From IMG/VR virus record IMGVR_UViG_3300031825_000019, positions 1-46,071 of that record: a stretch of 46,071 nucleotides of DNA, one strand, 5' to 3'. Positions 1 through 46,071 of the stretch are shown piece by piece (within the stretch, counting starts at the first letter, position 1; each line of letters opens with the position of its first letter). The notes below the pieces were generated by a model. The model was not told the origin of the DNA. It made no database searches and saw nothing but the letters and a program-made list of their open reading frames with translations. The stretch comes from a virus. Made by a program: the position numbers and the translations under genes.

Positions 1-558
1 CGAGAGTGCGTTCTCGGTCTCGGTGAGCGCCGCAGCCTGCCCGAACGTGCTCGGGATCTGCATGAGCTCGTCGAGGTCGTCGTTGACCATCGCCTCCCAC
101 GAGAACCCGAACTGGCGGCCGAACTTCGCCACCTGGATCGCGTACTCGCGGGTGTCGTGGTGCGCGCCCGGGTAGGCGGTGAGCTCGGGCACCCGGTCCA
201 GGGAGGTGCGGCCGCCGAGGAGGTCGATCATCTTCTTCGGCTTGAAGTTCCGCACCAGGGTCCGGGTCGCGAAACCCTGCCACTCCGGGGTGATCGCCGC
301 GTACTGGGCGAGCAGCTCCCGGTCCAGGACGTCGCCAGTGGCGGACACGAACAGGTCCGAGGTCGACAGGGCCTCACGGACCTGCACGGCGGCCCGGAGG
401 TCGCCGTCGAAGACCCGCTTCCACAGGTCCGCGGCCTCGGCGATCGCCTGTGCCCGCCTCGGCGAGTACTGGCGACGCGTCAGCGGGCTGGGCCCGGCGA
501 GCGTCTGGTCCTCGGTCAGGTTGAAGACCTCGGCGACGTTGATGATGCTGGTGTTCAT
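1..558 (-). CDS. Major capsid protein, N-terminal part (gene continues across the circular junction)
   Basis: First 186 codons of the major capsid gene, cut by the window edge exactly at a codon boundary; codon 187 onward is at the right end (46071 down to 45508), giving a 373-aa protein. The start ATG at 558 follows an AGGAGG ribosome site. The protein resembles actinophage capsids of the Mu gpT-like/HK97-fold type, with a middle section rich in aromatic and charged residues (QFGFSWEAMVNDDLDEL) typical of that family. It lies just downstream of the DUF2190 gene and the protease/scaffold gene, the normal head-gene order. Its product would form the icosahedral shell. Assignment rests on remembered family pattern and on position, not on a search. 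Confidence 0.88.
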   Translation of the reverse strand, partial: MNTSIINVAEVFNLTEDQTLAGPSPLTRRQYSPRRAQAIAEAADLWKRVFDGDLRAAVQVREALSTSDLFVSATGDVLDRELLAQYAAITPEWQGFATRTLVRNFKPKKMIDLLGGRTSLDRVPELTAYPGAHHDTREYAIQVAKFGRQFGFSWEAMVNDDLDELMQIPSTFGQAAALTETENALS

Positions 559-569
559 CGTGGTCCTCC

Positions 570-926
570 TCAGACCTTGGCGAGCTTGACGCGGATGGTG
601 GCGGGGGCGGTGCCCTTGGCCTCGAGCGCGTACCCGAACAGCGGGTTCGCGCCCGTGTTGTCGGTCGTCGTGAGGACGTTGGTCGCCGTGATGATGTAGA
701 TCGGCTGCCCGATCGTGCGGGCGGTGTTGGTGGTCACCGGCAGGTCGAAGACCCCCTCGGTCCACACCGACGCGTTGCCGTCGACGTTGCCGCCCTCGCC
801 CTCCTTGGTGGCGGTGACGCCGACGATGGAACCGACGATCACGGCCGAGCCGGACGCGGTGTCGGCCGGCACGGGAAGCGACAGCTTCGCGTCCGGGCTG
901 GTGGGGTAGAACACCTCGTTCTTCAT
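570..926 (-). CDS. DUF2190-type head decoration/stabilisation protein
   Basis: A 118-aa protein with the pattern of DUF2190 proteins: an N-terminal LSLPVPADTASGSAV-like segment, a VGVTATK stretch, a V.TEGVFDLPV strand and a C-terminal GYALEAKG...IRVKL. Proteins of this kind are encoded directly upstream of the major capsid gene in many tailed phages and are thought to decorate or stabilise the capsid. Here it sits 11 bases upstream of the capsid start and 2 bases after the protease/scaffold stop, in the same operon. The start ATG at 926 is preceded by AAGGAGGC. Function as a decoration protein is inferred from family and location. Confidence 0.75.
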   Translation of the reverse strand: MKNEVFYPTSPDAKLSLPVPADTASGSAVIVGSIVGVTATKEGEGGNVDGNASVWTEGVFDLPVTTNTARTIGQPIYIITATNVLTTTDNTGANPLFGYALEAKGTAPATIRVKLAKV

Positions 927-928
927 GG

Positions 929-2251
929 TCAGGCCTCCTTGACGGCGGTGGGAGTGCGACCGAACGCGGCGCCGACCTTGGCGTCGAGCTGGGCCTCGGT
1001 GAGGGTGGCCTCGGTGCCGCCGGCGGCGGTGCCGCCGAATCCGGTCACCGACCCGGCGCCGGCCGCGGTCTTGCGGGTGGCGGCCGCCTCGTCGACGGTC
1101 TTGGTGAACACCTCGACGTCGAGCGCGCCGTCCTTGAGCGGCAGGTCGGCGAGCAGGCCGCGCTCCTCGAGCGGGCTGAACGTCACCTCCGCCGCGGTGG
1201 CACGCTCGGTGACGATCTTGCGGGCGGCGTCGACGCGGTCGCGCTCAGCGAGCGCCGTCTCGGCCTTCTCGGCGCGGGCCTTCTCGGTGTCACGCTCGGC
1301 CTCGAGCGTGTCCACCCGACCGGCCTTCTCGACGAGAGCCCGGTGCTCGCTCTCCTCGATCTGGATGTTGCCCATGGTGACCTCCTGGTCAGCCTCGGTG
1401 GTGGGGGTGGTGCTGTCCGGTCGGGCGACCGGGACGATGGGGGTGCCGCCCTCGCTGGTTGCGGTGACGGGCACGTACTGGGTCTTGACCTGCACCTCGG
1501 TGCGGTCACCAGACAACGAGGCGCCGGCGGTGTCGCTCATCGCGTACGCCTGGGCGAAGATGCCGGTGTTGTCGGGCGCCTCGACCTCGAACCAGACCGT
1601 GGTGTCGTCGAAGTCGCGGACCCACACGTAGGTCTTGTCCGCCCCGTAGGTGTCCTTCAGCGCGGTCTGCAACGCCTCGCGGGTGTCGTTGACCGTGGCC
1701 TCTGCGATGCCGTGCCCGATCGCGCGGCGGTTGGCGGCCGCGGACTCCAGGACACGCAGCACCTTGCCGCCGCGGCCGGCCCGGGTGACGAAGTCGACGG
1801 AGATGACCGGTGCGACCAGGCCCTCGACGATCCCGCCCCGACGTCCCTCGGCCTCGCCCTCGACGATGTCGGTGGCCGACCCGCGGATCGAGACTCCGAT
1901 GTGGTCGCGGACGGTCTCGAGGAGGTCCCGCCAGGCGGGCACGACCTGGACCTCACCCACGAGGGCGCCGTCGCCGTTGACCTTCGCGTCCTCGACGGTG
2001 ACGGCCATCAGGTCCTTGATCGACCGCCCGGGACGCTCGATGTGCTCGGTGTCCGTGGGGTGGTCGGCGTACATGTGCGTGCCGGCGGGGATCACCCGGT
2101 CGGTGGCCGCCTGCTCGAGGACCTTGCGGGAGTAGTACCCCGACGAACCCCAGCCGGGGGAGATGAACTGGATGGGGAGCAGCCCGGTCTCCTTCGCGGA
2201 GGTCGCGGCCGCCTCGGAGATGGTGGCAGTCTCGGTGAGCTGCTTGGGCAT
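929..2251 (-). CDS. Capsid maturation protease fused to scaffold
   Basis: A 440-aa head protein. Residues about 20-200 form a prohead-protease-like domain: GTHMYADHPTD contains a candidate catalytic His, and IGVSIRG a candidate Ser, as in phage prohead proteases. The last 150 residues are a separate charged helical region (EAERDTEKARAEKAETALAERDR) typical of a scaffolding core, ending in a Gly-rich tail. Between them is a linker rich in Thr, Pro and Val. The start ATG follows a GGAGG site. An in-frame ATG at 1375 with its own AGGAGGT site suggests that the scaffold is also made alone, as in lambda C/Nu3. It lies between the MuF-like gene and the DUF2190/capsid genes. Confidence 0.75.
   Translation of the reverse strand: MPKQLTETATISEAAATSAKETGLLPIQFISPGWGSSGYYSRKVLEQAATDRVIPAGTHMYADHPTDTEHIERPGRSIKDLMAVTVEDAKVNGDGALVGEVQVVPAWRDLLETVRDHIGVSIRGSATDIVEGEAEGRRGGIVEGLVAPVISVDFVTRAGRGGKVLRVLESAAANRRAIGHGIAEATVNDTREALQTALKDTYGADKTYVWVRDFDDTTVWFEVEAPDNTGIFAQAYAMSDTAGASLSGDRTEVQVKTQYVPVTATSEGGTPIVPVARPDSTTPTTEADQEVTMGNIQIEESEHRALVEKAGRVDTLEAERDTEKARAEKAETALAERDRVDAARKIVTERATAAEVTFSPLEERGLLADLPLKDGALDVEVFTKTVDEAAATRKTAAGAGSVTGFGGTAAGGTEATLTEAQLDAKVGAAFGRTPTAVKEA
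1373..1386 (-). promoter_or_regulatory. Internal ribosome site and start codon for a separate scaffold protein
   Basis: On the minus strand AGGAGG (1381-1386) stands 5 bases before an in-frame ATG (1373-1375) inside the protease/scaffold gene. Initiation here would give a 148-aa protein, from 1375 to the shared stop at 929, that begins MGNIQIEESEHRA and consists almost wholly of the coiled, charged scaffold region. This is as strong as any ribosome site in the window. The lambda C/Nu3 arrangement is the known parallel; expression here is inferred. Confidence 0.55.
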
Positions 2252-2273
2252 GGCGGGCCTCCTCGAGGCGGGG

Positions 2274-2279
2274 TAGCGT
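2274..2279 (+). promoter_or_regulatory. Candidate -10 element of a leaderless promoter
   Basis: TAGCGT on the plus strand fits the actinobacterial TANNNT -10 consensus. It ends 6 bases before the GTG at 2286, so transcription would begin at or beside the start codon and give a leaderless mRNA. No convincing Shine-Dalgarno sequence precedes that GTG, and a TAG stop in the same frame at 2274-2276 excludes a longer protein. The same hexamer stands 7 bases before the ImmA-like start at 26946. Confidence 0.45.
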
Positions 2280-2285
2280 GTTCGG

Positions 2286-2453
2286 GTGGGTCAGGACGAC
2301 GACAGCGACTGCGTGCACGACTGGGTGCTCGACGAGATCCACATCGGCCGCCCCGGCCGCGGCGCCGACACCGCCTCGACCTGCACCAGGTGCGGGGCCG
2401 TGCGGTACGAGCCCAGTCAGGCCGCGGTGCGCGACGACCGGCCGCCGCTCTGA
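2286..2453 (+). CDS. Small Cys/His zinc-ribbon-like protein, plus strand
   Basis: A 55-aa protein beginning GQDDDSDCVHDWVLDEIH and containing CTRCGAVRYEPSQ. The C-x-H...C-x-x-C arrangement is a recognisable pattern of tiny actinophage proteins and probably binds a metal. It is the only plus-strand gene inside the head operon. It fills the one sizeable gap there, between the stop of the MuF-like gene (2417, overlapping tail to tail by 37 bases) and the start of the protease gene (2251). The GTG start has no ribosome site but a TAGCGT -10 element at leaderless distance. Too short for a firm function; possibly a separately expressed accessory gene. Confidence 0.6.
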   Translation: MGQDDDSDCVHDWVLDEIHIGRPGRGADTASTCTRCGAVRYEPSQAAVRDDRPPL

Positions 2454-3490
2454 CCCGGTGCCTTCGCCGGCACCCAGGAGTCACGCCACCCGTCGTTCGA
2501 CCGGCGCACCGACCATGAGTCCATCGGGAAGTCACCGGCCGCCCAGGCGTCGTACCGGGCCGGGCCGAGGACCTGCTTCTGCTCTGCCTGCGACAGCGCG
2601 TTGAACCGGGCCTCGGCGTCCGGCATCAGCGACGCCGGCTCCGGCAGATCGAACCCCAGGTCCACCCACGACTTCGTGACCGCACACCGGGTGCACCGGC
2701 CCTGGTGGTGGTCGAACGGCCCCGGCTCGTCCAACGGGTGACGCGACCCGTGCTTGCCCCAGCACGACGGGCAGGTCCGCGAGTCGAGCTCCGCGAGCCA
2801 CTCCCACCCGGCGAGCACGTCGGCGTGCTGCTCCTGCCCCAACGCCGCCGCGGTCCGGTGCGCGTCGAGCGTCTCGGTCCTGGAGATCACCAGCGCCCGG
2901 GTCAGGCCCAGCTGGCCCTCGAACCGCTGGTTCGCGCGGGCCACCATCCGCCGCGCGGTCTCCCGCGGGTTCGACCCGGCCGCGACCCCGCGGATCAGCT
3001 CACGGCGTACGACGTCGTAGGTCTGCGGCGCCAACGGGCGCAGCGACGAGGTGATCTGCTGCGTGGACCGCTCCACGATCGCGGTGACCTGCCGGGCGTC
3101 GACCCGCGACCACGCCTGCAGGTCGACGAGCTGCTCGGCGTGCGGCGGGAGCTGGGAGTCGATCACCGACGCCTGCGCACCGCCGGCGGCGTCGATCACC
3201 GCACCCAGGTCCCCGGTGATCCGGATCCCGGCCTGGGCGGCGAGGTCCTCGAGCTGGTGGCGGACCACCGTCAGCGCGGACCTCAGCCGGGTCGAACGGA
3301 GCAGCTGGGTGCGGGTCACCGCGTCGCCGGCGACCAGCTGCTCGAGCAGCGCCGCGGTCAGGTCCGGTTCGATCTCGTCCCACGCCGTCACCCACGCCCG
3401 GACCAGGTCGCGGGTCTGCGCGTCGAGGATCCGGTCGAGCTCGGCCTTCAGCTGCGCCTGCAGCCGAAGCGTCCGCTCGGTGATCGCCAT
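2417..3490 (-). CDS. MuF-like minor head protein (SPP1 gp7-type)
   Basis: A 357-aa protein with a helical N-terminal half and, in the C-terminal half, the SPP1 gp7/Mu F signature: SRTETLDAHRTAA followed by a metal-binding-like block TCPSCWGKHGSRHPLDEPGP...H..GRCTRC. Proteins of this family sit inside the head next to the portal and help head assembly and DNA delivery. The ATG at 3490 begins 2 bases before the stop of the upstream small gene (3492). Gene order portal, small gene, MuF, protease is standard. The extreme C-terminus overlaps the plus-strand small gene. Confidence 0.8.
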   Translation of the reverse strand: MAITERTLRLQAQLKAELDRILDAQTRDLVRAWVTAWDEIEPDLTAALLEQLVAGDAVTRTQLLRSTRLRSALTVVRHQLEDLAAQAGIRITGDLGAVIDAAGGAQASVIDSQLPPHAEQLVDLQAWSRVDARQVTAIVERSTQQITSSLRPLAPQTYDVVRRELIRGVAAGSNPRETARRMVARANQRFEGQLGLTRALVISRTETLDAHRTAAALGQEQHADVLAGWEWLAELDSRTCPSCWGKHGSRHPLDEPGPFDHHQGRCTRCAVTKSWVDLGFDLPEPASLMPDAEARFNALSQAEQKQVLGPARYDAWAAGDFPMDSWSVRRSNDGWRDSWVPAKAPGQSGGRSSRTAA

Positions 3491-3491
3491 C

Positions 3492-3719
3492 TCAGATGAC
3501 CTCGGCCGACCCGTCGTCGATGCTCGCAGGGGCGTCCTCGACATGGTGCCCACGGCACTGCGAGCACAGCAGGTCGCCGCACAGGGCCGAGACCGTGCCG
3601 ATCGTGCGGACCACCCAGATCCGGACACCGGTCGAGAGCCGGCAGTCGGTGCACCACAGACCGGACTGGTAGCCGAGGTACTCGACGTGGACGACGAGCA
3701 GACCCACCCGGCGCGCCAT
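3492..3719 (-). CDS. Small CxxC protein between portal and MuF genes
   Basis: A 75-aa protein with two CxxC pairs (WCTDC near residue 23 and CSQC near residue 55), so probably a small zinc ribbon. Its ATG at 3719 overlaps the portal stop by one base (TGATG) and its stop is 1 base before the MuF start, so it is translated as part of the head operon. No known function; the spacing shows it is a real gene of the operon rather than a shadow. Confidence 0.65.
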   Translation of the reverse strand: MARRVGLLVVHVEYLGYQSGLWCTDCRLSTGVRIWVVRTIGTVSALCGDLLCSQCRGHHVEDAPASIDDGSAEVI

Positions 3720-5317
3720 CAGCGCACCGTGCCAGCCGGGTCCTGCCCGCGGCGGAACGCATCGGCCGCAGCCTGCCCGGCCGACGCCCGCGGGTCGATG
3801 AACGCACCCGTCTCCGGGTCGGTGACCTCGGCAATGATCTCCTCGGCGTCCTTCACCCCAAGCGCCTTGAGTAGCACCCGCAGCATCGTCAACGGGATCG
3901 CCTGACCGACCGTGGTGCCCTCGGCCTCCACGACGGCCTTGATCAGCTCGACCGGGTCGACGTCGATCAGCGGCGGCCAGTCGAACTCCACCGTCCGCTC
4001 CACCTCGCCGGCCAACGTGACCAGCTTCCGGCCCCACGCGTCGATGGTGACCGTGCCCCGCAGGCTCCCGCGGGGGGCCTCGACGGCGGCGTCGATGGCG
4101 TGCTGGATGACCCGGTCCAGTGCGGTCTGCCACAGCACGCGGCGCATCGTCATCTCGAGGATGGTGGGCAGGTCCAGGGTCTCGGCGACCGCGCGGGCAC
4201 CGGTCTGGCCGGGGTCGGCGAGCAGGACGTGGACGGGGATCCCGAGCCCGGCGGCGGCCATCCCGGCGAGCGGCTTCCCGGACTCGGCGTCGATGGTGGC
4301 GCCGGTCTTCGGGATCGCCTCGAGGTTGTTGCCCGGCCCGGTCACCGCAGCCTGCCCGACCGGCGGCGGCACCGGCACCCCGTTCGCCGTGGTGCGCTCG
4401 GCGTTGGCCTTGATCGCCGCGGCCGCGGTCTGCGCCCGCGACTTCGTGCCACCCGAGGCCTTCCACACGAACTTCGACAGCAACCGCACCACCTGCGCCC
4501 AGTCGACCAGGAAGTCGCGGTACATCCGCGCCCACGCGATCGACGCGTACACGTCGGGGATGCCGTACTTCCACCCGTCGAGCCGGTTCACCGGCACGTG
4601 CAGCATCGGGGCGTCCCACCGCACCTCGGCGCCGTTGAGGGTCTTGATCCGCTGCGAGGGCCGGTACCCCAGTGCCGGGTGGGCGACCTTCATCGTCTGC
4701 GCCCGCGTCCGCGTGTTCCCCAGGGCGTACCCGGCCTCGAGGACCTGGGTGACGTACTCGCGGATGTAGAACCACGGCTCGTCGCGGTCCTCGGGGTTCG
4801 TGATGATGTCGACGATCTCGTCGGTCGGGGTCGACCGCACCTGCACCCGGCCCACCAGCGGGTTCGTGAACAGCGCGAGGAACACCTCGCCGTCCGAGGC
4901 CAGCGCCCGCTCCAGCTCCTCCTCGGCCTGCGACCCGGTCAGCGATGCCTCGTTGTCGTCCCAGAACATCTGGACGACCTCGTCGACGTTCTGGGCGGAG
5001 TCGACGCCGGCGCGGGCGGCGACCGTGAGTCCCTGCCCCCAGATGTACCCGATGCGGACGGTCACGCCGCGCTTGATCAGCGGGTTGGAGACGACCATCA
5101 GGCGGCACATCTCGCGGATGCGGCGGCGGCCTTCGGGAGAGAACTCGTCGCGAACGCCGGAGGAGAGCTTGCGCCAGCCGACGTCGTCAAGGGCCATCTC
5201 GAGGTCGACCATGGCCTCGGTGAGGATGAGGTTCGACTCCTGCTCGGCGCGGAGCTGCTCGGCGAGGTCTTCGCGGGTGGCGACGGTCTTGCCGTCTTCG
5301 GTGATCCAGTCGGGCAT
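3719..5317 (-). CDS. Portal protein
   Basis: A 532-aa portal of the SPP1/HK97 kind. Recognisable parts are an N-terminal helical region, SNPLIKRGVTVRIGYIWGQG, an SDGEVFLALF strand, VNRLDGWKYGIPDVYASIAWARMYRDFLVDW, and a C-terminal stretch PLAGMAAAGLGIPVHVLLADPGQT, which is the conserved portal segment before the clip/stem helices. It would form the dodecameric DNA channel at one capsid vertex. I chose ATG 5317 (MPDWITEDGK). A GTG at 5341, which would add eight residues, is in frame and forms a GTGA with an upstream ORF, but its reading adds nothing recognisable. Confidence 0.88.
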   Translation of the reverse strand: MPDWITEDGKTVATREDLAEQLRAEQESNLILTEAMVDLEMALDDVGWRKLSSGVRDEFSPEGRRRIREMCRLMVVSNPLIKRGVTVRIGYIWGQGLTVAARAGVDSAQNVDEVVQMFWDDNEASLTGSQAEEELERALASDGEVFLALFTNPLVGRVQVRSTPTDEIVDIITNPEDRDEPWFYIREYVTQVLEAGYALGNTRTRAQTMKVAHPALGYRPSQRIKTLNGAEVRWDAPMLHVPVNRLDGWKYGIPDVYASIAWARMYRDFLVDWAQVVRLLSKFVWKASGGTKSRAQTAAAAIKANAERTTANGVPVPPPVGQAAVTGPGNNLEAIPKTGATIDAESGKPLAGMAAAGLGIPVHVLLADPGQTGARAVAETLDLPTILEMTMRRVLWQTALDRVIQHAIDAAVEAPRGSLRGTVTIDAWGRKLVTLAGEVERTVEFDWPPLIDVDPVELIKAVVEAEGTTVGQAIPLTMLRVLLKALGVKDAEEIIAEVTDPETGAFIDPRASAGQAAADAFRRGQDPAGTVR

Positions 5318-5341
5318 GAGCGGGTCACCGCCTCTCGTCAC

Positions 5342-5636
5342 TGTGGAAGTCGTGGGCCCTGTAACGGGGGCCAGCCGGCACGTTGCCCGGTTGCGTCAGC
5401 GTGGTCGGTCGTGCGCCCTACCTGGTGTCTTCCCTCGTTGGCCGGGAGCACGGCGCGGAGATCGCAACGATCTGGCCGTGGGGGTGTCCCGGTGATCCGG
5501 TCCGAGGTGCTTCGCGTGGATGTGCGACTGATCCGAATGGCGTCACACCGGTCGTGCTGCGGCCCCCGGTGGTGGGCGGCTCGGGTCATCTAGCGCATCG
5601 GTCTCACCTCGCTGGTCAGCGCCGACAGGCGGAAGT
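5342..5636 (-). other. About 300 bases without a convincing gene
   Basis: This stretch between the large terminase stop and the portal start holds no gene I can support. A minus-strand ORF of 83 codons (5338-5589) ends in a GTGA overlap with an alternative portal start, but its third codon positions are clearly less GC-rich than in neighbouring genes and its sequence is dominated by Arg, His and Pro. Its last residues (TDH...LQG) faintly recall the end of an HNH nuclease, often encoded beside terminases, so a decayed HNH gene is possible but weakly supported. No strong hairpin was seen. Confidence 0.35.
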
Positions 5637-7136
5637 TCAGGGGACGTAGGAGCCGAACCCCGCCAGCTCCTCGTCGAGATCCTCAGCAGTCACCAGGTCC
5701 TGCCCCGCCAGCAGCGGCTGCAGGACCAGCCGGTTCAACGCCTGGGACATCGCGTCGACCTGGTCGTCGTGGGTCGCGGTCGGGAACCCCGCGCACTCAT
5801 CGACGAACCCACCGACCCACGGCGCCAGCTCCGGGCTGGGAAGGAAGACGTTCCCGGCCTCCACGAGCGGCGACACCGCCGCGGCCCGGGCCGTCTTCGA
5901 CCCGTGCGGCTCCTCCGGCACGATCCCAGGCACCACACGCGACAGCGACGCGATCACCGCCGACCCGTTCGCCTTGTCCTCGATCAGCTTCAGCAGACCC
6001 TGCGGCCACACCGCGGCGAACTCACGGACCGCCGCCTGCGTGGCGGGGAAGTCCATCCGGGCACGACGCTGGTCGAGCAGGTAGGCATCGGCGCCGCGCC
6101 GGCCCCAGATCTGCCCGACGACGAAGTCGGTGCCCTCGGTGTCCTTGAACGTCATGTCCCAGCTGACGAGCAGGTCATCGAAGCCGATGACCACACGGGA
6201 CCCGTCCTCGCGGATGATCCACTGCGGCTGGTCGTAGTACTTCCACCACTGCCGCTTGAGGATCGACCCCTCGGCCGGCGCGGGCCGGCCCTGGTACAGG
6301 GCGTTCCAGGCCCTCGACCCGACCTCGCGCTTCTTCTTCTCCCAGTCAGCCGCCGTACGCCGGCGAGCCGACTCGAGGTACTCGCCGGGCTCCCGGCCGA
6401 GCACGTCGGTCTCGCCCTTCTCCGGGTCGTGGTCGGCCTGGGCGGGAATGTTCAGCACCGTCCAGCCGTCGCCCTCCTTGGCGAGCCAGCCGGCGAGATC
6501 ATCCTCACGCCACCGGGTCTGGATCAGCACCACCGGTGCGCCGGGGGCGAGGCGGGGGAGCGCGACCTCACGCCAGAAGTCCTCGACGGTCTGCTTCCAC
6601 GCCTTGGAGTCGGCCTGCTTCGCGTCCTTGTACGGGTCGTCGATGATCAGCAGGTCCACGGCTCGCGATGTGAGGCCACCTTCGACGCCGACGCAGACGA
6701 GGCCGCCGTTGTAGCCGAGCAGCTCGAACTCGTCCTGGCGGCGGGAGTCCTGGGCGAGGGTGAGGCCGAGCTCGGGGTGTGCGCGGAGGTCGTCGCGGAT
6801 CCGGCGGCCCCATCGGCGGGCGACGTCGTGGCCGTAGGACACGATCGCGATCCGGAGGTTGGGGTTGCGGTGCAGCATCCACAGCGGGAACCGGCGGGAC
6901 GCGCGCTCGGACTTCCCCTCCTGGGGTGGCATCGAGATGATGAGCCGTTCGCACTCGCCGGCGGCGACCTTGACGAGGTGCTCGTCGATGAGCTGCAGGG
7001 CGGGGGTTTGGATCGTGGACCGGTCGAGGGCCTGGGCCATCTCACCGGGGGTCTTCCACGGTTGGGCGCGGAGTTCGGGGGCCAGCGCGGTGGCGATCAT
7101 GTCGAGCCAGAGCTCGGAGGACGCGGTGGCGGTCAT
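5637..7136 (-). CDS. terL: Terminase large subunit
   Basis: A 499-aa packaging motor. The ATPase half has a Walker A-like SMPPQEGKS (about residues 68-76), Walker B LLIIDDP (162-168) and a coupling motif VLIQTRW (203-209). The RNase H-like nuclease half has acidic residues in SWDMTF (near 327), EDKANG (386-391) and THDDQVDAMSQ (455-464). It cuts concatemers and pumps DNA through the portal, whose gene lies downstream. Length and motif order are normal. The ATG at 7136 has only a weak ribosome site (GGGGGTGA). Confidence 0.93.
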   Translation of the reverse strand: MTATASSELWLDMIATALAPELRAQPWKTPGEMAQALDRSTIQTPALQLIDEHLVKVAAGECERLIISMPPQEGKSERASRRFPLWMLHRNPNLRIAIVSYGHDVARRWGRRIRDDLRAHPELGLTLAQDSRRQDEFELLGYNGGLVCVGVEGGLTSRAVDLLIIDDPYKDAKQADSKAWKQTVEDFWREVALPRLAPGAPVVLIQTRWREDDLAGWLAKEGDGWTVLNIPAQADHDPEKGETDVLGREPGEYLESARRRTAADWEKKKREVGSRAWNALYQGRPAPAEGSILKRQWWKYYDQPQWIIREDGSRVVIGFDDLLVSWDMTFKDTEGTDFVVGQIWGRRGADAYLLDQRRARMDFPATQAAVREFAAVWPQGLLKLIEDKANGSAVIASLSRVVPGIVPEEPHGSKTARAAAVSPLVEAGNVFLPSPELAPWVGGFVDECAGFPTATHDDQVDAMSQALNRLVLQPLLAGQDLVTAEDLDEELAGFGSYVP

Positions 7137-7246
7137 CGGTCACCCCCGAGCGCTGGTCGGGGCATGACTGTGGCGGGGAGCGTCCTGGTCTGGAGACACT
7201 TCACCCGCCAGTCCGGAGTTTGCGCCTGGACCGGCGCGGTTGTCAA

Positions 7247-7465
7247 CTACCCGGTTGCGGTCCCGGCGTGTCGACGCCACTCCGCAGGGAGCTGCTCATC
7301 GCACGTCAAGCACAGGTGCGCGATGGTCTCCCCGTCGACGACGGAGTCGACCGGCACGACGTCGAGGTGGGCGCACCGGCCCTTGACGTACGCCGGCGCA
7401 GGGTCGCCCAGACTGCGGATCTCGACCCACTCCCAGCGCGGATCGAGGGACGCGACGCTCCTCAC
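7247..7465 (-). CDS. Small CxxC protein, unknown function
   Basis: A 72-aa protein with CAHLDVVPVDSVVDGETIAHLCLTCDEQLPAEW, a Cys-His...CxxC pattern seen in many actinophage small proteins and probably metal binding. I chose GTG 7465 because it forms a GTGA overlap with the stop of the upstream gene and has AAGGGTGG before it; GTG 7474 is an alternative. It is the last gene before the large terminase. No function can be assigned. Confidence 0.6.
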   Translation of the reverse strand: MRSVASLDPRWEWVEIRSLGDPAPAYVKGRCAHLDVVPVDSVVDGETIAHLCLTCDEQLPAEWRRHAGTATG

Positions 7466-7797
7466 AGCCGCCACCCTTCACCACCGCGGCTCTCGACCTT
7501 GCCGGCCGGAACCTCCTCGCTCAACTCGATGTCGGCGTACACCCAGTCGTCGCCGGACCTGTACGTGATCAGCACCCCACGCTGAACGCGGGCGGCCTCG
7601 GCCTGTGCGAGGAGATCGCCGATCCGATTCCCGACGTCCTTCGCCAGCTTGGCGATGGCGTTCTGCGTCGGCGACTCGTCGAGCGACCACGTCGGGTCGG
7701 AGAGCCGTGGGTGACGGTCGATCTTCACAGCGAGGGCTTGCCTCGCATCTTCGAGAGGATCGCGTCGAGGGATCCACCCTGGCAGCGTCGGCTTCAT
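7462..7797 (-). CDS. Hypothetical protein, 111 aa
   Basis: Begins MKPTLPGWIPRRDP with the ATG overlapping the previous stop (ATGA). The middle is a likely amphipathic helix (NAIAKLAKDVGNRIGDLLAQAEAARV) followed by a beta-rich end (VLITYRSGDDWVYADIEL). No recognised family. It belongs to the block of small genes between the two terminase genes, all joined by stop/start overlaps. Coding bias and overlaps support it as a real gene. Confidence 0.6.
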   Translation of the reverse strand: MKPTLPGWIPRRDPLEDARQALAVKIDRHPRLSDPTWSLDESPTQNAIAKLAKDVGNRIGDLLAQAEAARVQRGVLITYRSGDDWVYADIELSEEVPAGKVESRGGEGWRL

Positions 7798-8570
7798 GCC
7801 CTCATCCTGCTCTCGTCGACCCCCAACTCGTCCAGCAATCTGGCCATCACCGCGTGCCGACACGACGCGCTGCCACACGCCGGGCACAGGAACGCCAGGT
7901 CCGACACCGCCGGCCGCGGCAACGGACACCAGCACGGCCCACGCCGCCGCGCGACCGGCCGCTCCGCCGACGACTCCGCCCGGATGTGGTCCGCCAGCAG
8001 CCCGATCGTGGACGGCTCCCACGTCACCCGGCACGCGTCGTTGCTGCACATCCCCAGCTGGTCGCCGAGCCGGATCTTCAACGTGCCGCGTTCCCCGCAC
8101 ATCGGGCAGGTGTTGTCCGGCGACCAGGCCGGGGAGTCCCAGCCGGTGACGATCCGGGCCTGGGTCCACCAGGAGCGGACGTCGCGGGTGATCGCCACCC
8201 GGGTGACCGTTAGGGCGGAGGCGGTGAGGCCGTGGAGCTGGCGGACCAGGTCGATCGTGTCGACGCCGCGGGGGTGCTCGCCGAGGTCGGTGACCCACCG
8301 GTGCGCACCGATGTCGATCCGGGCCGCGGTGTCCAGTGCGTCGAGGCGTGCAGCCGGCTTGGAACCGAACCCGGGGCGGGTGCCAGCTTCGGCCGCCTGG
8401 GAGGGCAGGTCGTTGGCCCACAACTGTGCGATCAGCGGGGGGACCTTGGTGACGTGGTTCGCGCCGTACCAGGTGTGCCCGCGGCGGATCTGGTAGTGCT
8501 CGGCGTGGGAGTGGTGTTCGGTAAGTTCGCGGACGTAGTCGGCGAGTTCCATGGGTGGGCGGGTGGTCAT
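7794..8570 (-). CDS. Zinc-ribbon protein conserved in actinophages, 258 aa
   Basis: The N-terminal two thirds are helical with no motif I recognise; the last third carries clustered cysteines, CPMCGERGTLKI...MCSNDAC and later CWCP...CPACGSASC, consistent with two zinc ribbons. Such proteins occur near terminase genes in actinophages and are without known function. Start and stop both overlap neighbours by 4 bases (ATGA), so it is translated with the terminase-side operon. Confidence 0.6.
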   Translation of the reverse strand: MTTRPPMELADYVRELTEHHSHAEHYQIRRGHTWYGANHVTKVPPLIAQLWANDLPSQAAEAGTRPGFGSKPAARLDALDTAARIDIGAHRWVTDLGEHPRGVDTIDLVRQLHGLTASALTVTRVAITRDVRSWWTQARIVTGWDSPAWSPDNTCPMCGERGTLKIRLGDQLGMCSNDACRVTWEPSTIGLLADHIRAESSAERPVARRRGPCWCPLPRPAVSDLAFLCPACGSASCRHAVMARLLDELGVDESRMRA

Positions 8571-8737
8571 CGTCGTGTCCTCCGGGGTCGCGCTGGGCTG
8601 CGGGGTGTCGGTTCGATGAGTGGGGCCTCGAGCTCGGGTCGGTCGGTATCCGGGTCGTGCGGCAGGCAGAGGCGGACCAGCTCGAGGGTGATGGCCTCGT
8701 GCGCGGCGTCGCAGTGCGGCGGCAGCGGCCTACCCAT
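8567..8737 (-). CDS. Small protein with a paralogue beside the holin
   Basis: A 56-aa protein: residues around AHEAITLELVRLCLPHDPDTDRPELEAPL closely match the 45-aa product at 29693-29830 (AHRAITAELVRLCLPHTGDRPELACPL). The shared block AITxELVRLCLPH...DRPEL defines a small family used twice in this genome. The start ATG lies 8 bases inside the upstream gene. Function unknown; the conserved Cys and His could bind metal. Confidence 0.6.
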   Translation of the reverse strand: MGRPLPPHCDAAHEAITLELVRLCLPHDPDTDRPELEAPLIEPTPRSPARPRRTRR

Positions 8738-9062
8738 CGGCCACCGCCGTGGCTTCGACCCACAGCCCTTCGTCGACGGTGCGCGGCTCCCCGCACTCGC
8801 TGCACAGGTCGCCTGCGAGGTAGGCGTCGATCTCGTCAGCCAGCCGCGTCCAGAGCAGCCGGTCGGCGTCGGCGGGCGGCTGGGGTCGTTCGCCGTCGTG
8901 GCAGGCGCAGGCGCAGGACTGCCAGCCCCATCCGCACTCGCCGTGGGTGCGCTCGAAGCACGCCGGCGACTTCGCGAGCGGTCGTCGGTGTCGCTTCGCC
9001 CAGGCGGCAGGGTCGGCCATCTTCCGGCAGTGATCGCGGAACGTTTCGAGCTCAGTCGGCAT
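8730..9062 (-). CDS. Cys-rich hypothetical protein, 110 aa
   Basis: Contains CFERTHGECGWGWQSCACACHDGE and later LCSECGEPR, so probably one or two metal sites. The first 30 residues look helical (TELETFRDHCRKMADPAAWAKRH). The ATG at 9062 lies 11 bases inside the upstream DUF4326 gene; the end overlaps the next gene by 8 bases. I know no function for it. The central Cys/His cluster is common in small proteins of actinophage early and packaging regions. Confidence 0.6.
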   Translation of the reverse strand: MPTELETFRDHCRKMADPAAWAKRHRRPLAKSPACFERTHGECGWGWQSCACACHDGERPQPPADADRLLWTRLADEIDAYLAGDLCSECGEPRTVDEGLWVEATAVADG

Positions 9063-9351
9063 TGGCGATCTCCAAGAGGATGTCGGCGTGGCAGGGCTGG
9101 TCGAGGGGGCACCAGCACGCGAGGTCACGGTCGCGTGGGCTGCCGTCCATCACGCGGATGAGCAGTTGGTGGGGCTCGACCAGGGCGCGGTAGAGCGCCA
9201 CGACCTCGAACGGCTTCATCGGCCACCCGAAGAGCGGGTGTGGGTCGCCGACGCGGTACGGGTTGCCCCACCCAGTGCCGCGGCCGACGTAGAGCGCGCC
9301 CTCGGGCATCCGCCACCCGGCGGTGCGCTTCCGCTGGATCCGCTCAGGCAT
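9052..9351 (-). CDS. DUF4326 family protein
   Basis: A 99-aa protein with the full DUF4326 pattern: LYVGRGTGWGNPYRVGDPHP near the N-terminus and DLACWCPLDQPCHADILLEIAN near the C-terminus. The WCPLDQPCH segment is the strongest family mark. DUF4326 proteins are widespread in phages and bacteria and have no established reaction. The ATG at 9351 overlaps the previous gene by 8 bases. The whole domain is present. Confidence 0.8.
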   Translation of the reverse strand: MPERIQRKRTAGWRMPEGALYVGRGTGWGNPYRVGDPHPLFGWPMKPFEVVALYRALVEPHQLLIRVMDGSPRDRDLACWCPLDQPCHADILLEIANAD

Positions 9352-9649
9352 CGGCACCCGCCTCCCGCGCCTCGTCTTGCTCGACGACACGCAGCGCCTC
9401 GGCGTGAGCGTCGGCGATGGTCATTCCGCCCGCCCTGGCCTCGCGGTACGCGTCCATCACCCGGGCGTGCCGCTCGTTGAACTTCATCTCGATCCCCGGC
9501 TCGCTGAAGATCATCCGCGTGTGCCGCTCGCGATCGAGCACGCACGTCGGCACGCAGCCAGGGCCACAGCCCTCCATGCACGCGCCCATGACCGCGATGC
9601 CGGTCTTCGGGTCGTAGTTCTGGGCCATCGGGCGCGTGATGTCAGGCAT
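9344..9649 (-). CDS. Hypothetical protein with Cys-rich start, 101 aa
   Basis: A GGGAGG ribosome site precedes the ATG at 9649. The N-terminal part has a cysteine cluster (GACMEGCGPGCVPTCVLDRERH), the rest is a predicted helical segment (ERHARVMDAYREARAGGMTIADAHAEALRVVEQDEAREA). No known family. Its position within the chain of overlapping genes and its coding pattern support a real gene. Confidence 0.6.
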   Translation of the reverse strand: MPDITRPMAQNYDPKTGIAVMGACMEGCGPGCVPTCVLDRERHTRMIFSEPGIEMKFNERHARVMDAYREARAGGMTIADAHAEALRVVEQDEAREAGADA

Positions 9650-10055
9650 CGCCGGCCTCCCGCCGTGCCGTCGCCTGGTGTGCCTGGTGGGCGCGCGCCG
9701 ACCGCAGCCACGCGGCCTCCGCCGCCGCGCGGCGCACCCGGTCCGGGTCGGTCAGCCCAGCCAGCCGCTGCTCGACGGCCCGCGGCATCCGCCACGCCAC
9801 CACCGGGTCCAACCCAAGGTCACGACACATCTCGTCGAGCTGCACCCCGACGTACGCCTGCCCCAACGACCACTCGTGCGCGACCCGGAGGCGGTACCTG
9901 GTCCGGGCCAGGGTCTCGGCGGCGTCGTGCATGGCGTCGACGAACGCGGTGGTGTCCGCGGTCAGCGTCACCGTGACCGTGCCTGGCGTCGTACGCCGCC
10001 ACCGACGCAGCAGCAGCCACGACGCCCAGGGCTGGCGAACCGTGAGCGCCCTCAC
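9642..10055 (-). CDS. Hypothetical protein with an ASCH-like N-terminal end
   Basis: A 137-aa protein starting at a GTG in a GTGA overlap. The first residues (VRALTVRQPWASW) match the conserved opening of ASCH-domain proteins, but the rest of that domain does not follow; instead there is a TVTVTLTADTTAFVDAMHDAAETLA segment and a helical C-terminal half. Either a fusion of an ASCH remnant to another small phage protein, or a chance match. No function is assigned. Confidence 0.5.
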   Translation of the reverse strand: MRALTVRQPWASWLLLRRWRRTTPGTVTVTLTADTTAFVDAMHDAAETLARTRYRLRVAHEWSLGQAYVGVQLDEMCRDLGLDPVVAWRMPRAVEQRLAGLTDPDRVRRAAAEAAWLRSARAHQAHQATARREAGDA

Positions 10056-10513
10056 AGCGACTCGCCCTCCGCGAGCCACCGGACCTGCGCGGACGCCTCG
10101 ACGCCCTTCCGCATCGCCGCGAGCTCGTCGACGTAGACCCAGACGGCCGAGCGGTCGGGGTAGTACACGACCCACGCGCCACGCGGCTTCTCGATCGGCT
10201 CCCACGCTGGACCCTCGGGTACCGTCCCCGTCTGGCCGCCAGCGGCGAGCCAGTCGCGCAGCGAGGACAGCCACGTCTCGGCCCCGGCCAACGTGCCGCG
10301 GTGCTCGTCGGCCTGCCAGTAGCCGACGGCCCGGTCCCGTACGACCTGGCTGAGCAGCTGGTCGACGACATCGGTGGTGAGTGCGACCGGTACGTCGTTC
10401 GGCGGCGGGGGCAGGTCAGGCATGGGGTTCTCCTGTCGGTGGTGGGTGAGGGCGACGTACAGCGGGCCGGCGACGAGCAGCACAGCCAGGGCGGTGAAGA
10501 CGAGAGCGGTCAC
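10052..10513 (-). CDS. Membrane-anchored hypothetical protein, 153 aa
   Basis: The N-terminus is one hydrophobic segment (about residues 2-22, ALVFTALAVLLVAGPLYVAL), followed by a Pro-rich linker and a soluble domain with a WVVYYPDRSAVWVYVDELAAM core. GTG 10513 forms a GTGA with the upstream stop. A second in-frame start, ATG 10423, has a good CAGGAGA site and would give a soluble 123-aa form without the membrane segment. No family recognised. Confidence 0.55.
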   Translation of the reverse strand: MTALVFTALAVLLVAGPLYVALTHHRQENPMPDLPPPPNDVPVALTTDVVDQLLSQVVRDRAVGYWQADEHRGTLAGAETWLSSLRDWLAAGGQTGTVPEGPAWEPIEKPRGAWVVYYPDRSAVWVYVDELAAMRKGVEASAQVRWLAEGESL

Positions 10514-11112
10514 AGGACCACAAGCCCGAGCAGGACGACGAGGACCCCGAGCACGAACGCGGCACCCATCAGCGCCGCCAACCGGCGCGCGACGAACCGC
10601 ACGTGGTCCGGCAGCGGCGCGGGCATCAGGGCTGGACGCTCGCTCGGCCGCGACAGCGGCACCAGCTCAGGCGCCACCACCTTGGCCGTGGCCGTGTACT
10701 CCGTGACCTTCACTGGGGTGTCGTCGGTCGCGCCGCCGCACCGCAGCCGATAGGCGATCTCCTCGAGGTCGCTGACCAGCCATGAACCGCCGAGCGACCG
10801 GCCGATATGCACCTGCACCTCGTCGCCGGACTGCTCGCGCTCCTCACGCAGCCGGCGCTTTTCGGCGACCTCGTCCTCCAGCTGTCGCACCCGAGTCCGG
10901 TACGTCTCGAGGTAGGACTGCTCCCGCTCGCGCTGGCGCTCGAGCTCAGCGATCCGACCGTCGGCCCGGGCTTCGGCCTTCGCCTCGGCGAGTGCGATCG
11001 CCTCGTTCGCGAGCGCGTAGACCTCATCGAGCATCGCGTAGGCGATGGTCCTCCGGTTCGAGTATCGGCTGCGCCACGCTTCGAGGTCCGCCATCGCGTC
11101 GTGCGTGATCAC
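10510..11112 (-). CDS. Coiled-coil protein with C-terminal membrane anchor, 200 aa
   Basis: A long charged coiled coil spans roughly residues 35-95 (ELERQREREQSYLETYRTRV...EDEVAEKRRLREE), then a small mixed domain, then a hydrophobic tail (about residues 176-200, LAALMGAAFVLGVLVVLLGLVVL). This is a tail-anchored membrane protein. It follows the putative small terminase with an ATGA overlap and precedes another membrane protein. Function unknown. Confidence 0.6.
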   Translation of the reverse strand: MITHDAMADLEAWRSRYSNRRTIAYAMLDEVYALANEAIALAEAKAEARADGRIAELERQREREQSYLETYRTRVRQLEDEVAEKRRLREEREQSGDEVQVHIGRSLGGSWLVSDLEEIAYRLRCGGATDDTPVKVTEYTATAKVVAPELVPLSRPSERPALMPAPLPDHVRFVARRLAALMGAAFVLGVLVVLLGLVVL

Positions 11113-11708
11113 GATGCCGCCCCTGTCTCGAGCTCGAGCAGCTCGGGCCCCCGGCCCAGCCCGGACAGGAACGTCCGCAGCATCAGGTCACGATCAGCCG
11201 GCAACAGGCCAGCGACGACGGACAACGCCCCCCGGAACGCCGACGTGACCAGCTGCGCCTGCTCCTGCTGCAACTCCACCTGCCGCTCCGCCAACCCCAG
11301 CCGGGCCATGTCGACCAGCAGCGCCCGGAAGTGCCCCAACGCCCGCTCGAGCAGGGTGACCTCGGCGCGCAGCTGGGTGAGGTCCTTCCCCCCAGCCAGG
11401 TGCTGCAGCTCGGACACCTTCCGCCCCGCCTCGTCCACCAGCTGCTCCAGCGACCCCGCCAGCCGCTCCATCGCCGCCACCGGATCCTTGATCGGCGTCG
11501 CCTCGTCCAGCCCGACCCAGAGCTTGCGCAGCGACGCATCCGCGGCCGCGGTCACCTGGCGCTCTGCCGCGGCCGCCTGAACCTGCGGAGCCGCGCCGCC
11601 GTGCATCACGCACACCGTCCCGCCCGGGATCGCCACCCGCTTGCACCGAGAGCCTGAGCCCTTCGCCGTCGCGGTGCAGCGACGGTCGTCCCTGAGGTCG
11701 TCGCTCAT
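11109..11708 (-). CDS. Putative terminase small subunit
   Basis: A 199-aa protein with an N-terminal Cys/His cluster (C11, C22, C33, H36: CTATAKGSGSRCK...GGTVCVMHGGAAPQV) and a long helical remainder. The CxxxxGxxC...GGxxCxxHGGxxPQV pattern is common in actinophage proteins encoded upstream of the large terminase and is often annotated as small terminase. It would recognise the packaging site. It is separated from the large terminase by about 4 kb of small genes, so the assignment is by family pattern and order. The octamer array lies just upstream of its start. Confidence 0.55.
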   Translation of the reverse strand: MSDDLRDDRRCTATAKGSGSRCKRVAIPGGTVCVMHGGAAPQVQAAAAERQVTAAADASLRKLWVGLDEATPIKDPVAAMERLAGSLEQLVDEAGRKVSELQHLAGGKDLTQLRAEVTLLERALGHFRALLVDMARLGLAERQVELQQEQAQLVTSAFRGALSVVAGLLPADRDLMLRTFLSGLGRGPELLELETGAAS

Positions 11709-11959
11709 CGGCTGGCGTCCTTGGGGTCTGAGATCTCCTGGTGGGTGGATGTCACGTTGGCTGGGGTCGCGCCCCCTCTCCCTCTCCTAAAGGAGAGGGG
11801 GGCGCGTGACTTCTGTCCGTGACTTGTGCGTGACTTTCTGACCTGCGGTTTTGTGTTTTCCGTGACTTCGCGTGACTTCTCGCGTGACTCTGAGAATCCG
11901 GACATTCTGGGACACCGTGACTTCCGTGACTTCAGCGTGACTTTCTGTAGCGGGCTCAC
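11705..11959 (-). CDS. Short ORF over the octamer array, 84 aa
   Basis: An ORF joined to both neighbours: GTGA with the helicase stop and ATGA with the small terminase start. Its middle encodes repeated Lys-Ser-Arg peptides because the DNA carries nine octamers read as AAGTCACG on this strand. The protein looks low-complexity and basic. It may be a true small gene, or simply an open frame that keeps translation coupled across a DNA site. Codon use is less GC-rich than in its neighbours. Confidence 0.4.
   Translation of the reverse strand: MSPLQKVTLKSRKSRCPRMSGFSESREKSREVTENTKPQVRKSRTSHGQKSRAPLSFRRGRGGATPANVTSTHQEISDPKDASR
11778..11801. repeat. Inverted repeat beside the octamer array
   Basis: CCTCTCCT (11781-11788) and AGGAGAGG (11791-11798) are perfect complements around AA, and pairing continues outward with G-T pairs to about 11778/11801. 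It lies 4 bases from the first octamer and about 70 bases before the small terminase start. It could be a cruciform or landmark in an origin or packaging site; a terminator is less likely because no T-run follows on either strand. Confidence 0.5.
11805..11943 (+). repeat. Nine CGTGACTT octamers in three groups of three
   Basis: Copies start at 11805, 11818, 11829; 11861, 11871, 11883 (CGTGACTC); and 11916, 11925, 11936. All point the same way. Within groups they are 9-13 bases apart, about one helical turn; the groups start 55-56 bases apart. The stretch between groups one and two is locally AT-richer (GTTTTGTGTTTTC). The array follows the helicase gene and precedes the small terminase gene, so it is either an iteron-like replication origin or a terminase recognition site (pac/cosB-like). 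Confidence 0.8.
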
Positions 11960-13503
11960 ATCTGGTCCCTTCGGGCGGCGGGGAGGTAGGCGGCTTCGGC
12001 TCCGCGACCGCCGAGGATGGACGGCTGCTTGAAGGCGAGCTCGTGGGTGACGAACCGTTCGAGAGCACGCCTGGCCTTCTCGATCTCGGACCGGGACGGC
12101 TTGTCCTTCTTGGTCATCAGGCAGGCGGCGGTGGTGGGGGTGAGGCCGTTGCGGCCGCGGGCGCGCATCTGTTGGAGGAGGTCGATCTTGGGGGTGATGG
12201 TGGAGGTTCCGGTGTCGTGGTCGTGGGTGACTTCGAGGGGTCCGAACTCGCCAGCTGGTTGCTTGAGGTGGCGGAGGTTGACGACGGGGTCACCGGCGGC
12301 TCCCCAGAGGGAGAGGACGGACCCGGCGCCGGCGGTGATCCAGGTGGAGCCGTAGAGCTCGTCGAGGGACTTGGGTTCGGCCTTGGCGTGGTCCTGGGCG
12401 CGTTTTCGGTAGTGGTGGAGGGCGAGGACTTCGATGCCGGCGACGAGGGCGCGTTGGATGGCGGAGTTGAGGCCGGCGCCGACTTCGTCGTCGGAGAGGC
12501 CGAGGGCGACGTCCTTGAGTGAGTCGATGATCACGGCGTCGGCGTGGACGAGCTGGCACATGCGGGTGAGTTCGTCGGGGTGCTTGGCGAAGTCGCGGTC
12601 GGGTGGGCCTTTCCAGAACACGAGGTGTTCGTGGAGGATGTCGCGGTGTTCGTCGGTGACCATGCGTTCGAGGGAGCGGGCGGCTTGGGGTGGTCGGTCG
12701 GCGGCGATGTAGAGGACTCGGTTGAAGGGGCGGACTGGGATGGTGAGTGCGTCGGGGCGGATCCCGATGCCGGCGAGCATGACCTGTTGGGCGATGGTGG
12801 TCTTTCCGACGCCGGCGGGGCCGGCGATGAGGAGTGCTTCGCCTTGGGCCCAGAGGACGTCGTCGGTGGTGCCCCAGGCGGTGGGGATCTCGGTGGGGCG
12901 GTCGAGGATGAAGGTGTCGCCGAGGATGAGGCGGCCGTGCTTGTCGGCTTTGGAGGGGCCGAAGTTGGTGGCGACTTGGTCGGCGAGGTCGGAGAGCTCG
13001 GCGAGGTTGGAGCTCATGTCGTCGACGGTGGTGGTCGCGATGCGTTGCCGCATGCGGATGAGCTGGTCGTCGAGGCGGCGTAGGCCGGAGGCTTCGCGGA
13101 TGAGTTTGGCCCAGTGTTCGACCTGGGTGGTCAGGGGTGGGAGCAGTGGGGCGATGTCGCGGATGCTGAGGAGGTAGGTGTGTCCGCCGGCGAGGGTGAG
13201 GTTGCCGTGTTCGTGGAGGTGTCCGAGGAGGGTGGGGTGATCGGGGATGAGGCCCTTGTCGACGACGCTGCGGATGCTGTTGTGGATGAGCTCGTGGCGG
13301 GGCTGGTAGTAGTCGGCGGGGTCGACGAGGTCGAGGAGGTCTGCGGCGGTCTCGGGGTACTTGAGGAGGGACGCGATGAGTTGGCGTTCGGCTTCTTGGG
13401 CGACGTCTTGGGGTGTGACGGGGCGTACGCCGTTGGTCGAGGGGGCGTCGTACTCGGGGTCGAACGGCGGCTCGTCGGGTGGTGGGAGGTGCGTGGTGGT
13501 CAC
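11956..13503 (-). CDS. DnaB/RepA-type replicative helicase
   Basis: A 515-aa protein starting at GTG 13503 in a GTGA overlap. Residues about 30-140 resemble a DnaB N-terminal domain (QDVAQEAERQLIASLLKYPE...YYQPRHELIHNSI). From about 190 onward there is a RepA-like P-loop ATPase with Walker A GPAGVGKTT (228-236), IAADRPPQAARSLERM and Walker B ADAVIIDSLKDV (321-332), then a conserved LHHYRK segment. It would unwind phage DNA at the fork. It lies directly upstream of the octamer array, a usual relation between a replication protein and its origin. Confidence 0.82.
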   Translation of the reverse strand: MTTTHLPPPDEPPFDPEYDAPSTNGVRPVTPQDVAQEAERQLIASLLKYPETAADLLDLVDPADYYQPRHELIHNSIRSVVDKGLIPDHPTLLGHLHEHGNLTLAGGHTYLLSIRDIAPLLPPLTTQVEHWAKLIREASGLRRLDDQLIRMRQRIATTTVDDMSSNLAELSDLADQVATNFGPSKADKHGRLILGDTFILDRPTEIPTAWGTTDDVLWAQGEALLIAGPAGVGKTTIAQQVMLAGIGIRPDALTIPVRPFNRVLYIAADRPPQAARSLERMVTDEHRDILHEHLVFWKGPPDRDFAKHPDELTRMCQLVHADAVIIDSLKDVALGLSDDEVGAGLNSAIQRALVAGIEVLALHHYRKRAQDHAKAEPKSLDELYGSTWITAGAGSVLSLWGAAGDPVVNLRHLKQPAGEFGPLEVTHDHDTGTSTITPKIDLLQQMRARGRNGLTPTTAACLMTKKDKPSRSEIEKARRALERFVTHELAFKQPSILGGRGAEAAYLPAARRDQM

Positions 13504-14024
13504 GAGTACACCTCCACCGGGTTGGCGCGGTACTCGGGGGCGTCGCCGGTGAGGCCTTCGTAGCCCCACCAGCAGATCCAGACGTGGCCGGCGGCGCACT
13601 GGTACCAGGCGCGGCCGTCGGGGCGCCACTTGTAGGGGAAGTAGAGCGCCTGGCGACCGTTGGGGACGCAGCGGTCGTGGCAGTCGTCGGGCATGGTCTC
13701 GGCGTGGGTGCCGAGCTTCGCGAGCCACGGCTCTTCGAGCCAGTCTGGTGTTGGGGGTTCGACGGGCATGCGGACGCCGCCGCGGTTGTGGACGATGTTG
13801 TAGCGGGGGCTCTCGTTCTGGATCGCGGCGGTCTCGGCGGTCAGCACGGTCTCCCGGTCGGGGTGGACTTCGAGGGTGATGTTGGTGACTTCGTGCCACC
13901 AGGGCTTCTCGCCTCGGTGGGAGCGCCATCGGGAGACGGGGTCGGCGGTGATGCCGACGTAGAGGAGTGCGCCGTCGGCGGCGTAGAAGCGGTAGAGCAC
14001 GTGGTTCTGGGTGGTGAGGGTCAC
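13500..14024 (-). CDS. GIY-YIG nuclease-domain protein
   Basis: A 174-aa protein. The GIY-YIG fold is seen as LYRFYAADGALLYVGIT (residues 10-26) with a following Arg (SRWRSH, 31-36), Glu (TAETAAI, near 64) and Asn (YNIVHN or IQN), the usual catalytic set. The C-terminal half has a different, Cys/Trp-rich character (QCAAGHVWICWWGYEG). The start GTG 14024 has AGAGGA upstream. It may be a free-standing endonuclease of phage DNA metabolism or a homing-type enzyme. Located between the helicase and a 176-base gap with no gene. Confidence 0.75.
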   Translation of the reverse strand: MTLTTQNHVLYRFYAADGALLYVGITADPVSRWRSHRGEKPWWHEVTNITLEVHPDRETVLTAETAAIQNESPRYNIVHNRGGVRMPVEPPTPDWLEEPWLAKLGTHAETMPDDCHDRCVPNGRQALYFPYKWRPDGRAWYQCAAGHVWICWWGYEGLTGDAPEYRANPVEVYS

Positions 14025-14200
14025 CGTTGTCCTCTGGTCCTCGAGCTGGCAGGGGGTTGGGTGCGTGCGGGCGGCGGTTCCGTGGGCAGGTGCGCCTGGT
14101 CCCTGACGTTCGGGGCGGGGTCGTGGGCGTCCTTCGAGGTGAAGTAGCGAAGTCCTCGTTGACGCACGTCCGGCCGCCCGCACGCGGTTCGGGGGGAGGG

Positions 14201-14701
14201 CTACCTGGGCACGGTGAAGGGGTCGAGCACGGTGGCGTCGTGGGTGTCCTCGTCCTGGTCGGGGACCACGGTGCCCACGGTGAAGGTGTCGCCGTCCTCG
14301 GTGTCGCCGTCCCACAGGCCGGTGACCTCGCCGGCCTCGTCGGTCTCGACCAAGGCCGCGGCGGCCGCGAGGACCTCGGGCACGGTGGGCTCGTCGTTCT
14401 CCAGGTCGAGCTGGGCGTCGCCGCCCTCGGCGAGCTGCCGGTTCATGTAGAGCGCGCGGTGGATGCGGCGGACGGCTTCGTCGACCTGGCCGTTGAGCTG
14501 GCCGTCGACGACGGGCTCGAGCTCGGTAATGACGAAGTCGACCTTCTGGTCGCCGTCGGCCTTCTCGTGGGTCTCGTCGACCTTGAGCTCGACGATGGCC
14601 ATGATGCGGCCGCCTGGCTGGTGGTAGAGCTTGGTGGCGAGGTCCTCGGTCATGCCGGTGGCGGAGAGGCCCTTGGCGCGGATCTTGGCGGTGGTGGTCA
14701 T
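14201..14701 (-). CDS. Conserved actinophage protein, 166 aa, unknown function
   Basis: Recognisable as a protein type common in actinophage early regions: TAKIRAKGLSATGMTEDLATKLYH, then GGRIMAIVELKVDETHEKADGDQKVDFVI, a short basic helix (EAVRRIHRALYMNRQL) and an acidic C-terminal tail rich in Asp, Glu and Thr. No reaction is known. The ATG at 14701 overlaps the upstream gene (ATGA). The acidic tail recalls the tails of single-strand DNA-binding proteins, but the core does not look like an OB fold to me. Confidence 0.6.
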   Translation of the reverse strand: MTTTAKIRAKGLSATGMTEDLATKLYHQPGGRIMAIVELKVDETHEKADGDQKVDFVITELEPVVDGQLNGQVDEAVRRIHRALYMNRQLAEGGDAQLDLENDEPTVPEVLAAAAALVETDEAGEVTGLWDGDTEDGDTFTVGTVVPDQDEDTHDATVLDPFTVPR

Positions 14702-14922
14702 GCGTTCTCCTGAGTGGTGTGGGCGGTGCGGTCGATCGCGGGAAGCAGGGGGTGCTGGCGGCGGTAGTCGAGGATCCGGTCGGCGTCGCGCAGCTCGCGC
14801 TCGACGGCCTCCAGGTCTCCCCGCAGCTGCTTGGCGTGGGCGGCGAGCCGGTTGCGCTTGCGCTGCGCGACGGCATACGCCTCCTCGGCGCGTTGCCGTT
14901 CGGTCTTGGGCTGTCGGGTCAC
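14698..14922 (-). CDS. Small coiled-coil protein, 74 aa
   Basis: Almost entirely one charged helix (AEEAYAVAQRKRNRLAAHAK, then LRGDLEAVERELRDADRIL), so a likely coiled-coil dimer. It is translationally coupled to the following gene by ATGA and lies 16 bases after the MerR-like gene; the sequence before its GTG/ATG start contains AGGAA. Function unknown. Confidence 0.55.
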   Translation of the reverse strand: MTRQPKTERQRAEEAYAVAQRKRNRLAAHAKQLRGDLEAVERELRDADRILDYRRQHPLLPAIDRTAHTTQENA

Positions 14923-14938
14923 GTGGTTCCTTCCTGGG

Positions 14939-15271
14939 TTAGAGGTCTTGGGGGAGGTCGATGCGGATCCCGGCGAGGCGGGCGTGGCCGTGGTCGAGGA
15001 GCTGCCGGGCGATGGTGTGTGCGGGGTCGACGGCGAGGCCGGCGTGGGTGAGGCGGGCCATCAGGCAGGCGAGGGTGACCTGGTCGGGTGGGTAGTGGCG
15101 GGGGTAGCCGGAGCCGTGGTCGGGGTGCCTGGAGGCGGGGGTGAGGCGGCCGGTGCGGGTCCAGTGGTCGAGCTGGCGGTAGGAGATGTCGGCGCGGGCG
15201 GCGAGGTCGGGGCCGGTGAGGTGGCCGGTGGGGATCTCGTGGAGCCGGTTGGGGAGGTGGAGGACCGTCAT
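14939..15271 (-). CDS. MerR-like helix-turn-helix protein
   Basis: A 110-aa protein with a MerR-type winged HTH: DLAARADISYRQLDHWTRTGRLTP followed by GYPRHYPPDQVTLACLMARL. The remainder is a helix that could dimerise. It lacks the effector-binding domain of classical MerR regulators. Adjacent to the WhiB gene with an ATGA overlap, so two DNA-binding regulators are made together in the early operon. Target unknown. Confidence 0.7.
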   Translation of the reverse strand: MTVLHLPNRLHEIPTGHLTGPDLAARADISYRQLDHWTRTGRLTPASRHPDHGSGYPRHYPPDQVTLACLMARLTHAGLAVDPAHTIARQLLDHGHARLAGIRIDLPQDL

Positions 15272-15867
15272 GCGGCACCGTCCTGGGCGGCGGCGCGGCG
15301 GCGTGCGGCGGCGCGGCTGTGGTCGATGCCGTGCTGGTCGAGGATCAGGGTGATGACGCTGATCTGGACGCGGTGGTGGGCGGCGACGCGGCCGATGGGG
15401 ACGTTGTCGTTGAGGTACTCGCGGAGGATGGGCTGGTGGTCGAGGCCGGCGGCGACGAGGGTGTCGGTGGCGAGGCGTCGGCAGGCGGGGTCGTGGTACT
15501 TCATCTGGGCGTGGGCGGTGACTGGGATCGTCTCGGCGCAGCCGGCACGGCCGCATGGTCGTGGTCGGGCGGCGGGGGACTTCTTCAGGCGCCGGCGTTC
15601 GCGTTCGGAGAGGCCACCCCAGATCCCGAAAGGTTCGTCGTGCTCGAGGGCGTAGGTGAGGCACTGGTCGCGGACGTCGCAGGTCGCGCAGGTGGCCTTG
15701 GCTTCGCGGGTGGAGCCGCCTTTGTCGGGGAAGAACGCTTCGGGGTCGGTTTGGGCACAGAGGGCCTGGCTGGCCCAGGGTTGGTCGTTGAGGCCGGCGA
15801 GGAAGTCGGCGGTGCCGGTGGGGTGGATGGATGGTCGGCGGCCGGCGAACCAGGGGTCGGTGCTCAC
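15268..15867 (-). CDS. WhiB-family regulator with an additional C-terminal domain
   Basis: A 199-aa protein. Residues 30-95 are a complete WhiB domain: four cysteines C37, C60, C63, C69 for a 4Fe-4S cluster, the GIWGG turn (81-85) and a basic RERRRLKK tail. WhiB proteins bind the principal sigma factor and alter transcription; phage versions can reshape host expression. Unusually, about 100 residues follow, with CGRAGC (105-110), a further Cys near 129 and an HTH-like REYLNDNVPIGRVAAHHRVQ region. Typical WhiB proteins are 80-140 aa. GTG 15867 forms GTGA with the methyltransferase stop. Confidence 0.85.
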   Translation of the reverse strand: MSTDPWFAGRRPSIHPTGTADFLAGLNDQPWASQALCAQTDPEAFFPDKGGSTREAKATCATCDVRDQCLTYALEHDEPFGIWGGLSERERRRLKKSPAARPRPCGRAGCAETIPVTAHAQMKYHDPACRRLATDTLVAAGLDHQPILREYLNDNVPIGRVAAHHRVQISVITLILDQHGIDHSRAAARRRAAAQDGAA

Positions 15868-17831
15868 GACAGCGCCTCCGCGACGGCCGCGATCAGGTCC
15901 CGGGCGGCGGGCGGGGTGACGGCGTTTCCGGCGAGCTTGACCCGCTCGCGCCTGGTGCCGCCCCAGATGTAGTCGGCGGGGAACGCCATCCCGGCCGCGA
16001 CCTCGTGCGGCTCGAGCATCCGGAATAGGCAGTCGTCGACCTGCGCCTCGGCGGCCTCGATGTCGCCCGGGGTGATGATCGACTGGTGTCCCTTGGTGGT
16101 CAGTGTGCGGAGGTACTCCGACGCCGGGGTGACCATCTCGCCGCCCTCGCCCTTGCTGCTGTTGTGCCGCTGGATCAGGGCGTAGCGGTCGACGGTGGTC
16201 AGGGTGCCTATCGGCTTGCTGGTCGGCTGCGAGCCGGTGCTGGCGCCGTAGTAGGGCATCACGAGCGCTGAGGTCTCGCGGGTGGTCATCGTCCGGTGTG
16301 GCTCGTCCGTCGGCCGGGCGTCGTCGTTCCACGTCCCGCCGGCGGGCACGACGAGCCCGTGGTGGTTGCCGGATGCAGTGACCGTGGACAGCGGGTCACT
16401 CGTCGGCCGTGCGTCCGATCCGCCGCCACGCAGCTCAGCGATGAACGGAGGCGGCTCGATCAGCGCCTTGGTGGTGTCGTTCGCGGTCAGCGTGCTGATC
16501 GGCTCGTCGAGGCTGCGCACCCGGTAGTCGAACCGTCGCTCGAGCATGAACGGCGGCGTGGCCAGCGCGTCGAGGTGGCGGCTAGTCTGCGTGCGCAGCG
16601 GGTCTCCCGCAGAGTTGCAGCGGTCGCCGGCGCGGCCCTCGAGAGGCACGACGAGCGCCTTGGTCTCCTGGGTGTGCAGAGTCTTGAGCACGTCGAGAGT
16701 CGACCAGGTCCGGTAGTAGCCATTCGGGTCGCCGTACGACGGGTGCTTGGGGTCGGCGGCGTCGTAGGTGTTGCCGGCCGCCTCGATGGTCAGCGGTGAC
16801 CAGTAGCGGGCGATCCCGGCGGCGATGCGGCGGCGGGTCTTCTCGGCCAGATCCTTCGTGCGGTCCCCGATCCGGGTGCCCTTCAGGGCCCAGTCGATCG
16901 CGGCAGCTGCGGGCAGGTAGCCGGGCTCGACAGCGGTGCCGCACGCCCCGTGGAGGTAGACGTACTGGCTTCGGTACTTCCCGACGGTGCGGCCGTTCTT
17001 CCATGCCTGCTGCGACTCGACGACCTCCGAGCAGGCCGGGCACCAGGCGAGCGGGCGCATCACCTTGTCGATGTCCGGGGCCCGGTTGCCAGTCAGCCAG
17101 AACACGATGTAGATCCGGTCCCGGGACTGCGGGGCCGGGTCGCCGTGCGCCTGGGCGTGCATGCTGTTGAGCGAGACGACGCGGAACTCGTAGCCGAGGT
17201 TTCGCAGGCCCTTCTTCCACAGCGCCCACTCCGGTGCGAACTTCGGGTTCGTCGCGATGTCGACGACGTTCTCGATGACGCCGGCGCGGTAGCGGTGGTG
17301 CTCGACGAAGCGGAGCACGTCGAACATCAGCAGTCGGGAGCGCTGGACGATTGCGGTCTCGGGGTCCTCGTCGTCGACGAGCTCGGGATTGAGCAGGTCG
17401 AGCAGGTCGCCGCCGACGAAGGACGAGACCGAGGCGTACTTCCCCCCGCTGGCCTGCGACCACTTCGTGCACTCCGGTGAGGCCCACAGGATGTCCGTAC
17501 GGGGGAAGTAGCGCGGGTCTTCCTCGTGGAGGTCGACGGCGGCATGGTCGGCGGTCGGGTGGTTCTGGTTGTGGACCTCGACGGCGAGGTCCCAGTGGTT
17601 CGCGGCGATGCGGATCTCGACTCCCGGCACCTGGATGGCCCCGGTCGACGAGCCGCCTCCGCCGCAGAAGAGGTCGGTGACAGTGAGGCCGCCGCCCGTC
17701 GATCGCGGGGGCGCGACCGGGTACATGGGGCGCTCGGGGCCGCCGAACATGCCATAGGCCCACGAGTCGGGCAGGCTCGCGCCGACCGTGCAGTCGCACG
17801 GATTGCTGAAGCAGACTGGGCAGTGGCTCAC
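15864..17831 (-). CDS. DNA cytosine-5 methyltransferase with tandem repeats
   Basis: A 655-aa enzyme. Motif I DLFCGGGGSS (53-62) binds S-adenosylmethionine, motif IV ASPECTKW carries the catalytic Cys (121), motif VI is ENV (187-189), motif VIII QSRDRIY (235-241) and motif X GNAVTPP near the end. A Cys-rich N-terminus (CPVCFSNPCDC) may bind metal. Between the motifs, residues about 365-590 hold seven degenerate copies of a P..P..T.T.....AL(V/I) unit, longer than the usual target-recognition region. No companion restriction enzyme is seen, so it probably protects phage DNA from host restriction. Overlaps RusA by 4 bases. Confidence 0.85.
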   Translation of the reverse strand: MSHCPVCFSNPCDCTVGASLPDSWAYGMFGGPERPMYPVAPPRSTGGGLTVTDLFCGGGGSSTGAIQVPGVEIRIAANHWDLAVEVHNQNHPTADHAAVDLHEEDPRYFPRTDILWASPECTKWSQASGGKYASVSSFVGGDLLDLLNPELVDDEDPETAIVQRSRLLMFDVLRFVEHHRYRAGVIENVVDIATNPKFAPEWALWKKGLRNLGYEFRVVSLNSMHAQAHGDPAPQSRDRIYIVFWLTGNRAPDIDKVMRPLAWCPACSEVVESQQAWKNGRTVGKYRSQYVYLHGACGTAVEPGYLPAAAAIDWALKGTRIGDRTKDLAEKTRRRIAAGIARYWSPLTIEAAGNTYDAADPKHPSYGDPNGYYRTWSTLDVLKTLHTQETKALVVPLEGRAGDRCNSAGDPLRTQTSRHLDALATPPFMLERRFDYRVRSLDEPISTLTANDTTKALIEPPPFIAELRGGGSDARPTSDPLSTVTASGNHHGLVVPAGGTWNDDARPTDEPHRTMTTRETSALVMPYYGASTGSQPTSKPIGTLTTVDRYALIQRHNSSKGEGGEMVTPASEYLRTLTTKGHQSIITPGDIEAAEAQVDDCLFRMLEPHEVAAGMAFPADYIWGGTRRERVKLAGNAVTPPAARDLIAAVAEALS

Positions 17832-18334
17832 AGGAGCGCTCCCTGGACCGTGGCGGCGGCGTGTCCGGGGGATGGCAGCGCCGCCGCCACGGTGGTCAGG
17901 GGGGTGATGGTGATGCGGGCGCCGGTGGGGCCGTTGGCGTAGAGCTTCTCGACGAACCCGGCGGCGATCTGCGCGTCGTCGCGGATCACACCGGAAGAGG
18001 TGAGGGCGTCGCAGGTGGCGCGTTCGAGCTTGTCCTTGTCGGGCTTCTTGTCGACCCAGTGTGGTGCGGAGTCCTTCAGCTCATGCGACCTGGCGCCGGT
18101 GCGGAAGTGGTAGCCGGGTCGGGGGAGGTAGAAGGTGATGTCGACGCGGACGGGGCCGGTGAACGGTTCGAAGCCGGGGGTGTTGGCGATGGTGTCGAGG
18201 ACGGCGGCAGTGACGTCCTGGCGCCAGGGCTTGACCTTCTTCGAGGATTCGGCCATGACGGCGCGGCCGTTGACGACGAAGGCGCGTTTGGAGCCTTGGG
18301 GTGCTGGGGTGCCGGTGACGTTGATGGTCAGCAT
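17828..18334 (-). CDS. rusA: RusA-like Holliday junction resolvase
   Basis: A 168-aa protein with the RusA layout: TGTPAPQGSKRAF at the N-terminus, VRVDITFYLPRP, and the catalytic stretch KKPDKDKLERATCDALTSSG followed by IRDDAQIA, supplying the metal-binding Asp residues. RusA-type enzymes cut four-way junctions formed in recombination and replication and so prepare DNA for packaging. Starts at ATG 18334 and overlaps both neighbours. The C-terminal 20 residues are a less conserved Ala-rich tail. Confidence 0.85.
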   Translation of the reverse strand: MLTINVTGTPAPQGSKRAFVVNGRAVMAESSKKVKPWRQDVTAAVLDTIANTPGFEPFTGPVRVDITFYLPRPGYHFRTGARSHELKDSAPHWVDKKPDKDKLERATCDALTSSGVIRDDAQIAAGFVEKLYANGPTGARITITPLTTVAAALPSPGHAAATVQGALL

Positions 18335-18432
18335 GGGTCGGCCTCCTGTGGGTCGTGGGTGGGGCAGCCGGGGTCATAGCCGCCGGCGGTGAGGTGGCGT
18401 GGGTCGCAGGTGCAGCGGGCGACGGTGGTCAT
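18328..18432 (-). CDS. 34-aa Cys/His protein
   Basis: MTTVARCTCDPRHLTAGGYDPGCPTHDP then a short tail. The CxC...C...H pattern is a recurring actinophage microprotein and likely binds zinc. ATG 18432 overlaps the upstream stop (ATGA) and its end overlaps RusA by 7 bases. Function unknown. Confidence 0.55.
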   Translation of the reverse strand: MTTVARCTCDPRHLTAGGYDPGCPTHDPQEADPC

Positions 18433-18566
18433 CCGTGGCCCTGCTCTCCGTGTCGGTCGTTGAGGTCGGAGCCGTCGCTGCTGGTGTAGGTGTGGCCAGT
18501 CGCGTGTGGGTCCTTGCGGGTGCAGGGGAGGCCGTCGGGGTCGTCGAGGAACCGGTGCTCGCACAT
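18429..18566 (-). CDS. 45-aa Cys/His protein
   Basis: MCEHRFLDDPDGLPCTRKDPHATGHTY at the start gives a C-x-H...C...H...H arrangement, a plausible small metal site. ATG 18566 overlaps the stop of the J-domain gene by one base (TGATG). A tightly coupled microprotein without known function. Confidence 0.5.
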   Translation of the reverse strand: MCEHRFLDDPDGLPCTRKDPHATGHTYTSSDGSDLNDRHGEQGHG

Positions 18567-19234
18567 CACGGCTGGAGCCCAAGCACGAGTGCGGCCTGCT
18601 CGACCTGGTCCCAGGCGGTGCGATCGCCGCCGCGGCGGTCCGGGTGTGTCGTGGCCTTCGCCTCGCGAAGACACCTGCGGAGCTCGTCGGGGTCTGTCCT
18701 GAGCTTGTGCAGGTAGCGGACGCGGGGCTCGCCCTCCTCGCCGACAGCGACGCGCTCGAGCAGCGCGTACGCCTGGTCGGAGGTCATGTGACTGGAGGGC
18801 ATCGCGCGGCCGGCGGGTAGGGCCTTGAACCCGGTGTATTGCTGGCCGAGCTCGGTCGCGCCGTACCGGTCGACCGCGCGGAGTGCCTCGAGGGTGAGGG
18901 CGATCGCGCGGACGTTGTGTTGCCACTCCGGACCTTGGTCGTGCCAGCTGGTGTAGAACCGGTCGCATCGGTAGATCAGCGGGCCGTGTCGGGAGTCGAA
19001 CGCCAGCGCGACTGCCGAGGACTCCGGCTTGGCGTTCGCGCGTAGCGTGCCGTCGAGGCGCAGGTCGGACTCGGTGACGTCGATCTCGATCACGACATCG
19101 TGGGCCTTCAGGGCGTCGAGCTCGCGCTCGAGGATCTCGAGGGTGGACCCCCATTTGGCTGAGAACCGGGTGGGCTCCTTGCCCATGGTGCCGAGCCAGG
19201 TGCGGTCGCTGATCGGGCGGGTGGTGTACATCAT
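18566..19234 (-). CDS. J-domain-like protein, 222 aa
   Basis: The C-terminal 45 residues (LRRCLREAKATTHPDRRGGDRTAWDQVEQAALVLG) have the DnaJ core: helix II, the HPD tripeptide (197-199) and the following GG. The first 150 residues are another domain with no motif I know. J-domains stimulate Hsp70 ATPase; a phage version could direct host DnaK to replication or assembly factors. The J-domain is at the C-terminus instead of the usual N-terminal place. ATG 19234 overlaps the previous gene. Confidence 0.65.
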   Translation of the reverse strand: MMYTTRPISDRTWLGTMGKEPTRFSAKWGSTLEILERELDALKAHDVVIEIDVTESDLRLDGTLRANAKPESSAVALAFDSRHGPLIYRCDRFYTSWHDQGPEWQHNVRAIALTLEALRAVDRYGATELGQQYTGFKALPAGRAMPSSHMTSDQAYALLERVAVGEEGEPRVRYLHKLRTDPDELRRCLREAKATTHPDRRGGDRTAWDQVEQAALVLGLQP

Positions 19235-19488
19235 CGGGTCACCGCCTGGTCACGGACGGCGATCGTCGGCGCGAGGGCGTCAGCGAGGACAGCGGCGACG
19301 TGGGCCGCCCAGTTGGCCTTGAACACCTCGGCAGATGATCGGCCTTCGCCGAAAGTGGCGTCGATCTTTGCGCCACAGGTGCAGGTCGTCCAGATTTCGG
19401 CAAGACCGCCGAGGAACTCCGGCTCGTACACGTGCGCTGCTGACACCTCGGCTGCCACCGCCTCGATGTCGTCCCGTGGGGCGGTCAT
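19231..19488 (-). CDS. Hypothetical protein, 85 aa
   Basis: A small protein with a CTCG pair in the middle (WTTCTCGAKIDATFGEG) and a helical C-terminal half (VFKANWAAHVAAVLADAL). ATG 19488 and the stop both sit in ATGA overlaps. Seen-in-sequence evidence for a gene is good; function is unknown. Confidence 0.55.
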   Translation of the reverse strand: MTAPRDDIEAVAAEVSAAHVYEPEFLGGLAEIWTTCTCGAKIDATFGEGRSSAEVFKANWAAHVAAVLADALAPTIAVRDQAVTR

Positions 19489-19685
19489 GAGGTCGCTCCG
19501 GGCGGGGTGGCGCGGGTGGCCTCATGGCGTGCTAAGTGCGTCTGCTTGGCTGGCATGCCCGTTGAGAAGATCTCGCCGCGCCGCGAGTTGACCCGCACGC
19601 ACGGCGATCCGGCTGGTTCGAGGCAATATGGGCATGCCACTCGGGTCGCGTCCTTCTCGACCCCTCGCTCGCTCCGGGCGGTCAT
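19485..19685 (-). CDS. Small zinc-finger protein, 66 aa
   Basis: Core CPYCLEPAGSPCVRVNSRRG followed by a His pair (THLARH): a CxxC...C...H..H pattern typical of a widespread actinobacterial/actinophage zinc-finger microprotein. Joined to neighbours by ATGA. Role unknown; a DNA- or RNA-binding function is only a guess. Confidence 0.55.
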   Translation of the reverse strand: MTARSERGVEKDATRVACPYCLEPAGSPCVRVNSRRGEIFSTGMPAKQTHLARHEATRATPPGATS

Positions 19686-19900
19686 GAGCGGGCCTCGGTG
19701 GGCGGTGTGACGCGGGTTCGCCAGTCGTTCAGGGACGGATAGAAGCCGGTCTCATCGGCAACGCGGATGGCCCACAGGTATGCCTCGATTGCCGCCTTGG
19801 TGCGGACGGACGCGCTTCCCTCGGTCTCGATCCACGCGAGGTCGGCCATGGTCAGCGCACCTCTGTCGAGTGCATCAGTCTCGATCTCGTGCTCGCTCAT
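19682..19900 (-). CDS. Hypothetical protein, 72 aa
   Basis: Begins MSEHEIETDALDRGALTMADLAW and ends with TGFYPSLNDWRTRVTPP. No metal-binding cysteines, no known family. I chose ATG 19900, which overlaps the upstream stop (ATGA), over a longer frame that has no ribosome site. Confidence 0.5.
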   Translation of the reverse strand: MSEHEIETDALDRGALTMADLAWIETEGSASVRTKAAIEAYLWAIRVADETGFYPSLNDWRTRVTPPTEARS

Positions 19901-20280
19901 TGCTCGCCCCCAACCTGCTGGGCGGCTGCACGGGCGGCGTCGAACTCCTGCGCCCACTTCGGCAGCACGCGGTTCAACTCGTGGTCGTAGAGCGCCTGCC
20001 CATGACCGATCGCACCGTTGTAGGCGCGCTGCGTAGCGACCCAGTCGACGAACTCCGCGACCACGGCCTCCGCGCCCAGCCTGCGCTGGGCGGCACGGTC
20101 AGCGGCGAGCCAGTCGGAGGCGAGGATGTCCTTGGCGATGCAGACGTGCAGTCCGCGCACTTCGGACGACCAGAACGGGTGCGCCTTCGCGACCAGGGCG
20201 GCCAGCGCCTCCACCTCGGCGGCGTCAGTCTGCTCGGCCCGCGTGAGCGCCGCGTCCAGGGACTCGTGGAATCCGGTCAC
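19897..20280 (-). CDS. Hypothetical helical protein, 127 aa
   Basis: A mostly helical, Ala-rich protein (ALTRAEQTDAAEVEALAALVAK; AQEFDAARAAAQQVGGEQ). GTG 20280 overlaps the stop of a 24-aa membrane peptide (GTGA). No family recognised. Confidence 0.5.
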   Translation of the reverse strand: MTGFHESLDAALTRAEQTDAAEVEALAALVAKAHPFWSSEVRGLHVCIAKDILASDWLAADRAAQRRLGAEAVVAEFVDWVATQRAYNGAIGHGQALYDHELNRVLPKWAQEFDAARAAAQQVGGEQ

Positions 20281-20351
20281 CGGAACACCGCCGGCACCAC
20301 CACGACCAGGAACAGCACCACCAGGCTGCCCAACCAGATCCGACCCTCCAT
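20277..20351 (-). CDS. 24-aa single-pass membrane peptide
   Basis: A very short frame, MEGRIWLGSL followed by a run of Val, Leu and Phe and ending AVFR: essentially one transmembrane helix. Its ATG overlaps the upstream stop by one base (TGATG) and its stop overlaps the next start (GTGA); without it there would be a 70-base gap in an otherwise gap-free gene chain. Expression is inferred from this placement. Confidence 0.5.
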   Translation of the reverse strand: MEGRIWLGSLVVLFLVVVVPAVFR

Positions 20352-20599
20352 CACGCCACCCCGATCTTCGACAGGCGAGCCACAGCCCGCTCCACGGCCA
20401 ACGTCTGCTCGACCACCCGCGCCCACGACTTCGCCGCGACGACCGCGCGGTCACCGGTCCCGGGGCGCCGCTCCCGGACCGGGAACTCCACCCGCGCAGC
20501 ACGCAACTCGGCATCCAGGTCATGCAGGATCTGGTTCGTCCGCATCCGGACCCCATCAGCCGGCCGGTACGCCACCGCGGTGGCCACCTCGGCGTTCAC
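20351..20599 (-). CDS. Hypothetical protein, 82 aa
   Basis: Basic, helical protein (RMRTNQILHDLDAELRAARVEF; ARVVEQTLAVERAVARLSK). GTG 20599 lies in a GTGA overlap with the exonuclease stop. No family recognised. Confidence 0.5.
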   Translation of the reverse strand: MNAEVATAVAYRPADGVRMRTNQILHDLDAELRAARVEFPVRERRPGTGDRAVVAAKSWARVVEQTLAVERAVARLSKIGVA

Positions 20600-21441
20600 A
20601 GCAGCGCCCCCTGGGCTGGGGTCGACGGCTCGACCGGGGTCGGGATGATCGGCCAGTCCCCAGGGATCCCGTCGTGGGCGGTGCCCTGCCGGTCGAAGTA
20701 CGCGCGGAGGCTGTCGCACTGCTCCTTGCGCCACCCGATCTGGTGCGCGTGGAGCGTCTCGAGCCGGAGCCGGGCGATGTCGGGCCAGACCTGTGCGAGA
20801 CGCCACGCCAGTCGCAGCGCGGCGAGGGCGTCAGCGGTCGCGTTGTGGGCGTCGTCGAGCCTGACCTGGTAGTGCGTGCACAGGGAGGAGAGCTTCTTGT
20901 CCTCGACCCCGCAGCCACCGCAGGCGTACTTCCCGCCACGGCAGCCGCCCTTGACCTTCCGGTAGGGGTCGTACTGCTTCTCGATGACCATCGGGTCGAT
21001 GACGCCGCGGACGCCGGCGGGCCGGGAGGCGAGCGTGTCGAGGCCGTTGCGTGCGAGCTCGGCCTCGAGGAGCGTCAGGTCGAATGCGGCGTTGGCGGCG
21101 ATGACCGGGATGCCGCGGCCCATGGCGGTGCCGAGCGGTGCGGCGATCTCGAAGAGGGCGACGTCGCGGTCGAGCGGGGTCTCGCCGGTCGCGTCGATGC
21201 GCAGCGCCTGGGCGCCGTCGAGTCGCTTCTCGAGCTTCTCGGTGGTCCAGCCGTGGACGTCGGACGCCTCGGTGGGGATGTCGCAGCCGGGGTGGATGAG
21301 CCACTCGGTGGACCGGGTGGGTTCGCCCGGGGTGACGTGGACGACGGCCGCGGTGACGATGCGGACGTTGTGGGGGTCGACTCCACTTGTCTCTGTGTCG
21401 AGTCCGACCATGGGGCCGGCGTGCCACTTCACGGTGCTCAC
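20596..21441 (-). CDS. DnaQ-like (DEDD) 3'-5' exonuclease
   Basis: A 281-aa protein. Exo I is VGLDTETSG (12-20), supplying Asp and Glu; Exo II is [13 protein letters not shown]; Exo III is [14 protein letters not shown], with His and Asp of the DEDDh type. [13 protein letters not shown] stretch inserted in the middle adds three cysteines, possibly a metal site. Such enzymes trim 3' ends in phage replication or recombination. GTG 21441 overlaps the HNH-like gene stop. No polymerase gene is present in the window, so it would work with the host polymerase or in recombination. Confidence 0.8.
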
Positions 21442-21842
21442 GCGACCGCTCCCTTCGCGATGAACTTGCCGCTGGCTGGGTCGTGGGTCAGGCCGGCGTA
21501 CGCCGAGGGGCGGCGGTTCCGGGCCTGCTGGGAGTTGGTCGCCCAGCGGCAGTTCTCCGGCGAGTAGGGGCCGTCGTTGTCGCGCCGGTCGAGCGTGAAG
21601 AGCGCTCGGCCGCCGGGGGACTTCCCCTCGGGCCGTGGGCCCATGTCGGCGACGAAGGTCCAGAAGTCCTCGCGCCACCTGTCGCAGACCGTGATCCCGC
21701 GGCCGCCGTAGTTGGGGAACCGTGGGTGGGTCACTCGCTGGCAGCGCGCCACCATGTCCATGTAGATCTCGTAGAGCGGGTGGAAGGTCTTCCCTCCCCG
21801 CCAGTTCGGGTTGGACGGCCCCCAGTCGCTCCCGCTGCTCAT
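21438..21842 (-). CDS. HNH-like endonuclease-type protein, 134 aa
   Basis: Carries the sequence pattern of a common phage nuclease-like family: [49 protein letters not shown] and QQARNRR. The D-N-D...N-C-R-W segment is probably the HNH-like active region. Proteins of this type are often free-standing homing or selfish nucleases. ATG 21842 and the stop both overlap neighbours, so it is fully integrated in the operon. Confidence 0.65.
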
Positions 21843-22936
21843 GCCGGCACCGCCTGGTCAGCGAGGTGGACGAGGTACGCCGAGAGCTCGGCCGCGGACG
21901 CCGTGGAGGCGGTGACTCCGCCGGAGAACGCCGCGAAGTCCTCGGTCAGGTCCTCGGTGCTCATCTCGCGCCGTCCGCCGGCGAGGAGGACCTGCTGCCA
22001 GATCGCGTCCGCGTCGCCGTCGTCGACCACCTCGGCCTCGAAGGCGCCATCGGCGTCCGGCTGCTGCGCCGCCTTGGCCGCGGCCAGGAGTGCGTCTCCG
22101 ACCTGCTTGAGCTCGGCGTTCAGCTGGTCGGTCATGTGCCCGGCGTCGTTGGCCTTCTTCCAGATCGCCCGGACCGTGTCGATCGTCGACGCCTCCTGCG
22201 CCTGCGCGAGGTAGTCCGGGCGAGGAGCCTCGATCGCGGCCCGCTGGCCCTGCTCGAGCGCCCCAGCACCCTCGGCCGGCGGCAGCGCCTGACCGGACTT
22301 CTCCGCGACGATCTCCCGCAACCGCTGCGCCCCGATGTGCAGATCGAGGACCGGCACCACGAACCGAGACGTCTGCCCGTCCTTCACCACACGGCGCTCC
22401 ACCAGGTGCAGGTGTGCCGGCACCAGCTCGCCGACGAACTGGGCGAGCTCGGCGACCGCCGGGATCTCCGCGGCCGCGTTCCAGCCGTGGGACTCCATCC
22501 GGAAGACGCCGACGGCCTCAAGCTCGGGCAGCATCACCGAGAGCCGGGTCGTGGGCTTCGCGTTGAGGTGGTTCGGGTCCTCGGGGTCGCACGGCTCGCC
22601 GTCGACGCCGACCTGCCCGTCGCACCGGTGGGTGCAGCCGCCGCCGGACCAGGTCTCCATCCACTGCGACAGTCCGCCCTTGACGACGATCACGGGGATC
22701 GACTGGGCGGTGGTGAAGACCTCCCACTCGGGCTTGCCGTTGTTGTCCCACTGGCGGGCCTCGCCGCCGTAGAGGTTCGCGAGGTCACGGATGTACTGCT
22801 CCGAGGGGCTGGTGAAGCGGAAGTGCTCGAGCTTGTTCGGGCGGGTGCGGCCGGACTGGGTCGCGACCTGGTTGCCCAGGCGGATCCGGCCGAGCTCGGC
22901 GTGCCGCCGCTGCAGGGTGATGGGGGAGATGGGCAT
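21839..22936 (-). CDS. phiC31 gp3-like protein (recombination directionality factor family)
   Basis: A 365-aa protein. Residues about 38-165 follow the phiC31 gp3 family pattern: [61 protein letters not shown], then [16 protein letters not shown]...GWNAAAE. In phiC31, gp3 switches a serine integrase to excision. This phage has a tyrosine integrase, so that role cannot be assumed. The C-terminal 120 residues add a helical region and an acidic segment ([11 protein letters not shown]). It lies between a nuclease-like gene and a PD-(D/E)XK nuclease, so a recombination or annealing role is another option. Confidence 0.62.
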
Positions 22937-22938
22937 GG

Positions 22939-23097
22939 TCAGGAGACCTTTCTGGGCTTGATCAGGGGTGCGCCGGACGCTGCTTGGCAGCGGGCGCAGA
23001 TGGGGATGACGCCGTGGACGGGGTGGGTGGTGTTGCCGATGGCTGGCTGCTCGCAGCGGTCCTCGAGCCAGTAGCAGGTGGTGGGGATCTCAGGCAT
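22939..23097 (-). CDS. Small CxxC protein, 52 aa
   Basis: MPEIPTTCYWLEDRCEQPAIG, then HPVHGVIPICARCQAAS. Two separated Cys and a CxxC suggest a zinc ribbon. The stop is 2 bases before the gp3-like start and the ATG is inside the upstream gene by 8 bases. Too short for any assignment. Confidence 0.5.
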   Translation of the reverse strand: MPEIPTTCYWLEDRCEQPAIGNTTHPVHGVIPICARCQAASGAPLIKPRKVS

Positions 23098-23209
23098 GGG
23101 TCCGCGCTCCCTTCTGGCAGAGGAGGCACTCGTCGGGCTGCCAGGTGATGCGCCGGCAGCGGGGGCACAGGTGCACGCGGGTGGCGGCGTGGAAGATCGA
23201 GCCGTCCAT
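23090..23209 (-). CDS. Small CxxC protein, 39 aa
   Basis: A 39-residue protein with LCPRCRRITWQPDECLLCQKG, a classical CxxC...CxxC zinc ribbon. ATG 23209 overlaps the upstream stop by one base (TGATG). Probably metal-binding; no further function known. Confidence 0.55.
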   Translation of the reverse strand: MDGSIFHAATRVHLCPRCRRITWQPDECLLCQKGARTHA

Positions 23210-23727
23210 CACACGACCGCCCGTCGAGCGGGTGGCGCAGGAAGGCGACGGTGCTCTGCGCAGGCGCCACGAGGGTCGCCGAGCGTTCCCCAGTCGGGGC
23301 CGTGGTTCCAGCACTCGCCGGACTCGTCGAACCACTCCCAGTTGGCGCCGCGCTCGTCGAGCCACCGTCCGAGCCGATAGACCAGGTCGAGGTGGAGGCC
23401 CCCGGAGTGACATCCGCAAGGCGCCGTGAAGCTGTACGTCGTGTCGAAGTCGGCCATCAGGTAGTGCGCGGGGTCGTGCAGCCAGCCGTGGTCGCACGGG
23501 AGCTCACACCACTCGTCACACTCCTCGGCCGGTATGAGCGCGCCGTCCGGGGCGTACGTGAGGTCGAGCAACGCGCAGAGCCCTTGGCAGAGCTCAGCGT
23601 GGATTCCGGTCGCCGTGATGTTGAAGCGGTACTGCTCCGGCGCCTGGATCAGCGTGGCCATGACTCGCCACATCTCCTCCGGGCCGATGCCGGGGCTGGT
23701 GACGGCAACGCGTGTTGACCTGGTCAT
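23209..23727 (-). CDS. Cys-rich hypothetical protein, 172 aa
   Basis: Scattered Cys and His residues (CQGLCALL, ECDEWCELPCDHGW, APCGCHSGG, ECWNHG) suggest a metal-stabilised fold. The N-terminal part reads as mixed alpha/beta. No family recognised. It is coupled to the PD-(D/E)XK gene upstream and a small zinc-ribbon gene downstream. Confidence 0.55.
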   Translation of the reverse strand: MTRSTRVAVTSPGIGPEEMWRVMATLIQAPEQYRFNITATGIHAELCQGLCALLDLTYAPDGALIPAEECDEWCELPCDHGWLHDPAHYLMADFDTTYSFTAPCGCHSGGLHLDLVYRLGRWLDERGANWEWFDESGECWNHGPDWGTLGDPRGACAEHRRLPAPPARRAVV

Positions 23728-24659
23728 CACGCCACCCGGCCCTTCGGCTCCGGCAGCACCGGCGCGTCCAACGGCACCCACGCCTTCGTGTTCTGCGCGT
23801 GGAAGTGCTCCTGCAGTCCGACCGCGTTGAGGAACGCCCTGTGGGCCGCCCGGTCAGCCGGTAGCGGGATCAGCGCGTGCGTCTTCGCCCGCAGGTTCAG
23901 CAACGCCGCGCCCGCGAACCTCGGAACCTCGACCTCGGTGTCGTCGACGAGCACCGCATGCGGCGCGAACCGCAACCCGGCCAGCTGCAACTCCTGGTCG
24001 GCGTAGACCGTGTTCGCCGGCTTCGTCAGCGACGTCTTGATGTCGACCAGCCACATCTGCCTGCGGCCGGCGGACCCAGTGGGCAGCTGCACCCACACAT
24101 CACCGGTGCCGGCGTACCGGTTCTTCCGGTCGAACACCGTGGTCTCGGCGGCCTCGACGTGCCGGTCGAGGTCGACACCCCACGCCTGCAGGAACGCGAG
24201 GTACTGGGCGAGGAACGGCTGCACGTCCTCGTTCGGCGGCATCGGCTGCCCGAGCACGTGGGCGTGCGCGTAGGAGTGGACGTCGGTGCCCAGCGCGGCC
24301 TTGGTCTCCCACTGCTCCTTGTACTGGGCCTTGATCGCCATGGTCACGCAGAACCGGCAGCGGCCGCAGCGGGTGGAGACCGGGGACCGCTTGTCGCACG
24401 TCCGCGGGTTCCCGTCCGCCGGCGTGCCGCACTCCGGCTGCCTCGAGGTGGCCACCATCTGCGGGAGCCGATCCCAGGCGGCCGCGGCGGTGTCGCGGGC
24501 CGCGGCCGGAGGCAGGGCGGGCTTGTTGATCACCGACTGGGCGTTGGTGACCGACACGTACAGCTGGCCCGCGTCGGACCCGAGCGGGCAGTCCTCGGAG
24601 CAGGGGCCGTAGTAGCGGCCCTTCCCGGGGACCTCGCGGGAGTGCAGGGGCGCGGTCAT
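23727..24659 (-). CDS. PD-(D/E)XK nuclease, RecB/Cas4-like
   Basis: A 310-aa protein. The nuclease core has LGTDVHSYAHAH (123-134), GTGDVWV with an Asp (187), VDIKTS (205-210, the D-x-K of the PD-(D/E)XK motif) and a downstream DQELQLAGL helix. Upstream is a cysteine set C77, C88, C98, C101, C104 (TRCGRCRFC), which could hold a zinc or an iron-sulphur cluster as in Cas4/AddB relatives. It would degrade or resect DNA ends in phage recombination. ATG 24659 overlaps the previous gene. Confidence 0.75.
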   Translation of the reverse strand: MTAPLHSREVPGKGRYYGPCSEDCPLGSDAGQLYVSVTNAQSVINKPALPPAAARDTAAAAWDRLPQMVATSRQPECGTPADGNPRTCDKRSPVSTRCGRCRFCVTMAIKAQYKEQWETKAALGTDVHSYAHAHVLGQPMPPNEDVQPFLAQYLAFLQAWGVDLDRHVEAAETTVFDRKNRYAGTGDVWVQLPTGSAGRRQMWLVDIKTSLTKPANTVYADQELQLAGLRFAPHAVLVDDTEVEVPRFAGAALLNLRAKTHALIPLPADRAAHRAFLNAVGLQEHFHAQNTKAWVPLDAPVLPEPKGRVA

Positions 24660-25003
24660 CGGTCGCCCCTGACGCCGGTGCACTCGACACACGCCGGGGC
24701 GTGGTCGCTGCACAGCGGGGAGTCCGCACCGTGGGTGCAGGCCCGGTCGACCCAGCACGGGGCACCGCAGCCGGGCTGGGCGCAGTGCACGACCGCATCG
24801 GCCGGCACTTCACCGGACCCGCCACAGGCCGGGCAGTCGGTCCACGCGAACGGCACCGGGCCACGCGGCAGGGAGTGGCGGATCCGGCCGTCACCGTCGC
24901 ACGACGGGCACACGTCCGTCGCCGCGGCGGGCCGGTGGTCCTGGTGGGCGGCGTCGACCGCGGAGCCGAGGGCGTCGAGGAGCGTCGTACTGGCGCGGAT
25001 CAT
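24656..25003 (-). CDS. DnaJ-type zinc-finger protein, 115 aa
   Basis: Contains CPSCDGDG and CPACGGSG, two CxxCxGxG motifs like those of the DnaJ central zinc domain, followed by further Cys/His (HCAQPGCGAPCWVDRACTHG, CSDHAPACVEC). No J-domain is present in this protein, but a separate J-domain-like gene lies at 18566-19234. Coupled to both neighbours by ATGA. Confidence 0.6.
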   Translation of the reverse strand: MIRASTTLLDALGSAVDAAHQDHRPAAATDVCPSCDGDGRIRHSLPRGPVPFAWTDCPACGGSGEVPADAVVHCAQPGCGAPCWVDRACTHGADSPLCSDHAPACVECTGVRGDR

Positions 25004-25257
25004 GACAGCGCCTGCTCGACGTGCGGGGTGATGATCAGCTCGGCGAGGAACTCCTCGAACGTCTGCGAGTCCAGCACCTCGACGACCACAGCCGCCGACA
25101 CCGGGGCCGGCACGACCACCGACACCGGGGCCGGGGCCGGGGTGCGGCCGGCGACGGTGCGGCGGTGGTTACGAACCTCACTGGCCACGCTCACGAACGT
25201 GACCACGAAGCACGCCGCGACCATGCACAGCGCCCACGCCACCAGGAAGGCGCTCAT
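25000..25257 (-). CDS. Single-pass membrane protein, 85 aa
   Basis: The N-terminal 25 residues are hydrophobic (FLVAWALCMVAACFVVTFVSVA), then a basic turn (RNHRR), a Pro/Val-rich linker and an acidic helical end (TFEEFLAELII). An inner-membrane anchor with a cytoplasmic tail is most likely. ATG 25257 chosen because it overlaps the upstream stop. Function unknown. Confidence 0.55.
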   Translation of the reverse strand: MSAFLVAWALCMVAACFVVTFVSVASEVRNHRRTVAGRTPAPAPVSVVVPAPVSAAVVVEVLDSQTFEEFLAELIITPHVEQALS

Positions 25258-25598
25258 GCCGACACGAACTTCCACACCGGGTGGCACCGCAACGCGGCCA
25301 GCTCGAACCGGGCACCGGTGTCCGGGAGCCGCGCCGACCAGAGGTGACGGTGACCCTGGTCGACCTCGAAGGAGACCTCGTCGTCGATGCAGACGCTGTT
25401 GAGCCAGGCGTCCTGCTGGGCGGTGGTCGCCGGCAGCCGTAGCCGGATCATCTTCGTGGCGGGGGCGGCCCCGTGGTGGTGGTCCTCGACGATGTCGATC
25501 GCTGTGAGCGGGGGGAGGTGGTGGGTCTGGATGTGCTCGGCCAGGGCCTGCAGCGCGATCGGGTACTGCTTGTTGAACGTCTCGGTGGTGGTGGTCAT
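25254..25598 (-). CDS. Hypothetical early protein, 114 aa
   Basis: A soluble protein with a helical start (YPIALQALAEHIQTHHLPPL) and a beta-rich middle (KMIRLRLPATTAQQDAWLNSVCIDDEVSFEV). AGAGGA lies 8 bases before ATG 25598. It is the first gene after an 84-base gap following the 98-aa gene, so a second ribosome entry but probably the same transcript. No family known. Confidence 0.55.
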   Translation of the reverse strand: MTTTTETFNKQYPIALQALAEHIQTHHLPPLTAIDIVEDHHHGAAPATKMIRLRLPATTAQQDAWLNSVCIDDEVSFEVDQGHRHLWSARLPDTGARFELAALRCHPVWKFVSA

Positions 25599-25682
25599 GA
25601 GATGATTCCTCTCGATTCGTGGGAGTCCGGTCTCGCTTGGTGGTGGGCCGGGCTCCCGGGTCTGTTCAGGGGGTGACCGCCC

Positions 25683-25979
25683 TCAGGCGGACTTCTTCCT
25701 CGCCGCCCGCGACTCCGCGGACATCCGCGCCAGCCGGGTGAAGTGCGCCCGCTTCGCCGACTCCACGCGCCGGGCCCGCTCCACGGGGTCGAGCTGGCGG
25801 TGTGGGTCGACCTCGTCCTCGAACCGCCGCTGCAGCCCGTCGCGGGCGGCCTGGGTCGCGGCACGCCGGTCGTCCTCGTGGGCCCACCGGGTGTGCGCCG
25901 CGACCTTCGCCGCGGCACGACGCTTCGCCTGGTCGACCGGTCGGTCGCCGGCCACCGGGTAGGGGTGCTCGGCGGTCAC
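25683..25979 (-). CDS. Basic helical protein, 98 aa
   Basis: Rich in Arg and Ala: KRRAAAKVAAHTRWAHEDDRRAATQAARDGL and ARRVESAKRAHFTRLARMSAESRAARKK. The type is frequent in actinophage early regions. A nucleic-acid contact is plausible from charge alone. GTG 25979 overlaps the Cro-like stop (GTGA). Confidence 0.55.
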   Translation of the reverse strand: MTAEHPYPVAGDRPVDQAKRRAAAKVAAHTRWAHEDDRRAATQAARDGLQRRFEDEVDPHRQLDPVERARRVESAKRAHFTRLARMSAESRAARKKSA

Positions 25980-26257
25980 GCGACACCTGCCGGGCGTGGT
26001 CCAGCCTCACGGGTGACACTGGACAGTTCAGGCACGAAGAGAGAGCCGGCGGGGGCGTCGAGGTGCCTCTCGATGGCCCGGGCCCACTCGGCGCGGATGT
26101 AGGTGGCCTGGCCGGATCGCAGGTGGCCGATCGTGGCGCGCGAGCACCCCACCTTCTCGGCCAGCTTCCGGACGCTGAGGCCGCGGTACGTCATGTACTG
26201 GGCGAGCGCGTCCTTGCTGATCAGCCTCACGTCGAATCTCCACTCTGTTCGGATCAA
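25976..26257 (-). CDS. Cro-like HTH protein (early operon regulator)
   Basis: A 93-aa protein with an XRE-type HTH: MTYRGLSVRKLAEKVGCSRATIGHLRSGQ, followed by a dimerisation-like helix. I chose the TTG at 26257 because a strong GAGGAGG precedes it and the added WRFDVRL segment recurs in homologues I recall; GTG 26230 with GGAG is the alternative. It is the first gene of the leftward early operon and divergent from the repressor, the usual place of Cro. It probably binds the TAGACG sites of the shared control region. Confidence 0.75.
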   Translation of the reverse strand: MIRTEWRFDVRLISKDALAQYMTYRGLSVRKLAEKVGCSRATIGHLRSGQATYIRAEWARAIERHLDAPAGSLFVPELSSVTREAGPRPAGVA

Positions 26258-26271
26258 CGTTTCCTCCTCGG

Positions 26272-26300
26272 ACACTAGACGACTCTCATCTCTCACACAA
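26272..26300 (-). promoter_or_regulatory. Leftward early promoter overlapping an operator
   Basis: On the minus strand TTGTGT (26295-26300) and TAGTGT (26272-26277) are separated by exactly 17 bases, a good sigma-70-type pair. The -10 hexamer overlaps the CTAGACG half-site at 26275-26281, so a bound repressor would block it. It drives the Cro-like gene and the early operon. Confidence 0.6.
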
Positions 26301-26456
26301 GAGACTAGACGCATTAGACGCAGGTGTCTAGCGAAACTGCGAAACCGGTGCGGGTGTTTACGCAGGTGAAACGAACTACAACGGTGGAAGCGCTAGACGG
26401 TGCGTCTAGTCTGTCGTTTGCACGCGCGCGCGTTTCGATCGGAGAGTGGCTAGACG
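26275..26456. promoter_or_regulatory. Operator array of TAGACG half-sites between divergent regulators
   Basis: Half-sites: CTAGACG at 26275, 26305, 26393 and 26450; TTAGACG at 26314; inverted copies TGTCTAG at 26325 and CGTCTAG at 26403. The pair 26393-26409 is a perfect 7-3-7 palindrome, CTAGACGGTGCGTCTAG. The last half-site ends on the first base of the chosen repressor GTG (26456). Candidate rightward -10 TAGTCT overlaps the palindrome at 26407-26412. This is the immunity switch; which protein binds which site is not known. Confidence 0.75.
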
Positions 26457-26905
26457 TGAGTAAGGAACCGGACGGTCCGTGGGCGGCGGCGATGATGCGA
26501 GTCAAGGCCACCGACCCGAGGAACGGCCGGCCCTCCTGGAACCGCCTGGCCGAGCTGGCTGGAGTGAGCACGTCGACCATCACGCTGATGGCCGGCGGCA
26601 AGCGAAGGACCAGCCTGGACACGGTTCGCAAAGTCGCTGAGGCGCTGCGAGTTGCTCCTGAGGACGTGCTCGAGTGGATCGGGCGGGGCCAGCAGGTGCG
26701 GCCGTACGAGGTTCCGGCGGAGGTGGATCTACTCACGGAGCGTCAGCAGAAGGCGCTGACGGAACTGATCCGCGCGATCGCGGCCGACACGGCAGGAGGT
26801 GAGCACGGTGGAGACACCGCCGCCACCAGCGTCACGGAGCTGACGCCCAGGGAGCGCATGCAGCAGCCGACCAGGCGGGCCGCGCGCCGGGACCCGAAGG
26901 CCTGA
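26456..26905 (+). CDS. HTH immunity repressor
   Basis: A 149-aa protein. The HTH is RPSWNRLAELAGVSTSTITLMAGGKRRTSLDTVRKVAEALRV (residues about 25-65), an XRE-type fold; the remainder is a helical region and a basic, disordered tail. There is no LexA-type protease domain, so induction may depend on the ImmA-like protease encoded next. GTG 26456 follows GGAGAG and an operator half-site; a GTG at 26324 would add 44 residues read through the operators, which is unlikely. Divergent from the Cro-like gene. Confidence 0.75.
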   Translation: MSKEPDGPWAAAMMRVKATDPRNGRPSWNRLAELAGVSTSTITLMAGGKRRTSLDTVRKVAEALRVAPEDVLEWIGRGQQVRPYEVPAEVDLLTERQQKALTELIRAIAADTAGGEHGGDTAATSVTELTPRERMQQPTRRAARRDPKA

Positions 26906-26932
26906 GGACGTGGTCGTGTCGGTGGCCGCTTC

Positions 26933-26938
26933 TAGCGT
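26933..26938 (+). promoter_or_regulatory. Candidate leaderless -10 element for the ImmA-like gene
   Basis: TAGCGT ends 7 bases before ATG 26946, matching the actinobacterial TANNNT -10 at leaderless distance; no Shine-Dalgarno sequence precedes the ATG. The identical hexamer precedes the plus-strand gene at 2286. The protease could therefore be transcribed separately from the repressor. Confidence 0.4.
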
Positions 26939-26945
26939 CGCGGGC

Positions 26946-27371
26946 ATGATCCATCCCTGGCGCCGGCTCCGGGCCCTGACCGACGTGACGCTGCTGTGGC
27001 ACGACGACGGGCCGATGGGGGAGACCGACTTCGAGGCCGGCACCATCTCGATCCGCCGCGGTCTGACGTGGGAGGAACGCAGGTGCACGGTGCTGCACGA
27101 GGTGCTGCACGTGGAGCGGGGGCCGGTGCCCGGGGGTCTGGCTGACCGGGAGGAGCTGCGGGTCCAGAAGGAGACCGCGCGGCTGATGCTGCCGTCGGTG
27201 AAGGCGATCGGGGACGCGTACGCGTGGGCGCAGGGTGACGACGAGGGCGCGGCGGCCGAGCTGGGTGTCGACGTGGACGTGCTGCGGACGAGGATGAGGT
27301 ACATGACGCACCCGACCGAGCGGGGCTACCTGGCTCGTCGGTTCGACCAGGACGGGGGGCAGCATCTGTGA
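26946..27371 (+). CDS. ImmA/IrrE-type metallopeptidase
   Basis: A 141-aa protein with the zinc protease helix HEVLH (in RRCTVLHEVLHVERGP) and, before it, MGETDFEAGTISIRRGLTWEE, the usual strand and turn of ImmA-like proteins. A later helix (ETARLMLPSVKAIGDAYAWA) completes the fold. In ICEBs1 ImmA cuts the repressor ImmR to start induction; here the gene lies directly after the repressor, so the same role is likely. ATG 26946 gives the MIHPWRRL start typical for the family. Confidence 0.8.
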   Translation: MIHPWRRLRALTDVTLLWHDDGPMGETDFEAGTISIRRGLTWEERRCTVLHEVLHVERGPVPGGLADREELRVQKETARLMLPSVKAIGDAYAWAQGDDEGAAAELGVDVDVLRTRMRYMTHPTERGYLARRFDQDGGQHL

Positions 27372-28018
27372 GCGAGACGATCACGTGCGAGTGGTGTGCG
27401 GAGGAGATCCCGGCCGGGTCGGGCCGGTGCCCGATGTGTCAGGGGTCGATCAGCCCCACGGGCCGGCGGATCCAGGGCACGCCGCTCGCGGCGAAGCCCG
27501 CGGAGCCGGCCAGGCCGAAGGCGCCGGCGGGGTGGTACGACGACCCGAAGCTGGTGAACACCCGCCGCTACTGGGACGGGGCGAAGTGGACCGAGCACCG
27601 TCAGGAGAAGGTCCCGGCCCCGCCCGTGGTCGCCGCCGCGCAGCCGCCGGCGGACCACCCTGAGGATTCCCCTCGGAGCCGCGGTGGATGGATCGGGGCG
27701 GCAGTGGTCGTGCTCGTGATTGTCGTGATCGGCGCCCTGAGTGGCGGGAACGGAGGCTCGGATGGGCCTGACACCGGCGACAAGTACGGCGCCCAGGACG
27801 TCTGCAAGCAGTTCGTGAAGAAGCGGCTCAAGTCGCCGGGTAGTGCGGACTTCTCCGAGACCTCGACGACGGGCTCCGGGCAGCTGTGGACCGTGTCTGG
27901 CGCCGTCGACTCGCAGAACACCTTCGGCGGGCTGGTGAGGAACAACTACGTGTGCAAGGTCCGGCACACCGCTGGTGAGAACTGGCGGTTGGTCGACATG
28001 CAGATGACTGGCAACTAG
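27368..28018 (+). CDS. Zinc-ribbon/DUF2510 membrane protein of the lysogeny module
   Basis: A 216-aa protein in four parts: a zinc ribbon (CEWCAEEIPAGSGRCPMC, residues 8-25), a DUF2510-type segment (GWYDDPKLVNTRRYWDGAKWTEH, about 53-75), one membrane helix (IGAAVVVLVIVVIGAL, about 107-123) and an extracytoplasmic domain with two cysteines (VCKQFVKKRLKSPGSADF ... NNYVCKVRH). Overlaps the ImmA-like stop (GTGA), so it is co-expressed with immunity genes, probably in the prophage. Lysogenic membrane proteins of this sort can alter superinfection, but that is inference. Confidence 0.7.
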   Translation: MSETITCEWCAEEIPAGSGRCPMCQGSISPTGRRIQGTPLAAKPAEPARPKAPAGWYDDPKLVNTRRYWDGAKWTEHRQEKVPAPPVVAAAQPPADHPEDSPRSRGGWIGAAVVVLVIVVIGALSGGNGGSDGPDTGDKYGAQDVCKQFVKKRLKSPGSADFSETSTTGSGQLWTVSGAVDSQNTFGGLVRNNYVCKVRHTAGENWRLVDMQMTGN

Positions 28019-28031
28019 GCCCGCCGATCGT

Positions 28032-28233
28032 GACCACCTAACCGGGTCGCACACTGGTAGGAGCCGCCCGCCTGAACCACGCTCACCGCACAGCGCCTCA
28101 CGCCCGCACACCTTGTAATGAGGATGTCGCGGGTTCGACTCCTGTCACCGGCTCGAAGGTGCCGCTGACCTGCGGGAATGTCGGTGGGGTCGAACACACT
28201 GGCGAACGCACAGCGTTCCCAGACCACCTAACC
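28032..28233 (+). repeat. Direct repeats flanking the attP core (candidate integrase arm sites)
   Basis: Three short motifs occur once on each side of the core, all in the same orientation: GACCACCTAACC at 28032-28043 and 28222-28233; CACACTGG preceded by GGGTCG at 28050-28057 and 28195-28202; CGCACAGCG at 28087-28095 and 28207-28215. Paired distal motifs around a core are what lambda-type integrases use as arm sites. Their order differs between the two arms. Confidence 0.65.
28112..28153 (+). other. attP core matching the 3' half of a threonine-type tRNA
   Basis: From CTTGTAA (28112-28118, an anticodon loop with TGT) the sequence continues as a tRNA 3' half: anticodon-stem side TGAGG, variable region, T stem GCGGG/CCTGT around loop TTCGACT (28129-28145), acceptor strand CACCGGC (28146-28152) and discriminator T. 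The 5' side does not pair, so it is not a complete tRNA gene. Tyrosine integrases commonly recombine at a tRNA anticodon loop, the phage restoring the 3' end. The integrase starts about 100 bases downstream. Confidence 0.75.
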
Positions 28234-28249
28234 ACGACCGGGGCACCTC

Positions 28250-29158
28250 ATGAAACGCCACTCGCTGCAACCGCTGATCGACTCCTTCGAGCTCGCCCTG
28301 GAGGCGGAGAACAAGGCACCCCGCACGGTGGGGAACTACCTCGAGGCGCTCAGCCTGTTCTGCCGGTGGCTCGACGAGCAGCACCCGGGTCTGGAGCCAG
28401 ACGAGGTCACGGCCACGGTGTGCCGGGAGTGGATCGGGCACCTGGTGGCCACCAGGTCGGCGTCGACGGGGCGGACCCGGTGGGCGGCGTTGCGGCAGTT
28501 CTTCGCGTGGGCCGCGGCGGAGGGGGAGGTGGCGGTGAACCCGATGGAGGCGGTCAAGCAGCCGGCGGTGATCGAGCCGGATGTGGAGGTGTTGACCAAC
28601 GAGCAGATCCGGGACCTGCTGGCCACGTGTCGGGGGCAGTCGCTGCTGGAGCGCCGGGACGCGGCGATCATCATGATGTTCATCGACACCGGGATGCGGG
28701 CCTCGGCGTTGGCCGGGGCGCAGCTGCCGGACCTGGACCTGCGGGCCCGGACTGTGGTGGTGGTGGAGAAGGGGCGGCGGGAGATCGTGAAGCCGTTCGG
28801 GGTGACCACGGCGCGGGCGTTGGACCGGTGGTTGCGTGCACGGGCGCGGTCGCCGTACGCGGAGGCGTCGAAGGCGGTGTTCGTCTCGGCGCGTGACGGG
28901 CGGGCGTTGAACCGGAACAGCGTGTTGCAGATGTTGAAGCGTCGTGGTCGGGAGGCGGGGATCCCGGGGTTGCATCCGCACATGTTCCGGCACACGTTCT
29001 CGGATCGGTGGCTGCGGGCTGGGGGGTCGGAGGGGGATCTGATGGAGCTGAACGGGTGGACGTCGCGGGACATGTTGGGGCGGTACGCGAAGGTGACGCG
29101 GGCGGAGCGGGCGCGGGAGGCGCATCGGCGGTTGTCGCCGATGGACAACCTCGAGTAG
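28250..29158 (+). CDS. int: Tyrosine integrase
   Basis: A 302-aa tyrosine recombinase. The N-terminal 100 residues are a SAM-like core-binding domain (FELALEAENKAPRTVGNYLEAL). The catalytic set is R150 (DTGMRASAL), K174 (EKGRREIV), H244 and R247 (HPHMFRHTF), W270 and the nucleophile Y279 (MLGRYAKV). It integrates the phage at the tRNA-type attP directly upstream. It has no recognisable separate arm-binding domain before residue 10, which is short for an enzyme with arm sites. Ends 4 bases from the convergent DUF3263 gene. Confidence 0.92.
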   Translation: MKRHSLQPLIDSFELALEAENKAPRTVGNYLEALSLFCRWLDEQHPGLEPDEVTATVCREWIGHLVATRSASTGRTRWAALRQFFAWAAAEGEVAVNPMEAVKQPAVIEPDVEVLTNEQIRDLLATCRGQSLLERRDAAIIMMFIDTGMRASALAGAQLPDLDLRARTVVVVEKGRREIVKPFGVTTARALDRWLRARARSPYAEASKAVFVSARDGRALNRNSVLQMLKRRGREAGIPGLHPHMFRHTFSDRWLRAGGSEGDLMELNGWTSRDMLGRYAKVTRAERAREAHRRLSPMDNLE

Positions 29159-29162
29159 GGCC

Positions 29163-29423
29163 TCAGGTGGCGGTGTCGAACCCGAGGAGCCTGGCCGACC
29201 TCTGGGTTGCGCGGTGGGCCCGGAGGCGGCGCAGCCGTCGTACGCCGAGCGGGTCGTGCTCGAGCGCCTCGGGCTGGTCGATGACCCAGTTGAGGACCTG
29301 GTAGTAGCGGGTCAGGGTGAGGCTGAAGCGGTCGCGGACGGCGGCTTCCTTCGCGCCGGCGTAGCGCCACCAGGCGCGTTCGAAGTCGAGGATGTCGCGG
29401 TGTTCGTCGGTCAGGGTGGCCAT
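29163..29423 (-). CDS. DUF3263 family protein
   Basis: An 86-aa protein with the whole DUF3263 pattern: LTDEHRDILDFERAWWRYAGAKE, then RDRFSLTLTRYYQVLNWVID and EALEHDPLGVRRLRRLR. Common in actinobacteria and their phages; looks like a small HTH-type DNA-binding protein. It is the last gene of the leftward late region, beyond a strong hairpin, and faces the integrase tail to tail. It may have its own promoter between 29423 and 29487. Confidence 0.8.
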   Translation of the reverse strand: MATLTDEHRDILDFERAWWRYAGAKEAAVRDRFSLTLTRYYQVLNWVIDQPEALEHDPLGVRRLRRLRAHRATQRSARLLGFDTAT

Positions 29424-29486
29424 GGGTTCAGGGTGGCATCGGGGTCCGACAGGAAGCGTGCGGCTTCACCTGGGCATGGGTGAAGG

Positions 29487-29520
29487 GCCCCCGCCCACCC
29501 GGGAGGGGGTGGGCGGGGGC
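29487..29520. terminator. Strong hairpin terminator after the lysis genes
   Basis: GCCCCCGCCCACCC (29487-29500) and GGGTGGGCGGGGGC (29507-29520) pair over 14 bases around a 6-base loop. It stands 20 bases beyond the stop of the last lysis-cassette gene on the minus strand and before DUF3263. There is no U-run, as is usual for high-GC actinobacterial terminators. Confidence 0.75.
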
Positions 29521-29540
29521 GTTCCCGTTGCGAGGCGGGT

Positions 29541-29696
29541 CTAGAGGCGGACCAGGTGGGCGGCGCGGTCGAGGAGCTGCTCGCGGTGGTCCCAGGCGTT
29601 CCAGGCGACCACGAGGAGGACCTCGGCGGCCGCGGCGGCGAGGAGTCCCCACAGGGCTGGGGAGTGGCCGTGGAGGGCCTGTTGGCGGGTGATCAC
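29541..29696 (-). CDS. Small membrane protein, 51 aa
   Basis: VITRQQALHGHSPALWG followed by a hydrophobic helix (LLAAAAAEVLLVVAWNAW) and a basic/acidic C-terminal helix. GTG 29696 overlaps the preceding stop (GTGA); the stop TAG is 20 bases before the terminator hairpin. A single-pass membrane protein in the lysis cassette; could act with the holin, but no family is recognised. Confidence 0.55.
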   Translation of the reverse strand: MITRQQALHGHSPALWGLLAAAAAEVLLVVAWNAWDHREQLLDRAAHLVRL

Positions 29697-29830
29697 CGGA
29701 CCAGCTGCCCGTCGCGCAACGGGCAGGCCAGCTCGGGTCGGTCACCGGTGTGGGGCAGGCACAGGCGGACGAGCTCGGCGGTGATCGCGCGGTGCGCGGG
29801 GTCGGACCAGGGGCCGACGCGGCGGGCCAC
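29693..29830 (-). CDS. Small protein, paralogue of the 8567-8737 product
   Basis: A 45-aa protein, VARRVGPWSDPAHRAITAELVRLCLPH then TGDRPELACPLRDGQLVR. It shares AITxELVRLCLPH...DRPEL with the 56-aa protein at 8567-8737. The GTG at 29830 is one base after the holin stop. Function unknown; duplicated use in one genome suggests a real conserved fold. Confidence 0.55.
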   Translation of the reverse strand: MARRVGPWSDPAHRAITAELVRLCLPHTGDRPELACPLRDGQLVR

Positions 29831-29831
29831 G

Positions 29832-30068
29832 TCAGTCCTCCGGGGGCAGCATCGACGCGCCGGTCTCCGGGGCCGCCAGGTTCGCCAGGAGCCCCTTCAG
29901 CAGCGACACGAGGGTCGGGACGCCGACGACGGTCCACCACACGGCGGGGTCGTTCGGGATCGCGCCGGTCGAGCTGCCGGTGATCACGGCGAGCAGCGCG
30001 CCGATCGCGGTCGCACCGACACGCTCAGCGAGGTCGGCCCAGTAGGTCTTGCTCCACTTCTTGGTCAT
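29832..30068 (-). CDS. Holin (phage r1t-type)
   Basis: A 78-aa protein of the r1t holin pattern: WADLAERVGATAIGALLAVITG forms the first membrane helix and AVWWTVVGVPTLVSLLKGLLANL the second, with a charged C-terminal tail. Two-helix holins of this family are usual in actinophages and release the endolysin by forming pores in the inner membrane. Its ATG overlaps the endolysin stop (ATGA). Confidence 0.82.
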   Translation of the reverse strand: MTKKWSKTYWADLAERVGATAIGALLAVITGSSTGAIPNDPAVWWTVVGVPTLVSLLKGLLANLAAPETGASMLPPED

Positions 30069-30724
30069 CCCAGCATTCCCTTCAGCGCGGCGAGCGCGGT
30101 CGTGATTCGGCTCCGGCGCACGGGGCCGGCGCCGGGGGTGTCGCGGACGGCGCGGAGCAGCACGCGGATCGCCTTGAGGCGGGTCGCGTCGTGCTTCTTC
30201 CGGGCGGCGTCAAGATCGGCGAGCAGTGCCATGTCGGTGGTCTCCTTCGTTCGCTGTGCTCGAGCCCATGCGAGGCCCTGCTGCCAGGTGCGGCCGGAGA
30301 GGGGGCGGGGGCCGGTGTCGGGTGCGCCGTGGCCGAGGTGACCGAGGCCGTTGTAGCCGGCGCTGACGGCGTCGATCTGGTAGTGCGCGGGGCCGTTGTG
30401 CGGGCAGCCGGTCAGGACGCCGTGGATGTGAGACATGCCGCCGCGCCCGTCCCAGTTGAAGGGGCGGGACCAGGTGGCGTCGGCGCCCATCTGGCGGGCG
30501 ACGACCAGGTCCTCGTCTCCGGGGAGGTCGAGCAGGTCGAACGCGCCGCCCGTGCTGTGGGTGCCCGCTGAGGCTGCCGCGCCGCCGATGAGCTGGTAGA
30601 TGTGCAGCTGGCCGGTGAGGATGCCGCGGCGCTGGAGCTCGGCTTCGTAGGCGGGGAGCCAGGTGGCGAGGCAGGGGCAGGCGGGGAGGCCGCGGAAGGT
30701 GACGGCGTAGTCGGGCAGGGTCAT
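30065..30724 (-). CDS. Endolysin, peptidase M15-like
   Basis: A 219-aa protein. The zinc site of M15/VanY-type peptidases is visible: SAGTHSTGGAFDLL supplies H56 and D63, and MSHIHG supplies H99/H101. These enzymes cut peptide stems or cross-links of peptidoglycan. Residues about 165-219 are a separate basic helical segment (ADLDAARKKHDATRLKAIRVLLRAVRD) that may bind the cell wall or membrane. An in-frame ATG at 30232 with AAGGAG 9 bases upstream could make this segment alone (55 aa). Followed by the holin. Confidence 0.78.
   Translation of the reverse strand: MTLPDYAVTFRGLPACPCLATWLPAYEAELQRRGILTGQLHIYQLIGGAAASAGTHSTGGAFDLLDLPGDEDLVVARQMGADATWSRPFNWDGRGGMSHIHGVLTGCPHNGPAHYQIDAVSAGYNGLGHLGHGAPDTGPRPLSGRTWQQGLAWARAQRTKETTDMALLADLDAARKKHDATRLKAIRVLLRAVRDTPGAGPVRRSRITTALAALKGMLG
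30230..30247 (-). promoter_or_regulatory. Internal ribosome site and start within the endolysin gene
   Basis: On the minus strand AAGGAG (30242-30247) precedes an in-frame ATG (30230-30232) by 9 bases. Initiation here would produce the last 55 residues (beginning MALLADLDAARKKHD) separately. Internal in-frame starts that supply extra C-terminal subunits are known for some endolysins; here it is inferred from sequence only. Confidence 0.45.
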
Positions 30725-30915
30725 CAGTCCCCCTCGTTGACGAAGTGCTGGGTCGGGCATGCCGGGTCCGAGCAGTGGTGCTCGAAGTCCTGGCGGTCGT
30801 TGAACGACACGTCCGCGCCCGCGTCGTGGCAGGACCACTGGTGGCCGACGTCCTCGGTGCAGTGCGCGGCATAGGGCCCCGGGCTGGCGCAGGTGTGCTC
30901 TCGGATCCGGCTCAT
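30724..30915 (-). CDS. Cys/His-rich protein, 63 aa
   Basis: Contains CASPGPYAAHC, HQWSCHDAGAD and HHCSDPACPTQHF: many Cys and His in pairs, hence a probable zinc protein. Its stop overlaps the endolysin ATG by one base (TGATG) and its own ATG overlaps the upstream stop. No known function; unusual within a lysis cassette. Confidence 0.5.
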   Translation of the reverse strand: MSRIREHTCASPGPYAAHCTEDVGHQWSCHDAGADVSFNDRQDFEHHCSDPACPTQHFVNEGD

Positions 30916-31619
30916 CGCCACCGCCCCCAGACCTGCACGCCGCGAGCGGCCCAGATCTCCCAGTCGTCGGGCTTCGGGCCGCGGGGGAGAAGCGCGCAGG
31001 GCAGGTCGACCGCGAGGGCGTCGCGCAGCCGGACCCGCCAGCCGGCGATCGACTGCAGCGTCATGAACACCACGGCGCAGCCGGTGCGCTTCGCGGCGTC
31101 GGCGACGTAGGTCAGCGCCCGGGCGCCGACGCAGGTGCCCTTCCCCTCGAGGCAGAGCGTCAGCCTGTACTTCGCGCACCGTTCCATCGACGCCTCGGCG
31201 GTGTGCGGCCGCCGGCCGCCGCGGCGCGCCGTGCGCCGGCGCGCGACCTGCTCCGAGGACAGGTCGTTGATCTGCTCGCTACGGCGGTGCTTCGGGATCA
31301 GGCGGCGGATCTCACGGCCCTTGGCGTCGTGCTCGCCGGTCCACTCCCAGCGCCAGCCGCCCTTCCAGAGGTTCGCCCAGTGCATGATCCACACGAGCCC
31401 GGCGCGATCGGCCTGGGCGTTCTGGTCGATGAACTTGCGGCGCAGCACCCGGGCGGCGAACCAGATCGCGGCCAGGGAGTCGCCGCGCAGGTAGGGCATC
31501 AGGTGCGCGATCGCCGGGTGCCGGCGGATCGGCCAGTCGTCCGGCCGTCGGGGCGCGTCGAGCAGCTGCACGCGCGAGGCGGTGGCCCAGAGCAGGGCAG
31601 CGAGCAGGGCGAGGTACAC
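30912..31619 (-). CDS. Hypothetical protein with N-terminal membrane/signal segment, 235 aa
   Basis: The first 18 residues are hydrophobic (YLALLAALLWATASRVQLL), either a signal anchor or one membrane helix. The rest is basic and Trp-rich (IMHWANLWKGGWRWEWTGE; RRTARRGGRRPH) with a final alpha/beta-like part (AKRTGCAVVFMTLQSI). GTG 31619 follows a perfect GGAGG. No family recognised. In the lysis cassette, so a role at the envelope is possible. Confidence 0.55.
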   Translation of the reverse strand: MYLALLAALLWATASRVQLLDAPRRPDDWPIRRHPAIAHLMPYLRGDSLAAIWFAARVLRRKFIDQNAQADRAGLVWIMHWANLWKGGWRWEWTGEHDAKGREIRRLIPKHRRSEQINDLSSEQVARRRTARRGGRRPHTAEASMERCAKYRLTLCLEGKGTCVGARALTYVADAAKRTGCAVVFMTLQSIAGWRVRLRDALAVDLPCALLPRGPKPDDWEIWAARGVQVWGRWR

Positions 31620-31653
31620 GGGAGCCTCCGAGGTTGGTGGACCCGAGACGGGG

Positions 31654-31980
31654 TCAGCGGTGGGTGCGCCGGCGGCGGACGGCCGCGGCGTGCTCGCGGT
31701 GCTTCTGCCGCAGCAGCGCGTAGGTCTGCATCCAGACCCCGACCGTGATCAGCGCGAACACGGTCACCCGGGCGACGTCCCGGCCCTGGTAGCCGGCGCC
31801 GAGGACCCGGTAGGCCAGCGACAGGTCGACCAGCAACGCCAGGCCGATCGACTTCGTCAGCAGCGCCGGGCCCATCAGCGTGCCGCGCCACCTGGTGGTC
31901 AGCCCGAACACGATCGGGTACAGCGTCGACGGCGGTGCCGTGAGGAGCAGCAGCACCAGGGCGACGTCGTCGATGTTCAC
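31654..31980 (-). CDS. Integral membrane protein, holin/antiholin candidate, 108 aa
   Basis: Three hydrophobic stretches (DDVALVLLLLTAPPSTLYPIVFG; LTKSIGLALLVDLSLAYRVL; VARVTVFALITVGVWMQTYAL) and a basic, disordered C-terminal tail (RQKHREHAAAVRRRRTHR). Three helices with a positive tail fit a holin-like protein, and it lies in the lysis region, but the r1t-type holin at 29832 is the better candidate; this could be a second holin or an antiholin. GTG 31980 overlaps the next gene. Confidence 0.6.
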   Translation of the reverse strand: MNIDDVALVLLLLTAPPSTLYPIVFGLTTRWRGTLMGPALLTKSIGLALLVDLSLAYRVLGAGYQGRDVARVTVFALITVGVWMQTYALLRQKHREHAAAVRRRRTHR

Positions 31981-32204
31981 GGCCGGCCTCCCTGGAAGAT
32001 GTGCTCGATCTGCTCGGCGAAGTGGTTGTGCTCCCGCAGCTCGCGCAGCGACCGTGCGACCCGGTGCACCTCGGGCCAGTTCGACCGGACCGAGGCGAGG
32101 TCCTCGGACGCCTGCTGGCGGGCTGTGGCGCCGTCCTCGTGGCCGTCTGGATGCAGGGCGGGCTCGGGTGCGGTGGGGCGTCGGTTGAAGGGCCACAGGT
32201 TCAT
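31977..32204 (-). CDS. Small lysis-region protein, 75 aa
   Basis: Starts MNLWPFNRRPTAPEPALHPDG; the C-terminal half (ASEDLASVRSNWPEVHRVARSLRELREHNHFAEQIEHIF) is a recognisable motif of actinophage proteins encoded next to lysis membrane proteins. Soluble and helical. Coupled to neighbours by GTGA/ATGA. Function unknown. Confidence 0.6.
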   Translation of the reverse strand: MNLWPFNRRPTAPEPALHPDGHEDGATARQQASEDLASVRSNWPEVHRVARSLRELREHNHFAEQIEHIFQGGRP

Positions 32205-32509
32205 CGGGTGGCCTCCCGTCCGGGGTTGGGGAGAGCTCGGATGAACGCGTCGGTGGTGCGCGCGTGCTCGAGGAGTTCGGCGACCTGGTCGGCGGCGACC
32301 TGGCGGGCGGTTTCGCTGATGCGGTGTGCGGCGCGCCATTCGTCGCGGTCGTGGGCGATGTCCTCGAGCACGCGGGCGTGCTCGGCGACCATCCGGTCGA
32401 TGGTGGCTTGGGGGTGGAGGCGGCCGCGGATCATGTAGACCACGAAGAGGGCGACCAGCGCCCAGCCGGAGCCGATCCCGAGGGTCCCGAGTGGGATGCC
32501 TTCGATCAC
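32201..32509 (-). CDS. Membrane-anchored coiled-coil protein, 102 aa
   Basis: N-terminal hydrophobic helix (GIGSGWALVALFVVYMIRG), then a long helical region (ATIDRMVAEHARVLEDIAHDRDEWRAAHRISETARQVAADQVAELL). GTG 32509 has GGGAGG 7 bases upstream. Such proteins accompany actinophage lysis genes and could be spanin-like or regulate holin timing; neither can be shown here. First gene of the lysis group. Confidence 0.6.
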   Translation of the reverse strand: MIEGIPLGTLGIGSGWALVALFVVYMIRGRLHPQATIDRMVAEHARVLEDIAHDRDEWRAAHRISETARQVAADQVAELLEHARTTDAFIRALPNPGREATR

Positions 32510-32574
32510 CAGGTGCCTCCCGGGTGGCCTAGTCGTTTCGCTGCGGTCGTCGGGTGATGCGGCGGCGAAGGTTG

Positions 32575-33108
32575 TCAGGCGGGCTCGTAGGCGACGTTCC
32601 ACCACAGGGTGTCGCCGACCGCCCATGCCCAGGGGGCGGCGGCTCCGACGGGGATCGCGTTGCTGGCGGGCAGCGCGGTGAGGTAGGCGAGGGTGAAGAA
32701 TCCTCCGCCAGCTGCGTCGAGGGTGGCGAACGGCTCGGCCTGGTTGCCCGAGGAGACCTGGTAGATCGTGGCGTGTCCGATGCGGCGGTCGGCCCACGCG
32801 GCGATGTTGGCCGGCACCGGGAGCCCGACCCGGTAGTTCCCGGCGCCGGCTGCGACGCCGGCGGATCCGAAGACGATCTTGCCCTGGCACAGGACCAGCC
32901 CGCTGCTTTCCCGGTAGCGGCCCAGCTGGACCGCGGCCGTGCCGAGGGTTGGGTTGGTTCCCGAGGCGGTCAGCGCCGGCGTGTAGGCCGTCCACGGCCC
33001 GAGGGGGTACTTGGCCTCGATCGACTCAGCCAGCGCCTGGACGGCGCCGGGACCGTTCGGTGCGTCGGAGAGCGCCGGGTAGACCAGGCCGTTCGGGGTG
33101 GTGGGCAT
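32575..33108 (-). CDS. Small tail-fibre-like protein, 177 aa
   Basis: Starts MPTTPNGLVYPALSDAPNGPGAVQALAESIE, the usual opening of phage tail-tip/fibre proteins, followed by a beta-rich, Gly/Ala-rich domain (WTAYTPALTASGTNPTLGTAAVQLGRY) like the C-terminal head of fibres. It is the last gene of the tail module before the lysis genes. Probably an adhesin component at the tail tip. ATG 33108 lies 10 bases after the preceding stop. Confidence 0.65.
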   Translation of the reverse strand: MPTTPNGLVYPALSDAPNGPGAVQALAESIEAKYPLGPWTAYTPALTASGTNPTLGTAAVQLGRYRESSGLVLCQGKIVFGSAGVAAGAGNYRVGLPVPANIAAWADRRIGHATIYQVSSGNQAEPFATLDAAGGGFFTLAYLTALPASNAIPVGAAAPWAWAVGDTLWWNVAYEPA

Positions 33109-33118
33109 CGGCGTCTCC

Positions 33119-33349
33119 TCAGGTGACCTTGAAGCACATCGGGGGCAGCGGCGGCGCCCAGAGGGCGTAGCCGAGGTCGGACAGGGCGAAGGTGGACCCG
33201 GCGACCGTGAGCGCGCCGACGGGGCCCTGGCCGTTGATCTCGACCTGGAACGGCGCGGTCGAGGTGCACTTGACGCGGACCAGCCGCAGGCCGGGAGCCT
33301 CGTCGATGCGGCGCAGGATCGCCTCGACCAGCGGGTCGCGGGTGGTCAC
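33119..33349 (-). CDS. Small tail-region protein, 76 aa
   Basis: Begins VVTTRDPLVEAILRRIDEAPGLRLVRVKCTS and continues with beta-strand-like sequence. GTG 33349 overlaps the DUF5047-type gene (GTGA). Position suggests a minor tail component; no family known. Confidence 0.55.
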   Translation of the reverse strand: MTTRDPLVEAILRRIDEAPGLRLVRVKCTSTAPFQVEINGQGPVGALTVAGSTFALSDLGYALWAPPLPPMCFKVT

Positions 33350-34446
33350 GACTCGGCCAGCTCGGCGAGGTCGGTGGAGCGGGCGGTGATCTCCTGGGCG
33401 CCGCTGACCAGGTCGAAGGTGAAGTCCTCGAGCAGGTAGGTGCCGGACAGGCCCGGGTCGGAGCCGGTGGCCTCGTGCACCACGGCGAGGGTGTCGCCGT
33501 ACTCCAGTGCCGGGTTGCCCAGCACGGTGGCCTTGATGTGGTCGGTGGTGGTCAGCAGCCGCTGCAGGATGCCCTCGCCGGCGGCGACGGCCTGCGCGGC
33601 GGTGGTGATCATCGGCGAGGTGTGGAAGTAGGGCACGACGCCGACCTTGTCCGGGTGCCGGGGGTGCGCCGGGTCGGAGACGGAGACGGTCTGCACGGAC
33701 CAGAGCTGGGTGTCGTCGACGGGGATCACGACCACGGTGTTGTAGAGCCGGTCGAAGGGGTGGTCGTGGGAGGCGTCGATGATGTTGGCGGCGTTCCCGG
33801 TGCGGGCCGTCCACACCGGGGCCGTCGGGGTGAGCGCCGGCTGGGCGCGGATCACGTACCGGCCCAGCGCGTCGAAGCCGACGTCGAGGTTGCCGTCCTT
33901 GGCCAGGTCGGCGATCGCCTGGAGCCGATCCCGGTCGAACATCGCCGCGGGCATGGTGCCGCCGTCGGCGAGCTTGATCACCGTGGCGGTCGCGATGGCG
34001 TCGGTGACCATCGCCTCGATCGCGTCAGCCCGGGTACCGCCGGAGACCACCCAGGGAGCGGTGAACCGGCACCGGGCCAGCCGGGTGGTCTGGTCGACCA
34101 GGGTCAGCGGGACCTCGCCGACGGTGAGGGGGTTGTTGCCCTGGGTGGCCTCGTAGACGCCGAGGTCGATGAGCTCGGACTGGCCGGCGCCGTAGCTGAT
34201 GCCGGCGCGGATGGTGAACAGTGCCCCGGGGGTGGAGACCAGGGCGTGCACGTCGGTGCCGGGCATCGGGGACAGGCTGAGAGTCGCGGTGTACCGGGCG
34301 CCGACGTCGGAGAGGGTGACCGACCCGGCGTCGATGTCCAACGGGACCGGGGTGCTCGAGCCGGGCTGGGTGACGGTGATCTCGCGGACCCGGGCCTGGT
34401 GGGTGTTGGCGATCGCGTCGCGGAACCGGTCGGTGATGGGCCTCAT
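33346..34446 (-). CDS. Minor tail protein, DUF5047-like
   Basis: A 366-aa protein beginning MRPITDRFRDAIANTHQARVREITV, with PLDIDAGSVTLSDVGARYTATLSL and, later, a region TPTAPVWTARTGNAANIIDASHDHPFDRLYNTVVV. This resembles DUF5047-type tail proteins of actinophages, comparable to the lambda-type hub/Dit-Tal region that links tail tube and fibres. It lies after the NHL-containing tail gene with an ATGA overlap and before small tail genes. Confidence 0.7.
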   Translation of the reverse strand: MRPITDRFRDAIANTHQARVREITVTQPGSSTPVPLDIDAGSVTLSDVGARYTATLSLSPMPGTDVHALVSTPGALFTIRAGISYGAGQSELIDLGVYEATQGNNPLTVGEVPLTLVDQTTRLARCRFTAPWVVSGGTRADAIEAMVTDAIATATVIKLADGGTMPAAMFDRDRLQAIADLAKDGNLDVGFDALGRYVIRAQPALTPTAPVWTARTGNAANIIDASHDHPFDRLYNTVVVIPVDDTQLWSVQTVSVSDPAHPRHPDKVGVVPYFHTSPMITTAAQAVAAGEGILQRLLTTTDHIKATVLGNPALEYGDTLAVVHEATGSDPGLSGTYLLEDFTFDLVSGAQEITARSTDLAELAES

Positions 34447-36491
34447 GAGGGGCCCGCCAGCACGTCGAACCAGGTGCCGTTCTGGGCCAGCACGTCGGCC
34501 CAGGTGGCGTAGCCGGTGAGCACGTCGCCCCAGGTCCACTGCGCGGTCTGGGCGACGATCGGTGCGTCGACCGGGGTCAGGGGCAGCGTCAGGGTGCGGT
34601 ACACCTTCGGGGTGGGGCTGTGGTCGGTGAGGTTGAAGTCGCCGACGTCGCGGGTGTCGGTGACGTCGCCGACGGCGTAGTACCCGTCGGGCAGGTCCCA
34701 GCCGAATGCGGGCGGGACGCGGAGCAGCAGCGGGGTCTGGTCGTTCAGGGCGGCGAGGACGTCGTCGCGCAGGGCGAGGGTGGGCGCGAACAGGCGCATG
34801 GTCCAGGCTCCGTCTCGGCGGGTGCCGTTGGTGATCACGACCTGACGCGGGCGTCCGACGGGGGAGAAGATCTCGGCCTGCTGGGCGTAGCCGATCTCCT
34901 CGGCCGAGGACCACTGGACGGTGAGGGCGTCGGGGCGGCGGTAGCCGGAGAGGTCGAGGGACAGGCCGGGGGTGGCGGGGTGGATCAGCCATGCGTCGGC
35001 CGGGGTGAGGGTGGCAGTGTCGGTGTCGGAGAACACCTCCTCGGTGGCCGGCGGGGTCTCGATGATCTGCCCGATGCCGGTGAAGACCTGGGCGTACTTC
35101 CGGATCAGCTTGTTGGGGCCGTCCGCGACGTAGATGTGGGCGGAGGCGTCAAGTGCGATGCCCCAGGCGGCGCCGGTGGTCGACCAGGTCGCGTTCTGGG
35201 TGCCGATGGTGTTGTACTTGCGGACCACCTTGTTGTCGTAGTCGACGACGTAGACGCTTCCGAGCGCGTCGACGGCGACGCCTCGCGCAGTGCCAGTGGT
35301 CGACCATGATGCGATCTGGGTGCCGGCGGGGTCGTACTTCCGGATCAGCTTGTTGGGGCCGTCCGCGACGTAGACGTTGCCCGCGGAGTCGAGGGCGACG
35401 CTGTACGGCGCGCCCACTGTCGACCAGGATGCGACCTGGGTGCCAGCGGCGTTGTACTTGCGCAGCGTGCTGACCGCGAGGTTGGTCTCGGTGCCGACGT
35501 AGACGTTTCCTGCGGCGTCGAGAGCCATCGACAGAGGTACATCCGTGGTCGACCAGGATGCGACCTGGGTGCCAGCGGCGTTGTACTTGCGCAGCAGGGA
35601 GTACTGGGTGTCGATGACGTAGACGTTTCCGGCGCCGTCAACTGCGACGCCGTACGGAATGCCCGTGGTCGACCAGGATGCGATCTGGGCCCCTGCCGCG
35701 TTGAACTTCCGGATCAGCTTGTAGTCCCAGTCGGCGACGTAGACGTTGCCCGCGGAGTCGAGGGCGACGCTGTACGGCAATCCGCCTGTCGCCCACGTGC
35801 CGAGCTGGCTGCCGGTGAGCCCTTGGGAGACCAACTGCACCTTCACCGGGGTGCCGGTGAAGGCGGCCGAGAGCGACCAACCAGACCCGGAGACGGTGGC
35901 CACGCCGCCAGCGAGTACCAGCGAGAGCGACCCGCCACCAGCCGTGGTGACCGCACCGGCTGCCGTGGTCAGGGTGACGGTGCTCAGGCCCACCAGGATC
36001 GAGACCACGACGGCGTTGGCGGCGTCGCGCAGCTCGATGCCGGCGTACACCGGGTCGGTGACGTCGAGCCTGCCGATCGCGCCGCTGGCAGAACGCGCCA
36101 GGGTCACGCCGGCCACCGACGCCTGCGCCTTGCCGCCCGAAGCGATCCACCCGGACCCGGTCCACGCGGCCAGGTTGACCCAGCTCTCGGACCAGTCGGT
36201 GTTCGTGGGCGGCAGGACCAGGCCCTCCACGGCGTACTGGGCCAGCGACCCGAATGGCGCCTCGTAGTCGTAGGTCACCGACACCGAGGACCCCACCGGC
36301 GGCTGGGTTCGGATCGGGACACCGTCGCGGGTGATCTTCAGCGCCGTGAACGCGGTCATGGTGTCGTCAGTGCGCAGGTCCAGCCGGATCCTGGGCGGCA
36401 CGTTGTCCGGCTCCGGGGTCGCCGCGAACGGGGTCACGGTCGTCCCGCCGTAGGGCCCGATCCCGTAGCCGCCGATGCCGTACCCGGGCAT
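34443..36491 (-). CDS. Minor tail protein with an inserted six-bladed NHL propeller
   Basis: A 682-aa protein. It opens MPGYGIGGYGIGPYGG, usual for actinophage minor tail proteins; about 80-220 is beta-rich. Residues about 230-472 are six NHL repeats of 40-43 aa, each with P.(S/G)(V/M)A(L/V)D..G(N/S)VYV.D......(L/V)RK(Y/F)...G.Q, enough for one closed propeller. The last 210 residues return to tail-protein sequence (LTPADAWLIHPATPGLSLDLSG; TWADVLAQNGTWFDVLAG). Propellers bind proteins or sugars, so this is a likely receptor-binding insert. Lies between the SGNH tail protein and the DUF5047-like gene. Confidence 0.85.
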   Translation of the reverse strand: MPGYGIGGYGIGPYGGTTVTPFAATPEPDNVPPRIRLDLRTDDTMTAFTALKITRDGVPIRTQPPVGSSVSVTYDYEAPFGSLAQYAVEGLVLPPTNTDWSESWVNLAAWTGSGWIASGGKAQASVAGVTLARSASGAIGRLDVTDPVYAGIELRDAANAVVVSILVGLSTVTLTTAAGAVTTAGGGSLSLVLAGGVATVSGSGWSLSAAFTGTPVKVQLVSQGLTGSQLGTWATGGLPYSVALDSAGNVYVADWDYKLIRKFNAAGAQIASWSTTGIPYGVAVDGAGNVYVIDTQYSLLRKYNAAGTQVASWSTTDVPLSMALDAAGNVYVGTETNLAVSTLRKYNAAGTQVASWSTVGAPYSVALDSAGNVYVADGPNKLIRKYDPAGTQIASWSTTGTARGVAVDALGSVYVVDYDNKVVRKYNTIGTQNATWSTTGAAWGIALDASAHIYVADGPNKLIRKYAQVFTGIGQIIETPPATEEVFSDTDTATLTPADAWLIHPATPGLSLDLSGYRRPDALTVQWSSAEEIGYAQQAEIFSPVGRPRQVVITNGTRRDGAWTMRLFAPTLALRDDVLAALNDQTPLLLRVPPAFGWDLPDGYYAVGDVTDTRDVGDFNLTDHSPTPKVYRTLTLPLTPVDAPIVAQTAQWTWGDVLTGYATWADVLAQNGTWFDVLAGPS
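35076..35804 (-). repeat. Tandem ~120-bp repeats encoding NHL blades
   Basis: Six repeat units of about 120 bases (one of about 129) within the minor tail gene. Some copies are nearly identical over tens of bases, for example around 35418-35466 versus 35551-35597 and around 35096-35136 versus 35336-35376. Such repeats can gain or lose blades by recombination, and they may also be hard to assemble correctly from short reads. Confidence 0.85.
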
Positions 36492-36495
36492 GCTG

Positions 36496-38511
36496 CTAGA
36501 CGGCCTTCGCCAGCATGCGCGGCACGCCGAACACGTTCGGGGTGCTCGCCCACGTGGAGGGAAGCGCCCCGGTCACACCGTCCTGGTAGTACCCGCAGAC
36601 GTTGAACTGGCTGATCGCGGCCGCCGACGCGGCCTTGATCGGGCCCGGGAAGATCACCGCGGACGGGGCGCTGGCTCGCACCGTGGGGGCGCCGCCCTGG
36701 GCGGTGACGGTGTACCAGTACCAGCCCGGCTTGAGGTTCAGGTTCGACGCCAGGGTCTTCGGCTTCACCCCGGTCGTGGTGGAGTCGATCGTGCCGGCGT
36801 CGACCAGCGGCGCACCGCTCAGCGGCTCCCCGGTCGCCGGGTTGTGGGCGCGGATGCCGAGCCGGATCGTGGAGGCCGCGGCCGCGGTGGTGACCTCGAC
36901 GTCGAGCTCGGGGATCGTGGTCTCCGAGGTCACCTCGAACGGGATGGCGAACTCCCGGCCGGCGGTCAGCGCCAGGGTGGTCACCGAGGTGCCGCCGGCG
37001 AGGATCCAGTACCTCCCGGACTCGATCACACCCTCCGGGGTGCGGCGCAGGCCGGCGTTGACCGCGGCCTGCTGCTTCGCCGTGTCCGACAGGGTCTGCG
37101 CGTAGTTGACCCGCACGAACTGCCCGGCCACGATCTCCGGGCAGGACGGGAGGATGCCCTCGACGAGCGTGGCCCACTCCCAGGAGTTGACCGTCCCGAC
37201 GTTGGTGCCGAGGTTGTCGCACATCAGGTACGCCGTCAGCTGGGCCGCTGTGGCGCCGACCTTCATCGTGACCGCGTGGACGACGAAGTCGCCGTCGGAC
37301 CACTGGTCGTAGACCCCGGCGACCGCGGAGACCCCGTCGTAGAGCTGCAGCGTCGCGCGGCTGGAGGTGTTGTCAGCCGCCGGGCTGCCCGCGCGGCAGC
37401 GGGCCGCGAGGGTGACGTACTTGCCCTTGAGCCGGGCCAGGGTCGGGGCGTTCACGCTCTGCATCAGCGCCGCCACGCCGGCCCCGGTCGAGGTCATCTT
37501 CAGGCTGTAGTTGTTGCCGTTGGTGCCCTCGAAGTTGACCAGGTCCTTCGACAGGGTCACGTTCGCCGCCAGCCACCCGGTCGGGGCGTTGGCGCCGTCG
37601 AAGGCTGAGAACTGGCCGTTGACCAGGACGTCCTTGCCGACTGGGGCGACGAACGCCGACGGCGCCTGCGGCTGCGGGACCGTGCTGATGTTGACGAACG
37701 CCCGGTCCCAGACCGTGTCGGCCCACAGCGTCTGCCCGAGGTCGTTGCAGTGGGCGGTGTCCTGCATGTAGTCGGTCCGCGCGGCCCCGAGGTCGGCGAA
37801 GACCTGGGTCATGTTCAGGTACCCGTAGCCACGGGCCTCACAGACCTGCCGGATCATCTCCGCGACCAGGAACGAGTCCGGGGCGCCGGCGGTCGTGACG
37901 ACGTGCTGGGACACGCACAGCAGCGGGGCGGTCGGCACGACGGCGCGGATCGACTCGGTCAGGCACAGGTACTGGGCACGGAAGTCGTCGGGCACGTGGG
38001 TCGAGGTGAACGCGAGCTCGTTGGCGCCGTGGTCGATGATCACCAGGTCCGGGTTCGGGGTGATGACCATGTTGGTGAGCCGGGTCAGCGGGTAGCGGCA
38101 GTTGGTGCCGCCGGCGCCGCCGTTGTAGACCCACAGGGTGTGCGTGCCGGTGCCGGTCTGCAGCGTCGTCCACGACCCGTAGTCGCCCGGATCCACGTAC
38201 GGGGTGTTGTTGGTGTTCCACTGCGCGATCTTCACCGTGTACGTGGGGAACCGGGCGGCCAGCTTCTGCGCGATCCGGGTGGTCCACGGGGTGCCGTAGA
38301 TCGCGGTCGTGGAGTCGCCGACGTACACCAGCGACGCGTCGGCCTGGTCGGCGGAGAGCTTCGCCATCAGCCGGGCCGCGGCCGCGCTGGCGGACATCGC
38401 CGAGACGACCGTCGTCTGGGCAGCCTCCGCGGTCTCCTTGACGTAGGTCAGGCTCGCGTTGAGCTTGACGTCGTAGGGGTCTTCTCCGTGTGCCGGCAGC
38501 CCGTAGCTCAT
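36496..38511 (-). CDS. Tail fibre/tip protein with SGNH-hydrolase domain
   Basis: A 671-aa protein. After a helical stem (ASLTYVKETAEAAQTTVVSAM), residues about 60-280 form an SGNH/GDSL hydrolase: VYVGDSTT with nucleophile S67, IDHGANEL (block III-like GxN, 162-164) and MQDTAHCNDLG with D252 and H255. The rest is beta-rich, with a jelly-roll-like carbohydrate-binding region (about 290-430) and a further fibre domain. The domain would deacetylate or de-esterify cell-surface glycans during adsorption. It lies directly after the tape measure gene in transcription order. Confidence 0.8.
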   Translation of the reverse strand: MSYGLPAHGEDPYDVKLNASLTYVKETAEAAQTTVVSAMSASAAAARLMAKLSADQADASLVYVGDSTTAIYGTPWTTRIAQKLAARFPTYTVKIAQWNTNNTPYVDPGDYGSWTTLQTGTGTHTLWVYNGGAGGTNCRYPLTRLTNMVITPNPDLVIIDHGANELAFTSTHVPDDFRAQYLCLTESIRAVVPTAPLLCVSQHVVTTAGAPDSFLVAEMIRQVCEARGYGYLNMTQVFADLGAARTDYMQDTAHCNDLGQTLWADTVWDRAFVNISTVPQPQAPSAFVAPVGKDVLVNGQFSAFDGANAPTGWLAANVTLSKDLVNFEGTNGNNYSLKMTSTGAGVAALMQSVNAPTLARLKGKYVTLAARCRAGSPAADNTSSRATLQLYDGVSAVAGVYDQWSDGDFVVHAVTMKVGATAAQLTAYLMCDNLGTNVGTVNSWEWATLVEGILPSCPEIVAGQFVRVNYAQTLSDTAKQQAAVNAGLRRTPEGVIESGRYWILAGGTSVTTLALTAGREFAIPFEVTSETTIPELDVEVTTAAAASTIRLGIRAHNPATGEPLSGAPLVDAGTIDSTTTGVKPKTLASNLNLKPGWYWYTVTAQGGAPTVRASAPSAVIFPGPIKAASAAAISQFNVCGYYQDGVTGALPSTWASTPNVFGVPRMLAKAV

Positions 38512-38528
38512 GGGTCAGCCCCTCCTTC

Positions 38529-41500
38529 TCATCGGCGGCGGTGGTGCAGCTTCTGGGCCTGCACGGTCTTGCCCTGCACGACCGCGTCCCCGACCTTCTT
38601 GGCGTTGTCGTGCGAGGAGTGCTCGATCACGTTCTGCAGGTGCTTGATCTCCTTGTTGAGGTCAGCGATCTGCTTGTTCATCGAGACGAGCTGCTTGTTG
38701 GACTCGTCGATCTGCGGGGCGTATACGGTGTTGCCGGCGAACGACCCGACCGCGGAGACCGCGTTGGCCCGCTGTTCGAACGCGGACTGGTACTGCGCCA
38801 GGTCGGCCCGGGAGAGGTTCGCGAACGCCTGCGCCCTCTGGATGTCTCCGGTTTCGGCGAGTGCCTGGAACGCGCCATCGGTCAGACCGTTCGTAGCCAC
38901 GGTGTCGAGCAGCTTCTGGAACTGCAGGGCGTTGGCGGTGTCGGCCCGCAGCTGGTCCACCGGCCCCTGGGTCAGCGCCCTCTGCCGGTCGGCCTCCGAC
39001 ATGTACGCCAGGTTCGACGGCTTCTGGTCGAAGATGTCCGTGGTGAAGCGCCCTGAGACTGTCGCTGCGATCTGGTCACGCTTGGAGACCAGCTCGTCAC
39101 GCTGCCGGGTCTCTTCGTCGAGTGCCTTGGTCGCCTTCTCCAGCGCCGTCTTGAACCGGTTCAGCTCGTGCCGGGGGGTCTCGTTCGGGTGGCTGCGGGA
39201 GTAGGTCGACAGGCCAGCCGGGCCCCCGACTGTGCCGCCGTCGGCGAGGCGGTTCGCGTTGATCGCCTTGAGGAACGGCCGCCACCGGTCGGCCTGCCCG
39301 TACCGGTTGGAGATGACCTCCTCGGTCGGGGCAAGCAGCGCCGGAACACGGTCGCCGTAGACACCCCGCGCGCCCGGGACGGTGGCCCCGTCGGCCGGTG
39401 TGATCGGCTGACCCAGCAGGTCGCCGACGCCGCCGGCCTTGCCGGTGCGGACGTGGACGTCCACGGTCCGCGGGCGGGTGACATCGCGGAGGTACGCCTC
39501 GAACTTGCCGAGCGCGGCGATGGCCGGCCCGGTCTTCGCGGTCACCGTGGGCGCGATCGTCAGCCGGTCGAGCCCGGCCGCGGCCTGCTTGACTCCGCGG
39601 GCCTTCTTGTCGAACCCGTCGGTGTCCAGGCCGAGCGACGCCGAGAGCTGCGCGACCGGGTTCTTCCCCCCACCGCCGCCGCGGCTCTTGCCGGGGGTGC
39701 CGAACACGCCAGCGATGCCCGTGATGTCGGAGAGCAGGTCGATCGGCTTCAGCTTGCGGGTGTCGATCCCGTACAGCTCGGCGAGGACGTCCTCGGAGGT
39801 CTTCGGCTTCGGCTTCTTCGTCCCGCCCTTGCGGTCCGGGGTCAGCAGCGACTCGAGGCCCTTCGCGACGTCGGCGACGATGTCAGGGCCCGCGGGCCGA
39901 CCGCCCTTGTAGTTCGGGTCGAGCAGGAACCGCAGGTTCTTCAGGTCCGCCTTCTTGTCGGTCTCGACGAGACCCGACAGGGCGTCCTCGACCGCGAGGA
40001 GGTCGCCGGCGCGGCCGCTGACCGCGGTGACGAACCGGTTGAAGTTCTGGCCCTTCCCGCCGTTCTGGAGCTTGTCGATCTCGGTCCGGAGCCCGACGAG
40101 CGCGGCCCGCTGCTCCTTGATGTCGTTGGAGTCCAGGGCGTCCAGGGCCCGCCCGAGCGCGCTCTTCGTGGAGTCCCCGGCATGGAGGACATCCAGGCCG
40201 GCGCCGAGCGTCCCGCCGACGGCGGCACCGAGTGGGCCGCCGAGTTGCCCGCCGACGATGCCGCCGGTGACAGTGCTGCCGGTGTGGGTCTTGTCGGTGA
40301 CGCCGAGGGCCATCAGCGCAAGGCCGCCAGCGGTCAGGGCCAGGCCGGTGCCGCGGGGCAGGGCGAAGCCCTTGACCTTCCCGCCGCCGGTGCCGCCGCC
40401 GAGCACGGTGGTCCCGCCCTTGCCGCCCGCCCCGGCGAGGCTGCCGGCACCGAGGTTGGTGACGAACACCGGCACCGGTGCGGCCAGGCTCGCAGCCCGG
40501 CCCAGACCCGTCGCACCACCACCGCGGACACCGCCACCACGCAGGTCGCGGGCTACGTTTCGGATCTTCGAGATCGCGAAGAACGCCGCCCCGATCCCCG
40601 AGGTCAGCACCGCGACCTTCACGATGCCCTGCTGCACCTCGTCGGGCAGCCCTTGGAAGGCGTGCACCAGGTCGTCGGCGTTCTGCACCATGTCCCGCAG
40701 CCCAGCCTGGGCGGGCGAGCCGGCCTTGATGAACGCCGACTCCAGGGTGCCGGTGAACCGCTCCCAGTCGCCGGCGAGGTTGTTGAGCTTCTGGTTCGCG
40801 GTGTCGGTCGCGTAGCCCTGGTCGTTGACCTCCTTGGTCCACTTGCGCACGCCCTTCGCGCCAGCGTCGTAGAGGATCGTCGCGGCCTGCATCTGCTCGT
40901 TGCCGAAGATCGTCCCCAGCGCGTACTGCCGCTGCTGGTCCGTCAACCCGCCCAACCGTGTGTGCAGGACACGCGCCACGCCGTCGAAGCCGATGAACTG
41001 GCCCTTGGTGTCGTAGAAGCTCAGGCCCAGGGCATCCATCGCCTTCTGCGCCTGGTGAGACGGCCGCTCGAGCGAGGCGAGCATGCCGCGCAGGCTGGTG
41101 CCGGCCTTCTCCCCGACCAGCCCGTTCTTCGCGAGCAGCGCGATCGTGCCGACGGTCTCCTCGAGGGAGATCCTCGCCGCGTGCGCGGGGACACCGACGT
41201 AGGACAGGGCCAGCGACATGTCGCCGACCTCGCCCTGGGCCTTCCCGGCCGACGCGGCGAGGAGGTCCGCGACGTGCCGGGCCTGGTCGCCGCCGAGATG
41301 GAACTGGGTCAGGGTGGTCGCGGTGTACTCCGCGGCGTCGCCCACCGCGATGGTGCCGGCCGCGGCCAGGTCGAGCGCACCCTTCAGGCCGCCGGAGAGG
41401 ATGTTGGCCGTGGAGATCCCGGCCTTGCCCTCCTCGGTGATGGCCTGGGCGGCCTCGGTGGAGGTGAACGCGGTGTCCGCGCCGGCCTTGATCGCCGCGG

Positions 41501-41807
41501 CCCGCAGCGCGTCGAACTCCTTGCCCTGCGCCCGGGTCGCGGCCTGGGCGGCGGACATCGTCTTGTCGAACGACAGGATCCGCTTCTCGGCGATCGCGAG
41601 ACCCGCACCGACCGCGACGGCGTACCGGCCGCCGTACTTCCCCATCGTGTCCCAGTCGCGGCCGGTCGACGCCGCCGCACCACGCACCGACCGCTGCATC
41701 CGCCCGGTCGCCTGCTCCGTGACGGCCGCCGCCTGGTTCGCGCCCCGGATGTAGGAGGCGTTCTCCATCGTGAGCCGGACAGCAGCAGAGCGGACGACGT
41801 TGCTCAC
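38529..41807 (-). CDS. Tape measure protein
   Basis: At 1092 aa this is the longest gene. The N-terminal 330 residues follow the phage tail tape measure pattern (MSAAQAATRAQGKEFDALRAAAIKAG; TAFTSTEAAQAITEEGKAG; GTSLRGMLASLERPS). Several hydrophobic Gly/Ala stretches near residues 465-535 (LALTAGGLALMALGV; GGIVGGQLGGPLGAAVGG) could insert into the membrane, and the C-terminus is a long coiled coil. By the usual 1.5 angstrom per residue the tail would be about 160 nm. GTG 41807 overlaps the chaperone stop (GTGA). Confidence 0.92.
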   Translation of the reverse strand: MSNVVRSAAVRLTMENASYIRGANQAAAVTEQATGRMQRSVRGAAASTGRDWDTMGKYGGRYAVAVGAGLAIAEKRILSFDKTMSAAQAATRAQGKEFDALRAAAIKAGADTAFTSTEAAQAITEEGKAGISTANILSGGLKGALDLAAAGTIAVGDAAEYTATTLTQFHLGGDQARHVADLLAASAGKAQGEVGDMSLALSYVGVPAHAARISLEETVGTIALLAKNGLVGEKAGTSLRGMLASLERPSHQAQKAMDALGLSFYDTKGQFIGFDGVARVLHTRLGGLTDQQRQYALGTIFGNEQMQAATILYDAGAKGVRKWTKEVNDQGYATDTANQKLNNLAGDWERFTGTLESAFIKAGSPAQAGLRDMVQNADDLVHAFQGLPDEVQQGIVKVAVLTSGIGAAFFAISKIRNVARDLRGGGVRGGGATGLGRAASLAAPVPVFVTNLGAGSLAGAGGKGGTTVLGGGTGGGKVKGFALPRGTGLALTAGGLALMALGVTDKTHTGSTVTGGIVGGQLGGPLGAAVGGTLGAGLDVLHAGDSTKSALGRALDALDSNDIKEQRAALVGLRTEIDKLQNGGKGQNFNRFVTAVSGRAGDLLAVEDALSGLVETDKKADLKNLRFLLDPNYKGGRPAGPDIVADVAKGLESLLTPDRKGGTKKPKPKTSEDVLAELYGIDTRKLKPIDLLSDITGIAGVFGTPGKSRGGGGGKNPVAQLSASLGLDTDGFDKKARGVKQAAAGLDRLTIAPTVTAKTGPAIAALGKFEAYLRDVTRPRTVDVHVRTGKAGGVGDLLGQPITPADGATVPGARGVYGDRVPALLAPTEEVISNRYGQADRWRPFLKAINANRLADGGTVGGPAGLSTYSRSHPNETPRHELNRFKTALEKATKALDEETRQRDELVSKRDQIAATVSGRFTTDIFDQKPSNLAYMSEADRQRALTQGPVDQLRADTANALQFQKLLDTVATNGLTDGAFQALAETGDIQRAQAFANLSRADLAQYQSAFEQRANAVSAVGSFAGNTVYAPQIDESNKQLVSMNKQIADLNKEIKHLQNVIEHSSHDNAKKVGDAVVQGKTVQAQKLHHRRR

Positions 41808-42852
41808 GGCGCCCCCTCATGTGGTGTCGGGTCGGTGGTGGTCGTGAGCAGGTCGAACGGCTTGAACTTCGCGACCTTCTCCGCCGGCGGGGCGGCGGTC
41901 AGCGCGACGTACACCGCCTCCCGGGACTGCTTCGCCGTGCAGGCGTGGCACACGAACGGGTGGGCCTCGTACTCGCCCTCAGCGTCGGCGTGCCACGCGG
42001 TCTCCCGCGGCTCCCCGCAGCCCGGGCACAGGGTGGCCTCGTACATCTCCAGGCCCAGCAGTGCGGCCCGGTCGTCCTCGGTCCACTCCGCGGTCGTCAC
42101 CGACCCGGTACGCCGCTCCGGGTTCTCCGGGTCGTCGTAGAGGTAGGTGGTGGTCCGGATCCGGCCCCGCAGGATCGACGGCGGCACCGCCATCGACCTG
42201 CACAGCCGAAGTTCCCGGACTGCTGCTACTGCCTCGGGGAGAGCGAGGAGTGCAGCGATTTTGGGACGTCGAGCCCCCCGGTCTTGCAGGCCTCGTAGGC
42301 CTTGGTGAACAGGTGGTCCATCTGCGACGGCGCGAGCTTGGCCTTGAGCTGCTTGACCTGCTCCTCGGTGAAGGTCGGCTCGATCGCGCAGCGGGCGATG
42401 ATCTTCCGCTCGTACTCCGCGGGGTTCTTCGCCGCACCGCGGCCGTCGCCGCCCTGCCGATTGGTCCTCTCGAACGCGTCCCACTCGTCCGAGGGCATCG
42501 CCCGGAACCTCACCACCCGGACATGCTCTGCGCGGACCCGGCGGTTCTCCTCCATCAGCCGCTGCAGCTCCTGGGCGCGCTCGACCTTCTGGTCGGCCAG
42601 CGTGTCGTCGTCGGCGACGACGTTGCCGTCCTCGTCGACCAGCGATGCGAGCTCGGCCAGGTAGTCGGCGTACTCGGCCTCGAGGTCGGCGCGCAGGCAG
42701 ATCTTCGCCTTCGTCTCGACCAGCCGGGCCGAGGACAGCACCTCGTCGAGGGTGAGGATCGTCTCGACCGCCGCGGCGGCCAGGTCGGGCAGCTTCACGA
42801 CGGACCCGTCCGGGGTCTCGTCGGCAAGGCTGGTGTCAGGGTTGGTGTCCAT
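41804..42852 (-). CDS. Tail assembly chaperone GT fusion, made by -1 frameshift
   Basis: Reading from ATG 42852 and slipping back one base at CCCAAAA (plus-strand 42259-42265) joins the G frame (...GGLDVPK) to the second frame (IAALLALPEAVAAVRELRL...) and gives about 349 aa, ending at 41804 in a GTGA with the tape measure start. The T part has a CPGCGEPRETAWHADAEG...FVCHAC zinc-like block. Such G/GT pairs, lambda gpG/gpGT, act on the tape measure during tail assembly. No good independent start for the T frame was found. Confidence 0.82.
42226..42852 (-). CDS. Tail assembly chaperone G
   Basis: A 208-aa helical, acidic protein beginning MDTNPDTSLADETPDG with GGAGGAAAC before the ATG. It contains RVVRFRAMPSDEWDAFERTNR and TFTEEQVKQLKAKLAPSQMDHLF, typical of actinophage tail chaperones. 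Without frameshifting, translation ends 14 residues after the slippery site (SLHSSLSPRQ). Located between the major tail protein and the tape measure, the fixed site for these genes. Confidence 0.85.
   Translation of the reverse strand: MDTNPDTSLADETPDGSVVKLPDLAAAAVETILTLDEVLSSARLVETKAKICLRADLEAEYADYLAELASLVDEDGNVVADDDTLADQKVERAQELQRLMEENRRVRAEHVRVVRFRAMPSDEWDAFERTNRQGGDGRGAAKNPAEYERKIIARCAIEPTFTEEQVKQLKAKLAPSQMDHLFTKAYEACKTGGLDVPKSLHSSLSPRQ
42259..42265 (-). promoter_or_regulatory. -1 frameshift slippery site CCCAAAA
   Basis: On the minus strand the G frame reads GTC CCA AAA TCG. The heptamer C CCA AAA allows P-site and A-site tRNAs to re-pair one base back as CCC AAA, after which ATC GCT GCA continues the T frame. 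The zero frame stops 11 codons later, as in lambda and many siphoviruses. Confidence 0.8.
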
Positions 42853-42892
42853 GATGTTTCCTCCGGTCGCTCCGGTCGCAGGAGGGATGAAA

Positions 42893-42930
42893 GTGGGGGC
42901 TGGGCTGCGACCGGCACGCCCAGCCCCCAC
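42893..42930 (-). terminator. Hairpin after the major tail gene
   Basis: GTGGGGGCTGGGC (42893-42905) and GCCCAGCCCCCAC (42918-42930) form a perfect 13-bp stem with a 12-base loop; on the minus strand TTTCATCC follows. It lies between the major tail stop and the chaperone G start, where a partial terminator would keep structural protein levels high and chaperone low. Confidence 0.7.
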
Positions 42931-42953
42931 GCTCGAGGGGCCGACCCCTGGGG

Positions 42954-43466
42954 TCAGGCGGCCACGACGATGTCGTCGTACGCGGCCTGCACCTCCATCG
43001 GCACACGCCGCTTGATGAACCCGCCGCGGTCCGACGGGGTCTGCGGGGTGTCGGTGAGGACCTCGGCGCCGAGGTAGAGCTCGTCGCCGGCGGCGATCGC
43101 AGCGGTGGCGAGCTTCGCGGTCTCGCGGGCGTAGACCCACAGGGTCGTGCCCTTGTCGCGGACGGCGTCGAACACGGCGTCGGCGACCGCGTCGGCGGCC
43201 AGGGTGACGGCGTCCCAGTAGCGGAACACCGTCATCCCTGCGGTGTAGTTGCCGGCACCGAGGGCGTTGGCGTTGTTGACCACGCACAGCGCCTTCTCGG
43301 CGACCTTGTCGGAGTCGGTGGCGCCGAACGCGAAGTCCGAGGCCATGATGTTGCACGACGCGTCGATGCCGGCGGTGAGCTCGGCCGCGGTCGGGGCGGC
43401 CGGGTTCGCGGGCTTGGTGGTGCAGATGATGACCTTGACGTGGCCGTCGGCCAGTGAGCGGGGCAT
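42954..43466 (-). CDS. Major tail protein
   Basis: A 170-aa beta-rich protein starting MPRSLADGHVKVIICTTKPANPAAPTAAEL, with VAEKALCVVNNANALGAGNYTAGMTVFRYWD in the middle. Phage tail tube subunits of actinophages have this kind of start and composition. Position is decisive: after the tail terminator-type genes and directly before a strong hairpin and the G/GT chaperones. It would polymerise into the tail tube. Confidence 0.78.
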   Translation of the reverse strand: MPRSLADGHVKVIICTTKPANPAAPTAAELTAGIDASCNIMASDFAFGATDSDKVAEKALCVVNNANALGAGNYTAGMTVFRYWDAVTLAADAVADAVFDAVRDKGTTLWVYARETAKLATAAIAAGDELYLGAEVLTDTPQTPSDRGGFIKRRVPMEVQAAYDDIVVAA

Positions 43467-43468
43467 GG

Positions 43469-43714
43469 TTACTCCTCCTCCCCGGTGGCCGGGGACTCGT
43501 TGTGGTTCTCCTCCGGGGACGGGTCGCCCTGGAAGGCTGGGATGTCGGTGCCGGTCTCACCGTCGGGCTCGGGCGGCGACTGCCTCGCGCGGCCCGAAGG
43601 CGGCAGCTTGAAGCCCTTCCCGAGGGTGGGGTGGTCCAGCCACCGGCGCGGGATCAGGACCTTCTCGTTGGTCGCCTTCGCCACGGCGTAGACGAACCTG
43701 GACTCCTCGGACAT
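43469..43714 (-). CDS. Small tail/head-region protein, 81 aa
   Basis: Begins MSEESRFVYAVAKATNEKVLIPRRWLDHPTLGKGFKLPPSGRA; the rest is acidic and disordered. Short proteins with this N-terminal pattern precede the major tail gene in many actinophages. Function unknown. Its stop is 2 bases before the major tail start. Confidence 0.6.
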   Translation of the reverse strand: MSEESRFVYAVAKATNEKVLIPRRWLDHPTLGKGFKLPPSGRARQSPPEPDGETGTDIPAFQGDPSPEENHNESPATGEEE

Positions 43715-43733
43715 CGCTGCTCCTCTTCGGTGG

Positions 43734-44183
43734 TCAGCTCTTGGTGATGCGGGTGACGTACTGCAGCGGCACGAACGGCCGGTGCGGGGTCACCGACCGG
43801 TCCATCTGGATTGGCACACCGGTGAACCCGAACGGCGGCTTGCAGGGCCCACAGACCAGGCCGGTCACGATCGGGCGCCACCGGAACACGGCGGCGTCGA
43901 CGTCGGACATCAGCGCCTGCACGTCGTCGACCGTCCCGCCGGCGCAGGTGATCTGGAATCCCCAGTCGAGGTCGACCACGGTGTCGCCGAGGTCCTGCTG
44001 GTCGGTCGGCCCGCCGGGGACGACGTGCAGCACCCAGTAGGGCACGACCCGCCCGTCGCCGCCTTGGGTGTGGGGCACGTTCACGGCCTCGCCCTGGTAG
44101 CCGACCACGTTGGGCAGCTGGTTGCGCAGACGGGCTTCGACGGTGTCGGCCAGTGTCTTCCGGTCGATCGCGGCCGCGGTCAT
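43734..44183 (-). CDS. Tail terminator protein
   Basis: A 149-aa alpha/beta protein (TLADTVEARLRNQLPNVVGYQGE; VVPYWVLHVVPGGPTDQQDLGD; DDVQALMSDVDAAVFRW). This resembles lambda gpU-like tail terminators, which cap the tail tube and join it to the head. It follows the HK97 gp10-like gene (ATGA overlap) and precedes the major tail region, the standard place. Confidence 0.7.
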   Translation of the reverse strand: MTAAAIDRKTLADTVEARLRNQLPNVVGYQGEAVNVPHTQGGDGRVVPYWVLHVVPGGPTDQQDLGDTVVDLDWGFQITCAGGTVDDVQALMSDVDAAVFRWRPIVTGLVCGPCKPPFGFTGVPIQMDRSVTPHRPFVPLQYVTRITKS

Positions 44184-44575
44184 AGGATCTCGCTCCCCAA
44201 CTGCGCGATCGCGTCGGTGAACGACGGCACCCGCCGGTCGAACGCCGGCGCCAGGTAGGGCTGGGCGGCCATCACGCTGGTTCCGATCTCCTGCCAGATG
44301 CCGTAGTCCACAGTGGGCCCGACCTCACCGGTCATCGCGGAGTGGCGGCCGTCGCCGGTGATCTCGCTGGAGATGGAGTTCCGCAGGGTGCCGAACTCGT
44401 AGGGGGAGCCGACCTTGGCGTCGGCCTCGATGTCGTGGACGGTCTTCCGGAACGCGGCCGAGGCCTTCTGCCCCACGTGCCTGCCGGCGCGACCGAGGTC
44501 GCGGCCGATCTCCTCGAACTCGCTGGTGTCGATGATGAACCCGCCCTTGAGCAGGTCGCCGCTGGTGGGGCTCAT
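44180..44575 (-). CDS. HK97 gp10-like neck protein
   Basis: A 131-aa protein: FIIDTSEFEEIGRDLGRAGRHVGQ, then AFRKTVHDIEADAKVGSPYEFGTLRNSISSEI and DYGIWQEIGTS...PYLAPAFDRR, which is the HK97 gp10 family pattern (a helical start, then RNSI and YLAPAF blocks). It takes part in head-tail joining. Overlaps both neighbours. Confidence 0.72.
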   Translation of the reverse strand: MSPTSGDLLKGGFIIDTSEFEEIGRDLGRAGRHVGQKASAAFRKTVHDIEADAKVGSPYEFGTLRNSISSEITGDGRHSAMTGEVGPTVDYGIWQEIGTSVMAAQPYLAPAFDRRVPSFTDAIAQLGSEIL

Positions 44576-45042
44576 GCCGGTGCCTCCGCGGGGTCGACGA
44601 GGGTGCAGAACAGGTCCCGCTCGAACCGCAACGACCCGCGTACGACGTCGGCGACCTTCAACGTGCGGCCGGTCAGCAGCGGGTCGTCGGAGGCGGTGAC
44701 GTCGACCAGGTCACCGGCTGCGGGCTCCTGGTCGGCGGGCCGGTCCAGGGTGATCGTGACCAGGTACCCGGCGACCTGCAGCGTCTCCTCGGCCTGCTCC
44801 TTGCCGGGCTGCACCGCACGGGAGGTCTGCGCCTGGACGCGGGCGGCCTGGGCGGTGGCGTACGCCGCCAGCGGGGTGTACTCGGTACGTCGGCCGGTGG
44901 GGTTGAACGTCGACGTCGACCCAGGGTTGCGGAGGTTCACGATCGCGGTCATCGTCTTCGCGGCCACAGCACCGTGGGCCTGCTGCCACCCTGCGGGGAT
45001 GACCGGGGTACCCGGCCGGCCGAGAGCCTGCTGAGGCCTCAC
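44572..45042 (-). CDS. Head-tail stopper-like protein
   Basis: A 156-aa protein, mostly beta after residue 80 (GYLVTITLDRPADQEPAAGDLVDVTASDDPLLTGRTLKVADV). Actinophage head-tail stopper proteins of this sort (DUF6093-like) end with such a strand-rich segment about phage DNA retention. GTG 45042 was chosen for its GTGA overlap with the adaptor stop; an alternative GTG lies at 45054. Assignment is by position and composition. Confidence 0.6.
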   Translation of the reverse strand: MRPQQALGRPGTPVIPAGWQQAHGAVAAKTMTAIVNLRNPGSTSTFNPTGRRTEYTPLAAYATAQAARVQAQTSRAVQPGKEQAEETLQVAGYLVTITLDRPADQEPAAGDLVDVTASDDPLLTGRTLKVADVVRGSLRFERDLFCTLVDPAEAPA

Positions 45043-45410
45043 CACGACAGCCACCGCCCGGTGAGCTCCGGCCCACAGGTCGGGCCGAGGTCGATCACCT
45101 CGAAGTAGCCGCCGTCCTCGGCCGCAGCCTGCTCACGCAACGCCGCCGCGCGCTTGCGGAGCGCATCGGCGACCTTCGCCCCATCCGTGGACAGGTCCTG
45201 GGTCTTGAGCACCTTCGACGCCAACGCCTCGTTGTCGGCGTTCGTGTCGATCGCCTGCGCGGCCGCGAGCTTGATCGACCCACCCTCGAGGGTGAGGAAC
45301 GCGGTGATCTCCTCGTCGGAGAACACCCACGGGGCGCCGGTGTCGTTGATCAACATCCGCACCACGCCGACATCGTCGGCCGGCGTGAAGGTGTAGGTCG
45401 GGTCAGCCAT
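45039..45410 (-). CDS. Head-tail adaptor (gp6-like)
   Basis: A 123-aa helical protein: DDVGVVRMLINDTGAPWVFSDEEITAFLTLEGGSIKLAAAQAIDTNADNEAL. The short helices and the FSDEEITAFL block recall gp6/gp15-like adaptors, which form a ring under the portal. It is the first gene after capsid in transcription order. ATG 45410 has AGGTTGC before it. Confidence 0.7.
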   Translation of the reverse strand: MADPTYTFTPADDVGVVRMLINDTGAPWVFSDEEITAFLTLEGGSIKLAAAQAIDTNADNEALASKVLKTQDLSTDGAKVADALRKRAAALREQAAAEDGGYFEVIDLGPTCGPELTGRWLSW

Positions 45411-45463
45411 CGCGCAACCTCCAGGCGGGGTCGAAGGTGGTGACGGGTGGCTGGGTGCCGCCA

Positions 45464-45492
45464 GGCGGACCCCCTACTCCCGGGGGCCCGCC
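45464..45492 (-). terminator. Hairpin after the capsid gene
   Basis: GGCGGACCCCC (45464-45474) and GGGGGCCCGCC (45482-45492) form an 11-bp stem with one mismatch and a 7-base loop, 16 bases beyond the capsid stop. It could be a partial terminator that keeps capsid mRNA high relative to connector genes. Confidence 0.55.
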
Positions 45493-45507
45493 CGCCAGCG
45501 GGGTGGA

Positions 45508-46071
45508 TCAGGCGCCGGTGCCCGCGTAGGTGTGGATCGGGTCGACCGAGGCCGCCCCGTTCACGTGACGCACCCGGTACCGCACCGAGTCGTCGTCGAA
45601 GTCCCCGGCCTCGGGCGACAGACCCTGACCGGCACCGTCCTTGCGGCGGATGTCGGGGGTCTCGAACCCGCGGAGGAACGCCGACGCGACCGCGATGCGG
45701 GCCGCCTGCGTCGGGGCCGGCAGCACGAACCAGCCCAGCCCCGGCAGCCGGTTCACGACCACCAGGTCCACCGCACCCGCGATCGGGTTCGGCTCGATGA
45801 TGACCTTCGACCCCACCGTGGTGCGGATCTCGGTGGCGTTGATGATCGACCGGGCGTTGAACTCCTGCGCCGGACCGACCAGCAGGATCAGACGCCCGGA
45901 CGGCACGATGTTGCCCTCGTTGTCCTTGCGCTGCCGGATCGCCTCGATCGCGGTCTGCAGGTTCGCCTGGTTCAGGACACCGGCCACCGGGGTGGTGTTC
46001 AGGCCCGACCCGACGTACCCGGCGACCGCCGAGTAGTCCTTGAAGAACGCCGTGTTGGCCGCCCCCGTGGT
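45508..46071 (-). CDS. Major capsid protein, C-terminal part (continues from base 1)
   Basis: The last 187 codons of the capsid gene plus its stop. At the junction the protein reads ...TETENALS|TTGAANTAFFKDYSAVAGY..., and the whole is 373 aa. The C-terminal half contains PSGRLILLVGPAQEFNARSIINATEIRTTVG, LVVVNRLPGLGWFVLPAPTQAARIAVASAFLRGFETP and DDDSVRYRVRHVNGAASVDPIHTYAGTGA, a recognisable actinophage gpT/HK97-like capsid end. It is followed by a hairpin and the head-tail connector genes. Confidence 0.88.
   Translation of the reverse strand, partial: TTGAANTAFFKDYSAVAGYVGSGLNTTPVAGVLNQANLQTAIEAIRQRKDNEGNIVPSGRLILLVGPAQEFNARSIINATEIRTTVGSKVIIEPNPIAGAVDLVVVNRLPGLGWFVLPAPTQAARIAVASAFLRGFETPDIRRKDGAGQGLSPEAGDFDDDSVRYRVRHVNGAASVDPIHTYAGTGA

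Follow-up and report, generated by a model that had tools for sequence, protein, structure and literature searches.

The virus contig analysed here (the window, 46,071 bp with a GC content of 70.6 %) is a metagenomic assembly from an uncultured virus and carries genes for an integrase, a terminase, a portal protein, a head protease, and a major tail protein. On its minus strand, a gene for a protein of 682 amino acids with NHL repeats starts with an ATG at 36491 and ends with a stop codon at 34443; the interval marked in an earlier, sequence-only reading of this DNA coincides exactly with this gene. In reading order it is preceded by the genes for a tape measure protein and a GDSL-type tail protein and followed by that for a DUF5047 tail protein, the ATG of which overlaps the stop codon of the NHL gene:

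38529..41807, minus strand: tape measure protein (phrog_1533, E 1.5e-84)
36496..38511, minus strand: GDSL esterase-like tail protein, upstream neighbour of the NHL gene (phrog_15641 tail fiber, E 1.4e-60; Pfam)
34443..36491, minus strand: NHL-carrying tail-tip protein (minor tail protein in the Dit position), 682 amino acids (phrog_16363 at residues 525-678, and synteny)
33346..34446, minus strand: DUF5047 tail protein, downstream neighbour of the NHL gene

The tape measure protein is closest to those of Arthrobacter phages (~47 % over its first third), and relatives of the DUF5047 protein are present in phages of Streptomyces, Propionibacterium, Arthrobacter, Rhodococcus, and Brevibacterium. 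As both proteins have their relatives in actinophages, the host of the virus is probably a high-GC, actinobacterial species. The reading frame of a capsid protein gene on the minus strand (window positions 1-765 and 45508-46071, 535 codons) appears to stay open across the joined ends of the contig, which may thus be a nearly complete, circularly permuted genome; the contig has no terminal repeat of 15-200 bases. Elsewhere in the window, an open reading frame of 458 codons (13500-14876, minus strand) specifies a GIY-YIG endonuclease domain at residues 292-360 and could encode a homing endonuclease, and a cluster of short tandem repeats of 9-12 bp, CGTGACTTT-like, is located at 11805-11943, perhaps in an intergenic region.

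The Pfam NHL model (PF01436) matches the 682-residue protein with E=4.2e-20 (71.2 bits against a cut-off of 20). Six repeats were found, together spanning residues 233-466, each with a length of 40-43 amino acids except for the last, which comprises 31 residues:

35085..35807, minus strand: six-bladed NHL β-propeller, residues 229-469 (Pfam, PDB matches, AlphaFold2)
35676..35795, minus strand: blade 1, residues 233-272
35556..35675, minus strand: blade 2, residues 273-312
35427..35555, minus strand: blade 3, residues 313-355, its b-c loop extended by 3 inserted residues
35307..35426, minus strand: blade 4, residues 356-395, with exact tracts in common with blade 1 (45 bp) and blade 6 (41 bp)
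35187..35306, minus strand: blade 5, residues 396-435
35094..35186, minus strand: blade 6, residues 436-466, three strands

The sequence-only reading had counted the same six repeats, sufficient for one closed propeller, and had proposed structure prediction as a check. An AlphaFold2 model of the protein, built with an alignment of 17 sequences, contains 24 strands (6x4) between residues 229 and 466, with pLDDT values of about 86-97 in this block. Blade 6 would, judging from the topology, be closed by the N-terminal strand at residues 229-234. The modelled propeller superposes on NHL crystal structures with Z scores of 31-36 at 1.4-2.3 Å, the NHL domains of TRIM2, TRIM3, TRIM71, and Thin reaching 35-36 and that of PknD 31.2 at 29 % identity. 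A sequence search of the PDB returned as top matches the six-bladed Pizza propellers, which are designed proteins, and PknD of Mycobacterium tuberculosis, from which they derive, with E values down to 2.9e-29; PknD itself (E 2.3e-21) is among the closest solved natural sequences. The prediction of one closed six-bladed NHL propeller at residues 229-469 is well supported by these data. The contig is a metagenomic assembly, and repeats can be miscounted when short reads are assembled, but the number of six blades is credible because it is the canonical NHL number and the reading frame is intact.

The propeller is flanked by the following segments:

36207..36491, minus strand: residues 1-95, glycine-rich N-terminus and domain 1, which contains a "YDYEAP" motif and is putatively FnIII-like, as judged from the core of the family
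35808..36206, minus strand: residues 96-228, N-terminal part of the insert, β-rich by prediction, with low pLDDT
34446..35036, minus strand: residues 486-682, C-terminal domain, homologous to proteins that VWB-like and other actinophages encode upstream of DUF5047
34456..34545, minus strand: three 30-bp repeats at the end of the protein, coding for TWGDVL/TWADVL/TWFDVL, a motif conserved through the phrog_16363 family

The DYE/DHE motif of domain 1, located around residues 73-80, is shared with VWB gp48 and Nesbitt gp17; this similarity is weak (E 0.007-0.04) and pLDDT is low here, the FnIII fold being seen in the model of the family core. The C-terminal domain matches phrog_16363 with an E value of 1.4e-10 and VWB gp48 with one of 5e-12. 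A query with the flanking regions, including the segment 96-228, gave no match in phages. No close relative of the whole protein is present in viral_contigs, and the phage records contain no relative of it outside the NHL part. Among 38 terminase-related records no notable relative was found, with one weak N-terminal match; those that could be compared carry other tail modules. None of these three collections yielded another phage that carries this NHL gene.

In seven annotated phages, the gene preceding that of DUF5047 lies immediately or almost immediately behind the tape measure gene, with a small extra gene in between in Nesbitt. Its product is short in PFR1, Juno112, and AGM1 (269-286 amino acids) and long in VWB, Nesbitt, Wollypog, and REQ1 (745-1326 amino acids). 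A scan with VWB gp49 yielded 51 loci, 50 of which have an upstream reading frame of 261-1445 amino acids, some of these lengths (e.g., in L163 and L165) including extensions of the frame outside the gene. About two dozen of the 50 frames match the C-terminus of the NHL protein. Alignment revealed a family core of ~265 amino acids, in which an FnIII-like domain precedes a C-terminal domain that ends in the TWxDVL repeats, and three places of insertion. Extra domains are located before domain 1 (the VWB type), inside domain 1 (L160 and Wollypog), or between both core domains (L165 and the NHL protein); internal inserts occur in L160, L162, L165, and Wollypog. The insert of the NHL protein covers approximately residues 96-470, between the N-terminal motif and the region of C-terminal core homology. 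VWB gp48, Nesbitt gp17, and their relatives in phrog_16363 resemble the NHL protein in their homologous C-terminal domain, in the position of their genes before that of DUF5047, and in having variable extra domains. None of the examined members of the family has an NHL domain.

When the core homologues were aligned over their full length, domain 1 was drawn to blade 1, and the model for placing them was therefore restricted to C-terminal pieces. The core of L159 was modelled with a mean pLDDT of 82, and the fold of its domain 1 is FnIII-like (Z about 11). In BFVD, the L159 core fold resembles minor tail proteins of Wollypog, PFR2, Wheelbite, Teatealatte, and other phages, the lengths of which differ widely; Wollypog gp18 and PFR1 orf14 are fold relatives of the phrog_16363 core. 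Fold searches with the core model were filled with FnIII proteins, with weak matches to contractile-injection baseplate or tube-like proteins and no Dit among the matches listed, which does not speak against a Dit fold of the C-terminal domain. A match of the core family profile to Pizza6 was rejected, being the sum of weak short matches of which no stretch passes on its own. Judged by its sequence, the NHL protein belongs to the family of tail-tip proteins whose genes immediately precede that of DUF5047 in actinophages. The C-terminal homology to phrog_16363, the N-terminal motif, and the tape measure/GDSL/DUF5047 context all bear out the earlier proposal that the propeller interrupts a tail-tip protein. 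Since relatives carry other inserts at the same or nearby places, the NHL propeller is a new cargo in a known type of "evolved" tail scaffold.

Scans with the NHL domain showed that its viral relatives are few. An NHL domain with 42 % identity is carried by another contig, the actinophage L103 (GC 0.63), inside a protein of 1118 amino acids of the phrog_837 minor tail family, the gene of which lies two genes after that of the tape measure; the flanks of this domain show no similarity above chance to the NHL protein. A weaker propeller was found in a phrog_14644 tail protein of L111, encoded after the tape measure and a minor tail gene, and a propeller-like protein is encoded in the tail region of L170. 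As these are different tail proteins, propellers appear to have been taken up several times by unrelated tail-tip proteins. In L186 (2433-4745, minus strand), a protein of 771 amino acids with several NHL repeats is specified in a phage-like gene row and may be a tail or baseplate propeller. The candidates from L104, L105, L107-L109, L176, L182, L185, and L187 were rejected as tail NHL proteins, having the appearance of giant-virus collagen fusions or of secreted proteins or lipoproteins. Five of these (L105, L108, L109, L176, and L182) combine collagen repeats with multiple NHL propellers, have an intervening domain in common, and probably stem from giant viruses. PknD-like NHL proteins are present on plasmids of Mycobacterium and Rhodococcus, and the closest NHL domains found on bacterial plasmids do not exceed 34 % identity with the phage propeller.

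At the DNA level, TRF detects a 120-bp array in the NHL region. The sequence-only reading had described near-identical repeats of 120 bases: the period was recovered and the array does contain three exact 40-45 bp tracts, but overall the blades are not nearly identical, their pairwise DNA identity being 62-83 %. The tracts are in register and occur between blades 1 and 4 (45 bp, p=0.001), blades 2 and 3 (40 bp, p<0.001), and blades 4 and 6 (41 bp, p=0.003); each is longer than expected from 1000 synonymous recodings with the codon usage of the phage. That all three exceed this null marks pieces of the blades as recently duplicated or gene-converted, indicating local exchange between blades of the kind that had been considered possible earlier. 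The propeller is lower in GC3 (0.885) than both the neighbouring tail genes (0.955, p=3e-5) and the remainder of the NHL gene (0.942, p=0.01), which is compatible with the propeller having been acquired later than its surroundings. Between blades, variability is highest in the b-c loop, with a mean pairwise identity of 0.27, and in the d-a loop, with one of 0.47. These loops form the usual ligand-binding face of propellers; their high variability is common in NHL repeats generally and not specific to selection for binding. Only some numbers of blades are compatible with a closed propeller.

The statement in the sequence-only reading that NHL propellers are not known as a tail domain proved too strong. 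The receptor-binding protein Gp45 of Staphylococcus aureus phage phi11 contains a five-bladed propeller proposed to bind the GlcNAc of wall teichoic acid, and PRD1 P2 and PhiKZ gp131 also have propellers (PMC4901313). Gp45 resembles the NHL protein in having a β-propeller, which is located in the baseplate of a siphophage. Gp45, however, is a separate trimeric protein, and its propeller is not of the NHL type and not inserted in a protein in the Dit position. For two closely related temperate Nitratiruptor phages, a study published in 2022 reports that the tail fibre protein gp61 of NrS-3 lacks 151 amino acids, corresponding to three of six NHL repeats, as compared to that of NrS-2 (PMC9723563). 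The two genes (L114:13820-16111 and L115:13844-15682) were found here to be identical except for one clean deletion of 453 bp, the junction of which is located within a 32-bp repeat (microhomology). Counting NGNVFV units gave 7 in NrS-2 and 4 in NrS-3, versus the published 6 and 3. The repeats, of about 50 amino acids each, match the Pfam family SBBP and gave no NHL match at E<=0.01. As in the NHL protein, propeller repeats (NHL according to the authors) are carried by a tail protein encoded after the tape measure, in this case two genes after it. The NrS phages differ in having Campylobacterota hosts and a fibre scaffold with an Ig-like domain in which no homology to the core was seen; their propeller is located near the C-terminus, whereas that of the NHL protein is inserted in a Dit-position protein. 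A change in the number of blades of a tail propeller is thus already known from NrS-2 and NrS-3. A partial propeller need not be dead, since designed PknD-derived fragments are described, in work cited in PMC6805158, as reassembling into six-bladed propellers.

A functional precedent is provided by lactococcal phages, in which an evolved Dit insert restored adsorption to EPS+ lactococci (PMC10688798). Both in skunavirus evoDit and in the NHL protein a core is interrupted by an inserted module, and for the evoDit inserts an effect on adsorption is proven. These inserts are BppA-like carbohydrate-binding modules while that of the NHL protein is a propeller, and the likeness seen here is one of insertion. 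We consider it fairly probable that the NHL protein, too, combines the core of its tail-tip family with a propeller that acts as an accessory module for binding to the host surface, an adhesion role modelled on the carbohydrate-binding inserts of "evolved Dit" proteins. In this reading, the protein would be held at the tail tip by its core, which accommodates, between its domains, the β-rich segment and the one closed six-bladed propeller as extra cargo. The propeller would face outward and bind to the host surface, where its ligand is probably a glycan or a polymer of the cell wall, and recent short-tract exchange between blades could reshuffle the loops of the binding face. That the location suits receptor binding, as had been noted earlier, agrees with the tail-tip gene context; the presence of the propeller in the virion, its anchoring, its binding to the surface, its ligand, and its effect on host range are all inferred.

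Other functions can be envisaged for the insert. Related propellers have been recruited independently into unrelated tail-tip scaffolds and the Dit inserts of lactococcal phages have a role in adhesion, which makes it unlikely that the insert is a structural spacer or a tail-tip decoration devoid of a specific ligand, even though the family tolerates many inserts differing in size and place. The propeller could also be an enzyme, such as a lactonase, a lyase, or a glycan hydrolase of the six-bladed type, modifying or cutting a polymer on the host surface. Propeller lactonases and an amidating lyase indeed superpose well on the model (8djf with Z 30.1, 3fvz with Z 29.8), and the adjoining gene encodes a GDSL esterase. 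Nevertheless, the best structural and sequence matches are the binding or scaffold NHL domains of TRIM2/3/71, Thin, PknD, and the designed Pizza proteins, the blades, which are highly symmetric, do not display an obvious, unique catalytic set, and the SGL/SMP-30 family of Pfam scores only 34 bits, without any individual stretch passing alone; an enzymatic role is on this evidence quite unlikely.

The resemblance to PknD raises the question of whether the phage captured an actinobacterial sensor domain of the extracellular PknD type and binds the ligand of the host sensor. The PknD extracellular domain (1rwi) and the designed Pizza6 have the same six-bladed NHL fold and are the best PDB sequence matches, although the former is the sensor domain of a kinase, the latter is a designed protein, and neither is part of a virion. 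The plasmid-borne PknD-like proteins and the low GC3 of the propeller would fit such a capture, but the phage tail NHL domain of L103 is closer than any plasmid-borne bacterial one found, and this origin is considered very unlikely. Beyond the accessory binding module favoured here, a wider proposal would be that NHL propellers are a mobile adhesion cassette among unrelated actinophage tail-tip scaffolds that diversifies by recombination between blades, with exchange, loss, or gain of blades serving as a host-range switch; this is regarded as doubtful.

With the protein described here, NHL propellers join the list of modules that actinophages have spliced into their tail-tip proteins, and phrog_16363 is identified as an "evolved" tail scaffold with at least three places of insertion. 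Residues 229-469 constitute a small module that can be expressed and tested on its own for surface binding. The signature of blade exchange, together with the deletion between NrS-2 and NrS-3, makes a change of blade number in tail propellers a testable proposition.
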